Assembly: GCF_008704715.1 (NCBI RefSeq)
Contig: NZ_CP023689.1
Location: forward strand, 6,014,001 to 6,078,000
Direction: 5' to 3'
DNA from: Streptomyces chartreusis
GTDB taxonomy: Bacteria > Actinomycetota > Actinomycetes > Streptomycetales > Streptomycetaceae
DNA length: 64,000 nt
This document shows positions 1 through 64,000 of this stretch, one piece after another. The position numbers and the translations under genes are program-made. Within the stretch, counting starts at the first letter, position 1. Each line of letters opens with the position of its first letter. The notes beneath the pieces were generated by a model. It did not search any database. It was given only the letters and a program-made list of their open reading frames with translations, and had not been told where the DNA came from.

Positions 1-2161
1 CCACGTGGTCGCGGCCCGCGGCGCCCTGCTCGCCGGTCCCGCCGTGAGCCACGCGCATCAGCCGCAGAGCCGTCGCCACGTCACCGCTGAGCAGCGCGAC
101 CGCGCCGCACTCCCGGAACGTCGGCGACACGGTGCACGCCGCCTCGTAGGTCTCCGTCACCGGCGACGCGGGCGACGCCGAGGCCGTCTCCGCGAGGCAC
201 ACGACGTGTATTCCGGCGCGCGGCCCCTCGTGCGCCAGCCGCGCCACCGCCTCGCGCACGTCGGAGCCCCCGGGATCGCCGTCCACCACGACCACGGTGT
301 ACGGCCCCGCGAACCCGCCCGTCACGTCGGCCGCGTCGTCGTCCCGCGCCCACGAGGGCCGCCGGTCCCCGCGCTGACCGGGGATCCGGCCGTCCGGCAC
401 GACCGCCGCCACGGCGCCCCCGCCCCGCGTCGCCGGCTCCGCCGTCATGTCCTCCAGCCGCCGCAGCAGCTCCTCCGTACGGGCCGTCGCCTGTTCGCGG
501 TCGTAGGCCAGCAGCAGGCGGCAGTCCTGGCCGTGCCCGGGGCGGACGTGCGGGAGCCAGCCCAGCCACGCCCACTCGGCGGTGCGCTCCTCCAGGGGGC
601 GGGCCCGGTCCACGCTGAGCAGGACGACTTCCAGGGCATCGGGGGAGTGCAGTGCGGCGAGCTGGGCGAGCACCGCGCGGGCCAGCCCGGCGAGCCGCTC
701 GCGCGGACCTGCCAGGCCCAGCGCCCCGACCTCCCGCAGATCGGCGGTCACCGGCACGGCCGGCAGCAGCCCCGAGCCGTCGGGTGCCGTCCGGTCGGCC
801 GTGCCGAGCCGCACCGTGAGCGCCTCCGCGTGACCCGGCGAGCGCTCCCACAGCCGGGGGCCCGGGCCCAGGGCCGTCAGCAGCAGCGACGCCGGGTCCG
901 GCCAGGTCTCCGGCTGCCGGGGACCGTCGGCCGCCGCGGGCCGCCCGGACTCCGCCACCGGTTCGTCGTCGTACGTCCCGTCCGGCTCCGCCCCCTGCTC
1001 GGGGCGGCCGCCGGCCAGCCGGCGCGCCCACGCCGAGAGGCCGCCCCGCCTGCGCACGCCCGGCGGCACGTCGGTGCCGCGCAGCGGGGTGCCCTTACGG
1101 GTGCCGCCCGCCGTGTTCTCGGGGAGCACCGCCCCGGCGGTCGTGGGAGCCGTGTGGGAGGAAGGGCCGCTGTCGTCGCCGAACGCGCCCGGACCGAAGC
1201 CCGCGCCGTGGGTGTCGCCGCCGCGCGGTCCGGGGAGCGTCCTGCCGGCTCCGCCGTGCCGTTCGATCCGCGGGGCGCCGCCCTGGAGCGGGACGATCGG
1301 CGGCTCGACGGGATCGTGCTCCTGAGCGGCCGACCGGTCGGCCGAGTGCGCGGCCGGGTCGCCGCCGTCCGCCACGCGTGTGTGGCGCACCGCCGGGTCC
1401 GCGGGCACCGGCGGGCGGGCGCCGGAATCGCCGTCGCCGCCAGGGACGCGCACGTGCCCCTCGCCGTCCGGTTCCGTCCGCACCCGCGCGCCAGGACCGC
1501 CGGCCGGGGTCAGCCGCAGGGCCGACTCGCCGATCCGCAGCAGGGCACCCGGCGCGAACCGCACCTGGCGGGTGGTCAGCCGGGCGCCGTCCAGCGTGGT
1601 GCCGTTCGTCGAGCCGAGGTCGGCGACCGAGACCCGGCCGTCGGTGGCGACCGTGACCGCGCAGTGCAGACGGGAGACGTCCGGGTCGTCCAGCGGGACG
1701 TCGGCGTCGGCGGAGCGGCCGATGCGGATCTCGCCGCCGTGCAGCAGATGGACACCGCCCGCGTCCGGGCCCGCCACCACATGGAGCTGGGTCGGGGCGT
1801 CGTCGAGCTCGGGGTGGGGTTCGGGGGCCGCCGGGGCGCCCAGGGACAGCACCGCGCCGTCGGTCAGCGGGGGCTCGCCGAGGGTGCTGCGCCGGTCGTC
1901 GAGCCGCTCCGCGCCCGCGTACAGCACGACCGGGCCGCCGCCGCGCTCGGTCTCCTTCGCGCCCTCGAACCCGCTCGGCCGGGAGGTGCCCGCACCGCGG
2001 GAGGTGCCCGCGTCGCCGGCCACCGACGAGGCGAGCGCCGACGCCACCGCGGCCAGGGCCGTGCCGGCCGGTGCCGTGACCAGTACGTCGCAGCTCGCGG
2101 CGCGACCACGCGCCGGAGAAGGCGGTGCCAGTGGGTCTACGACGGTCAGCCGGATCTGCAT
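1..2161 (-). CDS. FHA-domain FtsK/SpoIIIE-type (EssC-like) ATPase, N-terminal part
   Basis: The frame is open from an ATG at 2161 to the left window edge, so only about 720 N-terminal residues are visible. The protein begins MQIRLTVVDPLAP, like the N-terminal domain of EssC-type ATPases. A clear FHA domain follows at roughly residues 125-205, with the GRS, SRLHC and GSTNGT motifs that form a phosphothreonine-binding loop. A Pro/Gly-rich linker follows, then a region resembling the part that precedes the first P-loop of FtsK/SpoIIIE ATPases. No Walker A motif lies inside the window, so the ATPase assignment rests on overall resemblance. It is divergent from two Ser/Thr kinase genes, and a link between FHA reader and kinase is plausible but inferred. 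Long open frames on the opposite strand here are high-GC shadows. Confidence 0.72.
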   Translation of the reverse strand, partial: MQIRLTVVDPLAPPSPARGRAASCDVLVTAPAGTALAAVASALASSVAGDAGTSRGAGTSRPSGFEGAKETERGGGPVVLYAGAERLDDRRSTLGEPPLTDGAVLSLGAPAAPEPHPELDDAPTQLHVVAGPDAGGVHLLHGGEIRIGRSADADVPLDDPDVSRLHCAVTVATDGRVSVADLGSTNGTTLDGARLTTRQVRFAPGALLRIGESALRLTPAGGPGARVRTEPDGEGHVRVPGGDGDSGARPPVPADPAVRHTRVADGGDPAAHSADRSAAQEHDPVEPPIVPLQGGAPRIERHGGAGRTLPGPRGGDTHGAGFGPGAFGDDSGPSSHTAPTTAGAVLPENTAGGTRKGTPLRGTDVPPGVRRRGGLSAWARRLAGGRPEQGAEPDGTYDDEPVAESGRPAAADGPRQPETWPDPASLLLTALGPGPRLWERSPGHAEALTVRLGTADRTAPDGSGLLPAVPVTADLREVGALGLAGPRERLAGLARAVLAQLAALHSPDALEVVLLSVDRARPLEERTAEWAWLGWLPHVRPGHGQDCRLLLAYDREQATARTEELLRRLEDMTAEPATRGGGAVAAVVPDGRIPGQRGDRRPSWARDDDAADVTGGFAGPYTVVVVDGDPGGSDVREAVARLAHEGPRAGIHVVCLAETASASPASPVTETYEAACTVSPTFRECGAVALLSGDVATALRLMRVAHGGTGEQGAAGRDHV

Positions 2162-2530
2162 CGGCGTCAGCGGTCCCTTCTGCGCGGGCGCGGACCAGGG
2201 CCCGTCCGATGGATCTCCCCACCCCACACGAGCACTTCGGCCAGTACTCCACGCATCCTCGCACCTGCCACTGACAACGCGCCCCCCGACCGAAGGCAAG
2301 TGATCTTGATTGGTCGGCTCTGCCCGTAAAAGTGCCTGACAGTTGACCTGCGGGCGATCGCTTGAGATCGGTCACGTCCGCTTGCGGCAACCACGAGACA
2401 GAGCCGAGCGTCTTTCCTTCGAACATGTACGGGAAGTCGTACGTAAGACGCACAGAAAGAGGACAGGCCGGTGCCCCCGGGTACGGCACTACAGTGGGTC
2501 GGAACGTAGACAAGCAGCAGGGAGCGCGAC
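2162..2530. promoter_or_regulatory. Divergent intergenic region between FHA/FtsK gene and pkaA
   Basis: This is 369 bases without a credible gene, separating divergent starts at 2161 and 2531, so it should carry both promoters. An inverted GTAC-containing element (GTACGGGAAGTCGTAC) lies near 2426-2441, and TACAGT near 2490 could serve as a -10 for pkaA. No convincing -35 hexamers were found. The pkaA ribosome-binding site is GGAG at 2521-2524. Confidence 0.4.
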
Positions 2531-4210
2531 GTGCGGCCGGTAGGCAGCAAGTACTTCCTCGAGGAGCCGCTCGGTCGTGGCGCCACGGGGACCGTCTGGC
2601 GAGCCCGCCAGCGGGAGACCGCGGGTGCCGAGGCGGCCGTGCCGGGGCAGCCCGGCGAGACGGTCGCGATCAAGGTGCTCAAGGAAGAGCTCGCCAGTGA
2701 CGCGGACATCGTCATGCGGTTCCTGCGCGAGCGGTCCGTCCTGCTCAGGCTGACCCACCCCAACATCGTCCGGGTCCGCGACCTGGTCGTCGAGGGCGAG
2801 CTGCTGGCCCTGGTCATGGACCTCGTCGAGGGCCCCGACCTGCACCGCTACCTGCGCGAGAACGGCCCCTTCACCCCAGTCGCCGCGTCCCTGCTCACGG
2901 CCCAGATCGCCGACGCGCTGGCCGCGAGCCACGCCGACGGCGTCGTCCACCGGGACCTGAAGCCCGCCAACGTCCTGCTCCGGCAGGACGGCGGCCAGAT
3001 GCACCCGCTGCTGACCGACTTCGGCATCGCGCGCCTCGCCGACTCCCCGGGCCTGACCCGCACGCACGAGTTCGTCGGCACGCCCGCGTACGTCGCGCCC
3101 GAGTCCGCCGAGGGCCGCCCGCAGACCTCCGCCGTCGACATCTACGGCGCCGGCATCCTCATGTACGAGCTGGTCACCGGACGTCCGCCGTTCGGCGGCG
3201 GCTCCGCCCTGGAGGTGCTGCACCAGCACCTGAGCGCCGAGCCGCGCCGCCCCTCCACGGTCCCCGACCCGCTGTGGACCGTCATAGAACGCTGCCTGCG
3301 CAAGAACCCCGACGAACGGCCCAGCGCCGAGAACCTCGCCCGCGGCCTGCGCGTCGTCGCCGAGGGCATCGGCGTGCACGCGAACTCCGCGCAGATCGCC
3401 GCCGCCGAGGGCGTCGCCGCACTGCTCGCCCCGGACCCGGCGCCTGCCACCGTGCCCGGCTCGGCCGACCCCACGCAGGTGATGCAGCACGGCGCCGGCT
3501 CGTTCGACCCGAACGCCGCGACCAACGTCATGCCGCACACCGGCGCCCCCGGCCCGGCGGGCGCCGCCGACCCCACCGCGGTGCTGCCGCACACCGGCGG
3601 CCCCGGCGCCGCGGACCCGACGGCCGTCATGCCGCCGATGCCGCAGGGGCAGCCCGGCGGCCCCGGCCCCGAGGACCCGCACCCCTGGCAGAACCAGCTG
3701 CGCGCCGCCCGGGACCGCAACGAACAGACGCAGGTCCAGTACCTCGACCCCAACCAGGACCCGCTGCGCCGCCGCCCGCAGCGCCAGGTGGCCCGCCCGC
3801 AGCAGCCGCAGCAGCGCCCGCCGCAGCGCGGCCAGCAGGGCGGTTACGGCCACCCGCAGCAGCACCAGCCGCAGCAGTACGCCCCGCAGCGTCAGCCGCA
3901 GCAGCAGCCCCAGCGGTACGCGCCGCCGCCCACGCCGGAGCCGCAGCGTCCGCAGCGCGAGCCGCGTCAGCCGCGCCAGCGCGGCGCCAACCCGATGCGG
4001 ATCCCCGGCCTCGGCTGCCTCAAGGGCTGTCTGTTCACGATCGTCATCCTGTTCGTCGCGGGCTGGCTGATCTGGGAGCTGAGCCCGCTGCAGGAGTGGA
4101 TCGGCACCGGCAAGAGCTACTGGGACCAGCTCTCCGACTGGTTCAGCACCGTGACCGGCTGGATCGGCGACCTCGGCAGCAGCAGCGGCGGAGGCTCGGG
4201 AACCAACTGA
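2531..4210 (+). CDS. pkaA: Eukaryotic-type Ser/Thr protein kinase PkaA-like
   Basis: This is a Hanks-type Ser/Thr kinase of 559 aa. The GTG start has GGAG six bases upstream. The N-terminal kinase domain (about 8-270) has the glycine loop GRGATGTV, the VAIK lysine at residue 48, the catalytic loop HRDLKPAN with Asp142 and the DFG at 163-165. A Pro/Gln-rich low-complexity linker spans about residues 390-485. One hydrophobic segment near 498-517 (FTIVILFVAGWLIW) anchors the kinase to the membrane, leaving a short Ser/Gly-rich outer tail. There are no PASTA repeats, so it is not a PknB-type wall sensor. Position next to a second kinase matches the pkaA-pkaB pair of S. coelicolor as I remember it. 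Substrates cannot be read from the sequence; the neighbouring FHA protein is a candidate partner. Confidence 0.85.
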   Translation: MRPVGSKYFLEEPLGRGATGTVWRARQRETAGAEAAVPGQPGETVAIKVLKEELASDADIVMRFLRERSVLLRLTHPNIVRVRDLVVEGELLALVMDLVEGPDLHRYLRENGPFTPVAASLLTAQIADALAASHADGVVHRDLKPANVLLRQDGGQMHPLLTDFGIARLADSPGLTRTHEFVGTPAYVAPESAEGRPQTSAVDIYGAGILMYELVTGRPPFGGGSALEVLHQHLSAEPRRPSTVPDPLWTVIERCLRKNPDERPSAENLARGLRVVAEGIGVHANSAQIAAAEGVAALLAPDPAPATVPGSADPTQVMQHGAGSFDPNAATNVMPHTGAPGPAGAADPTAVLPHTGGPGAADPTAVMPPMPQGQPGGPGPEDPHPWQNQLRAARDRNEQTQVQYLDPNQDPLRRRPQRQVARPQQPQQRPPQRGQQGGYGHPQQHQPQQYAPQRQPQQQPQRYAPPPTPEPQRPQREPRQPRQRGANPMRIPGLGCLKGCLFTIVILFVAGWLIWELSPLQEWIGTGKSYWDQLSDWFSTVTGWIGDLGSSSGGGSGTN

Positions 4211-4394
4211 CCGGCCTCGGCCAGGTTGGCTATTTGTCGACATCTGGCGGGTGATTTCCGCCTCGGCGGTGAAGGTTGGTCTGTCGTCGGCGTAGTTTTG
4301 TCGACCGGGGTTCCCGGGAGATTGTCGGCTGGGGGTCCGGGGGTCGTCCCCCGGAATGACGCAGCAGCGACAACACGCGTCGGTAGGAGCAGTC

Positions 4395-5636
4395 TTGGCA
4401 CGGAAGATCGGCAGCCGGTACACCGCCAACCAGATCCTGGGGCGGGGCAGCGCCGGCACGGTGTGGCTGGGCGAGGGGCCCGAGGGGCCCGTCGCCATCA
4501 AGCTGCTGCGCGAGGATCTCGCGTCCGACCAGGAACTCGTCGGACGCTTCGTCCAGGAGCGCACGGCACTGCTCGGCCTCGAGCACCCGAACGTGGTCTC
4601 CGTGCGCGACCTGGTCGTCGACGGCAACGACCTCGCGCTCGTCATGGACCTGGTCCGCGGCACCGACCTGCGCACCCGGCTCGACCGGGACCGCCGGCTC
4701 GCGCCGGAGGCCGCGGTGGCGATCGTCGCGGACATCGCGGACGGGCTGGCCGCAGCGCACGCGGCCGGGGTCGTCCACCGCGACGTCAAGCCCGAGAACG
4801 TCCTGCTCGACATGCAGGGCCCGCTCGGCCCCGGCGGCTCCCACCCGGCGCTGCTGACCGACTTCGGTGTGGCGAAACTCATCGACTCGCCCCGCCGCAC
4901 CCGCGCGACGAAGATCATCGGCACCCCGGACTACCTGGCGCCGGAGATCGTCGAGGGCCTGCCGCCCCGCGCCGCCGTCGACATCTACGCCCTCGCCACC
5001 GTCCTGTACGAGCTGCTGGCGGGCTTCACGCCGTTCGGCGGCGGTCACCCCGGCGCGGTGCTGCGCCGCCATGTCACGGAGACGGTGGCGCCGCTCCCCG
5101 GCATCCCCGACGAGCTGTGGCAGCTGCTCGTGCAGTGCCTGGCGAAGGCCCCCGCATCCCGCCTGCGGGCCTCGGAGCTCGGCACCCGGCTGCGGGAGCT
5201 GCTGCCGCTGGTCACCGGGATGCCGCCGCTGGACGTGGACGAGCCCGACGCGGAACCTGCCGAGGACGAGGCTCCGGCCGCCGAGGAGGCCGCCCCGCAG
5301 GGCGAGCGGGTCCGGCGGCGGGGCGCGGTACCGCTCGTACCGGGCGCGAAGCCCGCCGACTCCAACCGGGACACGCACACGTCGATGAGGGTCCCGGCAC
5401 CCGACGAGCTGGCCGGCGGCGCGCGCGGCACGGCCCGGGTGCCCAGGCCCGCGGGCGCCCCGCGTCCGGGCTCGGCCCGCCACCGGGCGGTGGCCCGGCG
5501 ACGCCGCGTGGCCCTGGGGGCGGCCGCTGTGGTGCTGGCGGCCGCCGCGGGCGTGGGGGCGTGGCTGGCGACGTCGGAGGACGACGCGGGAGCGACCCCC
5601 CAGGACACGAACAACACGGCCCCGGCGACGCCATAG
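4395..5636 (+). CDS. pkaB: Eukaryotic-type Ser/Thr protein kinase PkaB-like
   Basis: This is a second membrane-anchored Hanks-type kinase, 413 aa from the TTG at 4395. I prefer this start because GGAG (4386-4389) lies five bases upstream and the protein then begins MARKIGSRYT at the kinase domain. An in-frame ATG at 4356 has no spaced ribosome-binding site. Lys36 is in VAIK, Asp130 in HRDVKPEN, and DFG is at 156-158. A single transmembrane helix near the C terminus (VALGAAAVVLAAAAGVGAWL) is followed by about 20 residues outside. It differs from PkaA in lacking the Gln-rich linker. The 184-bp gap after pkaA suggests partly separate expression. Confidence 0.83.
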   Translation: MARKIGSRYTANQILGRGSAGTVWLGEGPEGPVAIKLLREDLASDQELVGRFVQERTALLGLEHPNVVSVRDLVVDGNDLALVMDLVRGTDLRTRLDRDRRLAPEAAVAIVADIADGLAAAHAAGVVHRDVKPENVLLDMQGPLGPGGSHPALLTDFGVAKLIDSPRRTRATKIIGTPDYLAPEIVEGLPPRAAVDIYALATVLYELLAGFTPFGGGHPGAVLRRHVTETVAPLPGIPDELWQLLVQCLAKAPASRLRASELGTRLRELLPLVTGMPPLDVDEPDAEPAEDEAPAAEEAAPQGERVRRRGAVPLVPGAKPADSNRDTHTSMRVPAPDELAGGARGTARVPRPAGAPRPGSARHRAVARRRRVALGAAAVVLAAAAGVGAWLATSEDDAGATPQDTNNTAPATP

Positions 5637-5659
5637 CCTCGGGAGGCCGGACGCGATTC

Positions 5660-5728
5660 AGCCCGTCCGGCGATTGAGGACAAGGCCCCTTCAGGGCCGG
5701 TGGGGGTCCAGGGGGCGGAGCCCCCTGG
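5660..5728 (+). repeat. Interspersed repeat (GTCCGGCG-type) with hairpin, copy 1
   Basis: The core at 5660-5687 (AGCCCGTCCGGCG, then ATTGAGGACAAGGCC) matches 26 of 28 positions of the reverse complement at 30871-30898. Similarity continues into the flank, which folds as an 8-bp hairpin CCAGGGGG/CCCCCTGG (5708-5715/5721-5728). The hairpin could also terminate pkaB transcription. Confidence 0.7.
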
Positions 5729-5795
5729 TACGTGTGCCAGGACACCGGTGACCCCGTGCCGACAGCACCCGGACCTCGCCGCTTGGCGGAGCCGT

Positions 5796-5801
5796 TACGC
5801 T
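5796..5801 (+). promoter_or_regulatory. -10 hexamer, likely leaderless prfB promoter
   Basis: TACGCT ends six bases before the GTG start of prfB, placing the expected transcription start at or next to the start codon. No clear -35 was found. Confidence 0.45.
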
Positions 5802-5807
5802 GGAGGC

Positions 5808-6911
5808 GTGGCAGTCGTCGATGTATCCGAAGAGCTCAAGTCCCTCTCCTCGACCATGGAGTCGATCGAGGCCGTTCTGGACCTCGACAAGCTGAGGGCA
5901 GACATCGCCGTGCTCGAGGAGCAGGCGGCCGCGCCGTCCCTGTGGGACAACCCGGACGAGGCGCAGAAGATCACCAGCAAGCTGAGCCACCTCCAGGCCG
6001 AGGTCAGGAAGGCCGAGGCGCTGCGGGGGCGGATCGACGATCTCGCCGTGCTCTTCGAGATGGCCGAGGAGGAGGACGACCCGGACACCCGTGCCGAGGC
6101 CGAGTCCGAGCTCACGGCCGTCCGCAAGGCACTGGACGAGATGGAGGTCCGCACGCTGCTCAGCGGTGAGTACGACGCCCGTGAGGCGCTCGTCAACATC
6201 CGCGCCGAGGCGGGCGGCGTCGACGCCGCCGACTTCGCCGAGAAGCTGCAGCGGATGTACCTGCGCTGGGCTGAGCAGAAGGGCTACAAGACCGAGGTCT
6301 ACGAGACGTCGTACGCGGAAGAGGCCGGCATCAAGTCGACCACCTTCGCCGTGCAGGTGCCGTACGCCTACGGCACCCTCTCGGTCGAGCAGGGCACCCA
6401 CCGCCTCGTGCGCATCTCGCCCTTCGACAACCAGGGGCGTCGCCAGACCTCCTTCGCGGGCGTCGAGATCCTCCCCGTGGTCGAGCAGACCGACCACATC
6501 GAGATCGACGAGTCCGAGCTGCGCGTGGACGTGTACCGGTCCTCCGGTCCCGGCGGTCAGGGCGTCAACACCACCGACTCCGCGGTCCGGTTGACCCACC
6601 TCCCCACCGGCATCGTCGTCTCCTGCCAGAACGAGCGGTCGCAGATCCAGAACAAGGCGACCGCCATGAACGTCCTCCAGGCGAAGCTGCTGGAGCGGCA
6701 GCGCCAGGAGGAGCGGGCCAAGATGGACGCCCTCAAGGACGGCGGCAGCTCCTGGGGCAACCAGATGCGTTCGTACGTCCTGCACCCGTACCAGATGGTC
6801 AAGGACCTGCGCACGGAGTTCGAAGTCGGTAACCCCGAGGCCGTTTTCAACGGTGAGATCGACGGTTTCCTCGAAGCCGGAATTCGCTGGCGCAAGCAGC
6901 AGGAGAAGTAA
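5808..6911 (+). CDS. prfB: Peptide chain release factor 2
   Basis: RF2 (367 aa) reads UGA and UAA stop codons in the ribosomal A site and triggers peptide release. The SPF stop-codon recognition tripeptide ([11 protein letters not shown]) and the GGQ motif ([14 protein letters not shown]), which acts at the peptidyl-transferase centre, are both present. The frame is continuous with no internal UGA shift site, so the autoregulatory +1 frameshift known from E. coli prfB is absent. Start: GTG at 5808, giving [14 protein letters not shown] purine-rich GGAGG is only one base away, too close to act as a normal Shine-Dalgarno, while a -10-like TACGCT lies six bases upstream, so a leaderless mRNA is likely. 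Confidence 0.93.
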
Positions 6912-6921
6912 GTTTGTCGAC

Positions 6922-6958
6922 AAGGCAACTGCCGCCGTCACGGCGGTAGTTGCCTTTT
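6922..6958 (+). terminator. Intrinsic terminator of prfB
   Basis: A 15-bp stem (6922-6936/6942-6956, one G-U pair, five-base loop) begins AAGGCAACTGCCGCC and ends in a T run. It starts 10 bases after the prfB stop. Confidence 0.85.
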
Positions 6959-7205
6959 CTGTGCCTGCATGTCTGGGTTTTACATCACACTCACAGGTTC
7001 CAACCCCTGGCAAAGAGCCCGTAGTTGGACATCGCGCGCGCAACGGCCTTGACGAAGACTTGAAAAATGGGAAGGGTAAAGCGTGGCATGCGTATCTCTG
7101 GGGCGCATGTGAACCGGGGGGCTCTTGTTCCGCTACCTCCGTCGATCACGGCCTGCCCCTGAGCGCTGTCTCACTGACGATTCGGCTACTGGGGGTAGCA
7201 ACCAC

Positions 7206-7808
7206 ATGACCAAGAAGACGCGGATCCGTATCGCGCGCCTCGCGGCCGGCGCCGTCATCGCGGCCGGTGCCTCGTTGACCGCTGCGGGTGCCGCTTCTGC
7301 CGCGGAGGCGGAGGACTGCCTCCTCGGCATCTGCATCGGCGACGACGAGCCGACCGACCCGCCCACCGAGGAGCCGACGGACATCCCGACGGACATTCCT
7401 ACGGACATCCCGACCGAGGAGCCCACGGACCCGACGGAGCCCACCGAGGAGCCGACGGAGCCGCAGGAGCCCACCGAGGAGCCGACCACCGAGCCGACCG
7501 ACCCGGGTAACGGCAACGGTGGCGGGAACGGCAACGGCAACGGGAACGGCAACAACGGCGGGGGCAACAACACCGACCCCGACGGTGGCGCCTCCGCCCA
7601 GGAGGAGGGTTCCTCCTCCCTGACCGAGACCGGCACCGACAGCACCGGCGCCAGCACCTCCGCCCAGGGCGGCGGCGACGAGCTCGCCGAGACCGGTGCC
7701 GCGCAGACCACGTTCCTGCTGGTCGGCGCCGCCACCATGATCGCCGGTGGCATCGGCTTCCGTGTGCTGCCGCGCCTCGCCGGCGGCCGCGGCGGTGCGG
7801 CTGCCTGA
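7206..7808 (+). CDS. Secreted cell-wall protein with LAETG sortase signal
   Basis: This 200-aa secreted protein is predicted to be covalently attached to peptidoglycan. It has a signal peptide (lysine/arginine start, then AAGAVIAAGASLTAAGAASA). A low-complexity segment built on PTDIPTDIPT and EEPTEP units and a Gly/Asn-rich tract follow. The C-terminal sorting signal is LAETG, a hydrophobic helix and an Arg-containing tail. LAxTG is the motif used by class E sortases of Streptomyces (family knowledge). The middle looks like a disordered spacer with no recognisable domain, so its role is unknown. The 250 bases before it (6960-7205) hold no gene and are locally less GC-rich, consistent with a promoter. 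Confidence 0.75.
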   Translation: MTKKTRIRIARLAAGAVIAAGASLTAAGAASAAEAEDCLLGICIGDDEPTDPPTEEPTDIPTDIPTDIPTEEPTDPTEPTEEPTEPQEPTEEPTTEPTDPGNGNGGGNGNGNGNGNNGGGNNTDPDGGASAQEEGSSSLTETGTDSTGASTSAQGGGDELAETGAAQTTFLLVGAATMIAGGIGFRVLPRLAGGRGGAAA

Positions 7809-7850
7809 CGGTAGCCGATCGTCCACGCCGTGTGACTGACGTCGTACGGC

Positions 7851-7887
7851 CGAGGGGCCCGGAGCGTGCTTCGCTCCGGGCCCCTCG
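7851..7887. terminator. Bidirectional terminator hairpin
   Basis: A perfect 16-bp stem, CGAGGGGCCCGGAGCG with its complement, surrounds a five-base loop. It lies between convergent genes ending at 7808 and 7917. Confidence 0.8.
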
Positions 7888-7916
7888 TCATGTCCGCGTT
7901 AGGTGTGTGCGGTGCC

Positions 7917-8108
7917 CTAGGCGGTCTGGTGCGCCAGCAGGGCCACCGCCGCGATCAGTATCGCCAGCAGGGCGATCAGCGTCATCGGGTTCAGGCCCGC
8001 CAACGGGTTCTCCTGCTGGAGCCGCTCGCGATTCGCCCGGCAGACGGGGCACCGGCCCTCACTCACGGGCGCGGCACAGTTCGCGCACACCAGCCGGTCG
8101 TACGTCAT
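7917..8108 (-). CDS. Small zinc-ribbon membrane protein
   Basis: This 63-aa protein has two CxxC pairs (CANC and CPVC) near the N terminus that form a likely zinc ribbon. One transmembrane helix follows (MTLIALLAILIAAVALLA). It begins MTYDRLVCANCAAP. The function is unknown. The compact layout, terminator and clean codon use support a real gene. It is divergent from ftsE. Confidence 0.72.
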   Translation of the reverse strand: MTYDRLVCANCAAPVSEGRCPVCRANRERLQQENPLAGLNPMTLIALLAILIAAVALLAHQTA

Positions 8109-8412
8109 GCGCCACCCTCCTTGCGAGTCCCTCCGGGGGGTTCAACGGGTTCAGCCCCGAGAACGTTCCCCCTTCCACAATGCCAGGTTCCCCTGCAAAG
8201 GGCGCGGGCGCCCTCGGAAGGGTGGTTGTCATTGTCTCGCGGCCACGGGCGCCATGTGGCTGGTCGCGCAGTTCCCCGCGCCCCTTTCAGGGCGTCACCT
8301 GATCCGGCATAAATAGGCACAACCCTTACGCAACCCCTTCCGGCGACTGCGCCCCCGCCTCCGACTCGCGTATGGTCACGCTCATCTACCCCCGGCGACC
8401 CGTGGTGCATCC
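8109..8412. promoter_or_regulatory. Intergenic region upstream of ftsE carrying a repeat
   Basis: This region of 304 bases separates the small zinc-ribbon gene from ftsE. No gene is visible. It contains an interspersed repeat (8257-8294). A weak -10-like TATGGT lies about 40 bases before the ftsE start. Confidence 0.35.
8257..8294 (+). repeat. Interspersed repeat (CGCGCAGTTCCCCGCGCC-type), copy 1
   Basis: The 38-base unit reads TGGCTGGTCGCGCAGTTC, then CCCGCGCCCCTTTCAGGGCG. It differs from the copy at 38885-38923 by a single extra C there. The CGCG and GGGCG parts can form small stems. Confidence 0.8.
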
Positions 8413-9102
8413 GTGATCCGATTCGACAACGTCTCCAAGGTCTACCCCAAGCAGACCCGCCCCGCACTCAGGGATGTGTCCCTGGAAGTGGAGAAGGGCG
8501 AGTTCGTGTTCCTCGTGGGGTCCTCCGGCTCCGGAAAGTCCACCTTCCTGCGGCTGATCCTCCGCGAGGAGCGGGCCAGCCACGGACAGGTGCACATCCT
8601 GGGCAAGGACCTCGCACGCCTCTCCAACTGGAAGGTGCCGCAGATGCGCCGCCAGCTGGGGACGGTGTTCCAGGACTTCCGCCTCCTTCCGAACAAGACG
8701 GTCGGCGAGAACGTCGCCTTCGCCCAGGAGGTCATCGGCAAGTCGCGCGGCGAGATCCGCAAGTCCGTGCCGCAGGTGCTCGACCTCGTCGGGCTCGGCG
8801 GCAAGGAGGACCGGATGCCCGGTGAGCTGTCGGGTGGTGAGCAGCAGCGGGTGGCCATCGCCCGCGCCTTCGTGAACCGGCCCAAGCTGCTCATCTGCGA
8901 CGAGCCCACCGGCAACCTCGACCCGCAGACCTCCGTCGGCATCATGAAGCTGCTCGACCGGATCAACCGGACGGGTACGACGGTCGTGATGGCCACGCAC
9001 GATCAGAACATCGTGGACCAGATGCGCAAGCGCGTCATCGAGCTGGAGAAGGGCCGCCTCGTCCGCGACCAGGCACGCGGCGTCTACGGCTACCAGCACT
9101 GA
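8413..9102 (+). CDS. ftsE: Cell-division ABC transporter ATP-binding protein FtsE
   Basis: FtsE (229 aa) is the ATPase of the FtsEX complex, which in other bacteria couples division to peptidoglycan hydrolase activation. Walker A is GSSGSGKST, the signature is [14 protein letters not shown], Walker B is [12 protein letters not shown] and the switch histidine is in ATHD. The length is standard for the family. The GTG start at 8413 gives [11 protein letters not shown]. No strong Shine-Dalgarno is evident. It is followed after 36 bases by ftsX, as in most bacteria. Confidence 0.95.
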
Positions 9103-9138
9103 CCCGACCCGTCCACGGAAAGGCCTGAAAGAGACGCC

Positions 9139-10056
9139 ATGCGCGCCCAGTTCGTACTGTCCGAGATCGGTGTCGGTCTCCGCCGCAATCTGACGATGAC
9201 CTTCGCCGTCATCGTCTCCGTCGCCCTGTCGCTCGCCCTGTTCGGCGGGTCGCTCCTGATGAGCGACCAGGTCAACACGATGAAGGGCTACTGGTACGAC
9301 AAGGTCAACGTCTCGGTCTTCCTCTGCAACAAGAGCGACGCCGAGTCCGACCCCAACTGCGCCAAGGGCGCGGTCACCGAGGACCAGAAGAAGGAGATCC
9401 TCGCCGACCTGGGCAAGATGACGGTCGTCCAGAAGGTGACGTACGAGTCCCAGGACCAGGCGTACAAGCACTACAAGGAGCAGTTCGGCGACTCGCCGCT
9501 GGCCGCCTCGCTGACGCCGGACCAGATGCAGGAGTCGTACCGGATCAAGCTGCAGGACCCCGAGAAGTACCAGGTCATCGCCACCGCCTTCGACGGGCGC
9601 GACGGCGTGCAGTCGGTGCAGGACCAGAAGGGCATCCTGGACAACCTCTTCGGGCTGCTGAACGGCATGAACTGGGCCGCGCGGGCGGTGATGGCGCTGA
9701 TGCTCGTCGTCGCGCTGATGCTCATCGTCAACACCGTGCGCGTCTCGGCCTTCAGCCGGCGGCGGGAGACCGGCATCATGCGGCTGGTCGGCGCCTCGGG
9801 CTTCTACATCCAGGCCCCGTTCATCATGGAGGCCGCGGTCGCCGGGCTCATCGGAGGCACGGTCGCCTGTGGCTTCCTGGTGGTCGCCCGGTACTTCATC
9901 ATCGACCACGGCCTGGCCCTGTCGGAGAAGCTGAATCTGATCAACTTCATCGGCTGGGACGCGGTATTGACGAAGCTGCCGCTCATCCTCGCGACAAGCC
10001 TGCTGATGCCGGCGCTTGCGGCGTTCTTCGCGCTGCGCAAGTACCTGAAGGTGTGA
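9139..10056 (+). CDS. ftsX: Cell-division membrane protein FtsX
   Basis: FtsX (305 aa) is the permease-like partner of FtsE. It has four transmembrane helices: one N-terminal (FAVIVSVALSLALFGGSLL), then three after an extracellular loop of about 130 residues. The loop contains two cysteines (FLCNKSD and DPNCAKG) that may form a disulfide. The conserved RRETGIMRLVGAS segment lies between helices 2 and 3, as in MacB/FtsX folds. The outer loop is the part that contacts cell-wall hydrolases in other species; the partner here is not visible. Confidence 0.94.
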   Translation: MRAQFVLSEIGVGLRRNLTMTFAVIVSVALSLALFGGSLLMSDQVNTMKGYWYDKVNVSVFLCNKSDAESDPNCAKGAVTEDQKKEILADLGKMTVVQKVTYESQDQAYKHYKEQFGDSPLAASLTPDQMQESYRIKLQDPEKYQVIATAFDGRDGVQSVQDQKGILDNLFGLLNGMNWAARAVMALMLVVALMLIVNTVRVSAFSRRRETGIMRLVGASGFYIQAPFIMEAAVAGLIGGTVACGFLVVARYFIIDHGLALSEKLNLINFIGWDAVLTKLPLILATSLLMPALAAFFALRKYLKV

Positions 10057-10063
10057 CCAACGC

Positions 10064-10103
10064 CAATGGGGCCGTACGGGCAAGGCGCCGTACGGCCCCA
10101 TTG
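10064..10103 (+). terminator. Terminator of ftsEX
   Basis: A perfect 16-bp stem (CAATGGGGCCGTACGG and its complement) has an eight-base loop and begins seven bases after the ftsX stop. Confidence 0.82.
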
Positions 10104-10111
10104 CGTTGTCC

Positions 10112-10117
10112 TAGACT
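10112..10117 (+). promoter_or_regulatory. -10 hexamer before the S41 protease gene
   Basis: TAGACT lies seven bases before the ATG at 10125, so the mRNA may be leaderless or nearly so. Confidence 0.45.
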
Positions 10118-10124
10118 CACCGGC

Positions 10125-11291
10125 ATGTCAGGTCGTGACCTGTTCTGTCAGCCCCGCCGCTTCGGCCGCGGGGCCGCCCTGACATTGGTGTTCGCGAGCG
10201 TGCTCGTCGCCGGTGCCGCGACCGGCTCGCTGCCCGGCCCTGACCGGAAATCCCCGGAGGGCGCGTCCCGTTCGGCCGCCTCCGCGGGCCGGCACGAGGA
10301 GGTCGCCGAGGCCGCCGCCAAGGCCATGGCCGACGGCAAGTCCCCCATGGAGGCCGCCGAACGCGCGGTCAGCCGCAGCGGGGACCGCTGGGGTGCCGTC
10401 TACTCCCAGGGGGAGTACGAGGAGTTCGAGGAGGCCCTCGACGGCGCCTACACCGGCGTCGGGCTGTGGGCCCGCCGCGAGCGCGACGGCCGTATCGAGG
10501 TGTCGAAGGTGCGGGCCGGGTCGCCCGCCGCCACCGCCGGGATCCGCACGGGCGACCGGCTGCGCAGCGTCGACGGGGAGAAGGTCGACGGGCGTCCGGT
10601 CACCGAGGTCGTCGCCTTACTGAGGGGTGACGCCAGGGACGAGCCCGCCGGCACGCCGGTGAAGGTGGGCATGGAACGCGGCACGCACGCGTGGGACCTC
10701 ACACTGCGACGCGCCCGGCTGTCCATCGACTCGGTGACCGCCCGGGAAATCGCCGGCGGCATCACCGTCATCCGCATCGCGTCCTTCACCAAGGGCGCCG
10801 GCGCCGCGGTCCAGGAGGCCGTGCGACGGGTCCCGGCCGGCTCCGGCATCATCCTCGACCTGCGGGGCAACTCCGGGGGCCTGGTCACCGAGGCCGTCAC
10901 CGCCGCCTCCGCCTTCCTCGACGGCGGCCTCGTCGCCACCTACGACGTAGACGGCGACCAGCGCGCCCTGCACGCCGAACCCGGCGGCGACACCGGCAGG
11001 CCCCTGGTGGCGCTCGTCGACGGCGGCACCATGAGCGCCGCCGAACTGCTCACCGGAGCCCTCCAGGACCGCGGCCGCGCGGTCGTCGTGGGCACCCGCA
11101 CCTTCGGCAAGGGCTCGGTGCAGATGCCGAGCCGGCTGCCCGACGGCTCCGTGGCCGAGCTGACCGTGGGCCACTACCGCACTCCCTCGGGCCGGACCGT
11201 CGACGGGCAGGGCATCACCCCCGACCTGGAGGCCGACCGCGGCGTCCTGGGACGGGCCGAGACGGTCCTCAGCGGGCTCGGAGAGTCGTAA
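10125..11291 (+). CDS. C-terminal processing (S41) protease with PDZ domain
   Basis: This 388-aa CtpA-type serine protease cuts exported proteins near their C termini. A signal anchor ([20 protein letters not shown]) is followed by a PDZ domain at about 115-205 (GVGLWARRE, then [16 protein letters not shown]) and the S41 domain. The predicted nucleophile is the serine in [14 protein letters not shown]. The catalytic lysine is in FGKGSVQM. I chose the ATG at 10125 because the upstream frame runs through the ftsX terminator. It lies between ftsX and smpB, as I recall for S. coelicolor. Confidence 0.9.
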
Positions 11292-11338
11292 ATCGGCTTT
11301 CCGCGCACCCCCTCCGTAGTGCGAAAATGGACGGCACT

Positions 11339-11893
11339 ATGAGCAAGGGAATGTACGTACCCAAGGAGTCCCAGCCCAAGCAGGGCGGCGCTGCCGCGAA
11401 GGGCAGGGACGGCGAGAAGGGCGGCAAGCGCAAGATCGTCGCCCAGAACAAGAAGGCCCGGCACGACTACGCGATCATCGACACGTACGAGGCGGGCCTG
11501 GTGCTGATGGGCACCGAGGTCAAGTCGCTGCGCGAGGGTCGCACGTCGCTGACCGACGGCTTCGTCCAGATCGACGGGGGCGAGGCGTGGCTGCACAACG
11601 CCCACATCCCGGAGTACCACCAGGGCAGCTGGACCAACCACTCCGCGCGCCGCAAGCGCAAGCTCCTGCTGCACCGCGAGGAGATCGACAAGCTGGAGGC
11701 GAAGTCGCAGGAGACGGGTCACACGATCGTGCCCCTCGCCCTGTACTTCAAGGACGGCCGGGCCAAGGCCGAGATCGCTCTCGCGCGAGGCAAGAAGGAG
11801 TGGGACAAGCGCCAGACCCTGCGTGAGAAGCAGGACCGGCGGGAGTCGGACCGTGCCATCGCGGCGGCGAAGCGCAAGCAGCGGGGCCAGTAG
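11339..11893 (+). CDS. smpB: SsrA-binding protein SmpB
   Basis: SmpB binds tmRNA and delivers it to stalled ribosomes for trans-translation. The conserved core starts at [15 protein letters not shown] and includes the tmRNA-binding [14 protein letters not shown] and HNAHIPEY motifs. The basic C-terminal tail ([12 protein letters not shown]) enters the mRNA channel in the family. There are three in-frame ATGs (11327, 11339, 11351). I use 11339 ([11 protein letters not shown], 184 aa), and the exact start is uncertain. The N-terminal 30 residues are Gly/Lys-rich and disordered. Its RNA partner ssrA begins 122 bases downstream. Confidence 0.92.
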
Positions 11894-12015
11894 GCGGCAG
11901 CGGGCGGTCGCCGGGAATACGCTGGCATCGTCGTGCGCTGGTCACGTACGATGGCACTGCACCTCACAGAGGGTGCGCGCCCCTCCGGGTGTCCGGAGGA
12001 TTGAAAAAACAACAT

Positions 12016-12383
12016 GGGGATGATCGGTTTCGACAGCGGCTGTTGAAGCAGGGGAAGCGTGTCGAGGAAGCGGCAATGATCTCGTAAACCATATGTCGCA
12101 AAAAATAATCGCCAACACCAAGCGCGATTCCTTCGCCCTCGCTGCCTAAGTAGCGACTTGCGAAGTGTCAGCCCGGGGCTGTTCCCGACCCGGATCCTGG
12201 CATCAGCTAGGGAACTAAACCTTGATCCCGGTCACGGGGTGAAGAGGGAAACCAAACAGTGACTGGGCCCGTCGGCGACTTGTTCGCGTGATCGCCGGGG
12301 CCGAGAAAATCACAGCGAACTGCACACGGAGAAGCCCTGATTTTGCACCGTTGGACGCGGGTTCGATTCCCGCCATCTCCACG
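12016..12383 (+). ncRNA. ssrA: Transfer-messenger RNA
   Basis: The 5' end GGGGATG pairs with CATCTCC at 12374-12380 to form the tRNA-like acceptor stem. The T-arm GTTCGATTCC is at 12361-12370. The mRNA-like part has a resume codon at 12111 and encodes ANTKRDSFALAA followed by TAA (12111-12149). The C-terminal ALAA marks tagged proteins for ClpXP-type proteolysis. The trailing ACGA shows that the CCA end is not encoded. The upstream gap contains -10-like TACGCT (11918-11923) and TACGAT (11947-11952). Confidence 0.95.
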
Positions 12384-12421
12384 ATCGGGAGGTTTCCGAA
12401 CCTCCCTAACCCATGTGGGCA

Positions 12422-12453
12422 AAGGCCCCGCCGCCTCCGGGCAGCGGGGCCTT
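12422..12453 (+). terminator. Terminator of ssrA
   Basis: A 10-bp stem AAGGCCCCGC/GCGGGGCCTT lies 38 bases after the tmRNA end. Confidence 0.75.
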
Positions 12454-12485
12454 CGTCATGCCGAGAACGCGCGGGACGGGGGACG

Positions 12486-13778
12486 ATGACGCAGCCGGAC
12501 GAGCCGTACTACGTCATGTACGACGAGGATTTCGGGCTCAGCGGCCTCGCCGGGAGGTCGGCGGGCGAACGACCGCCGGTGCCGCAGGGCGATGCCGCGG
12601 GGGACGAGCAGGTCGGGGTCGACGCCCGGAGCCTGCTGGCGTCCGGGCTGCCGGACGAGACGATTCGGACGCTGTGGCTGGCCGCCGACCGGGGCCGGTT
12701 CGATCCGGCCGGCGCGGGCATGACCGTGCGGTCCTGGCTGACCGCGTGGTCGGAGGCGTTTCCGCCGCCACCGCCGAAGCGCCCACGGCACAGGAAGTAC
12801 ATCAGCGCGATCACCCCGGACTTCTTCGCCCGCCCCGTGCTGGTGGAGACGGAGATGCGCGACGCCGTGCTCGCCGAGGTCGGTGCGGTCGAGGCGGACC
12901 TGGCGCGAGCGGCGCCGGGTGTGGTCGAGGCGCTCAGGTCGGCCGTCTCCGGGGCCGGTGCGGATCTCGGCTTCCGGTTGCTGCTGCGGACCCTGAAGGC
13001 GGGTTCCGTACGGGTCGGCAAGGCGCGCCACGACCGGTATGTCGAGCTGAGCGACTCCTTCGAGTACTGCTACGCGGTCATCGACGACGGCCTGGAGGTC
13101 GACTGGCCGCCCATCGACACCGATCGGCGCGACGGCACCTGGAACTTCGGCCTCTCCGAGCTGGCCTCGCGGTTCGCCGGGGAGTGGCACGACCGCACCC
13201 GGCTCGAAGTCGTCCGCGGCACGGCCGGGAGCGACGACGTCGGGCAGACACCGGGCACAGCCGCCGCCCTGCTGCTGGAGGACGTGACCCGGCTGCACGC
13301 CTCGCCGCTGTCCGACGACACCCTCACCACGCTGTGGCTGGCCGCCTCGGACTGCGGCTTGCGGCCCGACCGCTTCGGGGGCGACGTACGGCAGTGGCTG
13401 GAGCGGATCGCCGAGGTCTGCCGGGAGCGGCTGCGGGAGGTCGCGCCGGACCACGACCCCGGACCGGCGCCGGCGCGGACGGCCGGGGCGGACGAGGTGC
13501 TCGGTGAACTGCGGGACCTCGCGCCCGAGTTGGCGTCGAGGACCGTACAGCCGCACTGGCAGGGTGTGCCGGGTGCCGACGCGGCGCGGGCGCTGGAGCA
13601 GGTCGTCACGCGGGTCGATCCCGATCTCGGCTTCCGGCTGTTCCTGCGGGTTCTGATCGCGCTGTGGATGCCTCTCACCGCGGAGCGGTACGCCCGCTTC
13701 GAGGCCCTCGGGGAGCGGTTCGGCCACGGCAAGTACCTCGTCTCCGAGATCGATCAGTTCATCCGGAGTGATCTGTGA
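12486..13778 (+). CDS. Protein of unknown function with an internal duplication
   Basis: This 430-aa soluble protein was not assigned to a family. It starts MTQPDEPYYVMYDEDF at an ATG behind GGGGGA. It consists of two related halves. Each has a TIRTLWLAADRG / TLTTLWLAASDCG helix with an RSWL/RQWL motif and, after a variable part, GADLGFRLLLRTLKA / DPDLGFRLFLRVLIAL. The halves begin near residues 45 and 270. There is no signal peptide, membrane segment or metal motif. The codon use is ordinary. The gene stands alone after ssrA. Confidence 0.75.
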   Translation: MTQPDEPYYVMYDEDFGLSGLAGRSAGERPPVPQGDAAGDEQVGVDARSLLASGLPDETIRTLWLAADRGRFDPAGAGMTVRSWLTAWSEAFPPPPPKRPRHRKYISAITPDFFARPVLVETEMRDAVLAEVGAVEADLARAAPGVVEALRSAVSGAGADLGFRLLLRTLKAGSVRVGKARHDRYVELSDSFEYCYAVIDDGLEVDWPPIDTDRRDGTWNFGLSELASRFAGEWHDRTRLEVVRGTAGSDDVGQTPGTAAALLLEDVTRLHASPLSDDTLTTLWLAASDCGLRPDRFGGDVRQWLERIAEVCRERLREVAPDHDPGPAPARTAGADEVLGELRDLAPELASRTVQPHWQGVPGADAARALEQVVTRVDPDLGFRLFLRVLIALWMPLTAERYARFEALGERFGHGKYLVSEIDQFIRSDL

Positions 13779-13846
13779 CACTGCTGTGACCGGAGGTGTG
13801 GGTTCCGCCACAGCCCGTGGGAGCGGTCCCTTGGTGAGGTGGGCGG

Positions 13847-14863
13847 ATGCCGAGAGCCTCCCGTACCGCCCCCGTCGTAGTCGGTCTTCTGCTGCTTTCC
13901 GCCTGCGGTACACAGAGCGCGTCCCAGGACGACGCCGCGGCAGGTGACGACGGGCGGGTCAGGGCCGAGGCGCTGTGCCCCTCGCTGTACACGCAGTACG
14001 GCGGCGGCCCGACCGCCGAGCCGTCCGTCGGCCCTTCCGGCACCCCGACGCCGCTGCCCCTGCCGTCCACGGACGGTTCGGCCGACGGCGGTGTCCGGGT
14101 CACCGCCCTGTACGGCTGGGGGAAGGAGAGCGGCTGCACGGGAGTCGACTACAGCGCGGAGTTCGAGGTCCCCAACCGAGGGACGGAGGCGCTCACCTAC
14201 ACGGTGACCGTCGGGTTCCTCTCGGCGGCGGGCGGCGCCGTCGACAACGTCGAACGGATCGTCGAGGCGGTCGGGCCGGGGCGGACCGTCAAGGGGACCG
14301 TCGCCATGGCGGACACGACCGGGCACGCACCCGAGGTGACGGGCGCGAAGGTGATCGAGGTCCGCGGCGTTCCCGTCGCCGAGGCGTCGTCCGCCTCGGG
14401 ACCCTGCCCCGCCTCCGGGGTGCGCCTGTACGCCGACCAGGGGGACGCGGCCATGGGGCTGCGGGTCGTCGGACTGCACCTCGTCAACTGCGGCACCCGG
14501 CCCTACCGGGTCGACGGCCACCCGGAACTGGAACTCCTCGATGAGGACCGCGACACCGTCGACGGCGTACGGATCCTCGACGGCACCGACGAGATCAGCA
14601 CCGGCCTGGGCGGCGACGGAGGCCCGCAACCCGTCGTCCTGCGTCCGGGCGAGGCGGCCGCGGCCACGCTGGCTTGGCGCAACACCACCCAGGCCGGCGA
14701 CCCGGTGAACGCGCCGTACGCCCGGGTGTGGGCGAAGCCCGGCGCGGACCCGGTGACGGTCGTCCCGGAATTCGACCTCGGGACGACGGGCAAGCTCGGC
14801 GTCGGACCCTGGGAGCGCGACGAGACCTACCGGGACCCCGCCGCCGGCACCCCGCGCCCGTGA
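13847..14863 (+). CDS. DUF4232-containing lipoprotein
   Basis: This 338-aa exported lipoprotein has a signal peptide ending in the lipobox LSAC (VVVGLLLLSACG), so the cysteine should be lipidated and the protein held on the outer face of the membrane. After a Pro/Ser/Thr linker there is an Ig-like region (about 75-180). A DUF4232 domain follows (about 185-330), recognised from CPASGVRLYADQGD, VVGLHLVNCGTRPY, LRPGEAAAATLAW and PVTVVPEFDLG. The function of DUF4232 is not established. The next gene overlaps its stop codon, indicating translational coupling. Confidence 0.78.
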   Translation: MPRASRTAPVVVGLLLLSACGTQSASQDDAAAGDDGRVRAEALCPSLYTQYGGGPTAEPSVGPSGTPTPLPLPSTDGSADGGVRVTALYGWGKESGCTGVDYSAEFEVPNRGTEALTYTVTVGFLSAAGGAVDNVERIVEAVGPGRTVKGTVAMADTTGHAPEVTGAKVIEVRGVPVAEASSASGPCPASGVRLYADQGDAAMGLRVVGLHLVNCGTRPYRVDGHPELELLDEDRDTVDGVRILDGTDEISTGLGGDGGPQPVVLRPGEAAAATLAWRNTTQAGDPVNAPYARVWAKPGADPVTVVPEFDLGTTGKLGVGPWERDETYRDPAAGTPRP

Positions 14864-15417
14864 CCGGGTTCCTCGTCCTCCTCGGGTTCTCGGCCTTGCT
14901 GTATCTGCTCGCCCTGCCGCGTGTTCCGCCCGGCATCAAGGTGGTCGTCCTGACCGCGCCCCCGGTGGTGGCGCTGATGTGGCTCGTGAACGCGGTGTTC
15001 GACCGGCGGGCCGTCGCGGCCGGAATCGGCGCGGTGTACCTGGTCGTCCTCGTCGCGCTGAACGGACTCGTCGGCCACCCCCGCCTGCCGGCCTGGACGA
15101 AGCTGACCGTCTTCGCCACGGTCCCCGTGACGGCGCTGGCGTGGCTGCTGGTCGTCACCGCGGACGACACCCTCAAGGACCCCGGCGAGGACCCGTGCAC
15201 CATGCGCTACGGCGGGGTCGGAGTGTCGGAGGTGTTCCCTCCCCGGGCGTACTGCCGCTACGAGGGCGGCGGCACCCATGACCTCGCGACGGGCGCCCAG
15301 TTCGTGTTCTGGGTCTGCTTCGTCGTCAGTCTGGTGCTGCTCACCGCGGGACTGTGGCAGGTCGCGCGGGATCCGAAGACGCTCCTGCGGCAGTTCCGCA
15401 GACCGAGCACCGGCTGA
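14860..15417 (+). CDS. Four-helix membrane protein coupled to the DUF4232 lipoprotein
   Basis: This 185-aa protein starts at the GTG in the GTGA overlap with the previous stop. Three hydrophobic helices lie near the N terminus (FLVLLGFSALLYLLAL, VVVLTAPPVVALMWLV, AGIGAVYLVVLVAL), another follows the WTKLTVFATV segment, and a final helix lies near the C terminus (FWVCFVVSLVLLTAGL). An outside loop carries two cysteines (EDPCTMRYGG and AYCRYEGG) that may pair. No family was recognised. The overlap suggests that it works with the lipoprotein. Confidence 0.7.
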   Translation: MTGFLVLLGFSALLYLLALPRVPPGIKVVVLTAPPVVALMWLVNAVFDRRAVAAGIGAVYLVVLVALNGLVGHPRLPAWTKLTVFATVPVTALAWLLVVTADDTLKDPGEDPCTMRYGGVGVSEVFPPRAYCRYEGGGTHDLATGAQFVFWVCFVVSLVLLTAGLWQVARDPKTLLRQFRRPSTG

Positions 15418-15494
15418 ACACCCATGCCGGGCGCGCCCGTTGTGGTGCCCCACTCCATATCGGCGGGTGGTTCACGCTTCTACCGTCCCTCGGC

Positions 15495-16478
15495 ATGACA
15501 CCGACCAGAGCCGCAAGCCGTCATGTCACTGTCCTGGCGACCCTGCTCGTCGCCCTGATCGCCGCCTTCCTCACCCCGGGCCGCGCCTCGGCCGCATCCC
15601 TCCAGGAGGTGACCGGGTTCGGGACCAACCCCGGTGCCCTGCGCATGTTCCGGTACGTCCCCGACGGGCTGCCCGCCGGCCGGCCCGTGGTCGTCGCGCT
15701 GCACGGCTGCACGCAGAACGCCTCCGGCTACGGCACCGGCAGCGGATGGCTCCAGCTCGCCGACCGCTGGGGCTTCTCCGTCGTCCTGCCGCAGCAGCAG
15801 ACCGCCAACAACGCCTCGTCCTGCTTCAACTGGTTCCAGACCGGCGACATCGCGCGCGGCCAGGGCGAGGCCGCGTCCGTCGCCCAGATGGTCGACCGGC
15901 AGCTCGCCGACACCTCCGGCGACGCCTCCCGCGTGTATGTCACCGGGCTGTCCGCCGGGGGCGCGATGACCTCCGTGATGATGGCGGCGTACCCGGAGAA
16001 GTTCGCCTCCGGCGGGATCGCGGCCGGGCTGCCGTACGGGTGCGCGCAGGCCGCCGGGTCGCCGTACGTGTGCATGTACGTCGGCGCGACGCAGACCGCG
16101 AAGCAGTGGGGCGACCGGGTGCGTGCCGCCCGGCCCGGCTTCGGCGGTCCCTGGCCCACGCTGGTCGCCTTCCAGGGCACGGCCGACTACACCGTGAAGC
16201 CCGTCAACATGACCGACCTGATGCGGCAGTGGACCGATGTGCACGGTGCCGACCAGAGCGCCGACGTCAGCGACACGGTCGCCGGGTATCCGCACCAGGT
16301 CTTCCGGGACGCGGCCGGGCGGGCGGTCGTGGAGACGTACAGCATCACCGGGATGGGGCACGGCCAGCCCGTCGATCCGGGCAGCGGGAGCGAGCAGTGC
16401 GGAACCGCCGGGGCGTACGTCCTCGACGTGAATCTGTGCGGCGCGTACCGGATGGGGCGGGCCTGGGGGCTGGGCTGA
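15495..16478 (+). CDS. Secreted PHB-depolymerase-family esterase
   Basis: This 327-aa alpha/beta-hydrolase is secreted through a signal peptide (TVLATLLVALIAAFLTPGRASA). The core matches the esterase PHB family: RPVVVALHGCTQNA is the oxyanion region, GLSAGGAM carries the nucleophile serine, FQGTADYTV the acid and GMGHGQPV the histidine. Several cysteines suggest disulfides. Members act on polyhydroxyalkanoates, feruloyl or acetyl esters; the substrate here cannot be told. The ATG at 15495 gives a complete signal peptide. Confidence 0.85.
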   Translation: MTPTRAASRHVTVLATLLVALIAAFLTPGRASAASLQEVTGFGTNPGALRMFRYVPDGLPAGRPVVVALHGCTQNASGYGTGSGWLQLADRWGFSVVLPQQQTANNASSCFNWFQTGDIARGQGEAASVAQMVDRQLADTSGDASRVYVTGLSAGGAMTSVMMAAYPEKFASGGIAAGLPYGCAQAAGSPYVCMYVGATQTAKQWGDRVRAARPGFGGPWPTLVAFQGTADYTVKPVNMTDLMRQWTDVHGADQSADVSDTVAGYPHQVFRDAAGRAVVETYSITGMGHGQPVDPGSGSEQCGTAGAYVLDVNLCGAYRMGRAWGLG

Positions 16479-16527
16479 GCCGAGGTGCTCTGTCGCCGCG
16501 GGCGGTTCTCCGGGATGCTGCTGAGGC

Positions 16528-18120
16528 ATGAGCAGACCCGTGAGCGATTCCGGGAGCCGCCCGAACTCCCGTAGCAGACTGTGGACCTGGCCTCTCGCCG
16601 TGGCGCTGGCCGCCGCCGTGCTGGGGCCCGGCGCGCAGGCCGGTGCGGACTCCGACCGGACCGGCCTGCCCGAGGCCGTCGAGAAGATCCTCGGTGATCC
16701 GCGGATGGAGGGCGGCGTGGCGGGTGTCGTGATCGCCGACGCCGCGAGCGGTGAACTCCTCTACCAGCACCTGCCCGCCACCCGGCTGATGCCCGCCTCC
16801 AACACCAAGCTCGCCACGTCGGCCGCCGCGATGGAGATCCTCGGGCCCGGCCACCGGTTCGGCACGGACGTCCTGGCCACCGGGCGGCAGTCCGGCTCCC
16901 GGCTCAAGGGCGATCTGTATCTGCGAGGCACCGGGGACCCCACCCTGCTCGCCGGTGACTACGACGCGCTCGCCGAGCGGATCGCGGCGGCCGGGATCAC
17001 CCGCGTCGACGGCCGCCTCGTCGCCGACGACACCCGGTTCGACGACCGCCGGCTGGGCCGTTCCTGGGCCGCCGACGACGAGTCGTCCTACTACTCCGCC
17101 CAGATCAGCGCCCTGGGCGTGGCGCCGGACACCGACTACGACACCGGCACCGTGATCGTGACGGTCCGGCCGGGTGCGGCTGCCGGGGACGAACCCGTCG
17201 TCACCGTCACCCCCGACACCGACTACGTCGACATCGAGGTGGACGCCGACACCGTCGCCGCCGGCGGCGCGAACGACCTCACCGTCGAACGGGAGCACGG
17301 CACGAACACCGTCGTCGTCAGCGGTACGACGCCCGTCGGCGGCGCGGGCGCCAAGGAGTGGGTGACCGTGTGGGAGCCCACCGGATACGCCGCCGCCGTC
17401 TTCCGGGACGCGCTCGCGAAGCACGGCGTCAAGGTCGCCGGACCCACCCGGACCGGGCTCGTGACCCCCGTGACCGCACGGCGGCTGGCGTCCCACGACT
17501 CCATGCCGCTGAAGGACCTGCTCGTCCCGTTCATGAAGCTCTCCAACAACATGCACGCCGAGATCCTCACCAAGGCCATGGGCCACAAGGTCTCGGGGGA
17601 GGGGAGCTGGGACGCCGGGCTCGCGGCGATCGGCGGCTACCTCAAGGGCGTCGGCCTCGACACCGGCAAGCTGCGGCAGGTCGACGGCTCCGGGCTCTCA
17701 CGGATGGACAACTTCACGGCCGGACAGCTCGTCCAGCTCCTCCTCGCCGTGCGCTCCGAGCCCTGGTACGCCGACTGGCACCGCTCCCTGCCCGTCGCCT
17801 GTGCCCCCGACCGCTTCGTCGGAGGCACCCTGCGCTCGCGGATGTGCGGCACCCCCGCCGCCCTCAACGCCCGCGCGAAGACGGGGTCGTTGACAGGTGC
17901 CTCGGCCCTGTCCGGCTACGTCACGGACGCCGGCGGACGCGAACTCGTCTACGGCATCGTCCTCAACAACTACCTGGCCTCGTCCGTGAAACCCCTGGAG
18001 GACGCGATCGTGGTGACACTGGCCAGGTCGACGGCGGAGACGGCCGGTCCGGCGGCGGTGCGCGGGAGCGGGACGGACACCGGCATCGAGTGCAGCTGGC
18101 GCAAGCCGGCCCTCTGCTGA
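16528..18120 (+). CDS. dacB: D-alanyl-D-alanine carboxypeptidase/endopeptidase (PBP4, S13 family)
   Basis: This 530-aa low-molecular-weight penicillin-binding protein trims or cleaves peptidoglycan side chains outside the membrane. All three active-site motifs are present: SNTK (MPASNTKLATSAAAM), SNN (KLSNNMHAEILT) and KTG (RAKTGSLTGASALSGYV). The large insert between SxxK and SxN is typical of class C PBP4/DacB enzymes. The N-terminal hydrophobic segment (WPLAVALAAAVLGPGAQAGA) serves as a signal sequence. A Cys-containing C terminus (ECSWRKPALC) may form a disulfide. Confidence 0.9.
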   Translation: MSRPVSDSGSRPNSRSRLWTWPLAVALAAAVLGPGAQAGADSDRTGLPEAVEKILGDPRMEGGVAGVVIADAASGELLYQHLPATRLMPASNTKLATSAAAMEILGPGHRFGTDVLATGRQSGSRLKGDLYLRGTGDPTLLAGDYDALAERIAAAGITRVDGRLVADDTRFDDRRLGRSWAADDESSYYSAQISALGVAPDTDYDTGTVIVTVRPGAAAGDEPVVTVTPDTDYVDIEVDADTVAAGGANDLTVEREHGTNTVVVSGTTPVGGAGAKEWVTVWEPTGYAAAVFRDALAKHGVKVAGPTRTGLVTPVTARRLASHDSMPLKDLLVPFMKLSNNMHAEILTKAMGHKVSGEGSWDAGLAAIGGYLKGVGLDTGKLRQVDGSGLSRMDNFTAGQLVQLLLAVRSEPWYADWHRSLPVACAPDRFVGGTLRSRMCGTPAALNARAKTGSLTGASALSGYVTDAGGRELVYGIVLNNYLASSVKPLEDAIVVTLARSTAETAGPAAVRGSGTDTGIECSWRKPALC

Positions 18121-18189
18121 TCACCCGCCATGCGAAGGTATGTGCGACCCAAGGGCGAGTCGACGGGACCGCCCGGGAATGGGGGAACC

Positions 18190-19563
18190 ATGACGATGAC
18201 GACGACGGTTGCCCAGGCGCCGATCGTGGCGGGGAGTCCCTTGCTGGGGTCGATGGGCGATCTGCTCAACGACCCGCTCAACGCCTACCTTCGGGCCCGC
18301 CGCGACCACGGTGACGTGGTGCGGTTCCGGGCCGGGCCGCCGGGGCTGCGCGCCGATCTCTACGCGGTCTTCTCGCCCGAGGGTGCCCAGCAGGTGCTGG
18401 CGACCCAGGCGGCCAACTTCCGCAAGGACAACGTCTTCTACGAGGAACTGCGCCGCTCGGTCGGCAACGGCCTGCTCACCAGCCAGGACGACGTCTACCT
18501 CCGTCAACGGCGGCTGGTGCAGCCGCTGTTCACCCGGCGCCGGGTGAGCGGCTACGGGCAGCAGGTCGCCGAGGAGGCCGCCGCGCTGGCCGACGTCTGG
18601 CGCGCGGCACCCGGCGGGAACGTCGAACTGGTCGGCGAGATGCACCGCTTCGCGCTCCACGTCGTGGGCCGGATCCTGTTCGGCACGGATGTGAAGCAGG
18701 CCTTCGAGACCATCGAGCGCACCCTGCCGCAGCTCCAGGAGTACTCGCTGAAGCGCGGCTTCTCCCCGTTCAAGGCGCCCCGCAGCTGGCCCACCCCCGC
18801 CAACCGCCGTGCCGTACGCCTCCAGTCGGAGCTGTTCGGGCTGTGCGACGGGATCATCGCCAGCCGCCGGGACCGCGAGGACGGGGACGACCTGGTCACG
18901 CTCCTCGTGCACGCCGAGAACGCCGAGGACGGCAGCCTCGACGCCGACGAACTGCGCGAACAGGTGCTGATCTTCCTCCTCGCCGGCCACGAGACCACCG
19001 CCACCGCACTCGCCTTCGCCCTGCACCTCCTCGCCCGGCACCCGGAGGAACAGGGGCGGGTGCGCGAGGAGGTGGACCGGGTGCTCGGCGGCCCCGGCGG
19101 ACGGCCGCCCACGGCCGCGGACATGGAGGAGCTGCCGTATCTGACCATGGTGCTGAAGGAGGCCATGCGGCTGTATCCGTCGGCGCCCGTGGTCGGCCGC
19201 CGCTCGGTCGCCGACGCGGAGATCGACGGCGTACGGATACCCGCCGGTGCCGACATCCTGGTCAGCCCCTGGGTCACCCACCGCCACCCCGACCACTGGC
19301 CGGACCCCGAGCGCTTCGACCCGGCCCGCTTCACACCCGAGGCCGAGGCGGGGCGCCCGCGCTATGCCTGGTTCCCCTTCGGCGGCGGCCCGCGAGCCTG
19401 CATCGGTCAGCACCTGTCGATGCTGGAGTCGGTGCTGGGACTGGCGGTGCTGCTGCGGGAGTTCGAGCTCACGGACGCGCAGGAGGGCGAGGTGCCGCTG
19501 GGAGCCGGGATCACGCTGATGGCCAAGGGCCCGGCACGGGTGCGGGTCAGGGCGCGGTCCTGA
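18190..19563 (+). CDS. Cytochrome P450
   Basis: This 457-aa heme monooxygenase has the I-helix motif LLAGHETTATAL, ExxR in LKEAMRLYPSAPV and the heme-thiolate loop FPFGGGPRACIG with its cysteine ligand. The C-terminal half (WVTHRHPDHWPDPERFDPARF) resembles fatty-acid-hydroxylase-like P450s (BM3/CYP4 style) more than the CYP105/107 class common in Streptomyces. There is no fused reductase and no adjacent ferredoxin, so redox partners must come from elsewhere. Start: ATG at 18190 behind GGGGGAA. Its last 17 bases overlap the convergent MFS gene. Confidence 0.9.
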   Translation: MTMTTTVAQAPIVAGSPLLGSMGDLLNDPLNAYLRARRDHGDVVRFRAGPPGLRADLYAVFSPEGAQQVLATQAANFRKDNVFYEELRRSVGNGLLTSQDDVYLRQRRLVQPLFTRRRVSGYGQQVAEEAAALADVWRAAPGGNVELVGEMHRFALHVVGRILFGTDVKQAFETIERTLPQLQEYSLKRGFSPFKAPRSWPTPANRRAVRLQSELFGLCDGIIASRRDREDGDDLVTLLVHAENAEDGSLDADELREQVLIFLLAGHETTATALAFALHLLARHPEEQGRVREEVDRVLGGPGGRPPTAADMEELPYLTMVLKEAMRLYPSAPVVGRRSVADAEIDGVRIPAGADILVSPWVTHRHPDHWPDPERFDPARFTPEAEAGRPRYAWFPFGGGPRACIGQHLSMLESVLGLAVLLREFELTDAQEGEVPLGAGITLMAKGPARVRVRARS

Positions 19564-20845
19564 CGCCGGGCCCCGCCAGGGTCACGAGCAGCGCGACCGC
19601 CGCCGCCGTGACCGGTACGCCGTAGCCGGCCGTCGGTGTGAGGTGCTCCACCACCCATCCGCCGGCCGCGCTGCCGCAGGCGATGCCGCCGAGCAGGGCG
19701 GTCACCGCGAGGGTCATGCCCTCGTTGAGACGGCCGTCCGGGGTGCGGCGCTGCACCAGGGTCATGTTGGTGATCATGGTCGGCGCCGTGGCCATCCCGG
19801 CGATCAGCAGCGCGGCGGACAGCAGGAGCAGCGAGCCGGTGAGGGACGCGGCGAGCAGCGGGAGGATCAGCAGCGCGGTCATCGCGGCCACGCACCACGG
19901 GTAACGGTCCTCGGCGGGACCGGCGAACCGGACCCTGCCGTACAGCAGACCCGCCGCGCAGGACCCGCCCGCCTGGAGCGCGAGCACGACACCTGCCGCC
20001 GTGCGGTGACCCTGCGCCTCCGCGAAGGCGATCGTGACGACCTCCATCGACCCGAACACCGCGCCCAGGGCGAGACAGACGGCGAGGAGCGGGGGCATGC
20101 CGGGGGAGCGCAGGGGCGACGGTGACGGCGCGGGTGCCCCGGCTGCCGTACGGCCCGACGGCGGTGGCTCGGTCGAGCGCTGGGCCGCGAAGGCCAGGAC
20201 GCCCGTCACCAGGAGCACCACCCCGACCAGCGTCCCCGCCTCCGGGAAGAACGCCCCGCACAGGAAGGCGGCGAGCACCGGGCCCAGCATGAAGCACAGC
20301 TCGTCGGCGGACTGCTCGAAGGAGTTCGCGGTGTGCAGGGCGTCGGGGTCGCCGTCCAGGAGGTGGGCCCAGCGGGCCCGGGACATGCCGCCGGTGTTGG
20401 GGGTGGTCGCGGTGGCGGCGTACGCGGCGAAGAGGGTCCAGGCCGGAGCGCCGTAGCGTACGCACAGCAGGAGCGCGAGGCTCCCCAGCGCCGCGACGAG
20501 CGTGGCGGGGACGGCCACCCGGGCCTGGCCGTACCGGTCGACGAGCCGCGCGGTCCAGGGCGCGACCAGCGCGGTCGCCGCGAGCCCGGTCGCGGTCACG
20601 GCACCGGCGAGGGCGTACGACCCCCTCGTCCCGGCGATCATCACGACCGCGCTCACGCTGAACATGCCCATGGGGAGCCGGGCGAGAAGGTTGGCGAGGG
20701 TGAAGGCGCGGGTGCCGGGCCGGGCGAAGAGACGGCCGTACGGCCCGGGCGGGCGGCCCTTCGTGCGGGGACCGAAGTCGACGGCGACGAGGGTGTCGGC
20801 GGTGACGGTGAACAGGCGGGTTCCTCTGGCGGGCTGTTGCGGCAT
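19547..20845 (-). CDS. MFS transporter
   Basis: This 432-aa major facilitator has about 12 predicted helices. The first is near MGMFSVSAVVMIAGTRGSYALAG, followed by the loop ARLVDRYGQARV between helices 2 and 3. It is probably an exporter; the substrate is unknown. It is divergent from a LysR regulator (83-bp gap with an inverted repeat), a layout typical of a regulator controlling its neighbour. The 3' ends of this gene and the P450 overlap by 17 bases. Confidence 0.82.
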   Translation of the reverse strand: MPQQPARGTRLFTVTADTLVAVDFGPRTKGRPPGPYGRLFARPGTRAFTLANLLARLPMGMFSVSAVVMIAGTRGSYALAGAVTATGLAATALVAPWTARLVDRYGQARVAVPATLVAALGSLALLLCVRYGAPAWTLFAAYAATATTPNTGGMSRARWAHLLDGDPDALHTANSFEQSADELCFMLGPVLAAFLCGAFFPEAGTLVGVVLLVTGVLAFAAQRSTEPPPSGRTAAGAPAPSPSPLRSPGMPPLLAVCLALGAVFGSMEVVTIAFAEAQGHRTAAGVVLALQAGGSCAAGLLYGRVRFAGPAEDRYPWCVAAMTALLILPLLAASLTGSLLLLSAALLIAGMATAPTMITNMTLVQRRTPDGRLNEGMTLAVTALLGGIACGSAAGGWVVEHLTPTAGYGVPVTAAAVALLVTLAGPGVRTAP

Positions 20846-20906
20846 GGCTCCACCGTCGCCGGAAGCCGATCAAGGGGTCCAACACCTGTTCGATGCGGAT
20901 TCACGC

Positions 20907-20921
20907 ACCTGCGTTGTAGGT
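20907..20921. promoter_or_regulatory. Candidate LysR operator between MFS and LysR genes
   Basis: ACCTGCGTTGTAGGT is an imperfect 6-3-6 palindrome with the T-N11-A spacing style of LysR boxes. It lies in the only shared intergenic region (20846-20928), eight bases before the LysR start, consistent with autoregulation plus control of the transporter. Confidence 0.45.
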
Positions 20922-20928
20922 TCGGCGC

Positions 20929-21900
20929 ATGCCCGCTCCCGCCCACCTCGACCCGCGCCTGCTGCGCGCCTTCCTCGCCGTGGCGGAGGAGCTGCACTTC
21001 ACCCGCGCCGCGGCACGGCTGTACGTCGCCCAGCAGGCGCTCAGCCGGGACGTACGGCGGCTGGAGCGGGAGTTGGGCGCCGAGCTGTTCGTGCGCACGA
21101 CCCGGCAGGTCACCCTGACCGGCGACGGCGAGCGGCTGGTGCCGTACGCGCGCCGCGCCCTCCAGGCGCAGGACGACCTGCTCGCCGCCTTCGGGCAGGC
21201 CCGCCCCCTGCTGGTGGACCTGAACTCGCCGGGCCTGGTCACCGGCCGCAGGGTGCTGCACCGGGCCCGCGCGCTCGCCCCCGAACTGGAGCTCATGGCC
21301 CGCTACGAGAGCGGTCTGACGGGCGCCGCCGCCGAGATGGTGGCGGGCCGGCTGGACTGCTCCTTCGGACGGTTCGCCGGACTGGACCCGGCGCTGCGGG
21401 CCGGCCTGGACCACCAACCCGTACGTTTCGAGCCGATGGCGATCCTGCTGCCCGAGGACCACCCGCTGGCCGAAAAGTCGCTGGTGCCGCTGTCCGCGCT
21501 GGCCGGCGAGACCGTATACGCGGGCGCCGGGAACCCCCGTACGCCGGAGTGGACCGACCTCGCGCGCCGGCTGTTCGAGGAGCGGGGCATCGAGCTGGCC
21601 GCGCCCGCGCCGCTCGCGATCGGTGACGAGGAGTTCCAGAGGATCATGGCCAAGACGCGGAACCCGATCCTCGCCGTGGTGGACTTTCCGGCCATGCCGA
21701 GAACGGTGCTGCGTCCGCTCGTGGATCCCGTGCCGCTCTCTCCCGTGTCCCTGGTGTGGCGGAAGGGGCTGGTGCACCCCGCCTTCGACGCTCTTCGACG
21801 GGCGGCGGCCGAGGTCTCGGCGGAGGAAAGATGGCTCCGCAGACCCGCCGATGGATGGATTCCGGCCATGGATTCGGCCAGTATGAGAGTGCACAATTGA
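20929..21900 (+). CDS. LysR-family transcriptional regulator
   Basis: This 323-aa regulator has an N-terminal winged helix-turn-helix at about 8-66 (LLRAFLAVAEELHFTRAAARL, split as LLRAFLAVAEEL then HFTRAAARL, and QQALSRDVRRLERELGAELF). A periplasmic-binding-like effector domain occupies about 90-300. The likely target is the divergent MFS gene. The inducer is unknown. The start ATG at 20929 places the helix-turn-helix at the usual distance from the N terminus. Confidence 0.88.
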   Translation: MPAPAHLDPRLLRAFLAVAEELHFTRAAARLYVAQQALSRDVRRLERELGAELFVRTTRQVTLTGDGERLVPYARRALQAQDDLLAAFGQARPLLVDLNSPGLVTGRRVLHRARALAPELELMARYESGLTGAAAEMVAGRLDCSFGRFAGLDPALRAGLDHQPVRFEPMAILLPEDHPLAEKSLVPLSALAGETVYAGAGNPRTPEWTDLARRLFEERGIELAAPAPLAIGDEEFQRIMAKTRNPILAVVDFPAMPRTVLRPLVDPVPLSPVSLVWRKGLVHPAFDALRRAAAEVSAEERWLRRPADGWIPAMDSASMRVHN

Positions 21901-22045
21901 CACGCTGGAACCACAAAACCTCCGCGTGCGCTACATTCGTGGCCTGAGCACGTTGTGGTAAAGGGGGGCGCTCGGCCGGGTGGGGGCTCGGTACGGCGGC
22001 GTGTGCTCAGTGTCGTACGCGCGCCCAGAACGGTCCCGTGGGGGG

Positions 22046-23338
22046 ATGTGCGTGCGCGTGAAGAAGTGGCGAGAAGACGCCCAACCGGAGTGGCCCGATG
22101 TCGCATCGGCGCCGGGTTCCGGCGGGGGTTCTTCCGTGGGGGCTTCGAGGGGTGACACCCAGGCCTTTCCGGCTACCGGCGAGACAGCCGTGGCCGGTGT
22201 GCCTGGTCCCAGCCATCGCTCCCGATCCGAAGCAAGGGAGACGGAGATACTCCACGGTGGCGGGCGTGCCTACTCGGACGCCGATGAGACACAGGTCCTG
22301 CGAGGCGCCCCCGGGGCGTCCGCGGCCGATGCCGACCGGACCGCGGTACTGCCGTCGGTCGGGTCGGCCGACACACGCATACCCGGCGACGGGTCGGACG
22401 CACGCCGGCCCGACTCCGCCCGGGCGGACGGCTGGTCGGCCTTCGACCGCCCCTCGGCACGCCGAACCGACGCCTACCCGGCGGCCGGTGAGACGCGTCC
22501 CGCGCCTGCCGGTGAGACGCGTCCCGCGCCCGCCGTACGCGACCCGTGGGCCGACCAGCCGGGGGAGTCCGAGCGGCCGACGCGGTCCGCGCGGTCCGAC
22601 GGACCCGGCGCGACCCACGACCCGCACGAGGTCACCGTCCAGCTCGACGGCGTCGGCCTCCACCTCGACAACATGCTGCGCGCGGCCAAGGACGCCCCGC
22701 GCAGCAGCGAGAACTCCGACGGACCGGTGTTCGTCGACGAGTCGGGCCGCCGCAGCCGCCGCTTCCGCCGGATAGGCATGGCGGTCGGCCTGGCCTGCGC
22801 GGTCTACGCCGTGGTCATCGTCGCCACGCTGCTCTCCGGCAACTCCGACGCGCCCTGGCTGCCCGTCGAGAACCCCAAGGAGAAGCCGGCCGGCCAGGTC
22901 GACACCCCGCCGCTGCCCGCGGAGTCGGCACCGCAGCCGTCCGCCACCGGCAGCGTCTCGCCCGGCACTTCGCCGACGGCGAGCACGGACGCCACCGCGT
23001 CCCCGGGTGCCGACGCGAGTGCGTCCGGCGCCTCGGCCACCGCCGAGAACCCCGGCACCTCGGCCGACCCGAAGCCGACGGCCACGAAGAGCATCACCAA
23101 GCCGGGCACCGGTTCCACCCCGGACCCGGATCCGCCCACCCAGCCCACCACCAGCGACCCCGACCCGAGCCCGACGGACGGCGGCGGCCCCACCGAGGAG
23201 CCGACCGATCCCGTGACGACCGACGAGCCCGCATCCGGGACGGTCGCGAACGGCCCGAGCGATCCCTCTCCTCTAGCGGAGGAGCCCGGCACCAACACCT
23301 CCGCGCTCGCCGCCCCGTCCCCGGAGTACACCTTCTGA
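22046..23338 (+). CDS. matA: MatA-like membrane protein of exopolysaccharide operon
   Basis: This roughly 430-aa single-pass protein has a long disordered cytoplasmic N terminus, which includes a direct repeat GETRPAPA. One transmembrane helix lies near residues 242-262 (GMAVGLACAVYAVVIVATLL), followed by a Pro/Ser/Thr-rich outer domain. In Streptomyces the upstream partner of the poly-N-acetylglucosamine synthase MatB is MatA, needed for hyphal aggregation (established for S. coelicolor/lividans). The assignment rests on operon context and architecture. The start is uncertain: ATG 22046 abuts a GGGGGG stretch, and GTG 22058 (VKKWRED) has better spacing. The stop overlaps the matB ATG (TGATG). 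Confidence 0.7.
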   Translation: MCVRVKKWREDAQPEWPDVASAPGSGGGSSVGASRGDTQAFPATGETAVAGVPGPSHRSRSEARETEILHGGGRAYSDADETQVLRGAPGASAADADRTAVLPSVGSADTRIPGDGSDARRPDSARADGWSAFDRPSARRTDAYPAAGETRPAPAGETRPAPAVRDPWADQPGESERPTRSARSDGPGATHDPHEVTVQLDGVGLHLDNMLRAAKDAPRSSENSDGPVFVDESGRRSRRFRRIGMAVGLACAVYAVVIVATLLSGNSDAPWLPVENPKEKPAGQVDTPPLPAESAPQPSATGSVSPGTSPTASTDATASPGADASASGASATAENPGTSADPKPTATKSITKPGTGSTPDPDPPTQPTTSDPDPSPTDGGGPTEEPTDPVTTDEPASGTVANGPSDPSPLAEEPGTNTSALAAPSPEYTF

Positions 23339-25542
23339 TGGCCTCCCGCACCCGCCGTCACGGGCCCGCGACCGGAGCCCCCGACGGCTCCCGGCGCCGA
23401 CGCGTGCCCATGCGCCTGCTGCTGCCCTCGCTCGTCCTCGTCGCGCTGATGGCGATGTTGATGCTGCGGGGGTATGTGCACAGCGAGATCCTGGCCGACC
23501 ACCGCGTCCGTCCGCCCGCCTCCTCCGACCAGGTGCCTGAGAAGATCCTGGAGGGCGGCCCGGTCATCGACACCCGCAGCGGCCGCACCGAGAGCCTCAG
23601 CCTCCCGGACCACCGGCTCGTCCTCACCTTCGACGACGGCCCCGACCCGACCTGGACGCCCAGGGTGCTGGACGTGCTCAAGGAGCACGACGCGCACGCG
23701 GTCTTCTTCGTCACCGGGACCATGGCCTCCCGCTACCCGGACCTGGTCCGGCGGATGGTCGAAGAGGGCCACGAGATCGGCCTGCACACCTTCAACCACC
23801 CCGACCTGTCCTTCCAGTCGAAGAAGCGCATCGACTGGGAGCTGTCCCAGAACCAGCTGGCGATCAGCGGCGCGGCCGGCATCCGCACCTCCCTGTTCCG
23901 CCCGCCGTACTCCTCCTTCGCCGACGCCATGGACAACAAGTCCTGGCCGGTCACCGAGTACATCGGCAAGCGCGGCTACATCACGGTCGTCAACAACACC
24001 GACAGTGAGGACTGGCGCAAGCCCGGCGTCGACGAGATCATCCGCCGGGCCACGCCCAAGGGCGGCAAGGGCGCGATCGTCCTGATGCACGACTCCGGCG
24101 GCGACCGGCACCAGACCGTCCAGGCGCTGGACACGTTCCTGCCGGAGATGAAGGCCGACGGGTACGAGTTCGACAACCTCACCGAGGCCCTCGGCGCCCC
24201 CAGCGCGCACACCGAGGTCACCGGCCTCGACCGCTGGAAGGGCAAGGCCTGGATCTTCCTCGTCCAGGCGTCGGACAACATCACGGGCGTGCTGGTCGTC
24301 GGCCTGTCGGTGATCGGCTTCCTGGTCATCAGCCGGTTCCTGCTGATGCTGCTGCTGTCGGGCGTCCACGCACGCCGGGTGCGCCGCAAGGGCTTCCGCT
24401 GGGGCCCGCAGGTCACCGAACCGGTGTCGGTGCTGGTCCCCGCGTACAACGAGGCCAAGTGCATCGAGAACACCGTCCGGTCGCTGATGGCGAGCGAGCA
24501 CCCGATCGAGGTGATCGTCATCGACGACGGGTCGAGCGACGGCACGGCCCGGATCGTCGAGGCGATGGGCCTGCCGAACGTCCGCGTCGTGCGGCAGATG
24601 AACGCCGGCAAGCCGGCCGCCCTCAACCGCGGTCTGGCCAACGCCCGCTACGACATCATCGTGATGATGGACGGCGACACCGTCTTCGAACCGGCGACGG
24701 TGCGGGAACTGGTGCAGCCCTTCGGCGACCGGCGCGTGGGCGCCGTCGCCGGCAACGCGAAGGTCGGCAACCGCGACTCGCTGATCGGCGCCTGGCAGCA
24801 CATCGAGTACGTGATGGGCTTCAACCTCGACCGCCGGATGTACGACATGCTGCGCTGCATGCCGACCATCCCGGGCGCGGTCGGCGCGTTCCGCCGCACG
24901 GCCCTGGAGCGGGTCGGCGGCATGAGCGACGACACGCTCGCCGAGGACACCGACATCACCATGGCGATGCACCGCGACGGCTGGCGCGTCGTCTACGCCG
25001 AGAACGCGCGCGCCTGGACCGAGGCCCCGGAGTCGGTCCAGCAGCTGTGGTCGCAGCGCTACCGGTGGTCGTACGGCACCATGCAGGCGATCTGGAAGCA
25101 CCGCAAGGCACTGGTGGAGAAGGGCCCCTCGGGCCGCTTCGGCAGGGTCGGACTGCCCCTGGTCTCCCTCTTCATGGTCCTCGCCCCGCTGCTGGCCCCG
25201 CTGATCGACGTCTTCCTCCTCTACGGCCTGATCTTCGGTCCGACGGAGAAGACCATCGGCGCCTGGCTCGGCGTCCTGGCCATCCAGGTGGTCTGCGCCG
25301 CGTACGCCTTCCGCCTGGACAAGGAACGCATGACCCACCTCATCTCCCTGCCGCTCCAGCAGATCCTCTATCGCCAGCTCATGTACGTCGTCCTGCTCCA
25401 GTCCTGGATCACGGCGCTCACCGGCGGCCGCCTGCGCTGGCAGAAGCTGCGCCGCACCGGTGTGGTCGAGGCGCCCGGCGGCCCCGTGCCGCGGCAGCGC
25501 TCGGCGGGCACGCGCGACGGTGATCGGAGGCCGGTCGGATGA
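23338..25542 (+). CDS. matB: Bifunctional polysaccharide deacetylase / GT2 synthase, MatB-like
   Basis: This 734-aa membrane protein joins the two activities needed for partly deacetylated poly-beta-1,6-GlcNAc. After an N-terminal helix (residues 28-44) there is an extracellular NodB deacetylase domain (about 93-275), with TFDDGPD (metal Asp99/100) and HTFNHPD (His150 and His154). Two helices near 305-345 return the chain to the cytosol. A GT2 domain (about 365-600) has VIDDGSSDGT, MMDGD, AEDTD and QRYRW, the processive-synthase set. Further helices close the protein. The fusion corresponds to PgaB plus PgaC or IcaB plus IcaA. It is translationally coupled to matA by overlap. Confidence 0.87.
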   Translation: MASRTRRHGPATGAPDGSRRRRVPMRLLLPSLVLVALMAMLMLRGYVHSEILADHRVRPPASSDQVPEKILEGGPVIDTRSGRTESLSLPDHRLVLTFDDGPDPTWTPRVLDVLKEHDAHAVFFVTGTMASRYPDLVRRMVEEGHEIGLHTFNHPDLSFQSKKRIDWELSQNQLAISGAAGIRTSLFRPPYSSFADAMDNKSWPVTEYIGKRGYITVVNNTDSEDWRKPGVDEIIRRATPKGGKGAIVLMHDSGGDRHQTVQALDTFLPEMKADGYEFDNLTEALGAPSAHTEVTGLDRWKGKAWIFLVQASDNITGVLVVGLSVIGFLVISRFLLMLLLSGVHARRVRRKGFRWGPQVTEPVSVLVPAYNEAKCIENTVRSLMASEHPIEVIVIDDGSSDGTARIVEAMGLPNVRVVRQMNAGKPAALNRGLANARYDIIVMMDGDTVFEPATVRELVQPFGDRRVGAVAGNAKVGNRDSLIGAWQHIEYVMGFNLDRRMYDMLRCMPTIPGAVGAFRRTALERVGGMSDDTLAEDTDITMAMHRDGWRVVYAENARAWTEAPESVQQLWSQRYRWSYGTMQAIWKHRKALVEKGPSGRFGRVGLPLVSLFMVLAPLLAPLIDVFLLYGLIFGPTEKTIGAWLGVLAIQVVCAAYAFRLDKERMTHLISLPLQQILYRQLMYVVLLQSWITALTGGRLRWQKLRRTGVVEAPGGPVPRQRSAGTRDGDRRPVG

Positions 25543-26867
25543 CGCACGGATACCAGCCGACGGACACCGGCGCGCACGCCGGACCGTCGGATCCCGCCTG
25601 GCCGACGGCGCCGTACGGTGTGCCGCAGCAGCGCGTAACGGAGCCGGAGCCCGAGCCGGCCGCCGCCGAACCGCCTGCGCCCGCGTCCGCGCCCAAGAAG
25701 CCGGGCCGGGACCGCTACCTGGACCTGCTCCGCTCCATCGCCCTGGTCCGCGTCGTGGTCTACCACCTCTTCGGCTGGGCCTGGCTGACGGTGCTGTTCC
25801 CGTCCATGGGCGTGATGTTCGCGCTGGCCGGCTCGCTGATGGCGCGTTCCCTGAAGCGTCCGGCATGGGGTGTGATCAGGGGCCGTGTCCGGCGTCTGCT
25901 CCCGCCCCTGTGGGTGTTCAGCGCGGTGGCGCTGGCGATGATGTTCGCGGGTGGCTGGAACCCGGTGAAGGACCCCGACCACGGGGGCACCTGGGGCCTG
26001 GTCGACCTGATCAACTACATCGTTCCCATCGGCGCTCCGCCGTTCCCCTGGCACATCGGCTCCAAGTCGGGCCTGCTGGAGGACACGTGGGCGGTGCAGG
26101 CCGCAGGTGTGCTCTGGTATCTGCGCGCCTATCTGTGGTTCGTCGTGGCGTCGCCGCTGCTGCTGTGGGCGTTCCGCCGGGCGCCGTGGCCGACGCTGCT
26201 CGCCCCGCTCGGTCTGACGGCCGTCGTGGGCACGGGCATCGTCACGATCCCCGGTGAGACGGGCAACGCGGTCACCGACTTCGCGGTCTACGGCAGCTGC
26301 TGGGTCCTGGGCATGGCCCACCACGACGGGTTCCTCGCGAAGATCCCGCGCTACGTGGCGGTCTCCTGCGCGGCCCTCGTGATGGCCTTCGGCCTGTGGT
26401 GGGCCTCGGGCCACCTGGGCCCGGACGGCTGGGACCTCAACGACATCCCGCTGGCCCAGGCCACCTGGTCCTTCGGCTTCGTGGTGATCCTCCTCCAGTA
26501 CTCCCCGTCCTGGCAGGAACTCCCGGGCAGACTCGCCAAGTGGGACAAGCTGGTGACCCTCTCCAACAACCGAGCGGTCACCATCTACCTCTGGCACAAC
26601 CTCCTGATCATGGCCACGGTCCCGATCCTCGACCGCCTCTACGAACTCCCCTTCATGCAGGACGAACGAGCCACAGCGGCCCTCGACTCGACCTACATGA
26701 TCTGGATGTTCTTCCTCGTCTGGCCCCTCATCGGCCTGGCCATCCTGGCGGTGGGCTGGGTGGAGGACATCGCAGCAAAACGAAGCCCGAGGCTGTGGCC
26801 GAACGGCACCAAGAAAACGAAGCCCCGCCGAAGGAACACCTCCCGAGCGGGCCACCGCGCGAAATAG
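25539..26867 (+). CDS. Membrane acyltransferase (acyltransferase 3 family) of the mat operon
   Basis: This 442-aa protein starts at an ATGA overlap with matB. A Pro/Glu-rich N terminus of about 60 residues precedes about ten helices. The family signature histidine lies in LVRVVVYHLFGWAWL, and the RxxRLLPPLW motif is present (GRVRRLLPPLWVF). Acyltransferase 3 proteins add acetyl or succinyl groups to exported glycans. IcaC, encoded with the staphylococcal PNAG genes, is of this type. O-acylation of the mat polymer is therefore a reasonable inference, not shown by the sequence. Confidence 0.8.
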   Translation: MTHGYQPTDTGAHAGPSDPAWPTAPYGVPQQRVTEPEPEPAAAEPPAPASAPKKPGRDRYLDLLRSIALVRVVVYHLFGWAWLTVLFPSMGVMFALAGSLMARSLKRPAWGVIRGRVRRLLPPLWVFSAVALAMMFAGGWNPVKDPDHGGTWGLVDLINYIVPIGAPPFPWHIGSKSGLLEDTWAVQAAGVLWYLRAYLWFVVASPLLLWAFRRAPWPTLLAPLGLTAVVGTGIVTIPGETGNAVTDFAVYGSCWVLGMAHHDGFLAKIPRYVAVSCAALVMAFGLWWASGHLGPDGWDLNDIPLAQATWSFGFVVILLQYSPSWQELPGRLAKWDKLVTLSNNRAVTIYLWHNLLIMATVPILDRLYELPFMQDERATAALDSTYMIWMFFLVWPLIGLAILAVGWVEDIAAKRSPRLWPNGTKKTKPRRRNTSRAGHRAK

Positions 26868-26877
26868 AGGCGCACCG

Positions 26878-26916
26878 GGTCGGCCTGGTTCTGCTGATCA
26901 CGGAACCGGGCCGACC
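26878..26916 (+). terminator. Terminator of the mat operon
   Basis: A 14-bp stem GGTCGGCCTGGTTC/GAACCGGGCCGACC with one G-U pair and an 11-base loop begins 11 bases after the acyltransferase stop. Confidence 0.78.
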
Positions 26917-27011
26917 GCCGTACTCGCTGTCGGAACCCCGTGGAAGACTGGCCGGGTTGCGGACGTGAACGGGGTGGCCCGAGGGGTTTGGGGCCGGGGG
27001 GAGCTGTGCTG

Positions 27012-27911
27012 ATGAGTAAGCGGCAGGTGCAGAAGATGCTGCGGTTGATCGCGACCGGGGAGCCCGTCGAGCTCACCAGTCCGATGGCCTCCGTGAAGAA
27101 GCTCGCCAAGCTCGCCTTCATCGCCCAGCAGTTCGGCTACGAGTACATGGACGTACGGCAGAGCGGCGGGCGCAACAACGCGCTCGTGATGCTGATCGTG
27201 CCCGACCCGAGCCCGCAGGCCCGTGCCCGTGCCGCGCAGAACTGGGCGCAGTATCCGAACGCCGGTGACGGGGTCTCCGTGCCGCCCCTCGTGCCCGACG
27301 CGCACGAACTCCTCAAGGCCCGCATCAATTTCGACCTCACCGGCAAACACGCCGAGAAGAAGATGTACTGGGCGGCCGGCGGCATCACCCTCGGGTTCGT
27401 GCTCGCCGTCGCGAAGGCCGGCGGGGACGGCGATGCCATCCTCTTCGCCGGACTCGGGTGGGTCGGGCTCATGGCCCTGCTCGGGGTCGGGCTCGTCGTG
27501 ACGCGGAAGCGCAACGCCAAGTTCGCCGCCCGGCTCCAGGCCGCCGGCTTCATGCCGGTGACCGATGAGAGCGGGCGCGTGCGGTATCTGCCGCCGGGCG
27601 GGCAGCTGCCGGGGCACGGGAATCCGTTCGGCGGCGTCGCCAACGGTCCCTACGGCAACCAGCAGCCCGCCCCGGGGCCGTACGGGCCGTACGGCCATCA
27701 GCCGGCTCCGGGTGCCTATGGTCATCAGCCCGCCCCGGCCGCCCCTTACGGCACTCAGCCCCCGGCCGCCCCCTACGGCAACCAGCAGCCCGCCGCCCCC
27801 GGCCACTACCCGCCGCCCCAGCAGCAGCCGTACGGCTACCCCCAGCAGGGCGCCCCGCAGCCGCCGTACCCCCAGCAGAACCCCCACTGGCAGCCGCCCC
27901 AGCAGCACTGA
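27012..27911 (+). CDS. Membrane protein with Pro/Gln/Tyr-rich C terminus
   Basis: This 299-aa protein has a soluble N-terminal domain of about 115 residues (starting MSKRQVQKMLRLIATGEPVE). Two hydrophobic helices follow (GGITLGFVLAVAKAGG and LFAGLGWVGLMALLGVGLVV), then a cytosolic tail rich in YGxQxPAP-type units. The ATG at 27012 has GGGGGGAG about nine bases upstream. No family with known function was recognised. It is not part of the preceding operon because a terminator lies between. Confidence 0.7.
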   Translation: MSKRQVQKMLRLIATGEPVELTSPMASVKKLAKLAFIAQQFGYEYMDVRQSGGRNNALVMLIVPDPSPQARARAAQNWAQYPNAGDGVSVPPLVPDAHELLKARINFDLTGKHAEKKMYWAAGGITLGFVLAVAKAGGDGDAILFAGLGWVGLMALLGVGLVVTRKRNAKFAARLQAAGFMPVTDESGRVRYLPPGGQLPGHGNPFGGVANGPYGNQQPAPGPYGPYGHQPAPGAYGHQPAPAAPYGTQPPAAPYGNQQPAAPGHYPPPQQQPYGYPQQGAPQPPYPQQNPHWQPPQQH

Positions 27912-27990
27912 GGTCTCCGTATCAGGGGGCCTTACGGAGGGGCGCGGTCAGGGAACCTCTCATCCCACCTCCCCACCCGGTGAGAGCAAA

Positions 27991-28006
27991 GTTCCTTTCC
28001 GGTCAC
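27991..28006 (-). promoter_or_regulatory. Candidate GlnR half-site upstream of narK
   Basis: On the minus strand GTGAC-N6-GGAAC matches nine of ten positions of the GlnR half-box gTnAC-N6-GaAAC. It lies about 94 bases before the narK start. GlnR control is inferred from the motif and the nitrogen role of the gene. Confidence 0.3.
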
Positions 28007-28099
28007 TCGGTGCCACAGGCAGGAAACGCGCTCTCCCTACCTTCGGGATCAGCCACTCATAGGCGTGGTGCGATCGAGTCCGAAGACCGTGGAGGCGAC

Positions 28100-29482
28100 A
28101 TGACATCCCCTAGCCCAGCCCCCGTCGCGAGCAGGGGAGGCCACTGGATCGAGCACTGGGACCCCGAGGACGAGGCCTTCTGGAACGAGACCGGGGAGAA
28201 GATCGCCCGGCGGAACCTCTTCTTCTCCGTGCTCTCCGAGCACATCGGGTTCTCGATCTGGACCCTGTGGTCCGTGATGGTGCTGTTCATGGGGCCGGAG
28301 TACGGACTGACCCCCGCCGACAAGTTCACCATCGTCTCGATGGCCACGCTGGTCGGCGCCATCGTCCGCGTGCCCTACACCTTCGCCGTCGCCGTCTTCG
28401 GTGGCCGGAACTGGACGGTCATCTCGGCCAGCCTGCTGCTCGTGCCGACGGTCGCCGCGTTCACGGTCATGGAGCCGGGGACGTCGTTCGGCACCTTCCT
28501 GGTGTGCGCGATGCTGGCCGGCGTCGGCGGCGGCAACTTCGCCTCCAGCATGACCAACATCAACGCCTTCTTCCCGCTCCGCAAGAAGGGCTGGGCCCTC
28601 GGACTCAACGCCGGCGGCGGCAACATCGGCGTCCCGGTCGTACAGCTCGTCGGTCTCGCCGTCATCGGCGCCAGCGGCGGCCCGCGCCTGCTGCTCGGGA
28701 TCTACATCCCGTTCATCGTGATCGCCGCGACCCTCGCCTGGCTGAAGATGGACAGCATCTCGTCCGTCAGGAACGACACCGGCGCCGCCAAGGACGCGGC
28801 CAGGGACCCCCACACCTGGATCATGTCCTTCCTCTACATCGGCACCTTCGGTTCCTTCATCGGGTACTCCTTCGCCTTCGGGCTGGTCCTCCAGACCCAG
28901 TTCGGCCGTACGCCCCTCCAGGCCGCCTACGTCACCTTCATCGGCCCGCTGCTCGGCTCCCTGATCCGCCCCGTCGGCGGCGCGCTCGCGGACCGGTTCG
29001 GCGGCGCGAAGATCACGCTGTGGAACTACGTCGCCATGGCCGCCGCGACCGCCGTGATCGTCGTGGCCTCGATGCAGAAGTCCCTGCCGCTGTTCACCAC
29101 CGCGTTCATCGCCCTGTTCGTGCTCAGCGGGCTCGGCAACGGCTCGACGTTCAAGATGATCCCCGGCATCTTCCACGCCAAGGCCCTCGCCAAGGGACTG
29201 GACGGCGAGGAGGCCGCCGCTCACGGCCGCCGGCTCTCCGGCGCCTCCATGGGGCTCATCGGCGCGGTGGGCGCGCTCGGCGGACTCGGCATCAACCTCG
29301 CCTTCCGCCAGTCCTTCCTCACCGTGGGCTCCGGCACCGGTGCCTTCGTCGCCTTCCTCGCCTTCTACGGCCTCTGCTTCGTGGTCACCTGGGCCGTATA
29401 CCTTCGCCGCCCGGCTGTCACCGAGACCGACGCCACACCGGCCACGGAGGCAAAGCCGCAGCTCAGCTACGCCGAGGTGTGA
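28100..29482 (+). CDS. narK: Nitrate/nitrite transporter NarK
   Basis: This 460-aa MFS protein of the nitrate/nitrite porter family has about 12 helices. The diagnostic nitrate signature appears around AGVGGGNFASSMTNINAFFP, and a second glycine-rich stretch at LGLNAGGGNIGVPVVQL. The N terminus (HWIEHWDPEDEAFWNETGEK) is also typical of NarK proteins. The start ATG has GGAGG at 28091-28095. It imports nitrate or exports nitrite. The neighbour nnaR regulates nitrate assimilation, supporting this role. Confidence 0.9.
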   Translation: MTSPSPAPVASRGGHWIEHWDPEDEAFWNETGEKIARRNLFFSVLSEHIGFSIWTLWSVMVLFMGPEYGLTPADKFTIVSMATLVGAIVRVPYTFAVAVFGGRNWTVISASLLLVPTVAAFTVMEPGTSFGTFLVCAMLAGVGGGNFASSMTNINAFFPLRKKGWALGLNAGGGNIGVPVVQLVGLAVIGASGGPRLLLGIYIPFIVIAATLAWLKMDSISSVRNDTGAAKDAARDPHTWIMSFLYIGTFGSFIGYSFAFGLVLQTQFGRTPLQAAYVTFIGPLLGSLIRPVGGALADRFGGAKITLWNYVAMAAATAVIVVASMQKSLPLFTTAFIALFVLSGLGNGSTFKMIPGIFHAKALAKGLDGEEAAAHGRRLSGASMGLIGAVGALGGLGINLAFRQSFLTVGSGTGAFVAFLAFYGLCFVVTWAVYLRRPAVTETDATPATEAKPQLSYAEV

Positions 29483-29483
29483 C

Positions 29484-29521
29484 GTAACACCGCCGACATA
29501 CGGCCGAACCGAGCCTGTCAC
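29484..29521 (+). promoter_or_regulatory. Candidate GlnR box upstream of nnaR
   Basis: GTAAC (29484) is a perfect a-site and is followed at exact 11-base steps by GACAT, GAACC and GTCAC, which fit GaAAC/gTnAC only partly. nnaR is a known GlnR target in S. coelicolor, which raises the plausibility. The site overlaps the narK terminator arm. Confidence 0.3.
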
Positions 29522-29539
29522 GCACCGTTGACAGGCTCG
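29510..29539 (+). terminator. Terminator of narK
   Basis: A perfect 11-bp stem CGAGCCTGTCA/TGACAGGCTCG with an eight-base loop begins 28 bases after the narK stop, without a T run. Confidence 0.65.
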
Positions 29540-29638
29540 ATCGGCATGCAGATGGGACCACCACGGGTGCGTTCAGGAACACCCGATGGTGTGCTCACCT
29601 GAGGCAGGCAACACGACTCGAGTGCGGGACGAGAGTTT

Positions 29639-30790
29639 ATGTACGACGAACAGCAGCAACCCGAACACGGGCCCCTCGCGGGGTTCACCGTGGGCGTGAC
29701 CGCCGCGCGCCGCGCCGACGAGCTCGGAGCGCTGCTCCAGCGGCGCGGTGCCGTCGTCCTGCACGCCCCCGCCCTGCGGATCGTGCCGCTCGCCGACGAC
29801 AGCGAGCTGCTCGCGGCCACCAAGGAGATCATCCAGCGGACGCCGGACGTCGTGGTCGCCACGACCGCGATCGGGTTCCGGGGGTGGATCGAGGCCGCCG
29901 ACGGGTGGGGGCTCGGTGAGGATCTGCTGGAGCGGTTGCGGGGGGTCGAGCTGCTCGCTCGCGGGCCCAAGGTCAAGGGCGCGGTGCGGGCCGCCGGGCT
30001 GACCGAGGAGTGGTCCCCGTCCAGCGAGTCCATGGCCGAGGTGCTGGACCGGCTGCTGGAGGAGGGCGTCGAGGGGCGCCGTATCGCCATACAGCTGCAC
30101 GGGGAGCCGCTGCCCGGGTTCGTGGAGTCGCTGCGGGCCGGGGGAGCGGAGGTGCTCGGGGTGCCGGTGTACCGGTGGCTGCCGCCGGAGGACATCGGGC
30201 CGGTGGACCGGCTGCTGGACGCCGCGGTCTCCCGTGGCCTCGACGCCGTCACCTTCACCAGCGCGCCCGCCGCGGCGTCGCTGCTGTCGCGGGCGGAGGA
30301 GCGGGGGCTGCTGCCCGAACTGCTCGCCGCCCTCGCCCATGACGTGGTTCCTGCCTGTGTCGGGCCGGTCACCGCCCTGCCGCTCCAGGCCCTCGGCGTC
30401 GACACCGTCCAGCCCGAACGCTTCCGGCTCGGGCCGCTCGTGCAGTTGCTCTGCCAGGAACTTCCCGGGCGGGCCCGGTCGTTGCCGATCGCCGGTCACC
30501 GGGTGGAGATCCGGGGGCACGCGGTCCTGGTGGACGGCGCGCTGCGGCCGGTGCCGCCTGCGGGGATGTCGTTGCTGCGGGCGTTGTCGCGGCGGCCCGG
30601 GTGGGTGGTCGCGCGTGCGGAGCTGTTGCGGGCGTTGCCGGGGGCCGGGCGGGACGAGCATGCGGTGGAGACGGCGATGGCTCGGTTGCGGGCGGCCCTC
30701 GGGGCGCCGAAGTTGATCCAGACGGTGGTGAAGCGGGGGTATCGGCTGGCGTTGGATCCGGCGGCGGACGCGAAGTACGCGGACGCGTGA
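29639..30790 (+). CDS. nnaR: Nitrate-assimilation regulator NnaR (HemD-like domain plus winged helix)
   Basis: This 383-aa protein has an N-terminal uroporphyrinogen-III-synthase-like domain (about 14-265, FTVGVTAARRADELGALLQ and AVTFTSAPAAASLL). It is fused to a C-terminal OmpR/PhoB-type winged helix (about 283-375, RPGWVVARAELLRAL and TAMARLRAALG, ending VVKRGYRLAL). The same architecture is described for NnaR of S. coelicolor, a GlnR target and co-activator of nitrate/nitrite assimilation genes. It is therefore probably a regulator and not the housekeeping HemD. The location directly after narK fits. Confidence 0.85.
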   Translation: MYDEQQQPEHGPLAGFTVGVTAARRADELGALLQRRGAVVLHAPALRIVPLADDSELLAATKEIIQRTPDVVVATTAIGFRGWIEAADGWGLGEDLLERLRGVELLARGPKVKGAVRAAGLTEEWSPSSESMAEVLDRLLEEGVEGRRIAIQLHGEPLPGFVESLRAGGAEVLGVPVYRWLPPEDIGPVDRLLDAAVSRGLDAVTFTSAPAAASLLSRAEERGLLPELLAALAHDVVPACVGPVTALPLQALGVDTVQPERFRLGPLVQLLCQELPGRARSLPIAGHRVEIRGHAVLVDGALRPVPPAGMSLLRALSRRPGWVVARAELLRALPGAGRDEHAVETAMARLRAALGAPKLIQTVVKRGYRLALDPAADAKYADA

Positions 30791-30828
30791 GGTTCTTTTC
30801 GCCCCCGCCGCCCCTACCCGTCCCGTCC

Positions 30829-30898
30829 CCGGGGGCTGCCGCCCCCGGACCCCCGCATCGGCCCTGAACGGGCCTCGTCCTCAAACGCCGGACGGGCT
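30829..30898 (-). repeat. Interspersed repeat (GTCCGGCG-type) with hairpin, copy 2
   Basis: This is the inverted counterpart of 5660-5728; the core at 30871-30898 differs at two of 28 bases. The hairpin CCGGGGGC/GCCCCCGG (30829-30836/30841-30848) lies between the convergent nnaR and DUF1772 genes and may terminate both. Confidence 0.7.
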
Positions 30899-30925
30899 CA
30901 AAGGGGGGGGCGGACCGGCCCGCTG

Positions 30926-31438
30926 TCACACGCCGGACGGGCTGGTGGGCGCCGACCGGCGCTGAGCCCGGCCGTATCCCACCAACGCCCGCCCCAGACA
31001 CCCCACCGCCACCGTCGACAGCACCGCCCGCACCACATTCCAAGCCACCCACGGATCCTCGAACTCCTCCCGCAGCGCGCTCGGCGACCCCGCCTCCGTG
31101 AGGCCGTTGTTCAGTGGGATGTTGAAGGCGACCGTCACCAGGAACGCCAGCCCGTAGGCCATCAGCGCTCCCCACACCCACCACCGGTAGGGCCGGGCGC
31201 GCAGTTGCCACGCCGACACCCCCGTCAGCACCAGCGCCCCGAGGAAGCCGAGCAGGAACACCGGGTTCTGGATCACGTCGTTGATGTCGCGCATGACGTC
31301 GACGAACACCCGGTCGTCGCTGCGTGCCAGCGCCGGCATCACGGCGCAGGCGAAGATGTAGAAGGCCCCGGCGATCAGGGCGGTCGCGACCGTGGCCGCG
31401 CCCAGTACCGTTCCGGCGATCGTGTCGTTTCGTGTCAT
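30926..31438 (-). CDS. DUF1772 (anthrone-oxygenase-like) membrane protein
   Basis: This 170-aa integral membrane protein has four helices (TVATALIAGAFYIFACAVM, PVFLLGFLGALVLTGV, WVWGALMAYGLAFLVTV and a C-terminal one). DUF1772 features are visible: FYIFACAVMPAL near the N terminus and NIPLNNGL between helices 3 and 4. Some fungal relatives are anthrone oxygenases, but for bacterial members the role is unknown. The gene is monocistronic and convergent with nnaR. Confidence 0.75.
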   Translation of the reverse strand: MTRNDTIAGTVLGAATVATALIAGAFYIFACAVMPALARSDDRVFVDVMRDINDVIQNPVFLLGFLGALVLTGVSAWQLRARPYRWWVWGALMAYGLAFLVTVAFNIPLNNGLTEAGSPSALREEFEDPWVAWNVVRAVLSTVAVGCLGRALVGYGRAQRRSAPTSPSGV

Positions 31439-31657
31439 GCCCCCCAGTCAACGGCCGCGCGGGCGCCCCGAACATGGCCGTCACGCGCAGCCGCATACGC
31501 GGTCGTCCAGCGCCAACCGCCGGTACGAGGGGTTCCGGCCCCGCCGCGGGGCAGGCACTGTAAGGGGGAACGGTTCCCCCAGATCTCCCCCCAGCTCTCC
31601 TCACGGCATCTCACCGACCCCTCCTGACCGGGTTGACCCCTAGGCGGTGACAGGCAC

Positions 31658-32254
31658 ATGGCACTGGGTACGGCCACGGACCCGTACGAACTGCGCTTCG
31701 ACGCCGGGCGGATCTCTCTGGATCTCCTCGCGACCACACACCCGGAGGAACGGTTCGACTCCGTCGAGGTGCTGTGTGCCTGGATAGTCGGCGCCGGTCT
31801 CGTCCCGCCCGGCACCCCGCTGGCCCACGCCGGCCCGCCCTGGCTGGTGGACTTCCGTGAACTACGCGGACGAATAGGACAGTTGGTGCGCGGCTCGCTC
31901 GCCCCCGAGCCCTGGCCGTCGTACGACATCGCGCTCGCCCGGGTTAACGACGTCGCCCTCGCCGCGCCCCCGGCCCCGCGTGCCGTACGCGGGGAGGACG
32001 GCACGCTGGTGCGGGAGTTGGATCATCCGCCGGAGTGCGCCGCGCTCCTCGGGGCCGTCGCCCGGGACGCGCTGGAGCTGCTCACGGACCCCGTCGCGCG
32101 GGCCGCGCTCAGAGAGTGCGAAGGGGACAACTGCCCCATCGTCTACCTCGACACCTCACGGGGGCGCAGGAGGCGTTGGTGCTCCAGTGAGGTCTGCGGG
32201 AACCGCGAAAGGGTGGCCCGGCATCGTCGCCGAACGGCACTCACCCGAGCCTGA
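31658..32254 (+). CDS. CGNR zinc-finger / ABATE-domain protein, probable regulator
   Basis: This 198-aa protein has an N-terminal ABATE-type domain (LRFDAGRISLDLLATTHPEE) and a C-terminal CGNR zinc finger: CEGDNCPIVYLDTSRGRRRR-type sequence followed by WCSSEVCGNRERVARHRRR. The four cysteines should bind zinc and the basic end should contact DNA. This family is thought to act as a transcription factor, but targets are unknown. The ATG at 31658 follows GTGACAGGCAC with only a weak ribosome-binding site. Confidence 0.82.
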   Translation: MALGTATDPYELRFDAGRISLDLLATTHPEERFDSVEVLCAWIVGAGLVPPGTPLAHAGPPWLVDFRELRGRIGQLVRGSLAPEPWPSYDIALARVNDVALAAPPAPRAVRGEDGTLVRELDHPPECAALLGAVARDALELLTDPVARAALRECEGDNCPIVYLDTSRGRRRRWCSSEVCGNRERVARHRRRTALTRA

Positions 32255-32383
32255 CAGTCCGTTATGCGGCTTCTGTGAAACGGTCGTCGAAGTGATTTCG
32301 ATTACATGCCGTTTACCTACGCCACCGTAGGGAAGCGTGGAGATGATCTTGCCGATGTGACGGAAATGTAAAGATCGCGCGGT

Positions 32384-32411
32384 GGGAATGTGCTGCCATG
32401 TCCAGCTCGTC
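32384..32411 (+). promoter_or_regulatory. Candidate ECF-type promoter upstream of sigU
   Basis: GGGAAT-N18-CGTC resembles promoters of ECF sigma factors. It lies about 110 bases before the sigU start in a 265-base gap, as expected if the sigma factor drives its own gene. No closely matching second site was found elsewhere in the window. Confidence 0.35.
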
Positions 32412-32519
32412 ACGTCACTCGGAAGAAAACTGTCGCCTCACTTTGAACACCCAACGCGCCCCTTCCGTACGGGTAGTCGAGCGACCGACTGGGGGAACCC
32501 CCGGACATCGGAGGTGGGC

Positions 32520-33095
32520 GTGCGCAAGGATTCCGTCGTGGCCAATGAACGTGGATCGAGGGCCCGACATCGCATGTCCCAGCCCTCGGAACCTGATGAG
32601 GAGCTGATGCGTGCGCTGTACAGAGAGCACGCCGGACCCCTCCTTGCGTATGTCCTTCGACTGGTCGCCGGTGACCGGCAACGAGCAGAGGACGTTGTGC
32701 AGGAGACGCTCATCCGTGCCTGGAAGAACGCCGGACAGCTCAATCGAGCGACCGGATCGGTACGCCCCTGGCTGGTGACGGTCGCCCGGCGCATCGTCAT
32801 CGACGGCCACCGCAGCCGGCAGGCCCGGCCGCAGGAGGTCGATCCGTCGCCGCTGGAGGTCATCCCCGCGGAGGACGAGATCGACAAGGCGCTGTGGCTG
32901 ATGACGCTGTCGGACGCACTCGACGACCTGACCCCCGCCCACCGGGAGGTTCTGGTCGAGACGTACTTCAAGGGGCGTACGGTCAATGAGGCGGCCGAGA
33001 CGCTGGGCATACCCAGTGGCACCGTTCGCTCAAGGGTTTTCTATGCCCTGCGGTCGATGAAGCTGGCTCTGGAGGAGCGGGGGGTGACGGCGTGA
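32520..33095 (+). CDS. sigU: ECF sigma factor SigU
   Basis: This 191-aa ECF-type sigma factor has region 2 at about 35-100 (ALYREHAGPLLAYVLRLV and DVVQETLIRAWKN) and region 4 near the C terminus (LTPAHREVLVETYFKGRTVN, then IPSGTVRSRVFYALRSMK). The GTG at 32520 has GGAGG five bases upstream and is the best start; an internal ATG at 32574 (MSQPSEPDEE) is possible. The next gene encodes a zinc-binding anti-sigma factor and overlaps by four bases. Sequence and context match sigU of S. coelicolor, linked there to secretion and development. Confidence 0.87.
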   Translation: MRKDSVVANERGSRARHRMSQPSEPDEELMRALYREHAGPLLAYVLRLVAGDRQRAEDVVQETLIRAWKNAGQLNRATGSVRPWLVTVARRIVIDGHRSRQARPQEVDPSPLEVIPAEDEIDKALWLMTLSDALDDLTPAHREVLVETYFKGRTVNEAAETLGIPSGTVRSRVFYALRSMKLALEERGVTA

Positions 33096-33937
33096 TGAGT
33101 GTTTACGGGGGAAACCAGGGATTCGGGATGGGCGGTTCGGGTATGTCTGGGTCCATGAGCCCCATGCAGGGACGACCGGGCCCGAGCGAGCACGAAACCG
33201 TCGGCGCCTACGCCCTCGGGATTCTCGACGACGCCGAGGCAACCGCTTTCGAGGCTCATCTCGCGACCTGCGAATGGTGCGCCCAGCAACTGGACGAACT
33301 CGCCGGAATGGAACCGATGCTGGCCGCGCTCGCGGACCTGCCCGGATCCGGTTCACCCGCGATCGGTGAGTCCCTGTCGGCGAAGCCCAGCCCGCGCATC
33401 GTGCACAACCTCGTGGACGAGGTCGCCGAGCACCGCGCCCAGAAGCGCCGGCGCAGTTTCTACATGGTGGCCGCGGCCGCCGCGCTGATCGTCGCCGGCC
33501 CGTTCGCCGCGATGGCGGCCAGTGGCGGCAGCGACAGCGGTGGTGACGACGGCAACCGGGTCGTGGCCGCGGCGAACCCGGCCAAGGACCTGTTCACCGG
33601 CATCGAGAACAAGGTCTCGGGTTCCGACGCGAAGACCGGGGTCACCGCGACCGTCGGCCTGGACGGGAAGCCCTGGGGCACCCAGACGGGTCTTGAGCTC
33701 AAGGGCGTCAAGGGCCCGCTCAAATGTTCCCTGATCTTCGTCGGCAAGGACGGCCAGCGCGAGACGGCGGCCTCCTGGTCCGTCCCCAAGTGGGGCTACG
33801 GCATCCCGGACGCCAAGACCGAGCAGGCCAGGAACCCGCTCTACGTCAGCGGCGGCGTGTCCATGGCACCCGACGAGGTCGATCATGTCGAGGTCATGGA
33901 CTTCGACGGAAACAAGCTCGTCGAGGTCGACGTGTAG
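33092..33937 (+). CDS. rsuA: Zinc-binding membrane anti-sigma factor (RsuA-like)
   Basis: This 281-aa partner of SigU (start GTG 33092, or ATG 33095) overlaps the sigma gene (GTGATG). A short Gly/Met-rich N terminus precedes the ZAS domain, with the HxxxCxxC motif in HLATCEWC and an upstream histidine in PSEHETVGAYALG. A single helix (FYMVAAAAALIVAGPFAAMA) crosses the membrane near residues 128-148. The C-terminal outer domain is anti-sigma-K-like (ATVGLDGKPWGTQTGLELKG). It should hold SigU inactive at the membrane until a signal releases it. Confidence 0.87.
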   Translation: MMSVYGGNQGFGMGGSGMSGSMSPMQGRPGPSEHETVGAYALGILDDAEATAFEAHLATCEWCAQQLDELAGMEPMLAALADLPGSGSPAIGESLSAKPSPRIVHNLVDEVAEHRAQKRRRSFYMVAAAAALIVAGPFAAMAASGGSDSGGDDGNRVVAAANPAKDLFTGIENKVSGSDAKTGVTATVGLDGKPWGTQTGLELKGVKGPLKCSLIFVGKDGQRETAASWSVPKWGYGIPDAKTEQARNPLYVSGGVSMAPDEVDHVEVMDFDGNKLVEVDV

Positions 33938-34006
33938 TCGACGTAGCTTTTCCGGGTCCCCTTCGCGTACGGTTGACGGCTGCCCAGCACGTCAGAAGGG
34001 GGCCCG

Positions 34007-36409
34007 GTGGCCGCTCAGGCTCCACAGGAAACCGCGCTCGACTCCCTGCGAGACCGAGAGATCGGCGTCGAACAGGAACACCTCGACCGGGTGTACCGAC
34101 GCCTCGAGGAGAAGATCCACGAGGCGGAGTTCCTGATGAACGACGCGGCCAAGCGCGGCCAGGTCGGCACACCCGGCGCGCTCGCCGAGCGCGACGCGCA
34201 GGTCTTCCGTGCCGGCGTGCACCTCAACAGGCTCAACAACGAGTTCGAGGACTTCCTCTTCGGACGCATCGACCTGCTGCTCGGCAAGGACGGCAAGAAG
34301 GGCCCGGACGGCGCCTACACCGCCGTCGAGCCCGCCGAGGGCGCGGTGCGCGAGGACAGCACCGCCGACATCGCCGAGACCCTGCACATCGGCCGTATCG
34401 GAGTGCTCGACTCCGACTACGCCCCGCTGGTCATCGACTGGCGGGCCCCGGCCGCGGCGCCCTTCTACCGCTCGACCCCGGTCGACCCCGGGCGGGTCGT
34501 ACGGCGCCGGGTCATCCGCTCCAAGGGCCGCAGGGTCCTCGGCGTCGAGGACGACCTGATGCGCCCCGAGCTCAAGGCGTTCCTCGACGGCCGTGAGCTG
34601 CCCGTGATCGGCGACGGCGCCCTGATGGCGGCCCTCGGGCAGGCCCGTGGCCACACCATGCGGGACATCGTGGCGTCCATCCAGGCCGAGCAGGACCTGG
34701 TCATCCGCGCCCCCGCCGCCTCGGTGACGTACGTCGAGGGCGGTCCTGGCACCGGCAAGACCGCCGTCGCCCTGCACCGCGCCGCCTACCTGCTCTACCA
34801 GGACCGGCGCCGGTACGCGGGCGGCATCCTGATCGTCTCGCCGACCCCGCTGCTGGTCGCGTACACCGAGGGCGTGCTGCCGTCGCTCGGCGAGGAGGGC
34901 CAGGTCGCCATCCGCGCGATCGGCTCCCTGGTCGACGGCACCGAGGCCACGCTGTACGACTCCCCGGCCACGGCCCGCGCCAAGGGCTCGTACCGCATGC
35001 TCAAGGTGCTGCGGAAGGCGGCGCGGGGTGCGCTGGAGCTGGGACCGGGCGGCACGGCCGTCGCCGCCGGGAACGGCGCGGACCGCGGTGGGCAGCTCGC
35101 CTTCGGCGACGACGACACTCCCGTGCCGGCCCCCGCCGGACCGCCGACCCTCCTGCGTGTCGTCGCCTTCGGGCGCCGGCTGGAGCTGGAGGCCGACGCG
35201 CTGGAACGCGTCCGCCGCACCGCCCTCGGCGGCACGGCACCGGTGAACCTGCTGCGCCCACGCGCCCGCAAGCTGCTGCTGGACGCCCTGTGGGCGCAGT
35301 CGGGCGGCGCCACCCGGCACACCGACCCGGAGCTCGCCGCCGAACTGCGCTCCTCCTTCGACGAGGACGTGGCCACGGAGGACAGCTTCATCGCCTTCCT
35401 CGACGCCTGGTGGCCGGAGCTCACCCCGAAGGCGGTCCTCACGGCGATGGCCGACGAGCGCCGCCTCGGCCGCTGGGCACGCCGGATCCTCAATCCCGGC
35501 GAGGTCCGCAAGGTGGCCCGCTCGCTCAAGCGCGACGGCCTCACCGTGCACGACATCGCCATGCTCGACGAGCTCCAGGCGATCCTCGGCACCCCGGCCC
35601 GCCCGCGCAGGAAGCGCGACCTGGACCCGCTCGACCAGCTCACCGGCCTGGAGGAGCTGATGCCGGTGCGCGAGGAGTCGCAGCGCGAGCGCGCCGAGCG
35701 GCTGGCGGCCGAGCGCACCGAGTACGCCCACGTCATCGTCGACGAGGCCCAGGACCTCACGCCGATGCAGTGGCGCATGGTCGGCCGCCGCGGCCGGCAC
35801 GCCACCTGGACGGTCGTCGGCGACCCGGCCCAGTCGTCGTGGTCCGACGTGGACGAGGCGGCCGAGGCACGCGACGAGGCACTCGGCACCCGCCCGCGCC
35901 GCCGCTTCCAGCTCACCGTGAACTACCGCAACCCGGCCGAGATCGCCGAGCTCGCCGCCAAGGTGCTGGCCCTGGCCATGCCCGGCTCGACGTCCCCGTC
36001 GGCGGTGCGCTCCACCGGCGTACGGCCGCGTTTCGTGACTACGAACAAAGGACACAGCACGGTTGTCCGTGACACGCTCGCGCAGACCGTTCGCGAGGAG
36101 GCGGCCCGGCTGCTCGACCAGGTCGACGGGACGATCGGCGTCGTGGTCGCCATGCGGCGGCGCGAGGAGGCGGCCAAGTGGCTCACCGGGCTCGGCGACC
36201 GCGTCGTGGCGCTCGGCAGCCTGGAGGCGAAGGGCCTGGAGTACGACGCCACGGTCGTCGTCTCCCCGGCGGAGATCGCGGACGAGTCCCCGGCCGGCCT
36301 GCGTGTGCTGTACGTCGCGCTGACCCGGGCCACCCAGCAGCTGACGGTGGTCTCGGGGGACCGGGACGAGCCGGACGCGTCCGGTGTGCCGGATCTGCTG
36401 CGGGACTGA
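34007..36409 (+). CDS. helD: HelD-like superfamily 1 helicase/ATPase
   Basis: This 800-aa UvrD-like ATPase has an N-terminal coiled coil typical of HelD (residues about 10-85, DREIGVEQEHLDRVYRRLEE). Walker A is GGPGTGKTAVALHRA near residue 246, motif II VIVDEAQDLTPMQW, then VVGDPAQS, and the C-terminal LYVALTRATQQL. HelD proteins bind RNA polymerase and recycle it; some Streptomyces HelR forms protect against rifamycins. No rifamycin-associated element was seen upstream. GTG start with AAGGGGG at proper spacing. The likely small RNA gene follows its 3' end. Confidence 0.88.
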   Translation: MAAQAPQETALDSLRDREIGVEQEHLDRVYRRLEEKIHEAEFLMNDAAKRGQVGTPGALAERDAQVFRAGVHLNRLNNEFEDFLFGRIDLLLGKDGKKGPDGAYTAVEPAEGAVREDSTADIAETLHIGRIGVLDSDYAPLVIDWRAPAAAPFYRSTPVDPGRVVRRRVIRSKGRRVLGVEDDLMRPELKAFLDGRELPVIGDGALMAALGQARGHTMRDIVASIQAEQDLVIRAPAASVTYVEGGPGTGKTAVALHRAAYLLYQDRRRYAGGILIVSPTPLLVAYTEGVLPSLGEEGQVAIRAIGSLVDGTEATLYDSPATARAKGSYRMLKVLRKAARGALELGPGGTAVAAGNGADRGGQLAFGDDDTPVPAPAGPPTLLRVVAFGRRLELEADALERVRRTALGGTAPVNLLRPRARKLLLDALWAQSGGATRHTDPELAAELRSSFDEDVATEDSFIAFLDAWWPELTPKAVLTAMADERRLGRWARRILNPGEVRKVARSLKRDGLTVHDIAMLDELQAILGTPARPRRKRDLDPLDQLTGLEELMPVREESQRERAERLAAERTEYAHVIVDEAQDLTPMQWRMVGRRGRHATWTVVGDPAQSSWSDVDEAAEARDEALGTRPRRRFQLTVNYRNPAEIAELAAKVLALAMPGSTSPSAVRSTGVRPRFVTTNKGHSTVVRDTLAQTVREEAARLLDQVDGTIGVVVAMRRREEAAKWLTGLGDRVVALGSLEAKGLEYDATVVVSPAEIADESPAGLRVLYVALTRATQQLTVVSGDRDEPDASGVPDLLRD

Positions 36410-36494
36410 GCGGGACTGAGCGGGGCCGAACGGGGGCTTTGCCGGCGGCGGGGAAATGAACTCGCGGTACGGGAATGGCCTTGAGAGATCTGTT

Positions 36495-36503
36495 TGTTAG
36501 CCT
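36495..36503 (+). promoter_or_regulatory. Extended -10 promoter of small RNA candidate
   Basis: TGTTAGCCT is an extended -10 (TGn plus TAGCCT). The expected start at about 36509 coincides with the first base of the RNA's closing stem. TTGAGA at 36481-36486 is too close to be the matching -35. Confidence 0.5.
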
Positions 36504-36504
36504 G

Positions 36505-36643
36505 GGTGTGACACCGGCTCGATCCAAGCCCCCGGGCCCAACCTTCGTCGCTACGAGCGACCACTTGCCGCGAGGCGAGCATGGCGGGTCGGTGTCATGA
36601 ACGTAGGAGAGGCCCACGTCACCGTGTGACGTGGGCCTCTTTT
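36505..36643 (+). ncRNA. Candidate structured small RNA or leader
   Basis: A run of about 135 nt folds convincingly by eye. Closing stem P1 pairs 36509-36520 (TGACACCGGCTC) with 36586-36597, eight Watson-Crick pairs plus G-U-containing extension. Inside are P2, GTCGCT-ACG-AGCGAC (36547-36561), and P3, TTGCC-GCGA-GGCGA (36565-36578), capped by a GNRA tetraloop. A C-rich strand (AAGCCCCCGGGCCC) precedes P2. The RNA ends in a 15-bp terminator with T run. It could be a trans-acting RNA or a terminating leader of the malic enzyme gene. It does not match riboswitch consensus sequences I know. It may correspond to an sRNA already detected in other Streptomyces, which I cannot check. Confidence 0.65.
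36608..36643 (+). terminator. Strong intrinsic terminator of the small RNA candidate
   Basis: A perfect 15-bp stem AGAGGCCCACGTCAC/GTGACGTGGGCCTCT with loop CGT is followed by TTT. It lies about 200 bases past the helicase stop and 120 bases before malic enzyme. Confidence 0.9.
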
Positions 36644-36657
36644 CTTGCGAAGACGTG

Positions 36658-36674
36658 GCGAACAATACGTTCGC
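36658..36674. promoter_or_regulatory. Palindrome upstream of malic enzyme
   Basis: GCGAAC-AATAC-GTTCGC is a perfect 6-bp-arm inverted repeat 89 bases before the malic enzyme ATG. It may be an operator; no regulator is identified. Confidence 0.35.
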
Positions 36675-36762
36675 AATCCACGCCCGGCTAACTCCTACTC
36701 AGCGGTAGGTGCGACGATCGGACGGCATACCAGCCACACGGTGAAAGCAGAGGAAGTCGGCC

Positions 36763-38187
36763 ATGGCAACGGCGCCCAGCGTCTCCTACTCGATGACGGT
36801 CCGGCTGGAGGTGCCCGCGAGCGGAACCGCGGTCTCCCAGCTCACCGGAGCCGTCGAGTCCCACGGAGGCTCGGTGACCGGCCTCGACGTGACCGCGTCC
36901 GGCCACGAGAAGCTCCGCATCGACGTCACCATCGCCGCGACCTCCACCGCGCACGCCGACGAGATCGTGGAGCAGCTGCGCACCATCGAGGGCGTCACGC
37001 TGGGCAAGGTCTCCGACCGTACGTTCCTGATGCACCTCGGCGGCAAGATCGAGATGGCGTCGAAGCACCCCATCCGCAACCGCGACGACCTCTCGATGAT
37101 CTACACCCCGGGTGTGGCCCGGGTCTGCATGGCGATCGCCGAGAACCCTGAGGACGCCCGCCGCCTCACCATCAAGCGCAACTCCGTTGCGGTCGTGACG
37201 GACGGCTCGGCCGTGCTGGGCCTGGGCAACATCGGCCCGAAGGCCGCGCTGCCCGTGATGGAGGGCAAGGCCGCCCTGTTCAAGCGGTTCGCCGGCATCG
37301 ACGCCTGGCCGATCTGCCTGGACACCCAGGACACCGACGCGATCGTCGAGATCGTCAAGGCGATCGCCCCCGGGTTCGCCGGCATCAACCTCGAGGACAT
37401 CTCCGCCCCGCGCTGCTTCGAGATCGAGGCCCGCCTGCGCGAGGCCCTCGACATCCCCGTCTTCCACGACGACCAGCACGGCACCGCGATCGTCGTCCTC
37501 GCCGCCCTGACGAACGCACTGCGCTGCACCGGCAAGGCCATCGAGAACATTCGCGTCGTCATGTCCGGTGCCGGCGCCGCCGGTACGGCCATCCTCAAGC
37601 TGCTGCTCGCCGCCGGTGTGAAGAACGCCGTCGTGGCCGACATCCACGGCGTGGTGCACGCCGGCCGCGAGGACCTGGTGGACGCCGCGGCCGACTCGCC
37701 GCTGCGCTGGATCGCCGACAACACCAACCCCGAGGGCCTGACCGGCACGCTGAAGGAGGCCGTGCGCGGCGCGGACGTCTTCATCGGCGTCTCCGCCCCG
37801 AACGTCCTCGACGGCGCCGACGTGGCCGCCATGGCCGAGAACGCGATCGTGTTCGCGCTCGCGAACCCGGACCCCGAGGTCGACCCCGCAATCGCCCGTC
37901 AGACGGCCGCAGTTGTGGCCACGGGCCGCTCCGACTTCCCGAACCAGATCAACAACGTGCTGGTCTTCCCGGGCGTCTTCCGCGGTCTGCTGGACGCTCA
38001 GTCCCGCACCGTCAACACGGACATGATGCTCGCGGCTGCGAAGGCGCTGGCGGACGTGGTGACCGAGGACGAGCTGAACCCGAACTACATCATCCCGAGC
38101 GTGTTCAACGACAAGGTCGCGGGCGCGGTCGCCGGCGCGGTGCGGGAGGCCGCGAAGGCGGTGTCCGCAGTGACGTCGGGCGAGTAA
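36763..38187 (+). CDS. Malic enzyme with N-terminal ACT domain
   Basis: This 474-aa enzyme oxidatively decarboxylates malate to pyruvate. An ACT regulatory domain (about 8-90, SMTVRLEVPASGTAVSQL) precedes the catalytic part. The catalytic part has the malic enzyme signature SMIYTPGVARVC, the metal-site FHDDQHGTA, the Rossmann GAGAAGTAIL and FALANPDPEV. From memory the S. coelicolor orthologue (SCO2951) is NAD-dependent; the aspartate in VADIHG after the glycine loop agrees with NAD preference. ACT domains usually bind small ligands, so allosteric control is expected. Confidence 0.9.
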   Translation: MATAPSVSYSMTVRLEVPASGTAVSQLTGAVESHGGSVTGLDVTASGHEKLRIDVTIAATSTAHADEIVEQLRTIEGVTLGKVSDRTFLMHLGGKIEMASKHPIRNRDDLSMIYTPGVARVCMAIAENPEDARRLTIKRNSVAVVTDGSAVLGLGNIGPKAALPVMEGKAALFKRFAGIDAWPICLDTQDTDAIVEIVKAIAPGFAGINLEDISAPRCFEIEARLREALDIPVFHDDQHGTAIVVLAALTNALRCTGKAIENIRVVMSGAGAAGTAILKLLLAAGVKNAVVADIHGVVHAGREDLVDAAADSPLRWIADNTNPEGLTGTLKEAVRGADVFIGVSAPNVLDGADVAAMAENAIVFALANPDPEVDPAIARQTAAVVATGRSDFPNQINNVLVFPGVFRGLLDAQSRTVNTDMMLAAAKALADVVTEDELNPNYIIPSVFNDKVAGAVAGAVREAAKAVSAVTSGE

Positions 38188-38203
38188 TCGCACGGGTTCG
38201 GCG

Positions 38204-38239
38204 CCTCACAGCCCTGAAAAGTGTGCATGGGCTGTGAGG
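38204..38239 (+). terminator. Terminator of malic enzyme
   Basis: A perfect 11-bp stem CCTCACAGCCC/GGGCTGTGAGG with a 14-base loop starts 17 bases after the stop. Confidence 0.75.
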
Positions 38240-38273
38240 ATCGCCACGGCAAGCCCTTGTAACGGCGCGTCGT

Positions 38274-38299
38274 GGAACCTGGGGCCTTGGGACGCCGTT
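38274..38299 (+). promoter_or_regulatory. Candidate ECF-type promoter upstream of hup
   Basis: GGAAC-N17-CGTT resembles promoters used by stress ECF sigma factors such as SigE. TATCGT overlaps it at 38300 as a possible alternative -10. Both imply a leader of over 200 bases. Confidence 0.3.
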
Positions 38300-38547
38300 T
38301 ATCGTGACGGCCAAGCTCAGGCTCTCTCTTCGTGTGACACCCACGGGTGTTCTCACGACTCCTCCGGGCGCCGGATTGGCTTTCCCGCCGCAGGTAGGGG
38401 CAGGATGCGTCTCTGGGCGCGAGGGTCTGACGACGGACCCGGGTCCCGGGTCGCACCGAGGACCCTGGCAGCATCGACATCGCTGTGCCCGACATGCGGC
38501 TCCGCCGCGTGGCACGCCTCAAGGCAAATGAACACGGGAGTAACAAC

Positions 38548-38829
38548 ATGAACCGCAGTGAGCTGGTGGCCGCGCTGGCCGACCGCGCCGAGGTGACCCG
38601 CAAGGACGCCGACGCCGTGCTGGCCGCGTTCGCCGAGACCGTCGGCGAGATCGTCGCCAAGGGCGACGAGAAGGTCACGATCCCCGGCTTCCTGACCTTC
38701 GAGCGCACCCACCGTGCCGCTCGCACCGCCCGCAACCCGCAGACCGGCGACCCGATCCAGATCCCCGCCGGCTACAGCGTGAAGGTCTCCGCGGGCAGCA
38801 AGCTCAAGGAAGCCGCCAAGGGTAAGTAA
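38548..38829 (+). CDS. hup: DNA-binding protein HU (HupA type)
   Basis: This 93-aa nucleoid-associated protein bends and compacts DNA. It starts MNRSELVAALADRAEVTRKD at the ATG preceded by GGGAG. The HU signature around GFLTFERTHRAARTARNPQTG (read as GFLTFERTHRAA then RTARNPQTG) and the DNA-intercalating NPQTG arm tip are present. It lacks the Lys/Ala-rich C-terminal tail of HupS, so it is the short, vegetative HupA-type protein. Confidence 0.95.
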   Translation: MNRSELVAALADRAEVTRKDADAVLAAFAETVGEIVAKGDEKVTIPGFLTFERTHRAARTARNPQTGDPIQIPAGYSVKVSAGSKLKEAAKGK

Positions 38830-38884
38830 GGGTCCGCCCGAGCGCCGTTGTGGTGTGGCGCCGTGGGCGACTGCGGGCCCGCCC

Positions 38885-38923
38885 TGGCTGGTCGCGCAGT
38901 TCCCCGCGCCCCCTTTCAGGGCG
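38885..38923 (+). repeat. Interspersed repeat (CGCGCAGTTCCCCGCGCC-type), copy 2
   Basis: This copy is identical to the one at 8257-8294 except for one extra C. It lies just after hup, upstream of the hup-murA terminator. Confidence 0.8.
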
Positions 38924-38932
38924 CTGCAGTAA

Positions 38933-38978
38933 CGCCGATGGGGCGGCCACCCGAAACCGGGTGGCCGCCCCATCGGCG
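38933..38978. terminator. Bidirectional terminator between hup and murA
   Basis: A perfect 21-bp stem (CGCCGATGGGGCGGCCACCC plus one G-C pair) closes an AAAC loop. It serves the convergent hup and murA genes. Confidence 0.9.
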
Positions 38979-38994
38979 TACGGGTACGGGTGTG

Positions 38995-40335
38995 TCAGCC
39001 GAGTGCCTTGCCCGGCAGTTCGACCTTCGCGCCGAGCTCCACGAGCTTCTCCATGAAGTTCTCGTAGCCGCGGTTGATGAGGTCGATGCCGTGGACACGG
39101 GACGTGCCCTGGGCCGCGAGGGCCGCGATGAGGTACGAGAAGCCGCCGCGCAGGTCGGGGATGACCAGGTCGGCGCCCTGGAGCTTCGTCGGTCCCGAGA
39201 CCACCGCGGAGTGCAGGAAGTTGCGCTGGCCGAAGCGGCAGTCGGAACCGCCGAGGCACTCGCGGTAGAGCTGGATGTGGGCGCCCATCTGGTTCAGCGC
39301 GGACGTGAAGCCGAGGCGGGACTCGTAGACCGTCTCGTGGATGATGGACAGGCCCGTGGCCTGCGTCAGGGCCACGACCAGCGGCTGCTGCCAGTCGGTC
39401 TGGAAGCCCGGGTGCACGTCCGTTTCGAGGGCGATGGACTTCAACTGGCCACCGGGGTGCCAGAAACGGATGCCCTCGTCGTCGATCTCGAAGGCACCGC
39501 CCACCTTCCGGTAGGTGTTGAGGAACGTCATCATCGAGCGCTGCTGCGCGCCGCGGACGTAGATGTTGCCCTCGGTCGCCAGCGCGGCGGACGCCCAGGA
39601 GGCGGCCTCCAGACGGTCCGGCAGCGCGCGGTGGTTGTAGCCGCCGAGCCGGTCCACACCGGTGACGCGGATGGTGCGGTCGGTGTCCATCGCGATGATG
39701 GCGCCCATCTTCTGCAGGACGCAGATGAGGTCCTCGATCTCCGGCTCCACGGCCGCGTTCGAGAGCTCGGTGACGCCTTCCGCGAGGACGGCCGTCAGCA
39801 GCACCTGCTCGGTGGCGCCGACGGACGGGTACGGCAGCCGGATCTTCGTGCCGCGCAGCCGCTGCGGGGCCTCCAGGTACTGGCCGTCGGCGCGCTTCTC
39901 GATCGTCGCGCCGAACTGCCGCAGCACCTCGAAGTGGAAGTCGATGGGCCGGCCGCCGATGTCGCAGCCGCCGAGGCCGGGAATGAAGGCGTGCCCGAGG
40001 CGGTGCAGCAGCGGACCGCACAGGAGGATCGGGATCCGGCTGGAACCCGCGTGGGCATCGATGTCAGCGACGTTCGCGCTCTCCACGTGCGAGGGGTCCA
40101 TCACCAACTCGCCCGGTTCCTCACCCGGACGGACCGTCACACCGTGCAGTTGCAGCAGGCCGCGTACGACACGCACGTCACGGATGTCCGGTACGTTGCG
40201 CAGTCGACTCGGCTCACTGCCCAGCAGGGCGGCGACCATTGCCTTCGGTACGAGGTTCTTCGCACCGCGGACACGGATCTCGCCCTCCAGCGGGGTTCCG
40301 CCGTGGACAAGCAGGACATCGTCGTTGACGGTCAT
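38995..40335 (-). CDS. murA: UDP-N-acetylglucosamine 1-carboxyvinyltransferase
   Basis: MurA (446 aa) transfers enolpyruvate from PEP to UDP-GlcNAc, the first committed step of peptidoglycan synthesis, in the cytosol. GAKN near residue 24 carries the conserved lysine. The active-site loop GLGGCDIGGRPIDFH has the catalytic cysteine that fosfomycin alkylates. In mycobacteria this residue is Asp, giving natural resistance; the Cys here predicts fosfomycin-sensitive chemistry. It is standalone and convergent with hup. Confidence 0.94.
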   Translation of the reverse strand: MTVNDDVLLVHGGTPLEGEIRVRGAKNLVPKAMVAALLGSEPSRLRNVPDIRDVRVVRGLLQLHGVTVRPGEEPGELVMDPSHVESANVADIDAHAGSSRIPILLCGPLLHRLGHAFIPGLGGCDIGGRPIDFHFEVLRQFGATIEKRADGQYLEAPQRLRGTKIRLPYPSVGATEQVLLTAVLAEGVTELSNAAVEPEIEDLICVLQKMGAIIAMDTDRTIRVTGVDRLGGYNHRALPDRLEAASWASAALATEGNIYVRGAQQRSMMTFLNTYRKVGGAFEIDDEGIRFWHPGGQLKSIALETDVHPGFQTDWQQPLVVALTQATGLSIIHETVYESRLGFTSALNQMGAHIQLYRECLGGSDCRFGQRNFLHSAVVSGPTKLQGADLVIPDLRGGFSYLIAALAAQGTSRVHGIDLINRGYENFMEKLVELGAKVELPGKALG

Positions 40336-40579
40336 GTATCTCGCGTTCCGATGAGTTGGGCAGGGGCCAGGAGGGAAAGGGTAATCGCCGTCGACCCCCC
40401 TTCAGTAAGCCCAAGTACGGCTCAGGAACGTCATAGCTCTGTCACAACACGAACGGTTCACCGCCGGGCACGAGCGGTCACCGTCGCGGCCGTGCGCCGG
40501 GCGGCGCTTCTGTCCGCCCTGAGCTGCATTCCCTCCCGAACCGGCATTGCCTCCCCACACGAAGGGAAGATGCGGGATC

Positions 40580-41161
40580 ATGTCTGGCATGACCGAGGTG
40601 TCCTCGCTCACAGGGCGGTTGCTCGTGGCAACGCCCGCCCTGGCGGACCCGAACTTCGACCGCGCGGTGGTGCTCCTTCTCGACCACGACGAGGAGGGCT
40701 CCCTCGGCGTCGTCCTCAACCGTCCGACCCCCGTCGACGTGGGCGACATCCTGGAGGGCTGGGCCGACCTCGCCGGCGAGCCCGGTGTCGTCTTCCAGGG
40801 CGGCCCGGTGTCCCTGGACTCGGCGCTCGGCGTGGCCGTCATCCCCGGTGACGCGAACGGCGAGAGCGCCCCGCTGGGCTGGCGCCGCGTGCACGGCGCG
40901 ATCGGGCTTGTGGACCTTGAGGCACCGCCGGAGCTGCTCGCCTCGGCCGTCGGCTCCCTGAGAATCTTCGCCGGGTACGCCGGCTGGGGCCCCGGCCAGC
41001 TGGAGGACGAGCTGGTGGAGGGCGCCTGGTACGTGGTGGAGTCCGAGCCGGGTGACGTGTCCTCGCCGTCCCCGGAGGGACTGTGGCGCTCGGTGCTGCG
41101 CCGCCAGCGCAACGAGCTCGCGATGGTGGCCACGTACCCGGACGACCCGTCGCTCAACTGA
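40580..41161 (+). CDS. YqgE/DUF179 family protein
   Basis: This 193-aa protein of the conserved YqgE (AlgH) family has unknown function. Family marks are LTGRLLVATPALADPNFDRA, LDHDEEGSLGVVLNRP, VFQGGPV and IFAGYAGWGPGQLEDEL. The ATG at 40580 (MSGMTEV) is used, with a second ATG three codons later. No signal or membrane segment is visible. It is followed 29 bases later by the DUF3039 gene, which appears to have its own promoter. Confidence 0.85.
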   Translation: MSGMTEVSSLTGRLLVATPALADPNFDRAVVLLLDHDEEGSLGVVLNRPTPVDVGDILEGWADLAGEPGVVFQGGPVSLDSALGVAVIPGDANGESAPLGWRRVHGAIGLVDLEAPPELLASAVGSLRIFAGYAGWGPGQLEDELVEGAWYVVESEPGDVSSPSPEGLWRSVLRRQRNELAMVATYPDDPSLN

Positions 41162-41177
41162 TGCATGTGAGCTTCAG

Positions 41178-41183
41178 TACTCT
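41178..41183 (+). promoter_or_regulatory. -10 hexamer, likely leaderless DUF3039 promoter
   Basis: TACTCT lies seven bases before the ATG at 41191. Confidence 0.45.
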
Positions 41184-41190
41184 TGGCGGT

Positions 41191-41481
41191 ATGAGCACTC
41201 TCGAGCCCGAGCGCGGGACTGGTACGGGGACCCTCGTCGAGCCCACGCCGCAGACTTCCCACGGCGACGGCGACCACGAGCGCTTCGCCCACTACGTCCA
41301 GAAGGACAAGATCATGGCGAGCGCCCTCGACGGGACCCCCGTCGTGGCGCTGTGCGGCAAGGTCTGGGTGCCCGGCCGCGACCCGAAGAAGTACCCCGTG
41401 TGCCCCATGTGCAAGGAGATCTACGAGTCCATGGGCGCTGGCGGTGGCGACGACAAGGGCAAGGGCGGCGACAAGAAGTAG
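41191..41481 (+). CDS. DUF3039 small zinc-ribbon-like protein
   Basis: This 96-aa actinobacterial protein starts MSTLEPERGTGTG. The core HERFAHYVQKDKIMASALDG followed by CGKVW and CPMC places three cysteines (one in CGK, two in CPMC) and nearby histidines as a probable metal site. The end is Gly/Lys/Asp-rich. The function is unknown. It is conserved next to yqgE as I recall. Confidence 0.83.
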   Translation: MSTLEPERGTGTGTLVEPTPQTSHGDGDHERFAHYVQKDKIMASALDGTPVVALCGKVWVPGRDPKKYPVCPMCKEIYESMGAGGGDDKGKGGDKK

Positions 41482-41504
41482 CCCTCCCTCCCGCCTGAGG
41501 TCCA

Positions 41505-41548
41505 CGAAGGCCCCCGGGGCGCGTTTCGGCGCGCCCCGGGGGCCTTCG
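41505..41548 (+). terminator. Terminator of DUF3039 gene
   Basis: A 19-bp stem CGAAGGCCCCCGGGGCGCG with its complement surrounds a six-base loop (41505-41523/41530-41548). Confidence 0.88.
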
Positions 41549-41573
41549 CGTGTCACGAAGTGGTTGAGACCTC

Positions 41574-41603
41574 TTGTGGACATGTTCACGCAGTCCCTAG
41601 GCT
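41574..41603 (+). promoter_or_regulatory. Promoter of sugar ABC operon
   Basis: TTGTGG-N18-TAGGCT is a good housekeeping-type promoter about 70 bases before the operon's first start codon. Confidence 0.55.
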
Positions 41604-41607
41604 CCGT

Positions 41608-41647
41608 TGCGTTGTGCAGAGCGAAACCGTCATTGCATATGTTGCAA
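41608..41647. promoter_or_regulatory. Candidate operators of sugar ABC operon
   Basis: Two palindromes lie just after the -10: TGC-GTTGT-GCA (41608-41618) and TTGCA-TATGT-TGCAA (41633-41647). TGCGTTG (41608) and CAACGCA (41645) also form an inverted pair across the region. The position suits a repressor of LacI, ROK or GntR type; no regulator gene is adjacent. Confidence 0.45.
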
Positions 41648-41669
41648 CGCACGCCCGGAGGACCGCTCC

Positions 41670-42962
41670 ATGAAGCTCGCCCCCAGACTCGCCGTACTGC
41701 TCACCGCCCTGGCCGTCACGGCCTGCGCCCCCCAGACCTCCGACAACTCCTCCTCCGACAAGGACGAGAAGACCGGCACCCTGCGGGTCTGGCTGTTCCA
41801 GGAGGTCGGCAACAAGCCGAAGGAGAAGGTCGTCGACGCCGTCGTCGCCGACTTCGAGAAGGAGCACGAGGGCGCGAAGGTCGACGTCGAGTACATCCCG
41901 GTCGAGACCCGCGCCCAGCGCGTGAAGGCCGCCTTCAACGACCCGAAGTCCGCTCCCGACGTCATCGAGTACGGCAACACCGACACCGCCGGCTATGTGA
42001 AGGACGGCGGACTCCTCGACGTCACGAAGGAGTTCGGCGACTGGAGCGAGGCGAAGGACACCGACCCCACGGCCGAGCAGTCCGTCACCGTGGACGGCAA
42101 GATCTACGGCGCCCCCTTCTACGTCGGGGTGCGCGCCCTGTACTACCGCACCGACATCTTCGAGGAACTCGGCCTCGAAGTGCCGAAGACGATGGCCGAG
42201 TTGGCGACGACGGCCCGCAGGATCCGCGCCGCCGAGCCCGAGCTGTACGGGCTCGTGGTGGGCGGGGCGTACACCTACGGCGCGATGCCGTTCGTGTGGG
42301 CCAACGGCGGTGAGCTCGCCACCGGCAAGGGCGGCTCGTACGCCTCGGCCATCGACAGCGAGGCCGCGCAGAAGGGGATCAAGGAGTACACGTCCCTCTT
42401 CTCCGACGACAACTGTCCCGCCGCCAAGTGCGCGGGCATGGGCGGCAACGACACGGTCACCGCGTTCGCGGCCGGCAAGGCGGGCATGGCGATCGGCGGC
42501 GACTTCAGCCACGCGGCCGTGGAGGCCGGGAAGGTCAAGGGCAAGTACGCGGTCGTGCCGCTGCCGGGAGTGAAGGCCGGGTCCGTCGCGCCGGCGTTCG
42601 CCGGGGGCAACAACATCGGCGTCCTGAAGAGCACCTCGCACCGGACGCTGGCGGTTCGGCTGATGGAGCAGCTGGCCTCGAAGGAGACACAGGCGTCGAT
42701 GTTCGACGCGATGGGGTTCCTGCCGACGTTCGGGGACGTGCGGGAGAAGGCCGCGGCGGAGAAGCCGTACGTGAAGCCCTTCGTGCAGACGCTGTCCTCG
42801 GGGACGAAGTTCGTGCCCGCGTCGCCCGCGTGGTCGGGGATCGACTCCTCGCTCGTCCTGCCGACGATGTTCCAGGAGGTCATCAGCGGTAAGAAGGATG
42901 TCGCCGGGGCTGCTGGGGATGCGGCGAGGAAGATGGACGAGGCGTTCGGCTCCGCCGGATGA
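41670..42962 (+). CDS. Sugar ABC transporter substrate-binding lipoprotein
   Basis: This 430-aa family 1 (MalE-like) binding protein has the signal peptide LAVLLTALAVTACAP with lipobox VTAC. The mature protein begins with TGTLRVWLFQEVGNKPKE and contains KIYGAPFYVGVRALYYRTDI, typical of carbohydrate binders. The ATG at 41670 has CGGAGGA seven bases upstream. It overlaps the first permease by four bases. The operon ends with a GH20 hexosaminidase, so a GlcNAc-containing oligosaccharide is the likely ligand (inference). Confidence 0.9.
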   Translation: MKLAPRLAVLLTALAVTACAPQTSDNSSSDKDEKTGTLRVWLFQEVGNKPKEKVVDAVVADFEKEHEGAKVDVEYIPVETRAQRVKAAFNDPKSAPDVIEYGNTDTAGYVKDGGLLDVTKEFGDWSEAKDTDPTAEQSVTVDGKIYGAPFYVGVRALYYRTDIFEELGLEVPKTMAELATTARRIRAAEPELYGLVVGGAYTYGAMPFVWANGGELATGKGGSYASAIDSEAAQKGIKEYTSLFSDDNCPAAKCAGMGGNDTVTAFAAGKAGMAIGGDFSHAAVEAGKVKGKYAVVPLPGVKAGSVAPAFAGGNNIGVLKSTSHRTLAVRLMEQLASKETQASMFDAMGFLPTFGDVREKAAAEKPYVKPFVQTLSSGTKFVPASPAWSGIDSSLVLPTMFQEVISGKKDVAGAAGDAARKMDEAFGSAG

Positions 42963-43939
42963 CGCCGGTTACGCCTAATAGCTCGGGGGTGCTGGAGCGT
43001 CGGCGGGTGCGGGTGGATCGTGGTTTCTCGCGCAGTTCCCCGCGCCCCCAAGGGCGTTCCCGTCGCCGGAATCAGAAGACTCCCTGGCTCTATCTCGCCC
43101 CCGCCCTCGTCGTGCTCGGCGGGCTGCTCGTCTATCCCGTCTATCAGCTCGGGCTGATCTCGTTCTTCGAGTACACGCAGGCCCAGGTCAGCGGCGGGGA
43201 GCCGACCACCTTCCAGGGGTTCGGGAACTACTCGGAGCTGTTCTCGGACCCGCAGTTCTGGCAGGTGCTGCTCGCCACCGTCGTCTTCGCGGCGGCCTGT
43301 GTCGTCTCGACGCTCGCCGTCGGCTGTGCGCTCGCCGTGCTGCTCACGCGGGTGCGTGCCGTGCCGCGGCTGGCGCTGATGCTGGCCGCGCTCGGGGCGT
43401 GGGCGACGCCGGCCATCACCGGGTCGACGGTGTGGCTGTTCCTCTTCGACCCGGACTTCGGGCCGGTGAACCGGCTGCTGGGGCTCGGTGACCACTCCTG
43501 GACGTACGGGCGCTTCAGCGCCTTCTTCCTGGTGCTGCTCGAAGTGGTGTGGTGCTCCTTCCCGTTCGTGATGGTCACGGTGTACGCGGGTATCCGCTCC
43601 GTCCCGGCCGAGGTGCTGGAGGCCGCCGCGCTGGACGGCGCCTCGCAGTGGCGGATCTGGCGGTCGGTGCTGGCGCCGATGCTGCGGCCGATCCTGGTGG
43701 TCGTCACCATCCAGTCGGTCATCTGGGACTTCAAGGTCTTCACCCAGATCTATGTGATGACCAACGGAGGCGGCATCGCGGGCCAGAACCTGGTCCTGAA
43801 CGTGTACGCCTACCAGAAGGCGTTCGCGTCCTCGCAGTACAGCCTGGGCTCGGCGATCGGCGTGGTGATGCTGCTGATCCTGCTGGCGGTGACGCTCGTG
43901 TATCTGCGGCTGCTGCGCAGACAGGGGGAGGAGCTGTGA
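42959..43939 (+). CDS. Sugar ABC transporter permease 1 (MalF type)
   Basis: This 326-aa permease has six helices and the EAA loop EVLEAAALDGASQWRIWRSV that contacts the ATPase. The first about 35 residues are unusual: GFSRSSPRPQGR is the translation of an interspersed repeat (43021-43056), so the cytosolic N terminus has been built from repeat DNA. The native family start would be near QKTPWLYLAPALVVLG. The ATG lies in an ATGA overlap with the binding-protein stop. No ATPase gene is present; in Streptomyces the shared MsiK usually serves such systems. Confidence 0.9.
   Translation: MTPVTPNSSGVLERRRVRVDRGFSRSSPRPQGRSRRRNQKTPWLYLAPALVVLGGLLVYPVYQLGLISFFEYTQAQVSGGEPTTFQGFGNYSELFSDPQFWQVLLATVVFAAACVVSTLAVGCALAVLLTRVRAVPRLALMLAALGAWATPAITGSTVWLFLFDPDFGPVNRLLGLGDHSWTYGRFSAFFLVLLEVVWCSFPFVMVTVYAGIRSVPAEVLEAAALDGASQWRIWRSVLAPMLRPILVVVTIQSVIWDFKVFTQIYVMTNGGGIAGQNLVLNVYAYQKAFASSQYSLGSAIGVVMLLILLAVTLVYLRLLRRQGEEL
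43021..43056 (+). repeat. Interspersed repeat (CGCGCAGTTCCCCGCGCC-type), copy 3, inside a CDS
   Basis: TGGTTTCTCGCGCAGTTCCC, then CGCGCCCCCAAGGGCG, shares the 19-base core with the copies at 8257 and 38885. It is in frame within the permease N-terminal coding region. Confidence 0.75.
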
Positions 43940-44787
43940 GTTCCATGAATCCGGCACGTCTCGTACGGCGGCCCTGGCGGCTGCTCGCGGAGGCGTCCGC
44001 GCTGCTGATCGCCGTGGTGGTGGCGTTCCCGCTGTACTGGATGGTGCTCGGCGCCTTCAAACCGGCCGGGGAGATCGAGTCGAGCGAGCCGCGGCCGTGG
44101 ACGCTGGACCCTTCCCTGGATTCCTTCCGGCGGGTCTTCGAGCAGAACGAATTCGGCCGTTACTTCGTCAACAGCCTTGTCGTCGCATGCACCGTCGTGA
44201 TCGCCTCGGCGCTCATCGCGTTTCTCGCGGCGACCGCGGTGACACGATTCCGGTTCCGCTTCCGGACCACCTTGCTGATCATGTTTCTGGTGGCCCAGAT
44301 GGTGCCGGTGGAGGCCCTGACGATCCCCCTGTTCTTCCTCATGCGGGACTTCGGCCAACTGAACACCCTGGGGTCGCTGATCCTGCCGCACATCGCGTTC
44401 TCGCTGCCCTTCGCGATCTGGATGCTGCGGGGGTTTGTGAAGGCCGTTCCGGAGGCCATCGAGGAGGCCGCCTACATCGACGGGGCGAGCCGCTCGCGAT
44501 TCCTGTGGCAGATCCTTTTCCCGCTGGTCTTCCCGGGGTTGGTGGCCACAAGCGTTTTCTCGTTCATCTCCGCCTGGAACGACTTCCTGTTCGCCAAGTC
44601 CTTCATCATCAGCGACACCTCGCAGTCGACCCTGCCGATGGCCCTGCTCGTCTTCTACAAGCCGGACGAGCCGGACTGGGGCGGCGTGATGGCGGCCTCC
44701 ACGGTGATGACGATTCCGGTACTGATCTTCTTCGTGCTCGTGCAGCGACGACTGGTGTCGGGGCTGGGCGGAGCGGTCAAGGACTGA
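43936..44787 (+). CDS. Sugar ABC transporter permease 2 (MalG type)
   Basis: This 283-aa permease has six helices and the EAA motif EAIEEAAYIDGASRSRFLWQ, followed by ILFPLVFPGLVATSVFSFI. It starts at the GTG of a GTGA overlap with permease 1, behind GGAGGAG. Together with the upstream permease it forms the transmembrane channel of a carbohydrate uptake (CUT1) transporter. Confidence 0.92.
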   Translation: MSSMNPARLVRRPWRLLAEASALLIAVVVAFPLYWMVLGAFKPAGEIESSEPRPWTLDPSLDSFRRVFEQNEFGRYFVNSLVVACTVVIASALIAFLAATAVTRFRFRFRTTLLIMFLVAQMVPVEALTIPLFFLMRDFGQLNTLGSLILPHIAFSLPFAIWMLRGFVKAVPEAIEEAAYIDGASRSRFLWQILFPLVFPGLVATSVFSFISAWNDFLFAKSFIISDTSQSTLPMALLVFYKPDEPDWGGVMAASTVMTIPVLIFFVLVQRRLVSGLGGAVKD

Positions 44788-44802
44788 AAGGCCTGATCAT
44801 TC

Positions 44803-46413
44803 ATGGATCTCATTCCGCTGCCTCACCGGACGGAACGGGCCGAGGGCTTCCTCGAACTCGGCGACGGCTTCGGTATCGAGGCCGGGCCCGGCACCGAGGG
44901 CACCGCGCGATGGCTGCGCACGACGCTCGGCGCGGCGACCGGGTTCGCGCTGCCGCCCAAGAAGGGGGACGAGTACGACGTCCTCCATCTGTCCGTCCGG
45001 CCCGGCCTCGACACCGAGGAATACCGCCTGGTCGTCGCCCCCCACGGCGTCCATGTCCAGGGCGGCTCGCCCGCCGGTGTCTTCTGGGGCGCCCAGACGA
45101 TGCTGCAGCTTCTCGGCCCCGACGCCTTCAGGCGCGCACCCCTTCCCGGCCGTACCTGGCGGCTGCCCCTGACGGAGATCCGGGACGCCCCCCGGTTCCG
45201 CTGGCGCGGCGTCATGCTCGACGTGGCCCGGCACTTCATGCCCAAGGACGGCGTGCTGCGCCACCTGGACCTGCTGGCCGCGCACAAACTGAACGTCTTC
45301 CACTTCCATCTGACGGACGACCAGGGCTGGCGCGTCGAGATCAGGAAGTACCCCCGGCTCACCGAGGTCGGCTCCTGGCGGGCCCGCACGAAATTCGGCC
45401 ATCGGGCATCCCCGCTGTGGGAGGAGAAGCCGCACGGTGGCTACTACACCCGGGACGACATCCGCGAGATCGTCGCGTACGCCGCCGAGCGGCATATCAC
45501 CGTCGTCCCGGAAATCGACGTACCGGGACACTCGCAGGCCGCCATCGCCGCGTACCCGGAACTCGGCAACACCGACGTCGTCGACACCACCGCCCTCTCC
45601 GTCTGGGACACCTGGGGGATCAATCCGAACGTACTCGCCCCCACCGACAACACCCTGCGCTTCTACGAGGGGGTGTTCGAGGAAGTCCTGGAGCTGTTCC
45701 CCTCGGAGTTCATTCATGTCGGCGGAGACGAATGCCCCAAGGACCAGTGGCGGCAGTCGCCGACCGCGCAGGAGCGCATCAGGGAACTCGGGCTGAAGGA
45801 CGAGGACGAGCTCCAGGCGTGGTTCATCGGCCACTTCGACAGCTGGCTCACCGCGCGCGGACGCCGGCTCATCGGATGGGACGAGATTCTGGAGGGCGGG
45901 CTCGCGAAAGGCGCGGCCGTGTCGTCCTGGCGCGGATATGCGGGCGGGGTCGCGGCGGCCCGCGCGGGTCACGACGTCGTCATGTGCCCCGAGCAGCAGG
46001 TGTATCTGGACCACCGTCAGGACGCGGGCGCCGACGAGCCCGTACCGATCGGCTTCGTGCGCACCCTGGAGGACGTCTATCGGTTCGAGCCCGTTCCCGC
46101 GGAGTTGACGCCCGACGAGGCCCGGCACGTGCTCGGCACCCAGGCCAACCTGTGGACCGAGGTGATGGAGGACCGGGCGCGCGTCGACTACCAGGCGTTT
46201 CCGCGCCTCGCCGCTTTCGCCGAGGTGGCCTGGAGCGGCCTGCCCGCCCCGGCGGAACGGGACTTCGCGGACTTCGAGCGCCGACTGGCCGCCCACTACG
46301 GCCGACTTGACGCCCTGGGGGTCGCGTACCGGCCACCCACGGGGCCGCGGCCCTGGCAGCGGAGGCCCGGAGTGCCGGGCCGGCCGATCGACGGGCCGCC
46401 CCCGAACAGATAA
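44803..46413 (+). CDS. Beta-N-acetylhexosaminidase, GH20
   Basis: This 536-aa glycoside hydrolase family 20 enzyme splits terminal GlcNAc or GalNAc by substrate-assisted catalysis. The catalytic Asp-Glu pair is in FIHVGGDECPK. The N-terminal GH20b domain (about 1-125) and barrel motifs GVMLDVARHFMP, HLTDDQGWRVEI and VPEIDVPGHSQA are present. No signal peptide is seen, so it probably works in the cytosol on sugars imported by the preceding transporter. The 15-base gap after the permease supports one operon. Confidence 0.9.
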   Translation: MDLIPLPHRTERAEGFLELGDGFGIEAGPGTEGTARWLRTTLGAATGFALPPKKGDEYDVLHLSVRPGLDTEEYRLVVAPHGVHVQGGSPAGVFWGAQTMLQLLGPDAFRRAPLPGRTWRLPLTEIRDAPRFRWRGVMLDVARHFMPKDGVLRHLDLLAAHKLNVFHFHLTDDQGWRVEIRKYPRLTEVGSWRARTKFGHRASPLWEEKPHGGYYTRDDIREIVAYAAERHITVVPEIDVPGHSQAAIAAYPELGNTDVVDTTALSVWDTWGINPNVLAPTDNTLRFYEGVFEEVLELFPSEFIHVGGDECPKDQWRQSPTAQERIRELGLKDEDELQAWFIGHFDSWLTARGRRLIGWDEILEGGLAKGAAVSSWRGYAGGVAAARAGHDVVMCPEQQVYLDHRQDAGADEPVPIGFVRTLEDVYRFEPVPAELTPDEARHVLGTQANLWTEVMEDRARVDYQAFPRLAAFAEVAWSGLPAPAERDFADFERRLAAHYGRLDALGVAYRPPTGPRPWQRRPGVPGRPIDGPPPNR

Positions 46414-46648
46414 TGGAAAAAACCGGCAAGGGGTCACCGAAGAGTGTCAATCGGTACGCACTGGTGATGCCGGGCGATGCCGTGCGAAAACGGACCATCT
46501 CCCTGATCAGGTGGGCGAATGCCTCCTAGCGGACCCCTGTCTTCGTGCCCTGCGAAGATGTGCCAGAGTTGCCACGTCCGCCCTGTCAGCACGTACCGTA
46601 CGGCAACACAGGTGGGACCAGGTGGGGCAGCGGGAAGGGGCAGCCGGT

Positions 46649-47542
46649 TTGACCACGCACGCACCGCAGGCGGCGCAGGCCGTCACGCTGCCCACGACGC
46701 TGGACGAAGCCGTGGCGGCACTCGCCGCCATGCCCGCCGCCGTGCCCGTGGCGGGCGGCACCGATCTCATGGCCGCCGTCAACTCCGGGCAGCTCAGGCC
46801 CGCCGCGCTGGTCGGCCTCGGCCGGATCAGCGAGATCCGCGGCTGGCAGTACCAGGACGGCCACGCGCTGCTCGGCGCGGGCCTCACGCACGCGCGCATG
46901 GGCCGCCCCGACTTCGCGGCGCTCATCCCGGCGCTCGCCGCCGCCGCGCGCGCCGCGGGCCCGCCGCAGATCCGCAACGCCGGCACCCTCGGCGGCAACA
47001 TCGCCTCGGCGTCCCCGACCGGTGACGCGCTGCCGGTGCTCGCCGCCCTCGAAGCGACCCTGATCGTCGCGGGCCCGGGCGGAGCCCGCCGGGAGATCCC
47101 GGTGTCGCACCTGCTGGCGGGCATGGAGATGCTGCGCGCCGGCGAACTCATCGGCTACGTGCGCGTGCCGCTGCTGCACGCCCCGCAGGTCTTCCTCAAG
47201 GCCACCGGCCGCACCGGCCCGGGGCGCGCCATGGCGTCCGTCGCGGTCGTGCTCGACCCCGCCCGGCGCGGAGTCAGGTGCGCCGTCGGCGCCATAGCGC
47301 CGATGCCGCTGCGGCCCCTGGAGGCCGAACAGTGGGTCGCCCAGCTGATCGACTGGGACAACAGCCGCGCGATCGTCCCCGAAGCGCTCAACGCCTTCGG
47401 CGAGTACGTCGCCGCGGCCTGCATCCCCGACCCGGCCCCGGCCGAGGACGGCTCCATGGCCCAGCATCCGCCCGCCGTACTGCACCTGCGGCGCACCGTC
47501 GCCGCGCTGGCCCGACGAGCACTGGGGAGGGCGCTGTCGTGA
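46649..47542 (+). CDS. FAD-binding subunit of a xanthine-dehydrogenase-like complex
   Basis: This 297-aa CoxM/XdhB-type protein binds FAD and passes electrons between the iron-sulfur subunit and an acceptor. FAD loops are seen in PVAGGTDLMAAVNSGQLRP and AGPPQIRNAGTLGGNIASAS. The TTG start at 46649 has AAGGGG eight bases upstream; no better ATG or GTG is placed properly. It overlaps the next gene by four bases (GTGA). The 235-base gap before it holds no gene; TTGCCA and TACCGT near 46580 are a possible but badly spaced promoter. Confidence 0.83.
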   Translation: MTTHAPQAAQAVTLPTTLDEAVAALAAMPAAVPVAGGTDLMAAVNSGQLRPAALVGLGRISEIRGWQYQDGHALLGAGLTHARMGRPDFAALIPALAAAARAAGPPQIRNAGTLGGNIASASPTGDALPVLAALEATLIVAGPGGARREIPVSHLLAGMEMLRAGELIGYVRVPLLHAPQVFLKATGRTGPGRAMASVAVVLDPARRGVRCAVGAIAPMPLRPLEAEQWVAQLIDWDNSRAIVPEALNAFGEYVAAACIPDPAPAEDGSMAQHPPAVLHLRRTVAALARRALGRALS

Positions 47543-49212
47543 CCGACGACCGGCACGGAGAGGGCACGCCCCAGGGCGCGGGCCGCTGGGACCCGCTGCC
47601 CCAGGGCGAGTACGACGACGGCGCCACCGCCTTCGTCAAGCTCCCCGAAGGGGGCATCGAAGCCCTCCTGGCCAACCCCGACAGCCCGCTCGCCGCGCCC
47701 GGCCACGGGTACGTCCCGCCGCAGATAACGGTCGCGCCGGGCACCGGCGCGGGCACCGACCCCGCGGCCACCGGCGGCTGGCCCACCGCGGGCACCCCCG
47801 CCGAGGGCGACCGCTGGCCCGACCCGAACGCCCCGCAGGAGCAGGGCGGCGACCGATTCACGTACAACCCCGGCGCCACCCAGCAGTGGAACTTCTCCGA
47901 GACCGCGGCGGGCCAGGACACCGGCGCGCCCGGTCAGGACGTCACCGGTCAGTGGTCGATCCCCGTCGCCGGAGGCGACCTTCCGGACGAATCCGGCGAG
48001 TTCACCACGTCCTCGCTCGTCGAGCAGTGGGGCGGCGGCACCCCGCCGGCCACGCTGCCGGGCGGCGCGGCCGCACCCTGGGCGACGCAGGCGCCGGGGC
48101 GGCCGTGGGGACAGCAGGCGGAAGCGCCCGCCGAGGCGCTGGGAACCGCGCCCGCGCGCCCCACCGACGCCGAGCACGCTCCCGGCCGGCCGGGACCGCA
48201 CGCCGGTGACCCGCATGCCGCGCCGGCCGGCGGGCACCCCGTCCGGCGGCCCGTCGGAACCGGCCCCGCGTCCGCCGCGTTCGACCGGGACGGCGACCCG
48301 TCCGCGACGCCCGGCGCGGAGCCCCACGCGCGTGTGGAGCCCGGCGCGTTCGCTCCGAGCCGCTCCGAGCGGCCCGCCGACGACTCCGCCGAGAGCGCTT
48401 CAGAGCCCTCACAGGCCACCCCGGGGGCCGGTGAGCCCGACTCCGACGACACGGACGCCCGAGGCGCCACAGAGGCACCCCAGGGCCCCGCAGGGCCCTC
48501 CGCCGACGACGAGTCGAGCACGGAGGCCGCCGAGGACTCGGAGCAGGCCGACGACGCGCCGCCGCTGCCCGGCGAGGAACACCCCCTGGCCTCCTACGTC
48601 CTGCGCGTCAACGGCGCCGACCGGCCCGTCTCGGACGCCTGGATCGGTGAGTCGCTGCTCTACGTGCTGCGCGAACGGCTCGGCCTCGCGGGCGCCAAGG
48701 ACGGCTGCTCGCAGGGCGAGTGCGGCGCCTGCAACGTGCAGGTCGACGGACGGCTCGTCGCGTCCTGCCTGGTGCCCGCCGTCACCGCCGCGGGCAGCGA
48801 GGTCCGCACCGTCGAGGGCCTGGCCGTCGACGGACAGCCCTCGGACGTGCAGCGGGCACTCGCGCGCTGCGGCGCCGTGCAGTGCGGCTTCTGCGTGCCG
48901 GGCATGGCGATGACCGTGCACGACCTGCTGGAGGGCAACCCGGCGCCGACCGAGCTGGAGACCCGCCAGGCACTGTGCGGCAACCTGTGCCGCTGCTCCG
49001 GTTACCGGGGCGTGGTGGACGCCGTCAAGGAAGTCGTCGCCGAGCGCGAGGCGCACACCGGGGCCGGCGACGGCGAACAGGACGGGGACGAGCCGCGTAT
49101 CCCTCACCAGGCGGGCCCGGGGGCCGGCGGGGTGCACCCGTCGGCGTTCGAGCCGCGCGGCGGCCGAGGATCGCATGACCAGGCGTACGGCCAGGACGGA
49201 GGCCAGGCGTGA
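47539..49212 (+). CDS. 2Fe-2S subunit with long disordered N-terminal extension
   Basis: This 557-aa protein carries a normal 2Fe-2S subunit only in its last 200 residues. The plant-type cluster loop CSQGECGACNVQVDGR (near 394) and the second cluster motifs CGFCVPGM and CGNLCRCSGYRG are intact. About 350 preceding residues are Pro/Gly/Ala/Asp-rich with recurring QW motifs (TQQWNF, TGQWSIPV, VEQWGG) and look disordered. Small subunits in this family are usually about 160-200 aa. The GTG start lies in the overlap with the FAD subunit, so the extension is truly translated from this operon position. Confidence 0.85.
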   Translation: MTDDRHGEGTPQGAGRWDPLPQGEYDDGATAFVKLPEGGIEALLANPDSPLAAPGHGYVPPQITVAPGTGAGTDPAATGGWPTAGTPAEGDRWPDPNAPQEQGGDRFTYNPGATQQWNFSETAAGQDTGAPGQDVTGQWSIPVAGGDLPDESGEFTTSSLVEQWGGGTPPATLPGGAAAPWATQAPGRPWGQQAEAPAEALGTAPARPTDAEHAPGRPGPHAGDPHAAPAGGHPVRRPVGTGPASAAFDRDGDPSATPGAEPHARVEPGAFAPSRSERPADDSAESASEPSQATPGAGEPDSDDTDARGATEAPQGPAGPSADDESSTEAAEDSEQADDAPPLPGEEHPLASYVLRVNGADRPVSDAWIGESLLYVLRERLGLAGAKDGCSQGECGACNVQVDGRLVASCLVPAVTAAGSEVRTVEGLAVDGQPSDVQRALARCGAVQCGFCVPGMAMTVHDLLEGNPAPTELETRQALCGNLCRCSGYRGVVDAVKEVVAEREAHTGAGDGEQDGDEPRIPHQAGPGAGGVHPSAFEPRGGRGSHDQAYGQDGGQA

Positions 49213-51518
49213 GCAACGAAGCCGCCACCGCGACCACAGCCGCGGAGGCAGCACCCGCCCCCGAGCCGATCCCGCACGGCCTCGGCGCCTCACTGCAGCC
49301 CGCCGACGCCCGCGCCAAGACCGAGGGCACGTTCCCGTACGCGGCCGACCTGTGGGCCGAGGGCCTGCTGTGGGCGGCCGTACTGCGCTCGCCGCACCCG
49401 CACGCGCGCATCAAGTCCATCGACACCGCCCACGCGCGGGAGATGCCCGGCGTACGGGCCGTCGTCACCCACGAGGACGTGCCGGGCAGCCCGCTGCTCG
49501 GACGCGGCAAGGCCGACCGTCCGGTCTTCGCCTCCGAGGTCGTGCGCCACCACGGCGAGCCCATCGCCGCCGTCGCCGCCGACCACCCCGACACCGCGCG
49601 GCTTGCCGCCGCGGCCGTCATCGTCGAGTACGAGGTGCTCGACCCGGTCACCGACCCCGAGCAGGCCTTCGAGGCCGAGCCGCTGCACCCCGACGGCAAC
49701 CTGATCCGGCACATCCCGCTGCGCCACGGCGACCCGGACGCGGCCGGCGACATCGTCGTCGAGGGCCTGTACCGCATCGGCCGCCAGGACCCGGCCCCGA
49801 TCGGCGCCGAGGCAGGGCTCGCCGTGCCGCGGCCCGACGGCGGCGTGGAGCTCTACCTCGCCTCCACCGACCCGCACACCGACCGCGACCGGGCCGCCGC
49901 CTGCTACGGCCTCGAGCCCGAGCGCGTCAAGGTCGTCGTCACCGGCGTGCCCGGCGCCACCGCCGACCGCGAGGACCAGGGCTTCCAACTCCCGCTCGGA
50001 CTACTGGCGCTGAAGACCGGCTGCCCGGTGAAACTGACGGCCACGCGCGAGGAGTCCTTCCTCGGCCACACCCACCGGCACCCGACCCTCCTGAGGTACC
50101 GCCATCACGCGGACGCCGAGGGCAGGCTGGTCAAGGTCGAGGCGCAGATCCTGCTGGACGCGGGCGCCTACGCCGACACCTCCGCCGAGGCCCTGGCCGC
50201 CGCCGTCGGCTTCGCCTGCGGCCCGTACGTCGTCCCGAACGCCTTCATCGAGGGCTGGGCCGTACGCACCAACAACCCGCCCTCCGGCCATGTGCGCGGC
50301 GAGGGCGCCATGCAGGTCTGTGCCGCCTACGAGGCGCAGATGGACAAGCTCGCCAAGAAGCTCGGCGTCGACCCGGCGGAGCTGCGCCTGCGCAACGCGC
50401 TGGCCACCGGCGACGTCCTGCCGACGGGCCAGACGGTGACCTGCCCGGCCCCCGTGGCGGAGCTCTTGCAGGCCGTACGGGACTACCCGCTGCCGGCCCT
50501 GCCCAAGGACACCCCCGAGGACGAGTGGCTGCTGCCCGGCGGCCCCGAGGGCGCGGGCGAACCGGGTGCCGTGCGCCGGGGCGTCGGCTACGGCCTGGGC
50601 ATGGTGCACATGCTCGGCGCCGAGGGCGCTGACGAGGTCTCCACGGCGACCGTGAAGGTCCACGACGGCGTGGCGACGGTGCTCTGCGCGGCCGTCGAGA
50701 CCGGCCAGGGCTTCACGACGCTGGCCCGGCAGATCGTCCAGGACACGCTGGGCATCGACGAGGTGCACGTGGCACCCGTGGACACCGACCAGCCCCCGGC
50801 GGGCGCCGGTTGCCGCGGCCGGCACACCTGGGTGTCGGGCGGCGCGGTGGAGCGCGCGGCCAAGATGGTCCGTACACAGCTGCTCCAGCCTCTGGCGCAC
50901 AAGTTCGGCATGTCCACCGAGCTGCTCCAGATCACCGACGGCAAGATCACGTCGTACGACGGCGTCCTGTCGACCACCGTCACCGAGGCGATGGACGGCA
51001 AGGAGCTGTGGGCGACGGCCCAGTGCCGGCCGCACCCGACCGAACCGCTGAACGACGCCGGCCAGGGCGACGCCTTCGTGGGCATGTCCTTCTGCGCGAT
51101 CCGCGCGGTGGTCGACGTCGACATCGAGCTGGGCTCGGTGCGCGTGGTCGAGCTGGCGCTCGCCCAGGACGTCGGACGGGTGCTGAACCCGGCGCAGCTG
51201 GAGGCGCGCATCGAGGCGGGCGTGACGCAGGGCGTGGGCATAGCGCTCACGGAGAACCTGCGCTCGGCTCGCGGCCTGATCCGGCACCCGGATCTGACGG
51301 GCTACTCCCTGCCGACGGCACTGGACGCCCCCGACATCCGGATCGTGAAGCTGGTCGAGGAGCGGGACGTGGTCGCGCCCTTCGGCGCGAAGGCGGTCAG
51401 CGCGGTGCCGGTGGTGACGTCGCCGGCGGCCATCGCGTCGGCGGTGCGCGCGGCGACGGGCCGTCCCGTGAACCGGCTGCCGATCCGGCCGCAGGCCGCG
51501 GTGGTCAACGCGCAGTGA
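49209..51518 (+). CDS. Divergent molybdopterin-binding subunit, xanthine dehydrogenase family
   Basis: This 769-aa large-subunit homologue is coupled to the 2Fe-2S subunit by a GTGA overlap. The fold is recognisable (DARAKTEGTFPYAADLW, RSPHPHARI, PVKLTATREESFLGHTHRH, HVRGEGAMQ, VETGQGFTTLARQI). Two hallmark motifs are missing. Where family members have the GGGFGGK loop there is GVPGATADREDQGFQ. At the C-terminal GxGE glutamate site there is GAKAVSAVPVVTSP. Catalysis by the usual mechanism is therefore doubtful. It may use different chemistry, or be structural or degenerate. Confidence 0.8.
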   Translation: MSNEAATATTAAEAAPAPEPIPHGLGASLQPADARAKTEGTFPYAADLWAEGLLWAAVLRSPHPHARIKSIDTAHAREMPGVRAVVTHEDVPGSPLLGRGKADRPVFASEVVRHHGEPIAAVAADHPDTARLAAAAVIVEYEVLDPVTDPEQAFEAEPLHPDGNLIRHIPLRHGDPDAAGDIVVEGLYRIGRQDPAPIGAEAGLAVPRPDGGVELYLASTDPHTDRDRAAACYGLEPERVKVVVTGVPGATADREDQGFQLPLGLLALKTGCPVKLTATREESFLGHTHRHPTLLRYRHHADAEGRLVKVEAQILLDAGAYADTSAEALAAAVGFACGPYVVPNAFIEGWAVRTNNPPSGHVRGEGAMQVCAAYEAQMDKLAKKLGVDPAELRLRNALATGDVLPTGQTVTCPAPVAELLQAVRDYPLPALPKDTPEDEWLLPGGPEGAGEPGAVRRGVGYGLGMVHMLGAEGADEVSTATVKVHDGVATVLCAAVETGQGFTTLARQIVQDTLGIDEVHVAPVDTDQPPAGAGCRGRHTWVSGGAVERAAKMVRTQLLQPLAHKFGMSTELLQITDGKITSYDGVLSTTVTEAMDGKELWATAQCRPHPTEPLNDAGQGDAFVGMSFCAIRAVVDVDIELGSVRVVELALAQDVGRVLNPAQLEARIEAGVTQGVGIALTENLRSARGLIRHPDLTGYSLPTALDAPDIRIVKLVEERDVVAPFGAKAVSAVPVVTSPAAIASAVRAATGRPVNRLPIRPQAAVVNAQ

Positions 51519-51819
51519 GCCGGCCGGTCGGCCGACCCGTCCGACCGGAAGGGCCGCCGGACGTTCCCGATGTGCCGGATTCCCGGTTTGTCCCGCTCGT
51601 GGGCCGAGCTCGTGGGAGCGATTCCAGCGAAGAGGGAACGTTCCGGGGTGCGTCTGGCGTCTACTGATGTGAAGCGCTGTCAGTGGGTGTGCTGATCCCG
51701 AGGCGTTGTCAGTGGTGGCGCGTAGTGTTCTGGGCAGTGGGGACGGCGGCCGGGTCCGACGGGCCGGTCGGCAGGCCGTGTCGTGCCCGGGGTGGCGAGA
51801 AAGCGCATGCGGGGGAGCC
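51519..51819. promoter_or_regulatory. Intergenic region upstream of SUKH-like gene
   Basis: This region of 301 bases holds a weak terminator hairpin (51524-51548, CCGGTCGG/CCGACCGG) and a direct repeat of TGTCAGTGG (51678-51686 and 51707-51715, 29 bases apart). The second copy overlaps TTGTCA and is followed by TAGTGT. No gene is supported. Confidence 0.4.
51524..51548 (+). terminator. Possible terminator of xanthine-dehydrogenase-like operon
   Basis: An 8-bp stem CCGGTCGG/CCGACCGG with a nine-base loop lies five bases after the stop. Confidence 0.5.
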
Positions 51820-53034
51820 ATGAGCACGACGACCACGACTCACGTCGCCGACACGGCGATCGTCCTGACCGAGGCCGAGCTGGATCCGTACGTCACGCAC
51901 GCGTCGACGCGACGCTGGCTGACCGGGCCCGGACTGCCCGGCGACAGCGGTGTGCTGACCTTCGTCGAGCTCGGCCGTGACGGTCTGCGGACGGTCGCGG
52001 ACTCGACGGGCGACCCCGAGGACCGGCTGGCGGCCGGGCTCAGGGACCAGCTGGTGATAGGAGGGCTGCTCGGCCCCGGCGGCCTGGAGACGGAGTCCGT
52101 CCTGCTGGACGGCATCACGGGGGAGATCTCGACGACGCACTTCCTGCACGACCGCCCGGACCTGATGGACCGTCGCCCCCTGGCGCCGTCCCTGCGGACC
52201 CTGGTGCGCTTCGCGGAGGCCACGGACGAACTGGCGGGCCTGCGCGGCCAGTTCGCCTCCTACGTCGGCCGGTACGGCCCCAAGGCGGTGACGGAGGCCT
52301 CCCGGCATCTGCTGGCGGTGTTCGAGGAGGGCACGGGCGGCGAACCCGCGCCGTTCTGGAGGATGGCCGCGCTGATCCGGCCGTTGGCGCTCGTCGCCGG
52401 CCGGGCCGGGGTGTCGGGGCTCGCCCTGGACCTGCCGGCGCGGCTGCTGGACGAGGAGTTCGGCCGGCGCCAGGTGGTGCGCTTCGAGGACGTCGACTTC
52501 CCCGGCACGCTCACCCACGAGCCGACGCGCCGCTTCCTGCGCGAAGTGGGCCTGCCCGAGGACGCCTTCCTGTTCTCCCTCGACCCGGACGTCTCCCTGC
52601 CGACGCTGGCCGAGTACTACGCCGACGTGGACCCCGAGGCCGAACTCCCGGCCCGCGCCGATCACTTGATCCGCCTCGGCCATCTCGTGGACGACAACAG
52701 CCTGGTCGTCGACGGCGAGTCGGGTGCGGTGCTGAACTGGAGCGAGTCCGAGGCGAGACTGTTCCCGCTGAACACGGACGTCTCGACGCTCGCCTTCACC
52801 CTCTGGCTGCTGCACCGCGAGCAGGCGATGGACGCGGAGTCCGGACACGCGCTCACCAGCGACGCCTACGACCAGCTGGCCATGACCATGCTCCAGGTCC
52901 TCTCGACGGTCGACCCGACCGGCACCAGGGCGGGCAGGGACGGCCGGCACTACTGGACCGAGGTGTTCCAGGACGAGGCGAGCGGGGTGCTCGAATCGGT
53001 CGGCGGGCCGCGCCAGCCGGCACGGACGGCGTGA
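51820..53034 (+). CDS. SUKH-4-like protein, possible immunity protein
   Basis: This 404-aa protein appears to contain two related segments. The first is marked by THASTRRWLTGPGLPGDSGV and the second by THEPTRRFLREVGLPEDAFL, each followed by a hydrophobic beta-rich stretch. This pattern is what I associate with SUKH-4 family proteins, many of which neutralise polymorphic toxins. No toxin gene is adjacent, so here it would be an orphan or have another role. ATG at 51820 behind GGGGGAG. The family call is from memory of the motif and is moderate. Confidence 0.6.
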   Translation: MSTTTTTHVADTAIVLTEAELDPYVTHASTRRWLTGPGLPGDSGVLTFVELGRDGLRTVADSTGDPEDRLAAGLRDQLVIGGLLGPGGLETESVLLDGITGEISTTHFLHDRPDLMDRRPLAPSLRTLVRFAEATDELAGLRGQFASYVGRYGPKAVTEASRHLLAVFEEGTGGEPAPFWRMAALIRPLALVAGRAGVSGLALDLPARLLDEEFGRRQVVRFEDVDFPGTLTHEPTRRFLREVGLPEDAFLFSLDPDVSLPTLAEYYADVDPEAELPARADHLIRLGHLVDDNSLVVDGESGAVLNWSESEARLFPLNTDVSTLAFTLWLLHREQAMDAESGHALTSDAYDQLAMTMLQVLSTVDPTGTRAGRDGRHYWTEVFQDEASGVLESVGGPRQPARTA

Positions 53035-53043
53035 CCGCGAACG

Positions 53044-53094
53044 CCTGACGCCGACATCCGGCCGGGAGCTGCCCGGCCCGATGTCGGCGTCAGG
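53044..53094. terminator. Bidirectional terminator after SUKH-like gene
   Basis: The stem has 15 plus 7 bp split by one C-C mismatch (53044-53066/53072-53094) and a five-base loop. It lies between convergent genes ending at 53034 and 53122. Confidence 0.88.
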
Positions 53095-53121
53095 GAAGAG
53101 ATCCTCAGACCGCCCCGGCGG

Positions 53122-54363
53122 TCAGGAGGACTTGGCGGCGCTCGCGCGGCGCCGGCGCACGGCCAGGATCAGGCCGCCGCCGAGGGCCGCCGCGGCGGCC
53201 GCGGTGCCGGCGATCAGCGGGGTGCCGTCGGAGCCGGTGCTCGCCAGGTTGCCGTCGACGGAGCCGGTGGAGGAGCCGCCCGTGGAGGTGCCGGCCGACG
53301 TGGAGCCGGTGGAACCCGTACCGCCGGTGGACTGGCCCTCGGGGTCGTTGCCGTCGCCGCCCGTGGTGGCGCCGCCGTCCGTGGAGCCGCCGTCGGAGGA
53401 ACCGCCCGAGGTGGCGGGGCCGGGCTCGTAGTCGGTGGGTATGGCGACCCGGATCGGGGCCTTGTCGTTGGCGGGGTTCTTGTCGAACTCCGGGTGGATG
53501 TCGTAGACGGAGGTCGCCTTCACCTCGCCGGTGGTGGTCTTCGCGTCCTTGTCGATGTCCAGCATGAAGGTGAAGGACACGGCCTCGCCGACATCGATGG
53601 TGTGGTCGTCGGGCCAGCAGACGTACGTGGACTTGCCCGGCGTGCCACCCGGAGCGGACGGACCGTCGATGCCGAACGGCGCGCATTCCTTGGGCACTTC
53701 ACTGGCGACGGTGTCCTTCGGGATCTTCACCATGAGGGCCGGCTGGTCGTCGCTCTCCTGGTTCTGGATCCAGCCCGGGCCGTCGTTGCGGAGCTGCACC
53801 GTGATCGACTGCTGGCCGCCCGCGAGGGCCTCGGTGTCCTCGCCGACGGCGACCAGGTCGGCCGAGCTGTCGGCGGTCAGGGTCATCCGGCGGTAGCTGT
53901 CGTCGTAGCCCTCGCCCGGGGTCTCGCCGGTGGCCGAGGTGCCGTACTCGACGGCCTCCATCAGTGCGCTGTCCAGTGCCTTGAACCGCACGGGCGTCTC
54001 GACGGAGGCGCCGGGTTCGACGGTGAGGTCGAGCTCGCAGACGGCCTGGCGGACCTGGTCCTGGACGGTCGAGTAGGAGCAGCCCTTCGCCTCCTCGGTG
54101 AAGTCGAGGCCGCGGGTGAGCCGGACCCGGAAGGTGACGCCGTCCGCGGCCGCGGTGCCGTTGTTGGTGATGACGACGTTCTCGTCGTACACGTCGCCCG
54201 GCTTGGGAGACGTGCTCGGCAGGTTCGAGATCACCAGGGCGGGCGCGGCCTCCTCGGCGTACGCCGAGGGAGCGGCGACCGCGGGAACGGCCGCGGCGAT
54301 CGCGGCGGCGGCCACGAAGGCCGCCGACGTGCGGAGGTGCGAGGGGCGGATGCGCTGGCGCAC
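53122..54363 (-). CDS. Secreted cell-wall protein with LASTG sortase signal
   Basis: This 413-aa exported protein has a signal peptide (SAAFVAAAAIAAAVPAVAA), an Ig/DUF11-like beta-rich ectodomain (VISNLPSTSPKPGDVYDENV, TNNGTAAADGVTFRVR), a Gly/Ser/Thr spacer and the sorting signal LASTG with a hydrophobic helix and RRRR tail. It is predicted to be anchored to the wall by a class E sortase. The GTG at 54363 has GAGGAGA upstream; the frame continues further but through the tRNA genes. A likely disulfide pairs CSYSTV and CELDL cysteines. Confidence 0.8.
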   Translation of the reverse strand: MRQRIRPSHLRTSAAFVAAAAIAAAVPAVAAPSAYAEEAAPALVISNLPSTSPKPGDVYDENVVITNNGTAAADGVTFRVRLTRGLDFTEEAKGCSYSTVQDQVRQAVCELDLTVEPGASVETPVRFKALDSALMEAVEYGTSATGETPGEGYDDSYRRMTLTADSSADLVAVGEDTEALAGGQQSITVQLRNDGPGWIQNQESDDQPALMVKIPKDTVASEVPKECAPFGIDGPSAPGGTPGKSTYVCWPDDHTIDVGEAVSFTFMLDIDKDAKTTTGEVKATSVYDIHPEFDKNPANDKAPIRVAIPTDYEPGPATSGGSSDGGSTDGGATTGGDGNDPEGQSTGGTGSTGSTSAGTSTGGSSTGSVDGNLASTGSDGTPLIAGTAAAAAALGGGLILAVRRRRASAAKSS

Positions 54364-54508
54364 GGATGGGTCTCCTCGTCGGAACAGGAAGCACGGCGAC
54401 CGGAGCTTTGCCGTCCAGTCATGTCCTGGACACCCGGAGGGGGCGGAGGGTTGTGCTCCCGTTTGAGGAGATGAAGAGAAGAGAGTGCGACCGGAGGGAA
54501 GAGAAGGA

Positions 54509-54678
54509 GGCCGTGGCGGGGGAGGGCTGGAGGCCGTGGCGGGAATCGAACCCGCGTAATTCCCCGCGAGCGGAGCTCGCTGATGGATGCAGTGCAGGCG
54601 AATCCCTGAACCGCTCGGGCACGCGGCCGTGGCGGGGGAGGGCTGGAGGCCGTGGCGGGAATCGAACCCGCGTAATTC
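54509..54678. repeat. Tandem duplication (116-bp offset) around tRNA-Cys
   Basis: 54509-54562 is identical over 54 bases to 54625-54678, and similarity continues through the tRNA parts to 54628 and 54718. The unit includes the 3' half of the tRNA plus a GGCGGGGGAGGGCTGG spacer. Confidence 0.85.
54531..54628 (-). pseudogene. Disrupted tRNA-Cys copy
   Basis: This copy matches the tRNA-Cys at 54647-54718 in the T-arm and most of the D-arm. In the anticodon arm, after CCTGCA, the sequence AAGC is replaced by about 30 bases containing a CGAGC-TCC-GCTCG hairpin. The 3' strand of the anticodon stem is lost, and the acceptor stem has a C-A mismatch (GGCCGCG against CACGGCC). Bacterial tRNA introns are large self-splicing types, so this short insert is not a normal intron. 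It is most likely a pseudogene. Confidence 0.75.
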
Positions 54679-54718
54679 GCTTTGCAGGCGAATCCCTGAA
54701 CCACTCGGGCACACGGCC
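54647..54718 (-). tRNA. tRNA-Cys (GCA)
   Basis: Acceptor stem GGCCGTG/CACGGCC, D-arm around CCCGAGTGGTTCAGGG, anticodon stem TTCGC/GCGAA with loop CTGCAAA (anticodon GCA), T-arm CGGGTTCGATTCCCG, discriminator T. CCA is encoded (complement TGG at 54644-54646). Confidence 0.95.
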
Positions 54719-54907
54719 GTGTCGGGAGAAGCGGTGCTCCGTCCGAACTCGGTGAATCGACCGTACGGCCCGCCTCGCAACCGCCTCAAGAGAACCGGGC
54801 CCGCTGCAACGCGACTGCCACACCGCGTTCACGAACCCCATGGTCGTAAGACCAAGGTCTCATTGTCGGGCCGTCTCTCGACAGGGGCCAAAGTGGGTTG
54901 TGGACCT

Positions 54908-54913
54908 TACGCT
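54908..54913 (+). promoter_or_regulatory. -10 hexamer, likely leaderless MFS promoter
   Basis: TACGCT lies seven bases before the ATG at 54921. Confidence 0.45.
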
Positions 54914-54920
54914 GGCGACC

Positions 54921-56375
54921 ATGACTGCCCTCGAGCCGCGTGACGCCGATCTTGCGAAGACATCCGATGTGCCCTCGGTCCCCGAGTCCGAGGAGAGTGT
55001 GCTGGGCAGGCCCTACCGGGCGCTCAGTATCGGGATCGTCTCCGTCGTGCTGCTCATCGCCTTCGAGGCCACCGCCGTCGGGACGGCGATGCCGGTCGCG
55101 GCGCGGGAGCTGGACGGGGTGTCGCTGTACGCGTTCGCGTTCTCGGGGTACTTCACCACCAGCCTGTTCGGCATGGTCCTCGCAGGCCAGTGGTCGGACC
55201 GGCGTGGCCCGCTCGGCGCGCTCACGGCCGGCATCGCCTCCTTCGGGGCCGGGCTGCTGCTCGCCGGGACCGCCGGCGTGATGTGGCTGTTCATCCTCGG
55301 ACGGGCCGTGCAGGGCCTCGGCGGCGGACTGGTCATCGTCGCGCTGTACGTCGTCGTCGGCCGGGCCTACCCCGAGCGGCTGCGACCGGCGATCATGGCG
55401 GCGTTCGCCGCGAGCTGGGTCGTGCCGTCGATCGTGGGGCCGCTGGCCTCCGGCGCGGTGACCGAGCATCTGGGCTGGCGCTGGGTGTTCGTCGGCATCC
55501 CGGTGCTGGTCGTCTTCCCGCTCGCGCTCGCGCTGCCGCAGATACGTCGCCTGGCGGGCGGCCCCGTCGACGGCTCCGGCCGCCCCGCCTCCTTCGACCG
55601 CCGCCGCATCCGGCTCGCCCTCGGCATCTCCGTGGGCGCGGGTCTGCTCCAGTACGCCGCCCAGGACCTGCGCTGGCTCTCCCTCGTCCCCGGCGTCGCC
55701 GGCGCCGCACTCCTCGTGCCGGCCGTCCTCGGACTGCTCCCGCGCGGCACGTACCGGGCGGCGCGCGGGCTGCCGTCCGTGGTGCTGCTGCGCGGAGTGG
55801 CCGCGGGGTCGTTCATCGCCGCCGAGTCGTTCGTGCCGCTGATGCTGGTCACCCAGCGGGGGCTGTCACCGACGCTCGCCGGGTTCTCCCTCGCGGCGGG
55901 CGGCGGGACCTGGGCGCTGGGCTCCTGGTTGCAGTCCCGGCCGCGGATGGAGCCGTACCGGGAACGGCTGATGACGCTGGGGATGGTGCTGGTGGCGGCG
56001 ACCATCGCGGCCGCGCCGAGCGTGCTCATCGACTCCGTGCCGGCCTGGACGCTCGCCGTGGTGTGGGCGTTCGGCTGCTTCGGGATGGGTCTGGTGATCT
56101 CCTCCACCAGCGTGCTCCTCCTCCACCTCTCCGCCCCCGAGGAGGCCGGCACCAACTCCGCCGCCCTCCAGATCTCCGACGGCCTCTCCAACGTGATCCT
56201 GCTCGCCCTGGGCGGCGCCGCCTTCGCCGCCCTCGGCGGAGGCTCCGTGACCCACACGGCGATGGACGCCTCCGCCACCACCTCCCACCCGGCCGCGTTC
56301 GCCGCGGTGTTCCTGCCGATGGCGGGGGTGGCGCTGGTGGGCGCGTGGGTGACGACGCGGCTGCGGGAGCGCTGA
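54921..56375 (+). CDS. MFS drug-exporter-like transporter
   Basis: This 484-aa major facilitator has 12 or more helices. Helix 1 is followed by FEATAVGTAMPVAARELDG, resembling the DHA2 (EmrB/QacA) start where an acidic residue follows the first helix. The loop QWSDRRGPLGALTAG and the motif GRAVQGLGGGLVIVALYVVV also fit drug:proton antiporters. The substrate is not predictable. No regulator is adjacent. Confidence 0.83.
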   Translation: MTALEPRDADLAKTSDVPSVPESEESVLGRPYRALSIGIVSVVLLIAFEATAVGTAMPVAARELDGVSLYAFAFSGYFTTSLFGMVLAGQWSDRRGPLGALTAGIASFGAGLLLAGTAGVMWLFILGRAVQGLGGGLVIVALYVVVGRAYPERLRPAIMAAFAASWVVPSIVGPLASGAVTEHLGWRWVFVGIPVLVVFPLALALPQIRRLAGGPVDGSGRPASFDRRRIRLALGISVGAGLLQYAAQDLRWLSLVPGVAGAALLVPAVLGLLPRGTYRAARGLPSVVLLRGVAAGSFIAAESFVPLMLVTQRGLSPTLAGFSLAAGGGTWALGSWLQSRPRMEPYRERLMTLGMVLVAATIAAAPSVLIDSVPAWTLAVVWAFGCFGMGLVISSTSVLLLHLSAPEEAGTNSAALQISDGLSNVILLALGGAAFAALGGGSVTHTAMDASATTSHPAAFAAVFLPMAGVALVGAWVTTRLRER

Positions 56376-56466
56376 GCAGCACGAGGACGGGTGAGGATCG
56401 GTGCGTGGGGGAGCGGGCCGTGCCGGGGCCGTCGTAAATCGGTCGTGGGCGGTTGAGTGCGCGGCC

Positions 56467-56472
56467 TAACCT
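56467..56472 (+). promoter_or_regulatory. -10 hexamer, likely leaderless promoter of toxin-antitoxin pair
   Basis: TAACCT lies six bases before the antitoxin ATG. Confidence 0.45.
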
Positions 56473-56478
56473 CCCGCC

Positions 56479-56679
56479 ATGAACGAGCTCGTGCTCCATC
56501 TCGACCCCGCCGCCCGCCGGGAGCTCGACGACCTCGCGGACGCCACCGGCCGGCTCCCGGAGGACATCGCCCTGGACGCCGTACTGGATCGGCTGGCGCG
56601 TGAGTCGTCGGCGGTGCGGGGCACCGCGCAGTCGCTCGCCGGTGCTCACGCCGATCTGCTGCGGAGGCTCGGCGAATGA
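56479..56679 (+). CDS. Ribbon-helix-helix-type antitoxin
   Basis: This 66-aa protein, MNELVLHLDPAARRELDDLA and onward, has the beta-strand then two-helix pattern of ribbon-helix-helix DNA-binding antitoxins. The ATGA overlap (56676-56679) couples it to a Doc-type toxin. It should bind its own promoter and cover the toxin. It is not a Phd protein, the usual partner of Doc. Confidence 0.72.
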   Translation: MNELVLHLDPAARRELDDLADATGRLPEDIALDAVLDRLARESSAVRGTAQSLAGAHADLLRRLGE

Positions 56680-57050
56680 CCAGGCACCTCACGGTCGCGG
56701 AGGTCACGACGATCGCCCGGATCGCCTTCGGCGGCCGCCCCCCGGAAGTCCGCGAGAGCGGTCTGTTCGCGTCCGCCGTGCACCGGCCCCGCGCCCGCAT
56801 GTTCGGCACGGCGGCCTACGAGGACCTCCACGAGCAGGCGGCCGCGCTGCTGCACGCCATCGCGACGAACCACCCTCTCGTCGACGGGAACAAGCGCACG
56901 GCCTGGCTGGCCGCAGCGACCTTCCTCGGCGTCAACGGCGTCGGCCTGGAGGGCTGCGACCAGGACACCGCGTACGACCTCGTCATCGATGTCGCCTCCG
57001 GTGCGGAGAGCGACATCGCGGTGATCGCGGGGCGGCTGCGGCGGTTGTGA
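56676..57050 (+). CDS. doc: Doc-family (Fic fold) toxin
   Basis: This 124-aa protein has the Fic/Doc active-site motif HPLVDGNKRTAW near residues 68-79. The histidine acts as base and the DGNKR loop holds the nucleotide. Length and the AEVTTIARIAFGG start match Doc toxins, which phosphorylate elongation factor Tu and stop translation. The central residue is Leu/Val where canonical Fic has Phe, as in many Doc proteins. It is coupled to the antitoxin by overlap. Confidence 0.85.
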   Translation: MTRHLTVAEVTTIARIAFGGRPPEVRESGLFASAVHRPRARMFGTAAYEDLHEQAAALLHAIATNHPLVDGNKRTAWLAAATFLGVNGVGLEGCDQDTAYDLVIDVASGAESDIAVIAGRLRRL

Positions 57051-57166
57051 CGTCGGTCCCACCCGGGCGTGACGCGGCCTCGTCCGCGGCTGGGCACCGT
57101 CGGGGCGCCGGTAGGGTGGCCCGGTTGTCATACGTAGCCGAGCCGCCCAACCCCTTTACGGAGACC

Positions 57167-58960
57167 GTGACTACCACCGCCGCCTCCTCCTCGCACCATC
57201 TGTCCCCCGCCTTCCCCGGCCGCGCCCCCTGGGGCACCGCCAGCAAGCTGCGTGCCTGGCAGCAGGGCGCGATGGAGAAGTACATCCAGGAGCAGCCGCG
57301 TGACTTCCTCGCGGTCGCCACGCCGGGCGCCGGCAAGACGACCTTCGCCCTCACCCTGGCCTCCTGGCTGCTGCACCACCATGTCGTGCAGCAGGTCACC
57401 GTGGTCGCGCCGACCGAGCACCTGAAGAAGCAGTGGGCGGAGGCGGCGGCGCGCATAGGCATCAAGCTCGACCCGGAGTACAGCGCGGGCCCGCTCGGCA
57501 AGGACTACCACGGCGTCGCCGTGACCTACGCCGGTGTCGGCGTACGGCCCATGCTGCACCGCAACCGCGTCGAGCAGCGCAAGACCCTCGTCATCCTCGA
57601 CGAGATCCACCACGCCGGTGACTCCAAGTCGTGGGGCGAGGCCTGCCTCGAGGCGTTCGAACCCGCCACGCGGCGACTCGCCCTCACCGGTACGCCCTTC
57701 CGGTCCGACACCAACCCCATCCCCTTCGTCACGTACGAGGAGGGGAACGACGGGATCCGGCGGTCCGCCGCCGACTACACGTACGGATACGGCAACGCGC
57801 TCGCCGACCACGTAGTCCGCCCGGTCATCTTCCTGAGCTACAGCGGCAACATGCGCTGGCGCACCAAGGCCGGTGACGAGATCGCCGCGCGGCTCGGTGA
57901 GCCCATGACCAAGGACGCCGTCTCCCAGGCCTGGCGCACCGCCCTCGACCCGCGCGGCGAGTGGATGCCGAGTGTGCTGCGCGCCGCCGACCAGCGGCTG
58001 ACCGAGGTCAGGAAGGGCATCCCGGACGCCGGCGCCCTCGTCATTGCCTCCGACCAGGACTCCGCGCGCGCCTACGCCAAGCTCATCCGCGAGATCACCG
58101 GCAGCAAGGCGACCCTGGTGCTCTCCGACGACGCCGGGGCGTCCAAGCGGATCGACGACTTCAGCGGCAGCAACGACCGCTGGATGGTCGCCGTCCGCAT
58201 GGTGTCCGAGGGCGTCGACGTGCCCCGGCTGGCGGTGGGGGTGTACGCCACCACCATCTCCACGCCCCTCTTCTTCGCCCAGGCCGTCGGCCGTTTCGTA
58301 CGGTCCCGGCGGCGCGGCGAGACCGCGTCCGTGTTCCTGCCCACCGTCCCCGACCTGCTCACCTTCGCCAACGAGATGGAGGTGGAACGGGACCACGCCC
58401 TCGACAAGCCGAAGAAGGAGGGCGAGGAGGACCCGTACGCCGAGTCCGAGAAGGAGATGGAGGAGGCGAACAAGGAGCAGGACGAGGACACCGGCGAGCA
58501 GGAGCAGTTCTCCTTCGAGGCGCTGGAGTCCGAGGCCGTCTTCGACCGGGTCCTCTACGACGGTGCCGAGTTCGGCATGCAGGCCCACCCCGGCAGCGAG
58601 GAGGAGCAGGACTACCTCGGGATCCCGGGGCTGCTGGAGCCCGACCAGGTGCAGATGCTGCTCCAGAAGCGGCAGGCGCGGCAGATCGCGCACAGCCGCA
58701 AGAAGCCGGACTCCGAGGCGGATCTGCTGGAGCTGCCCGCCGAGCGGCGGCCCGTCGTCTCGCACAAGGAGATGATGGAGCTGCGCAAGCAGCTCAACAC
58801 GATGGTCAGTGCGTATGTGCATCAGAGCGGGAAGCCGCACGGGGTGATCCATACCGAGCTGCGACGGGTGTGCGGGGGGCCGCCGAGTGCGGAGGCCACT
58901 GCCGGGCAGTTGCGGCAGCGGATCGCCAAGGTCCAGGAGTGGGCCACGCGGATGAAGTAA
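57167..58960 (+). CDS. Superfamily 2 DEAH-type helicase
   Basis: This 597-aa ATP-dependent helicase-like protein has Walker A (ATPGAGKTTFAL), motif II DEIH (LVILDEIHHAG), motif III LTGTPF and the C-terminal motif VI QAVGRFVRSRRRG. An acidic linker (EEDPYAESEKEMEEANKEQD) and a basic C-terminal helix region follow. I chose GTG 57167 (MTTTAASSSHHLSPAF) with GGAG upstream; an upstream TTG at 57125 is possible. It is a conserved Streptomyces protein related to type III restriction and RAD25-like helicases. Its cellular role is unknown. Confidence 0.85.
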   Translation: MTTTAASSSHHLSPAFPGRAPWGTASKLRAWQQGAMEKYIQEQPRDFLAVATPGAGKTTFALTLASWLLHHHVVQQVTVVAPTEHLKKQWAEAAARIGIKLDPEYSAGPLGKDYHGVAVTYAGVGVRPMLHRNRVEQRKTLVILDEIHHAGDSKSWGEACLEAFEPATRRLALTGTPFRSDTNPIPFVTYEEGNDGIRRSAADYTYGYGNALADHVVRPVIFLSYSGNMRWRTKAGDEIAARLGEPMTKDAVSQAWRTALDPRGEWMPSVLRAADQRLTEVRKGIPDAGALVIASDQDSARAYAKLIREITGSKATLVLSDDAGASKRIDDFSGSNDRWMVAVRMVSEGVDVPRLAVGVYATTISTPLFFAQAVGRFVRSRRRGETASVFLPTVPDLLTFANEMEVERDHALDKPKKEGEEDPYAESEKEMEEANKEQDEDTGEQEQFSFEALESEAVFDRVLYDGAEFGMQAHPGSEEEQDYLGIPGLLEPDQVQMLLQKRQARQIAHSRKKPDSEADLLELPAERRPVVSHKEMMELRKQLNTMVSAYVHQSGKPHGVIHTELRRVCGGPPSAEATAGQLRQRIAKVQEWATRMK

Positions 58961-59251
58961 GCGGTTCAGAGCGCTGTGCGTGCCGTATATATCAGGACGA
59001 ACGGGCGTGGTCCGTACCGGCCAATGCCCGGATTCTGGACGGAGCCTTCCGCTCAGCGAACCGGCTTCGCTAATGTCCGCCTACGCACACGCCCCGTGGC
59101 AGCGCCGCCGCGGAGCGCAGCCGTGAAGCGACGCGGTCCGGAATGCCGGACCGCAGGCCGATCGGCGGCCTCTGAAGCGCGTCACTGACGGGACTCGGTG
59201 ACGCATCCGTCGCGAGGGGGCTGCCGACCTCACCACTAAGGAGTGGGCGTC
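58961..59251. promoter_or_regulatory. Intergenic region upstream of IclR regulator
   Basis: These 291 bases contain no gene. A perfect 9-bp-arm palindrome GCGGTCCGG-AATG-CCGGACCGC (59133-59154) could be an operator for the regulator or a terminator, and TAATGT at 59071-59076 is a possible -10. The IclR ribosome-binding site AAGGAG is at 59238-59243. Confidence 0.45.
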
Positions 59252-59893
59252 GTGACCGCGGAGACCTCTCAGACGCTCGACCGGGGACTGCGCGTCCTCA
59301 AACTGCTGGCCGATACGGACCACGGGCTGACCGTCACCGAGCTTTCCAACAAACTGGGCGTGAACCGGACCGTTGTGTACCGGCTCCTCGCCACGCTGGA
59401 ACAACACGCCCTCGTACGCCGCGACCTGGGCGGCCGCGCCCGGGTCGGACTCGGGGTGCTGCGACTGGGCCGACAGGTGCACCCTCTGGTGCGCGAGGCC
59501 GCGCTGCCGGCGCTGCGCTCGCTCGCCGAGGACATCGGGGCGACGGCCCATCTGACACTGGTGGACGGCACGGAGGCGCTCGCCGTCGCCGTGGTCGAGC
59601 CGACCTGGACCGACTACCACGTGGCCTACCGGGCCGGCTTCCGGCACCCGCTGGACCGCGGTGCCGCCGGCCGGGCCATACTCTCCGCCCGGCAGCAGCC
59701 GACGGACGAGCCCGGTTACACGCTCACCCACGGTGAGCTGGAGGCAGGAGCGAGCGGGGCCGCCGCGCCGCTGCTCGGGGTGACCGGGGTCGAGGGCAGC
59801 GTGGGCGTGGTGATGCTGGCCGACTCGGTGCCGGAGCGGGTGGGACCGCGCGTCGTGGACGCCGCCAAGGAGGTGGCCGAGGCGCTGCGCTGA
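59252..59893 (+). CDS. IclR-family transcriptional regulator
   Basis: This 213-aa regulator has an N-terminal winged helix (about 8-70: LDRGLRVLKLLADTDHGLTV and NRTVVYRLLATLEQHALVRR) and a shortened effector domain with the family's LTLVDGTEALAVAVVEP and FRHPLDRGAAGRAIL. The GTG at 59252 has AAGGAG eight bases away and is better than GTG 59243. The targets are unknown. The downstream acetyltransferase-racemase pair is a candidate. Confidence 0.86.
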   Translation: MTAETSQTLDRGLRVLKLLADTDHGLTVTELSNKLGVNRTVVYRLLATLEQHALVRRDLGGRARVGLGVLRLGRQVHPLVREAALPALRSLAEDIGATAHLTLVDGTEALAVAVVEPTWTDYHVAYRAGFRHPLDRGAAGRAILSARQQPTDEPGYTLTHGELEAGASGAAAPLLGVTGVEGSVGVVMLADSVPERVGPRVVDAAKEVAEALR

Positions 59894-60027
59894 CGGCAGG
59901 GGTCCGTGATGGATGGTGGCAGAACCGGCTGCTGACGTCGGGGCCGTGACGGGTGGTGGTCGGGCTGTGCGCACGGTGGTGCGTATGCGCTCTAGGCAGG
60001 GCTCGTGCCACCTCCGACACTCGACCC

Positions 60028-60801
60028 ATGACCTCACTCAGCATCCGCACGGTTCACGACGTCGCCGGGTTCGCCGCGGTCGCCGACTACTTCAGCGACG
60101 TATGGCAGACGCCCCGTACCGCACCGCCCTTACTGCCCGAGACGCTGCACAGCATCGCCCACGCGGGCGGGGCCGTGCACGCCGCGTTCGAGGGTGAGCG
60201 GCTCACCGGTGCCTGTGTGGCCGTGTTCGGGCCGCCGCTGACGAGAGAGGTGTACTCCGTGCTGGCCGCCGCTGAGCGGGGGCTCGGGGTGCCGCTCAAG
60301 GAGGCGCAGCGGGCGTGGGCGGTGGAGCTGGGGGCACGCACCATGCGCTGGACCTTCGATCCGCTGGTCGGGCGCAACGCGCGCTTCAACTTCGTCAAGC
60401 TGGGCGCCGAGGGCACCGAGTACCTCGTCGACTTCTACGGCCCCATGGCGGACGGCGTGAACGACGGCGACGAGACCGACCGGCTGGCGGTGACCTGGGA
60501 CCTGATCGAGCCGGGCCGGCACGAAGGCGTCGCGGGCCCCGCCGAGCGCGAGGTCGCGCCCACCACCCACGCGGCCCCCGACGGCGGCCCGCTCGCCCGC
60601 CGCGACCTCTCCGACCGGCACGTCTGGTGCCGGGTGCCGGACGACGTCGTGGCGCTGCGGGCCACCGATCCCCAGCTGGCGCTGCGCTGGCGGCGGGCCG
60701 TACGGGACGTCTTCACGAAGGCTTTCGCGGACGGATTCCTCGCAACGGGTATGTCTCGGGACGGCTGGTACACGCTCACCCGCCGGGAGGCCGCTTCGTG
60801 A
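60028..60801 (+). CDS. GNAT acyltransferase, possible D-amino-acid N-acyltransferase
   Basis: This 257-aa protein starts MTSLSIRTVHDVAGFAAVAD and has the GNAT-like segment GGAVHAAFEGERLTGACVAV and RTMRWTFDPLVGRNARFNFV. It overlaps the racemase gene by four bases. In other bacteria such a pair (GNAT N-succinyltransferase plus N-acyl/succinyl-amino-acid racemase) converts D- to L-amino acids through N-acylated intermediates. That role is inferred from context; the acyl donor cannot be told. Confidence 0.75.
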   Translation: MTSLSIRTVHDVAGFAAVADYFSDVWQTPRTAPPLLPETLHSIAHAGGAVHAAFEGERLTGACVAVFGPPLTREVYSVLAAAERGLGVPLKEAQRAWAVELGARTMRWTFDPLVGRNARFNFVKLGAEGTEYLVDFYGPMADGVNDGDETDRLAVTWDLIEPGRHEGVAGPAEREVAPTTHAAPDGGPLARRDLSDRHVWCRVPDDVVALRATDPQLALRWRRAVRDVFTKAFADGFLATGMSRDGWYTLTRREAAS

Positions 60802-61907
60802 AGCTCGAACGCGTCGAGATCGTCCATGTGGCGATTCCGCTGGTCAGCCCCTTCCGTACGTCCTTCGGCACGATGACGACGAAGGACACCTTCCTGCTGC
60901 ACGTCGTCACCGACACCGCCGAGGGCTGGTCGGAGTTCGCGGCCGACCCCGAGCCGGGGTACTGCTCGGAGTTCGTGGCCGGCGCGGAGATCGTGCTGCG
61001 GGACTTCCTGCTGCCGCGCGTCGCCGCACTCCCCGTGGTCGCCGCGGCCCACCTCGGGCCCGCGACGGACGGCGTCAAGGGGCACGAGCTGGCGAAGGCG
61101 GCACTGGAGACGGCGGTGCTGGACGCGGAGCTGCGGTCGTACGGGATGTCGCTGGCCACGTACCTCGGGGCGGTGCGGGAGCGGGTGCCGGCCGGGGTGT
61201 CGGTCGGGATCCAGCAGACGATCGCCGAGCTGCTGGACGCCGTGGAGGGCTATCTCGCCGAGGGATATGTGCGGATCAAGCTGAAGATCGAGCCGGGGTG
61301 GGACCTCGAACCCGTACGGGCGGTGCGGGACCGCTTCGGGTGGGACCTGCCGCTCCAGGTCGACGCCAACACGGCGTACACGCTCGCGGACGCCGAGCAC
61401 CTGCGACGGCTGGACGACTTCGGGCTGCTGCTGATCGAGGAGCCGCTGGACGAGAACAACCTGTACGCCCATGCCCGCCTCCAGCAGCGCATCACGACGC
61501 CCGTCTGTCTGGACGAGTCCCTGCACAACGCCCGCGACACCGCCTCCGCCATCGCGATGGACGCCTGCCGGGTGGTCAACGTCAAGCCCGCGCGGGTCGG
61601 GGGATACCTGGAGGCGCGGCGGGTGCACGACGTGGCGCACGCGCACGGGGTGCCGGTGTGGTGCGGCGGCATGCTGGAGACGGGGATCGGCCGCGCGCCG
61701 AACCTGGCGCTGGCCGCCCTGCCCGGCTTCACGCTGCCCGGGGACACCTCCGCGTCCAGCCGCTACTTCGCCGAGGACATCACCGAGCCGTTCGTACTGG
61801 TGGACGGGCATCTGCCGGTGCCGCGGACGCCGGGCATCGGGGTGCGGCCGCTGCCGGAGGCCCTGCGGCGCTTCACCCGGGAGCGGCGAGACCTGTACGT
61901 GACCTGA
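60798..61907 (+). CDS. N-acylamino-acid racemase (enolase superfamily, OSBS/MenC-like)
   Basis: This 369-aa enolase-superfamily enzyme has the MenC/NSAR fold. Catalytic lysines are in RIKLKIEPG and NVKPARVGG. Metal ligands are in LQVDANTAY, LIEEPLDENN and CLDESL. Proteins of this family are o-succinylbenzoate synthases, N-acyl- or N-succinyl-amino-acid racemases, or both. Streptomyces generally make menaquinone by the futalosine route, and no men genes are near, which favours the racemase. It is coupled (GTGA) to a GNAT acyltransferase. A deacylase is not adjacent. Confidence 0.83.
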   Translation: MKLERVEIVHVAIPLVSPFRTSFGTMTTKDTFLLHVVTDTAEGWSEFAADPEPGYCSEFVAGAEIVLRDFLLPRVAALPVVAAAHLGPATDGVKGHELAKAALETAVLDAELRSYGMSLATYLGAVRERVPAGVSVGIQQTIAELLDAVEGYLAEGYVRIKLKIEPGWDLEPVRAVRDRFGWDLPLQVDANTAYTLADAEHLRRLDDFGLLLIEEPLDENNLYAHARLQQRITTPVCLDESLHNARDTASAIAMDACRVVNVKPARVGGYLEARRVHDVAHAHGVPVWCGGMLETGIGRAPNLALAALPGFTLPGDTSASSRYFAEDITEPFVLVDGHLPVPRTPGIGVRPLPEALRRFTRERRDLYVT

Positions 61908-61983
61908 CCAGCCCTGGCCCGTGACCTCGGTGGGGCAGCCTGGGCAGCTCCGACCTGCGCCTGGCCGGAAGCCGCCGTCACGT

Positions 61984-61989
61984 TAGATT
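61984..61989 (+). promoter_or_regulatory. -10 hexamer, likely leaderless promoter of Lon-like protease
   Basis: TAGATT lies six bases before the GTG at 61996. Confidence 0.45.
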
Positions 61990-61995
61990 GATCCC

Positions 61996-62787
61996 GTGTT
62001 CTCTCGTCTCACGCGCCCCCGGGCCGTCGCCCTCTGCGCTCTCCCGGTCGTCGCCCTGCTCGCCACGGCGGCCTTCGCGCCACTGCCGTTCTCGCTGACG
62101 CAGCCCGGCCTGACGGCGGACGTGCTGGGCGAGAACAGGGGCGAGCAGGTGATCACGATCTCCGGTGCGCCGACCCGGGACACCACCGGCGAGCTGCGCA
62201 TGACGACGATCGAGGCGACCTCGCCCGACACGGACGTCTCGCTCGGCGACGTGGTCGACGCGTGGTTCAGCACGGACAAGGCGGTCATGCCGCGTGACTC
62301 GGTCTATCCGAGCGGGCGCAGCACGCGTGAGATCGAGCAGTTCAACACCGAGCAGATGCGGGAGTCGCAGGGCGACGCGACCGAGGCCGCGCTGAACTAC
62401 CTCGACCTGAACGACAAGGACGTCAAGGTCACCCTGAAGCTCGCGGACGTGGGCGGCCCCAGCGCCGGTCTCCTCTTCTCCCTCGGCATCATCGACAAGC
62501 TCGACGGCGACGGCACGGGCGGCGACCTCACCGGCGGCCGCACCATCGCCGGCACCGGCACGATCGACCCCGCGGGCAAGGTCGGCGCGGTGGGCGGCGT
62601 CTCCCTGAAGACCCAGGCCGCCAGCCGCGACGGCGCCACGGTCTTCCTGGTCCCCAAGGCCGAATGCGGCGACGCGAAGGCCGAACTCCCCAAGGGCCTG
62701 CGCCTGGTACCGGTCACCACCCTGAAGGGCGCGGTGAACGCCCTGACGGCCCTGCAATCGGGGAAGGGCTCCGTGCCGAGCTGCTAG
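61996..62787 (+). CDS. Membrane Lon-like (S16) protease domain protein
   Basis: This 263-aa protein has one N-terminal helix (ALCALPVVALLATAAFAPLPF) and an outer S16 protease domain. The Ser-Lys dyad is seen in VGGPSAGLLFSLGIID and GGVSLKTQAASRDGATV. It resembles YlbL-type proteins, but the PDZ domain normally between helix and protease is absent or reduced; only about 90 residues separate them. The substrate is unknown. Its stop codon shares the bases CTAG with the stop of the convergent small gene. Confidence 0.82.
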   Translation: MFSRLTRPRAVALCALPVVALLATAAFAPLPFSLTQPGLTADVLGENRGEQVITISGAPTRDTTGELRMTTIEATSPDTDVSLGDVVDAWFSTDKAVMPRDSVYPSGRSTREIEQFNTEQMRESQGDATEAALNYLDLNDKDVKVTLKLADVGGPSAGLLFSLGIIDKLDGDGTGGDLTGGRTIAGTGTIDPAGKVGAVGGVSLKTQAASRDGATVFLVPKAECGDAKAELPKGLRLVPVTTLKGAVNALTALQSGKGSVPSC

Positions 62788-62972
62788 TGCGCGAGCGCTG
62801 TCGTTCGGGGAGTGGCCAGCCGCAGACCCACCTCTACGAGGGTCCAGCCGAGGCGGCTGCGGATGTCATGGGGCTGTCTGATCCGGGCCGCCAGACGGTG
62901 GGCCTCGGCCTGGGCGTGGAGGTCGGCGGCGCGGGCGTGGTGCAGGGCGAGGCGGGTCTCGGGGTGCTGCAT
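62784..62972 (-). CDS. Small conserved-looking protein downstream of ArsR-type regulator
   Basis: This 62-aa basic, helical protein begins MQHPETRLALHHARAADLHA. It starts 15 bases after the regulator's stop, with GAGAGG upstream, so the two are probably co-transcribed. No known domain or transmembrane segment is present. Similar short Ala/His/Arg-rich proteins occur after such regulators in Streptomyces as far as I recall. Confidence 0.6.
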   Translation of the reverse strand: MQHPETRLALHHARAADLHAQAEAHRLAARIRQPHDIRSRLGWTLVEVGLRLATPRTTALAH

Positions 62973-62986
62973 CGGGCTTCGGCCTC

Positions 62987-63571
62987 TCAGTCCGTGCTGA
63001 TGGGGAAGGTTCGGGTCTGCACGCGGATGGTGCTCGCGTCGAGGGCGTCCGCGACATCGGGCCGGTCGCGGTAGCTGTCGATCAAGTCGTGCAGCCTGCC
63101 CGCGAGTTCCTCCGCCAGCTCCGGGGTCAGCCGGAGCGTCATGCTGCTCATGTCCGCGCTGCGGTTCCACGCCTCGGACCACTCCCCGCGCGTACCGAGC
63201 CACGTCGACAGCTCGCGCGTCTGTGTGGTCGCGACCTCGTGCAGGTAGAGGTCGGCGGCGCCGCGCACATCCGGGTTGGGGTCGCGCAGGAGGGCGTCGT
63301 CGAAGCGCAGCCCCTGCACCGCCGCCTTCCACCACCGCTCCCGGCCCTTGCCCCGCTCGGGGTCGTCCTCCACGAAGCCGTGGGCCGCGAGCTGGCGCAG
63401 GTGATAGCTGGTGGCCCCGCTGGACTCGCCCAGTTTCTCGGCGAGCTGGGAGGCGGTGGCCGGTCCGCCGAAGCGCAGGGCGTCGAGCATCTGCATGCGC
63501 AGGGGATGGGCGAGTCCGCGCAGGGAGCGGGCGTCGAGGTCGTGAACCTTGGGCGGGTGGGACTCCGTCAT
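62987..63571 (-). CDS. ArsR-type winged-helix transcriptional regulator
   Basis: This 194-aa protein begins MTESHPPKVHDLDARSLRGL. Its winged helix spans about 14-85, with HPLRMQMLDALRFGGPATAS, then LGESSGATSYHLRQLAAHGF. The C-terminal half is an uncharacterised alpha-rich domain common to helix-turn-helix_20 regulators. No metal-binding cysteine pair is evident. A palindrome lies right upstream, consistent with autorepression. A betaine-type binding protein is encoded upstream on the same strand. Confidence 0.85.
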   Translation of the reverse strand: MTESHPPKVHDLDARSLRGLAHPLRMQMLDALRFGGPATASQLAEKLGESSGATSYHLRQLAAHGFVEDDPERGKGRERWWKAAVQGLRFDDALLRDPNPDVRGAADLYLHEVATTQTRELSTWLGTRGEWSEAWNRSADMSSMTLRLTPELAEELAGRLHDLIDSYRDRPDVADALDASTIRVQTRTFPISTD

Positions 63572-63585
63572 GCATGCAAAGGTAG

Positions 63586-63609
63586 CGTTGCAAAGAATCC
63601 TTTGCAACG
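63586..63609. promoter_or_regulatory. Palindromic operator upstream of ArsR-type regulator
   Basis: CGTTGCAAAG-AATC-CTTTGCAACG is a perfect 10-bp-arm inverted repeat 15 bases from the regulator's start. A further GCAAAGG half-site lies at 63576-63582. It is the probable binding site for the regulator. Confidence 0.6.
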
Positions 63610-63660
63610 GGTTCTTTGGAACTGTCCGGCCCTCAACCCGACCCCCAACTCCCCACCCCC

Positions 63661-64000
63661 CTACTTCACGAACCCCTCCTGCTTCATCCAGTCCAGGGCC
63701 ACCTGGTGCGGGTCCTCGCCGTCGACGTCCACCTTCGCGTTCAGGTCCTGGGCGACGGAGTTGTTCAATTTCTTGGTGATCGGGTCGAGGACGCCCGTGA
63801 TGGCCGGCCACTTCTTCAGGGTCTTGGTGTTGATCACCGGGGCCGCGTTGTAGTTGGGGAAGAAGTGCTTGTCGTCGTCCATGACCACGAGGTTCATGGA
63901 CTTGATGCGGCCGTCCGTCGTGAACACCTCGCCGTAGGTGCACGTCCCCTTGGCGACCTGGGTGTAGATGATGCCGGTGTCCATCTGGGTGATGTTCCCC
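63661..64000 (-). CDS. Glycine-betaine/quaternary-amine ABC substrate-binding protein, C-terminal part
   Basis: Only the last 112 residues are in the window; the gene continues past the right edge. The sequence (GNITQMDTGIIYTQVAKGTC, VFTTDGRI, VMDDDKHFFPNYNAAPVI, ending DWMKQEGFVK) matches OpuAC-type binding proteins, which capture betaine, choline or related osmoprotectants outside the membrane. Ligand-pocket residues are mostly outside the window, so the substrate is not assigned. Confidence 0.82.
   Translation of the reverse strand, partial: GNITQMDTGIIYTQVAKGTCTYGEVFTTDGRIKSMNLVVMDDDKHFFPNYNAAPVINTKTLKKWPAITGVLDPITKKLNNSVAQDLNAKVDVDGEDPHQVALDWMKQEGFVK

What the first reader, a model, noticed from the sequence alone, without database searches (positions are those of the whole stretch)
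36495..36643. Probable structured small RNA between the HelD-like helicase and malic enzyme
Independent signals agree over about 135 nt: an extended -10 (TGTTAGCCT), a closing stem whose first base is the predicted +1, two internal hairpins (one with a GCGA tetraloop) and a perfect 15-bp terminator with T run, without an open reading frame. It could be a trans-acting sRNA with a C-rich single strand, or a terminating leader that senses a ligand and controls malic enzyme. It resembles no riboswitch consensus I can recall.
Basis: partly seen in the sequence, partly recalled or inferred. Interest (0 to 1): 0.75.

Follow-up and report, generated by a model that had tools for sequence, protein, structure and literature searches.

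The report
Actinomycete-wide stress-promoter structured small RNA
Between two Streptomyces genes lies a small folded RNA gene that recurs across much of the class Actinomycetes, often behind the promoter type used in thiol (disulfide) stress, yet it matches no family in the Rfam library and its targets are unknown.

Summary
Window 36510-36643 holds a folded RNA (MFE -75.8 kcal/mol, z -6.0) with its own promoter and a 15-bp terminator. It is not local: 199 of 200 sampled Streptomycetaceae genomes match, and a covariance model finds the core in 174 of 297 sampled Actinomycetes genomes (60 of 114 genera) and almost nowhere else in the phylum. Covariation supports the fold: a long P1 closing a three-way junction with hairpins P3 and P4 and a conserved strand CCCCGGG-N-N-CCA. 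No Rfam family matches. Neighbouring genes change between lineages, and the downstream gene lies on the opposite strand in 65 of 154 loci, so it is a free-standing sRNA, not a malic-enzyme leader. New here: 41 of 75 loci carry GGAAY-N16-20-GTT just upstream (background 0.17%), mostly with an 18-nt spacer and ending about 9 nt before P1. That is the SigR/SigH thiol-stress promoter. Streptomyces has both this and a housekeeping -10, plus a diverged paralogue with its own GGAAC-N18-GTT promoter. The S. coelicolor orthologue is probably the known sRNA scr2952 (coordinates not checkable here). Target and mechanism remain inferred: most likely a stress-induced trans-acting regulator.

The parts
36471..36498 (+). 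SigR-type ECF promoter: -35 GGGAAT (36471-36476), 19-nt spacer, -10 GTT (36496-36498)
   Evidence: Only GGAAT-N18/19-GTT in the 64-kb window, 0.6 expected; 35 of 43 distinct Streptomycetaceae promoters and 41 of 75 diverse loci keep GGAAY-N-GTT; consensus from PMC9205884.
36495..36503 (+). Extended -10 TGTTAGCCT of a housekeeping-type promoter, overlapping the ECF -10
   Evidence: Read directly; GTTANNNT kept in 43 of 43 distinct Streptomycetaceae promoters.
36510..36643 (+). The small RNA, about 134 nt (5' end inferred)
   Evidence: MFE -75.8 kcal/mol, z -6.04; promoter upstream, terminator at the end.
36509..36521 (+). P1, 5' strand (pairs with 36585-36597; 13 bp)
   Evidence: Seven inner pairs each with double changes, 99.2% of cells paired.
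36585..36597 (+). P1, 3' strand
   Evidence: As for the 5' strand.
36524..36529 (+). P1b/P1c, 5' strands: CCA 36524-36526 with UGG 36582-36584; G36528-C36580 and C36529-G36579
   Evidence: P1b: three pairs with double changes; P1c found by mutual information; pair types across loci G-C 40, A-U 22, C-G 5, U-A 2.
36530..36541 (+). Conserved junction strand CCCCGGGCCCAA, drawn as single-stranded
   Evidence: CCCCGGG-like motif in all A3 rows except the truncated L033; no consistent pairing partner found.
36547..36561 (+). P3 hairpin GUCGCUACGAGCGAC
   Evidence: A3 pair 47-60 (U36548-A36560 here) varies C-G/U-A/G-C with 31 double changes; the next pairs are C-G 75 of 75, G-C 73 plus C-G 2, C-G 75 of 75.
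36564..36579 (+). P4 hairpin CUUGCC-GCGA-GGCGAG with GNGA tetraloop
   Evidence: Two inner C-G pairs invariant in 75 of 75 distinct A3 rows, the next G-C in 71 with 2 G-U; loop GCGA, GAGA or GUGA.
36608..36643 (+). Intrinsic terminator, 15-bp stem and T run
   Evidence: Read directly; in Streptomycetaceae the stem sequence changes but the hairpin persists.
34007..36409 (+). Upstream neighbour: HelD-like superfamily-1 helicase (SCO2952-like)
   Evidence: Pfam UvrD-helicase matches; SCO2952 is one of four S. coelicolor HelD proteins (PMC8655204).
36763..38187 (+). Downstream neighbour: malic enzyme (SCO2951-like), probably not controlled in cis by the RNA
   Evidence: Pfam malic and Malic_M; linkage confined to Streptomycetaceae loci.

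Best explanation
It is a free-standing structured sRNA gene of a class-wide actinomycete family. In the window it is transcribed from a double promoter, a housekeeping extended -10 and an overlapping SigR-type (GGAAT-N19-GTT) ECF promoter, and ends at an intrinsic terminator. SigR would raise it during thiol-oxidative stress and after translation-blocking antibiotics. P1 clamps a three-way junction that presents the strand CCCCGGGNNCCA and the loops of P3 and P4. From there it most likely acts in trans, either by pairing the C-rich strand with G-rich ribosome-binding regions of mRNAs or by binding a conserved protein. Supported by sequence: fold, conservation, independence from neighbours, promoter motif. 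Inferred: SigR control, induction, and the mode of action.
For: Fold and covariation. Class-wide distribution. No fixed neighbour, downstream gene on the opposite strand in 65 of 154 loci, no overlap with a called gene. Promoter motif in 41 of 75 loci against 26 of 14928 background windows, with GTT 8-11 nt before the first P1 base in 55 of 68 loci that have it. The SigR consensus GGAAT-N18-19-GTT is published (PMC9205884), and T at -31 is the SigH-type preference (PMC10012870). A SigR/SigH orthologue is in the genome. SigR is induced by thiol oxidants and translation inhibitors (PMC4921905). Tandem and dispersed copies have their own promoters.
Against: No expression or SigR-binding data were available for this locus. 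Many Micrococcales and Nocardioides loci have housekeeping-type promoters instead, so stress control is not universal. A clear terminator was scored in only 25 of 154 loci with a crude test. No target was identified, and invariant paired bases in P3 and P4 are unusual for a plain antisense RNA.
Confidence: 0.62

Rival explanations
1. It is a protein-binding RNA (a sponge or scaffold, in the manner of Ms1/6S or CsrB) and not a base-pairing sRNA: P4 with its GNGA loop and the C-rich strand form the recognition site.
For: Paired bases next to the P3 and P4 loops are nearly invariant while P1 changes freely (A3); the Streptomyces paralogue keeps P4 and the C-rich strand but replaces P3.
Against: No partner known; the fold does not resemble the promoter-like bubble of 6S or Ms1; a tertiary fold alone could explain the invariance.
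Confidence: 0.3
2. It is a terminating ligand-sensing leader that controls malic enzyme.
For: In Streptomyces it lies upstream of malic enzyme on the same strand and ends in a terminator.
Against: Elsewhere the next gene differs and is on the opposite strand in 65 of 154 loci; no alternative anti-terminator pairing was seen; conserved sequence lies between terminator and malic enzyme.
Confidence: 0.05
3. It is a ligand-binding RNA that works as a separate transcript.
For: Compact three-way junction with an invariant core.
Against: No free-standing precedent of this fold known to me; no linked enzyme or transporter.
Confidence: 0.08
4. The ECF-like motif belongs to another ECF sigma factor (SigE-like), so the RNA answers envelope stress.
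For: Several loci and the paralogue have GGAAC, which SigE-type factors also read in Corynebacterium.
Against: GGAAT dominates, including in the window, and that is the SigH/SigR form.
Confidence: 0.15

Closest known systems
scr2952 of Streptomyces coelicolor (Vockenhuber 2011, as cited in PMC8388888)
   Same: Named after SCO2952, the HelD-like gene next to this RNA; expression confirmed and conserved in more than half of tested Streptomyces according to PMC8388888.
   Different: Coordinates and sequence not checkable here. PMC8388888 says it is in Rfam, but no such family matched, and the Rfam block of scr families holds other scr RNAs. No class-wide family or ECF promoter was found described for it.
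6C RNA (RF01066)
   Same: Actinobacterial sRNA with exposed C-rich stretches; the M. tuberculosis one binds several mRNAs through C-rich loops (title of a reference in PMC8628891).
   Different: 6C has two C-rich hairpin loops; here the C-rich strand is a junction. RF01066 does not match.
SigmaE-dependent sRNAs of enterobacteria (MicA, RybB; own knowledge)
   Same: sRNAs transcribed by an ECF sigma factor in a stress response.
   Different: Different fold, sigma factor and lineage.
Ms1 (RF02471)
   Same: Structured RNA widespread in actinobacteria (PMC9130861, abstract).
   Different: Ms1 binds RNA polymerase core; no match here.
SigH-promoter sRNAs of Corynebacterium glutamicum (PMC4046766)
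   Same: 44 small-transcript starts with SigH promoters were reported.
   Different: No homologue of this RNA was identified among them here.

Membership tests
Any Rfam 15 family | Covariance-model score at or above gathering | tested here: not met
   No match over the element in the window or in 20 further loci; best sub-threshold matches at E up to 10 are chance-like.
Free-standing sRNA gene | Own promoter adjoining the 5' end of the fold | tested here: met
   ECF or TANNNT promoter motif just upstream of P1.
Free-standing sRNA gene | Terminator at the 3' end | tested here: met
   Met in the window and in most Streptomycetaceae; across the class only 25 of 154 by a crude score, against 3 of 462 random windows.
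Free-standing sRNA gene | Discrete transcript | not testable with these tools
   No RNA-seq or Northern data on hand; scr2952 is the probable S. coelicolor form.
Riboswitch or cis leader | Constant position upstream of co-oriented, functionally related genes | tested here: not met
   Neighbours differ between lineages; downstream gene opposite in 65 of 154 loci.
SigR (SigH) regulon | GGAAT-N18-19-GTT promoter | tested here: met
   GGAAT-N19-GTT at 36472-36498; conserved.
SigR (SigH) regulon | Dependence on sigR, induction by diamide | not testable with these tools
   Needs experiment or the supplementary tables of ChIP-chip and RIViT-seq studies.
6C RNA | Match to RF01066, two C-rich hairpin loops | tested here: not met
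   No match; single C-rich junction strand.
scr2952 | Same coordinates or sequence as the published S. coelicolor RNA | not tested
   Original paper not held; identification rests on name and gene neighbourhood.

The most novel reading that the evidence does not exclude
A class-wide, ancient RNA of the actinomycete thiol-stress response: a three-way-junction RNA whose invariant core binds one conserved partner (a protein, the ribosome or a core set of mRNAs), made both constitutively and on demand by SigR/SigH, and so a missing RNA arm of that regulon.
Probability: 0.35. Interest if true: 0.85.

Novelty: new member of a known kind. Interest (0 to 1): 0.68.

Why it matters
A structured RNA kept in more than half of sampled Actinomycetes genomes, absent from Rfam and not found described as a family in the papers on hand, would be among the wider-spread undescribed RNAs of a group that includes antibiotic producers and mycobacteria. 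The conserved SigR/SigH-type promoter gives a specific, cheap test (diamide, sigR mutant) and points to redox and antibiotic stress. Actinomycetes have few sRNAs with known function, so a family with hundreds of homologues makes structure and target work tractable.

Tried and rejected
Rfam scans of the window, of the gap at E up to 10, and of further loci: no match. Identification with Rfam's scr families: accessions RF02824, 02825, 02826, 02829 and 02834 were tried and none is scr2952. P2 hairpin GCC-CCCG-GGC from the MFE: rejected, since diverged members do not keep it and covariation supports P1c pairing instead. Outer P4 pairs: poorly kept outside Streptomyces (88 of 99 rows unpaired at pair 60-75), replaced by P1c. 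Riboswitch for malic enzyme: rejected on context. Phage or mobile origin: no phage match; only three Rhodococcus plasmid matches. The sigma-70 consensus scan found no promoter; it demands an E. coli-type -35. G608 outside the class scored E 2.7e-4 but its fold is unconvincing.

Full report
Observation. The stretch 36510-36643 folds at -75.8 kcal/mol, z -6.04, no shuffle as stable; 36495-36660 gives z -4.25. No Rfam 15 family matches, even at E up to 10.

Distribution. BLAST-type search found the element in 199 of 200 sampled genomes of its family, the core 36510-36597 being about 95% identical even in other genera. Diverged copies on Rhodococcus plasmids let me build a first covariance model (R1). 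It finds the core in 174 of 297 genomes drawn from the class, 60 of 114 genera. In a phylum-wide draw (R2) only one weak match lay outside the class, and its fold is unconvincing. A pattern scan of named genomes gave, among others, Cellulomonas, Brevibacterium, Arthrobacter, Kocuria, Rothia, Microbacterium, Clavibacter, Nocardioides, Nocardia, Gordonia, Williamsia, Rhodococcus, Mycobacterium, Geodermatophilus and Modestobacter.

Structure. On 76 aligned loci (A3) the four helices are paired in 92.4% of cells (shuffled 80.4%, slid by 1-3 columns 32-45%), 15 of 22 pairs have changes on both sides, and no shuffle reaches any of these values. Mutual information on 100 loci (A5) ranked P1, P1b and P3 pairs at the top and added two long-range pairs that continue P1 towards P4. 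With these (P1c) and without the outer P4 pairs, 96.1% of cells pair; the pair 20-74 alone shows G-C 40, A-U 22, C-G 5, U-A 2. The RNA is thus a three-way junction: P1a-P1b-P1c, P3 and P4, with the conserved strand CCCCGGGNNCCA between P1c and P3. In A3 the bases beside the P3 and P4 loops are nearly invariant. Eighty of the 100 A5 loci were fetched with a pattern inside P3 and P4, so invariance there must be judged on A3, not A5; P1, P1b and P1c were not in the pattern. Both alignments were fitted to a model structure, which leans the counts its way, though double changes of this number are not expected from that alone; P1c was not part of the model.

Independence from neighbours. With a simple codon-usage gene caller, none of 154 loci overlaps a gene, and the next downstream gene is on the same strand in 79 and opposite in 65. 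Neighbours are lineage-specific: HelD and malic enzyme in Streptomycetaceae, a roughly 200-aa protein without Pfam match beside it in 22 loci of other families, others elsewhere. One genome has two copies 182 nt apart, each behind its own GGAAY-GTT promoter (L115).

Promoter. Upstream of P1, 41 of 75 loci have GGAAY-N16-20-GTT within 60 nt; in background windows of the same loci the rate is 26 of 14928. The spacer is 18 nt in 32 of the 41 by my count of the listing, 19 in the window. The GTT lies 8-11 nt before the first P1 base in 55 of 68 loci with the motif, so transcription would start at about P1. In the window the motif is the only GGAAT-N18/19-GTT in 64 kb. This is the published SigR consensus, GGAAT-N18-19-GTT (PMC9205884); in Corynebacterium T at -31 marks SigH promoters and C those shared with SigE (PMC10012870). 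The genome encodes a SigR/SigH orthologue. Loci without the motif mostly have a TANNNT-like -10 in the same place, read by eye. In Streptomycetaceae 35 of 43 distinct promoters have the ECF motif and all 43 keep GTTANNNT.

Paralogue. R2 also finds a second, diverged member in several Streptomyces genomes, including the window's own (C1:780603-780701). It keeps P1, the C-rich strand and P4, has a different, longer P3, and in all six Streptomyces copies read by eye has GGAAC-N18-GTT upstream.

What is known. SCO2952 is a HelD protein (PMC8655204), and an S. coelicolor sRNA named scr2952, expressed and conserved, is cited in PMC8388888. It is probably this RNA, but the original paper is not held. 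PMC8388888 says scr2952 is in Rfam; the Rfam block of scr families holds others, and nothing in Rfam 15 matches here. SigR controls over 100 genes, responds to thiol oxidants and to translation inhibitors, and includes tmRNA among its targets (PMC4921905). C. glutamicum has small transcripts with SigH promoters (PMC4046766), so sRNAs under this sigma factor are not without precedent.

Mechanism. Shown by sequence analysis: a conserved fold, a free-standing gene, a SigR-type promoter motif. Inferred: SigR control, induction by thiol stress, action in trans. The exposed CCCCGGGNNCCA suggests pairing with G-rich ribosome-binding regions; the invariant paired bases in P4 suggest instead, or in addition, a protein partner. 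I could not decide between these. No expression data were available.

Noticed in passing
G000:C1:780603-780701 (L140:1501-1599): Diverged paralogue of the RNA in the window's genome, with an extended P3, its own GGAAC-N18-GTT promoter and a terminator-like hairpin.
   Followed up: partly
window 36644-36762: Between the terminator and malic enzyme, conserved sequence including the inverted repeat GCGAACAATACGTTCGC and a GTAGGTGCGACGATCGG stretch; possibly the malic enzyme's own promoter and operator.
   Followed up: partly
window 12016-12384: tmRNA gene (RF00023), 176.5 bits; tmRNA is reported as a SigR target in S. coelicolor, but no GGAAT-N18/19-GTT was found elsewhere in the window.
   Followed up: no
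L115:3001-3260: Two tandem copies of the RNA, each behind its own ECF-type promoter.
   Followed up: partly
L031, L032, L033 (Rhodococcus plasmids): Copies of the RNA on large plasmids, one beside mihF, one (L033) lacking the C-rich strand.
   Followed up: partly
L088:3145-3843 and 21 other loci: A protein of about 200 aa (no Pfam or NCBIfam match for the members tried) lies near the RNA in 22 loci of several families.
   Followed up: partly
L084/L085 and L122/L123: Two genomes each hold one copy with an ECF-type promoter and another with a housekeeping-type promoter.
   Followed up: partly
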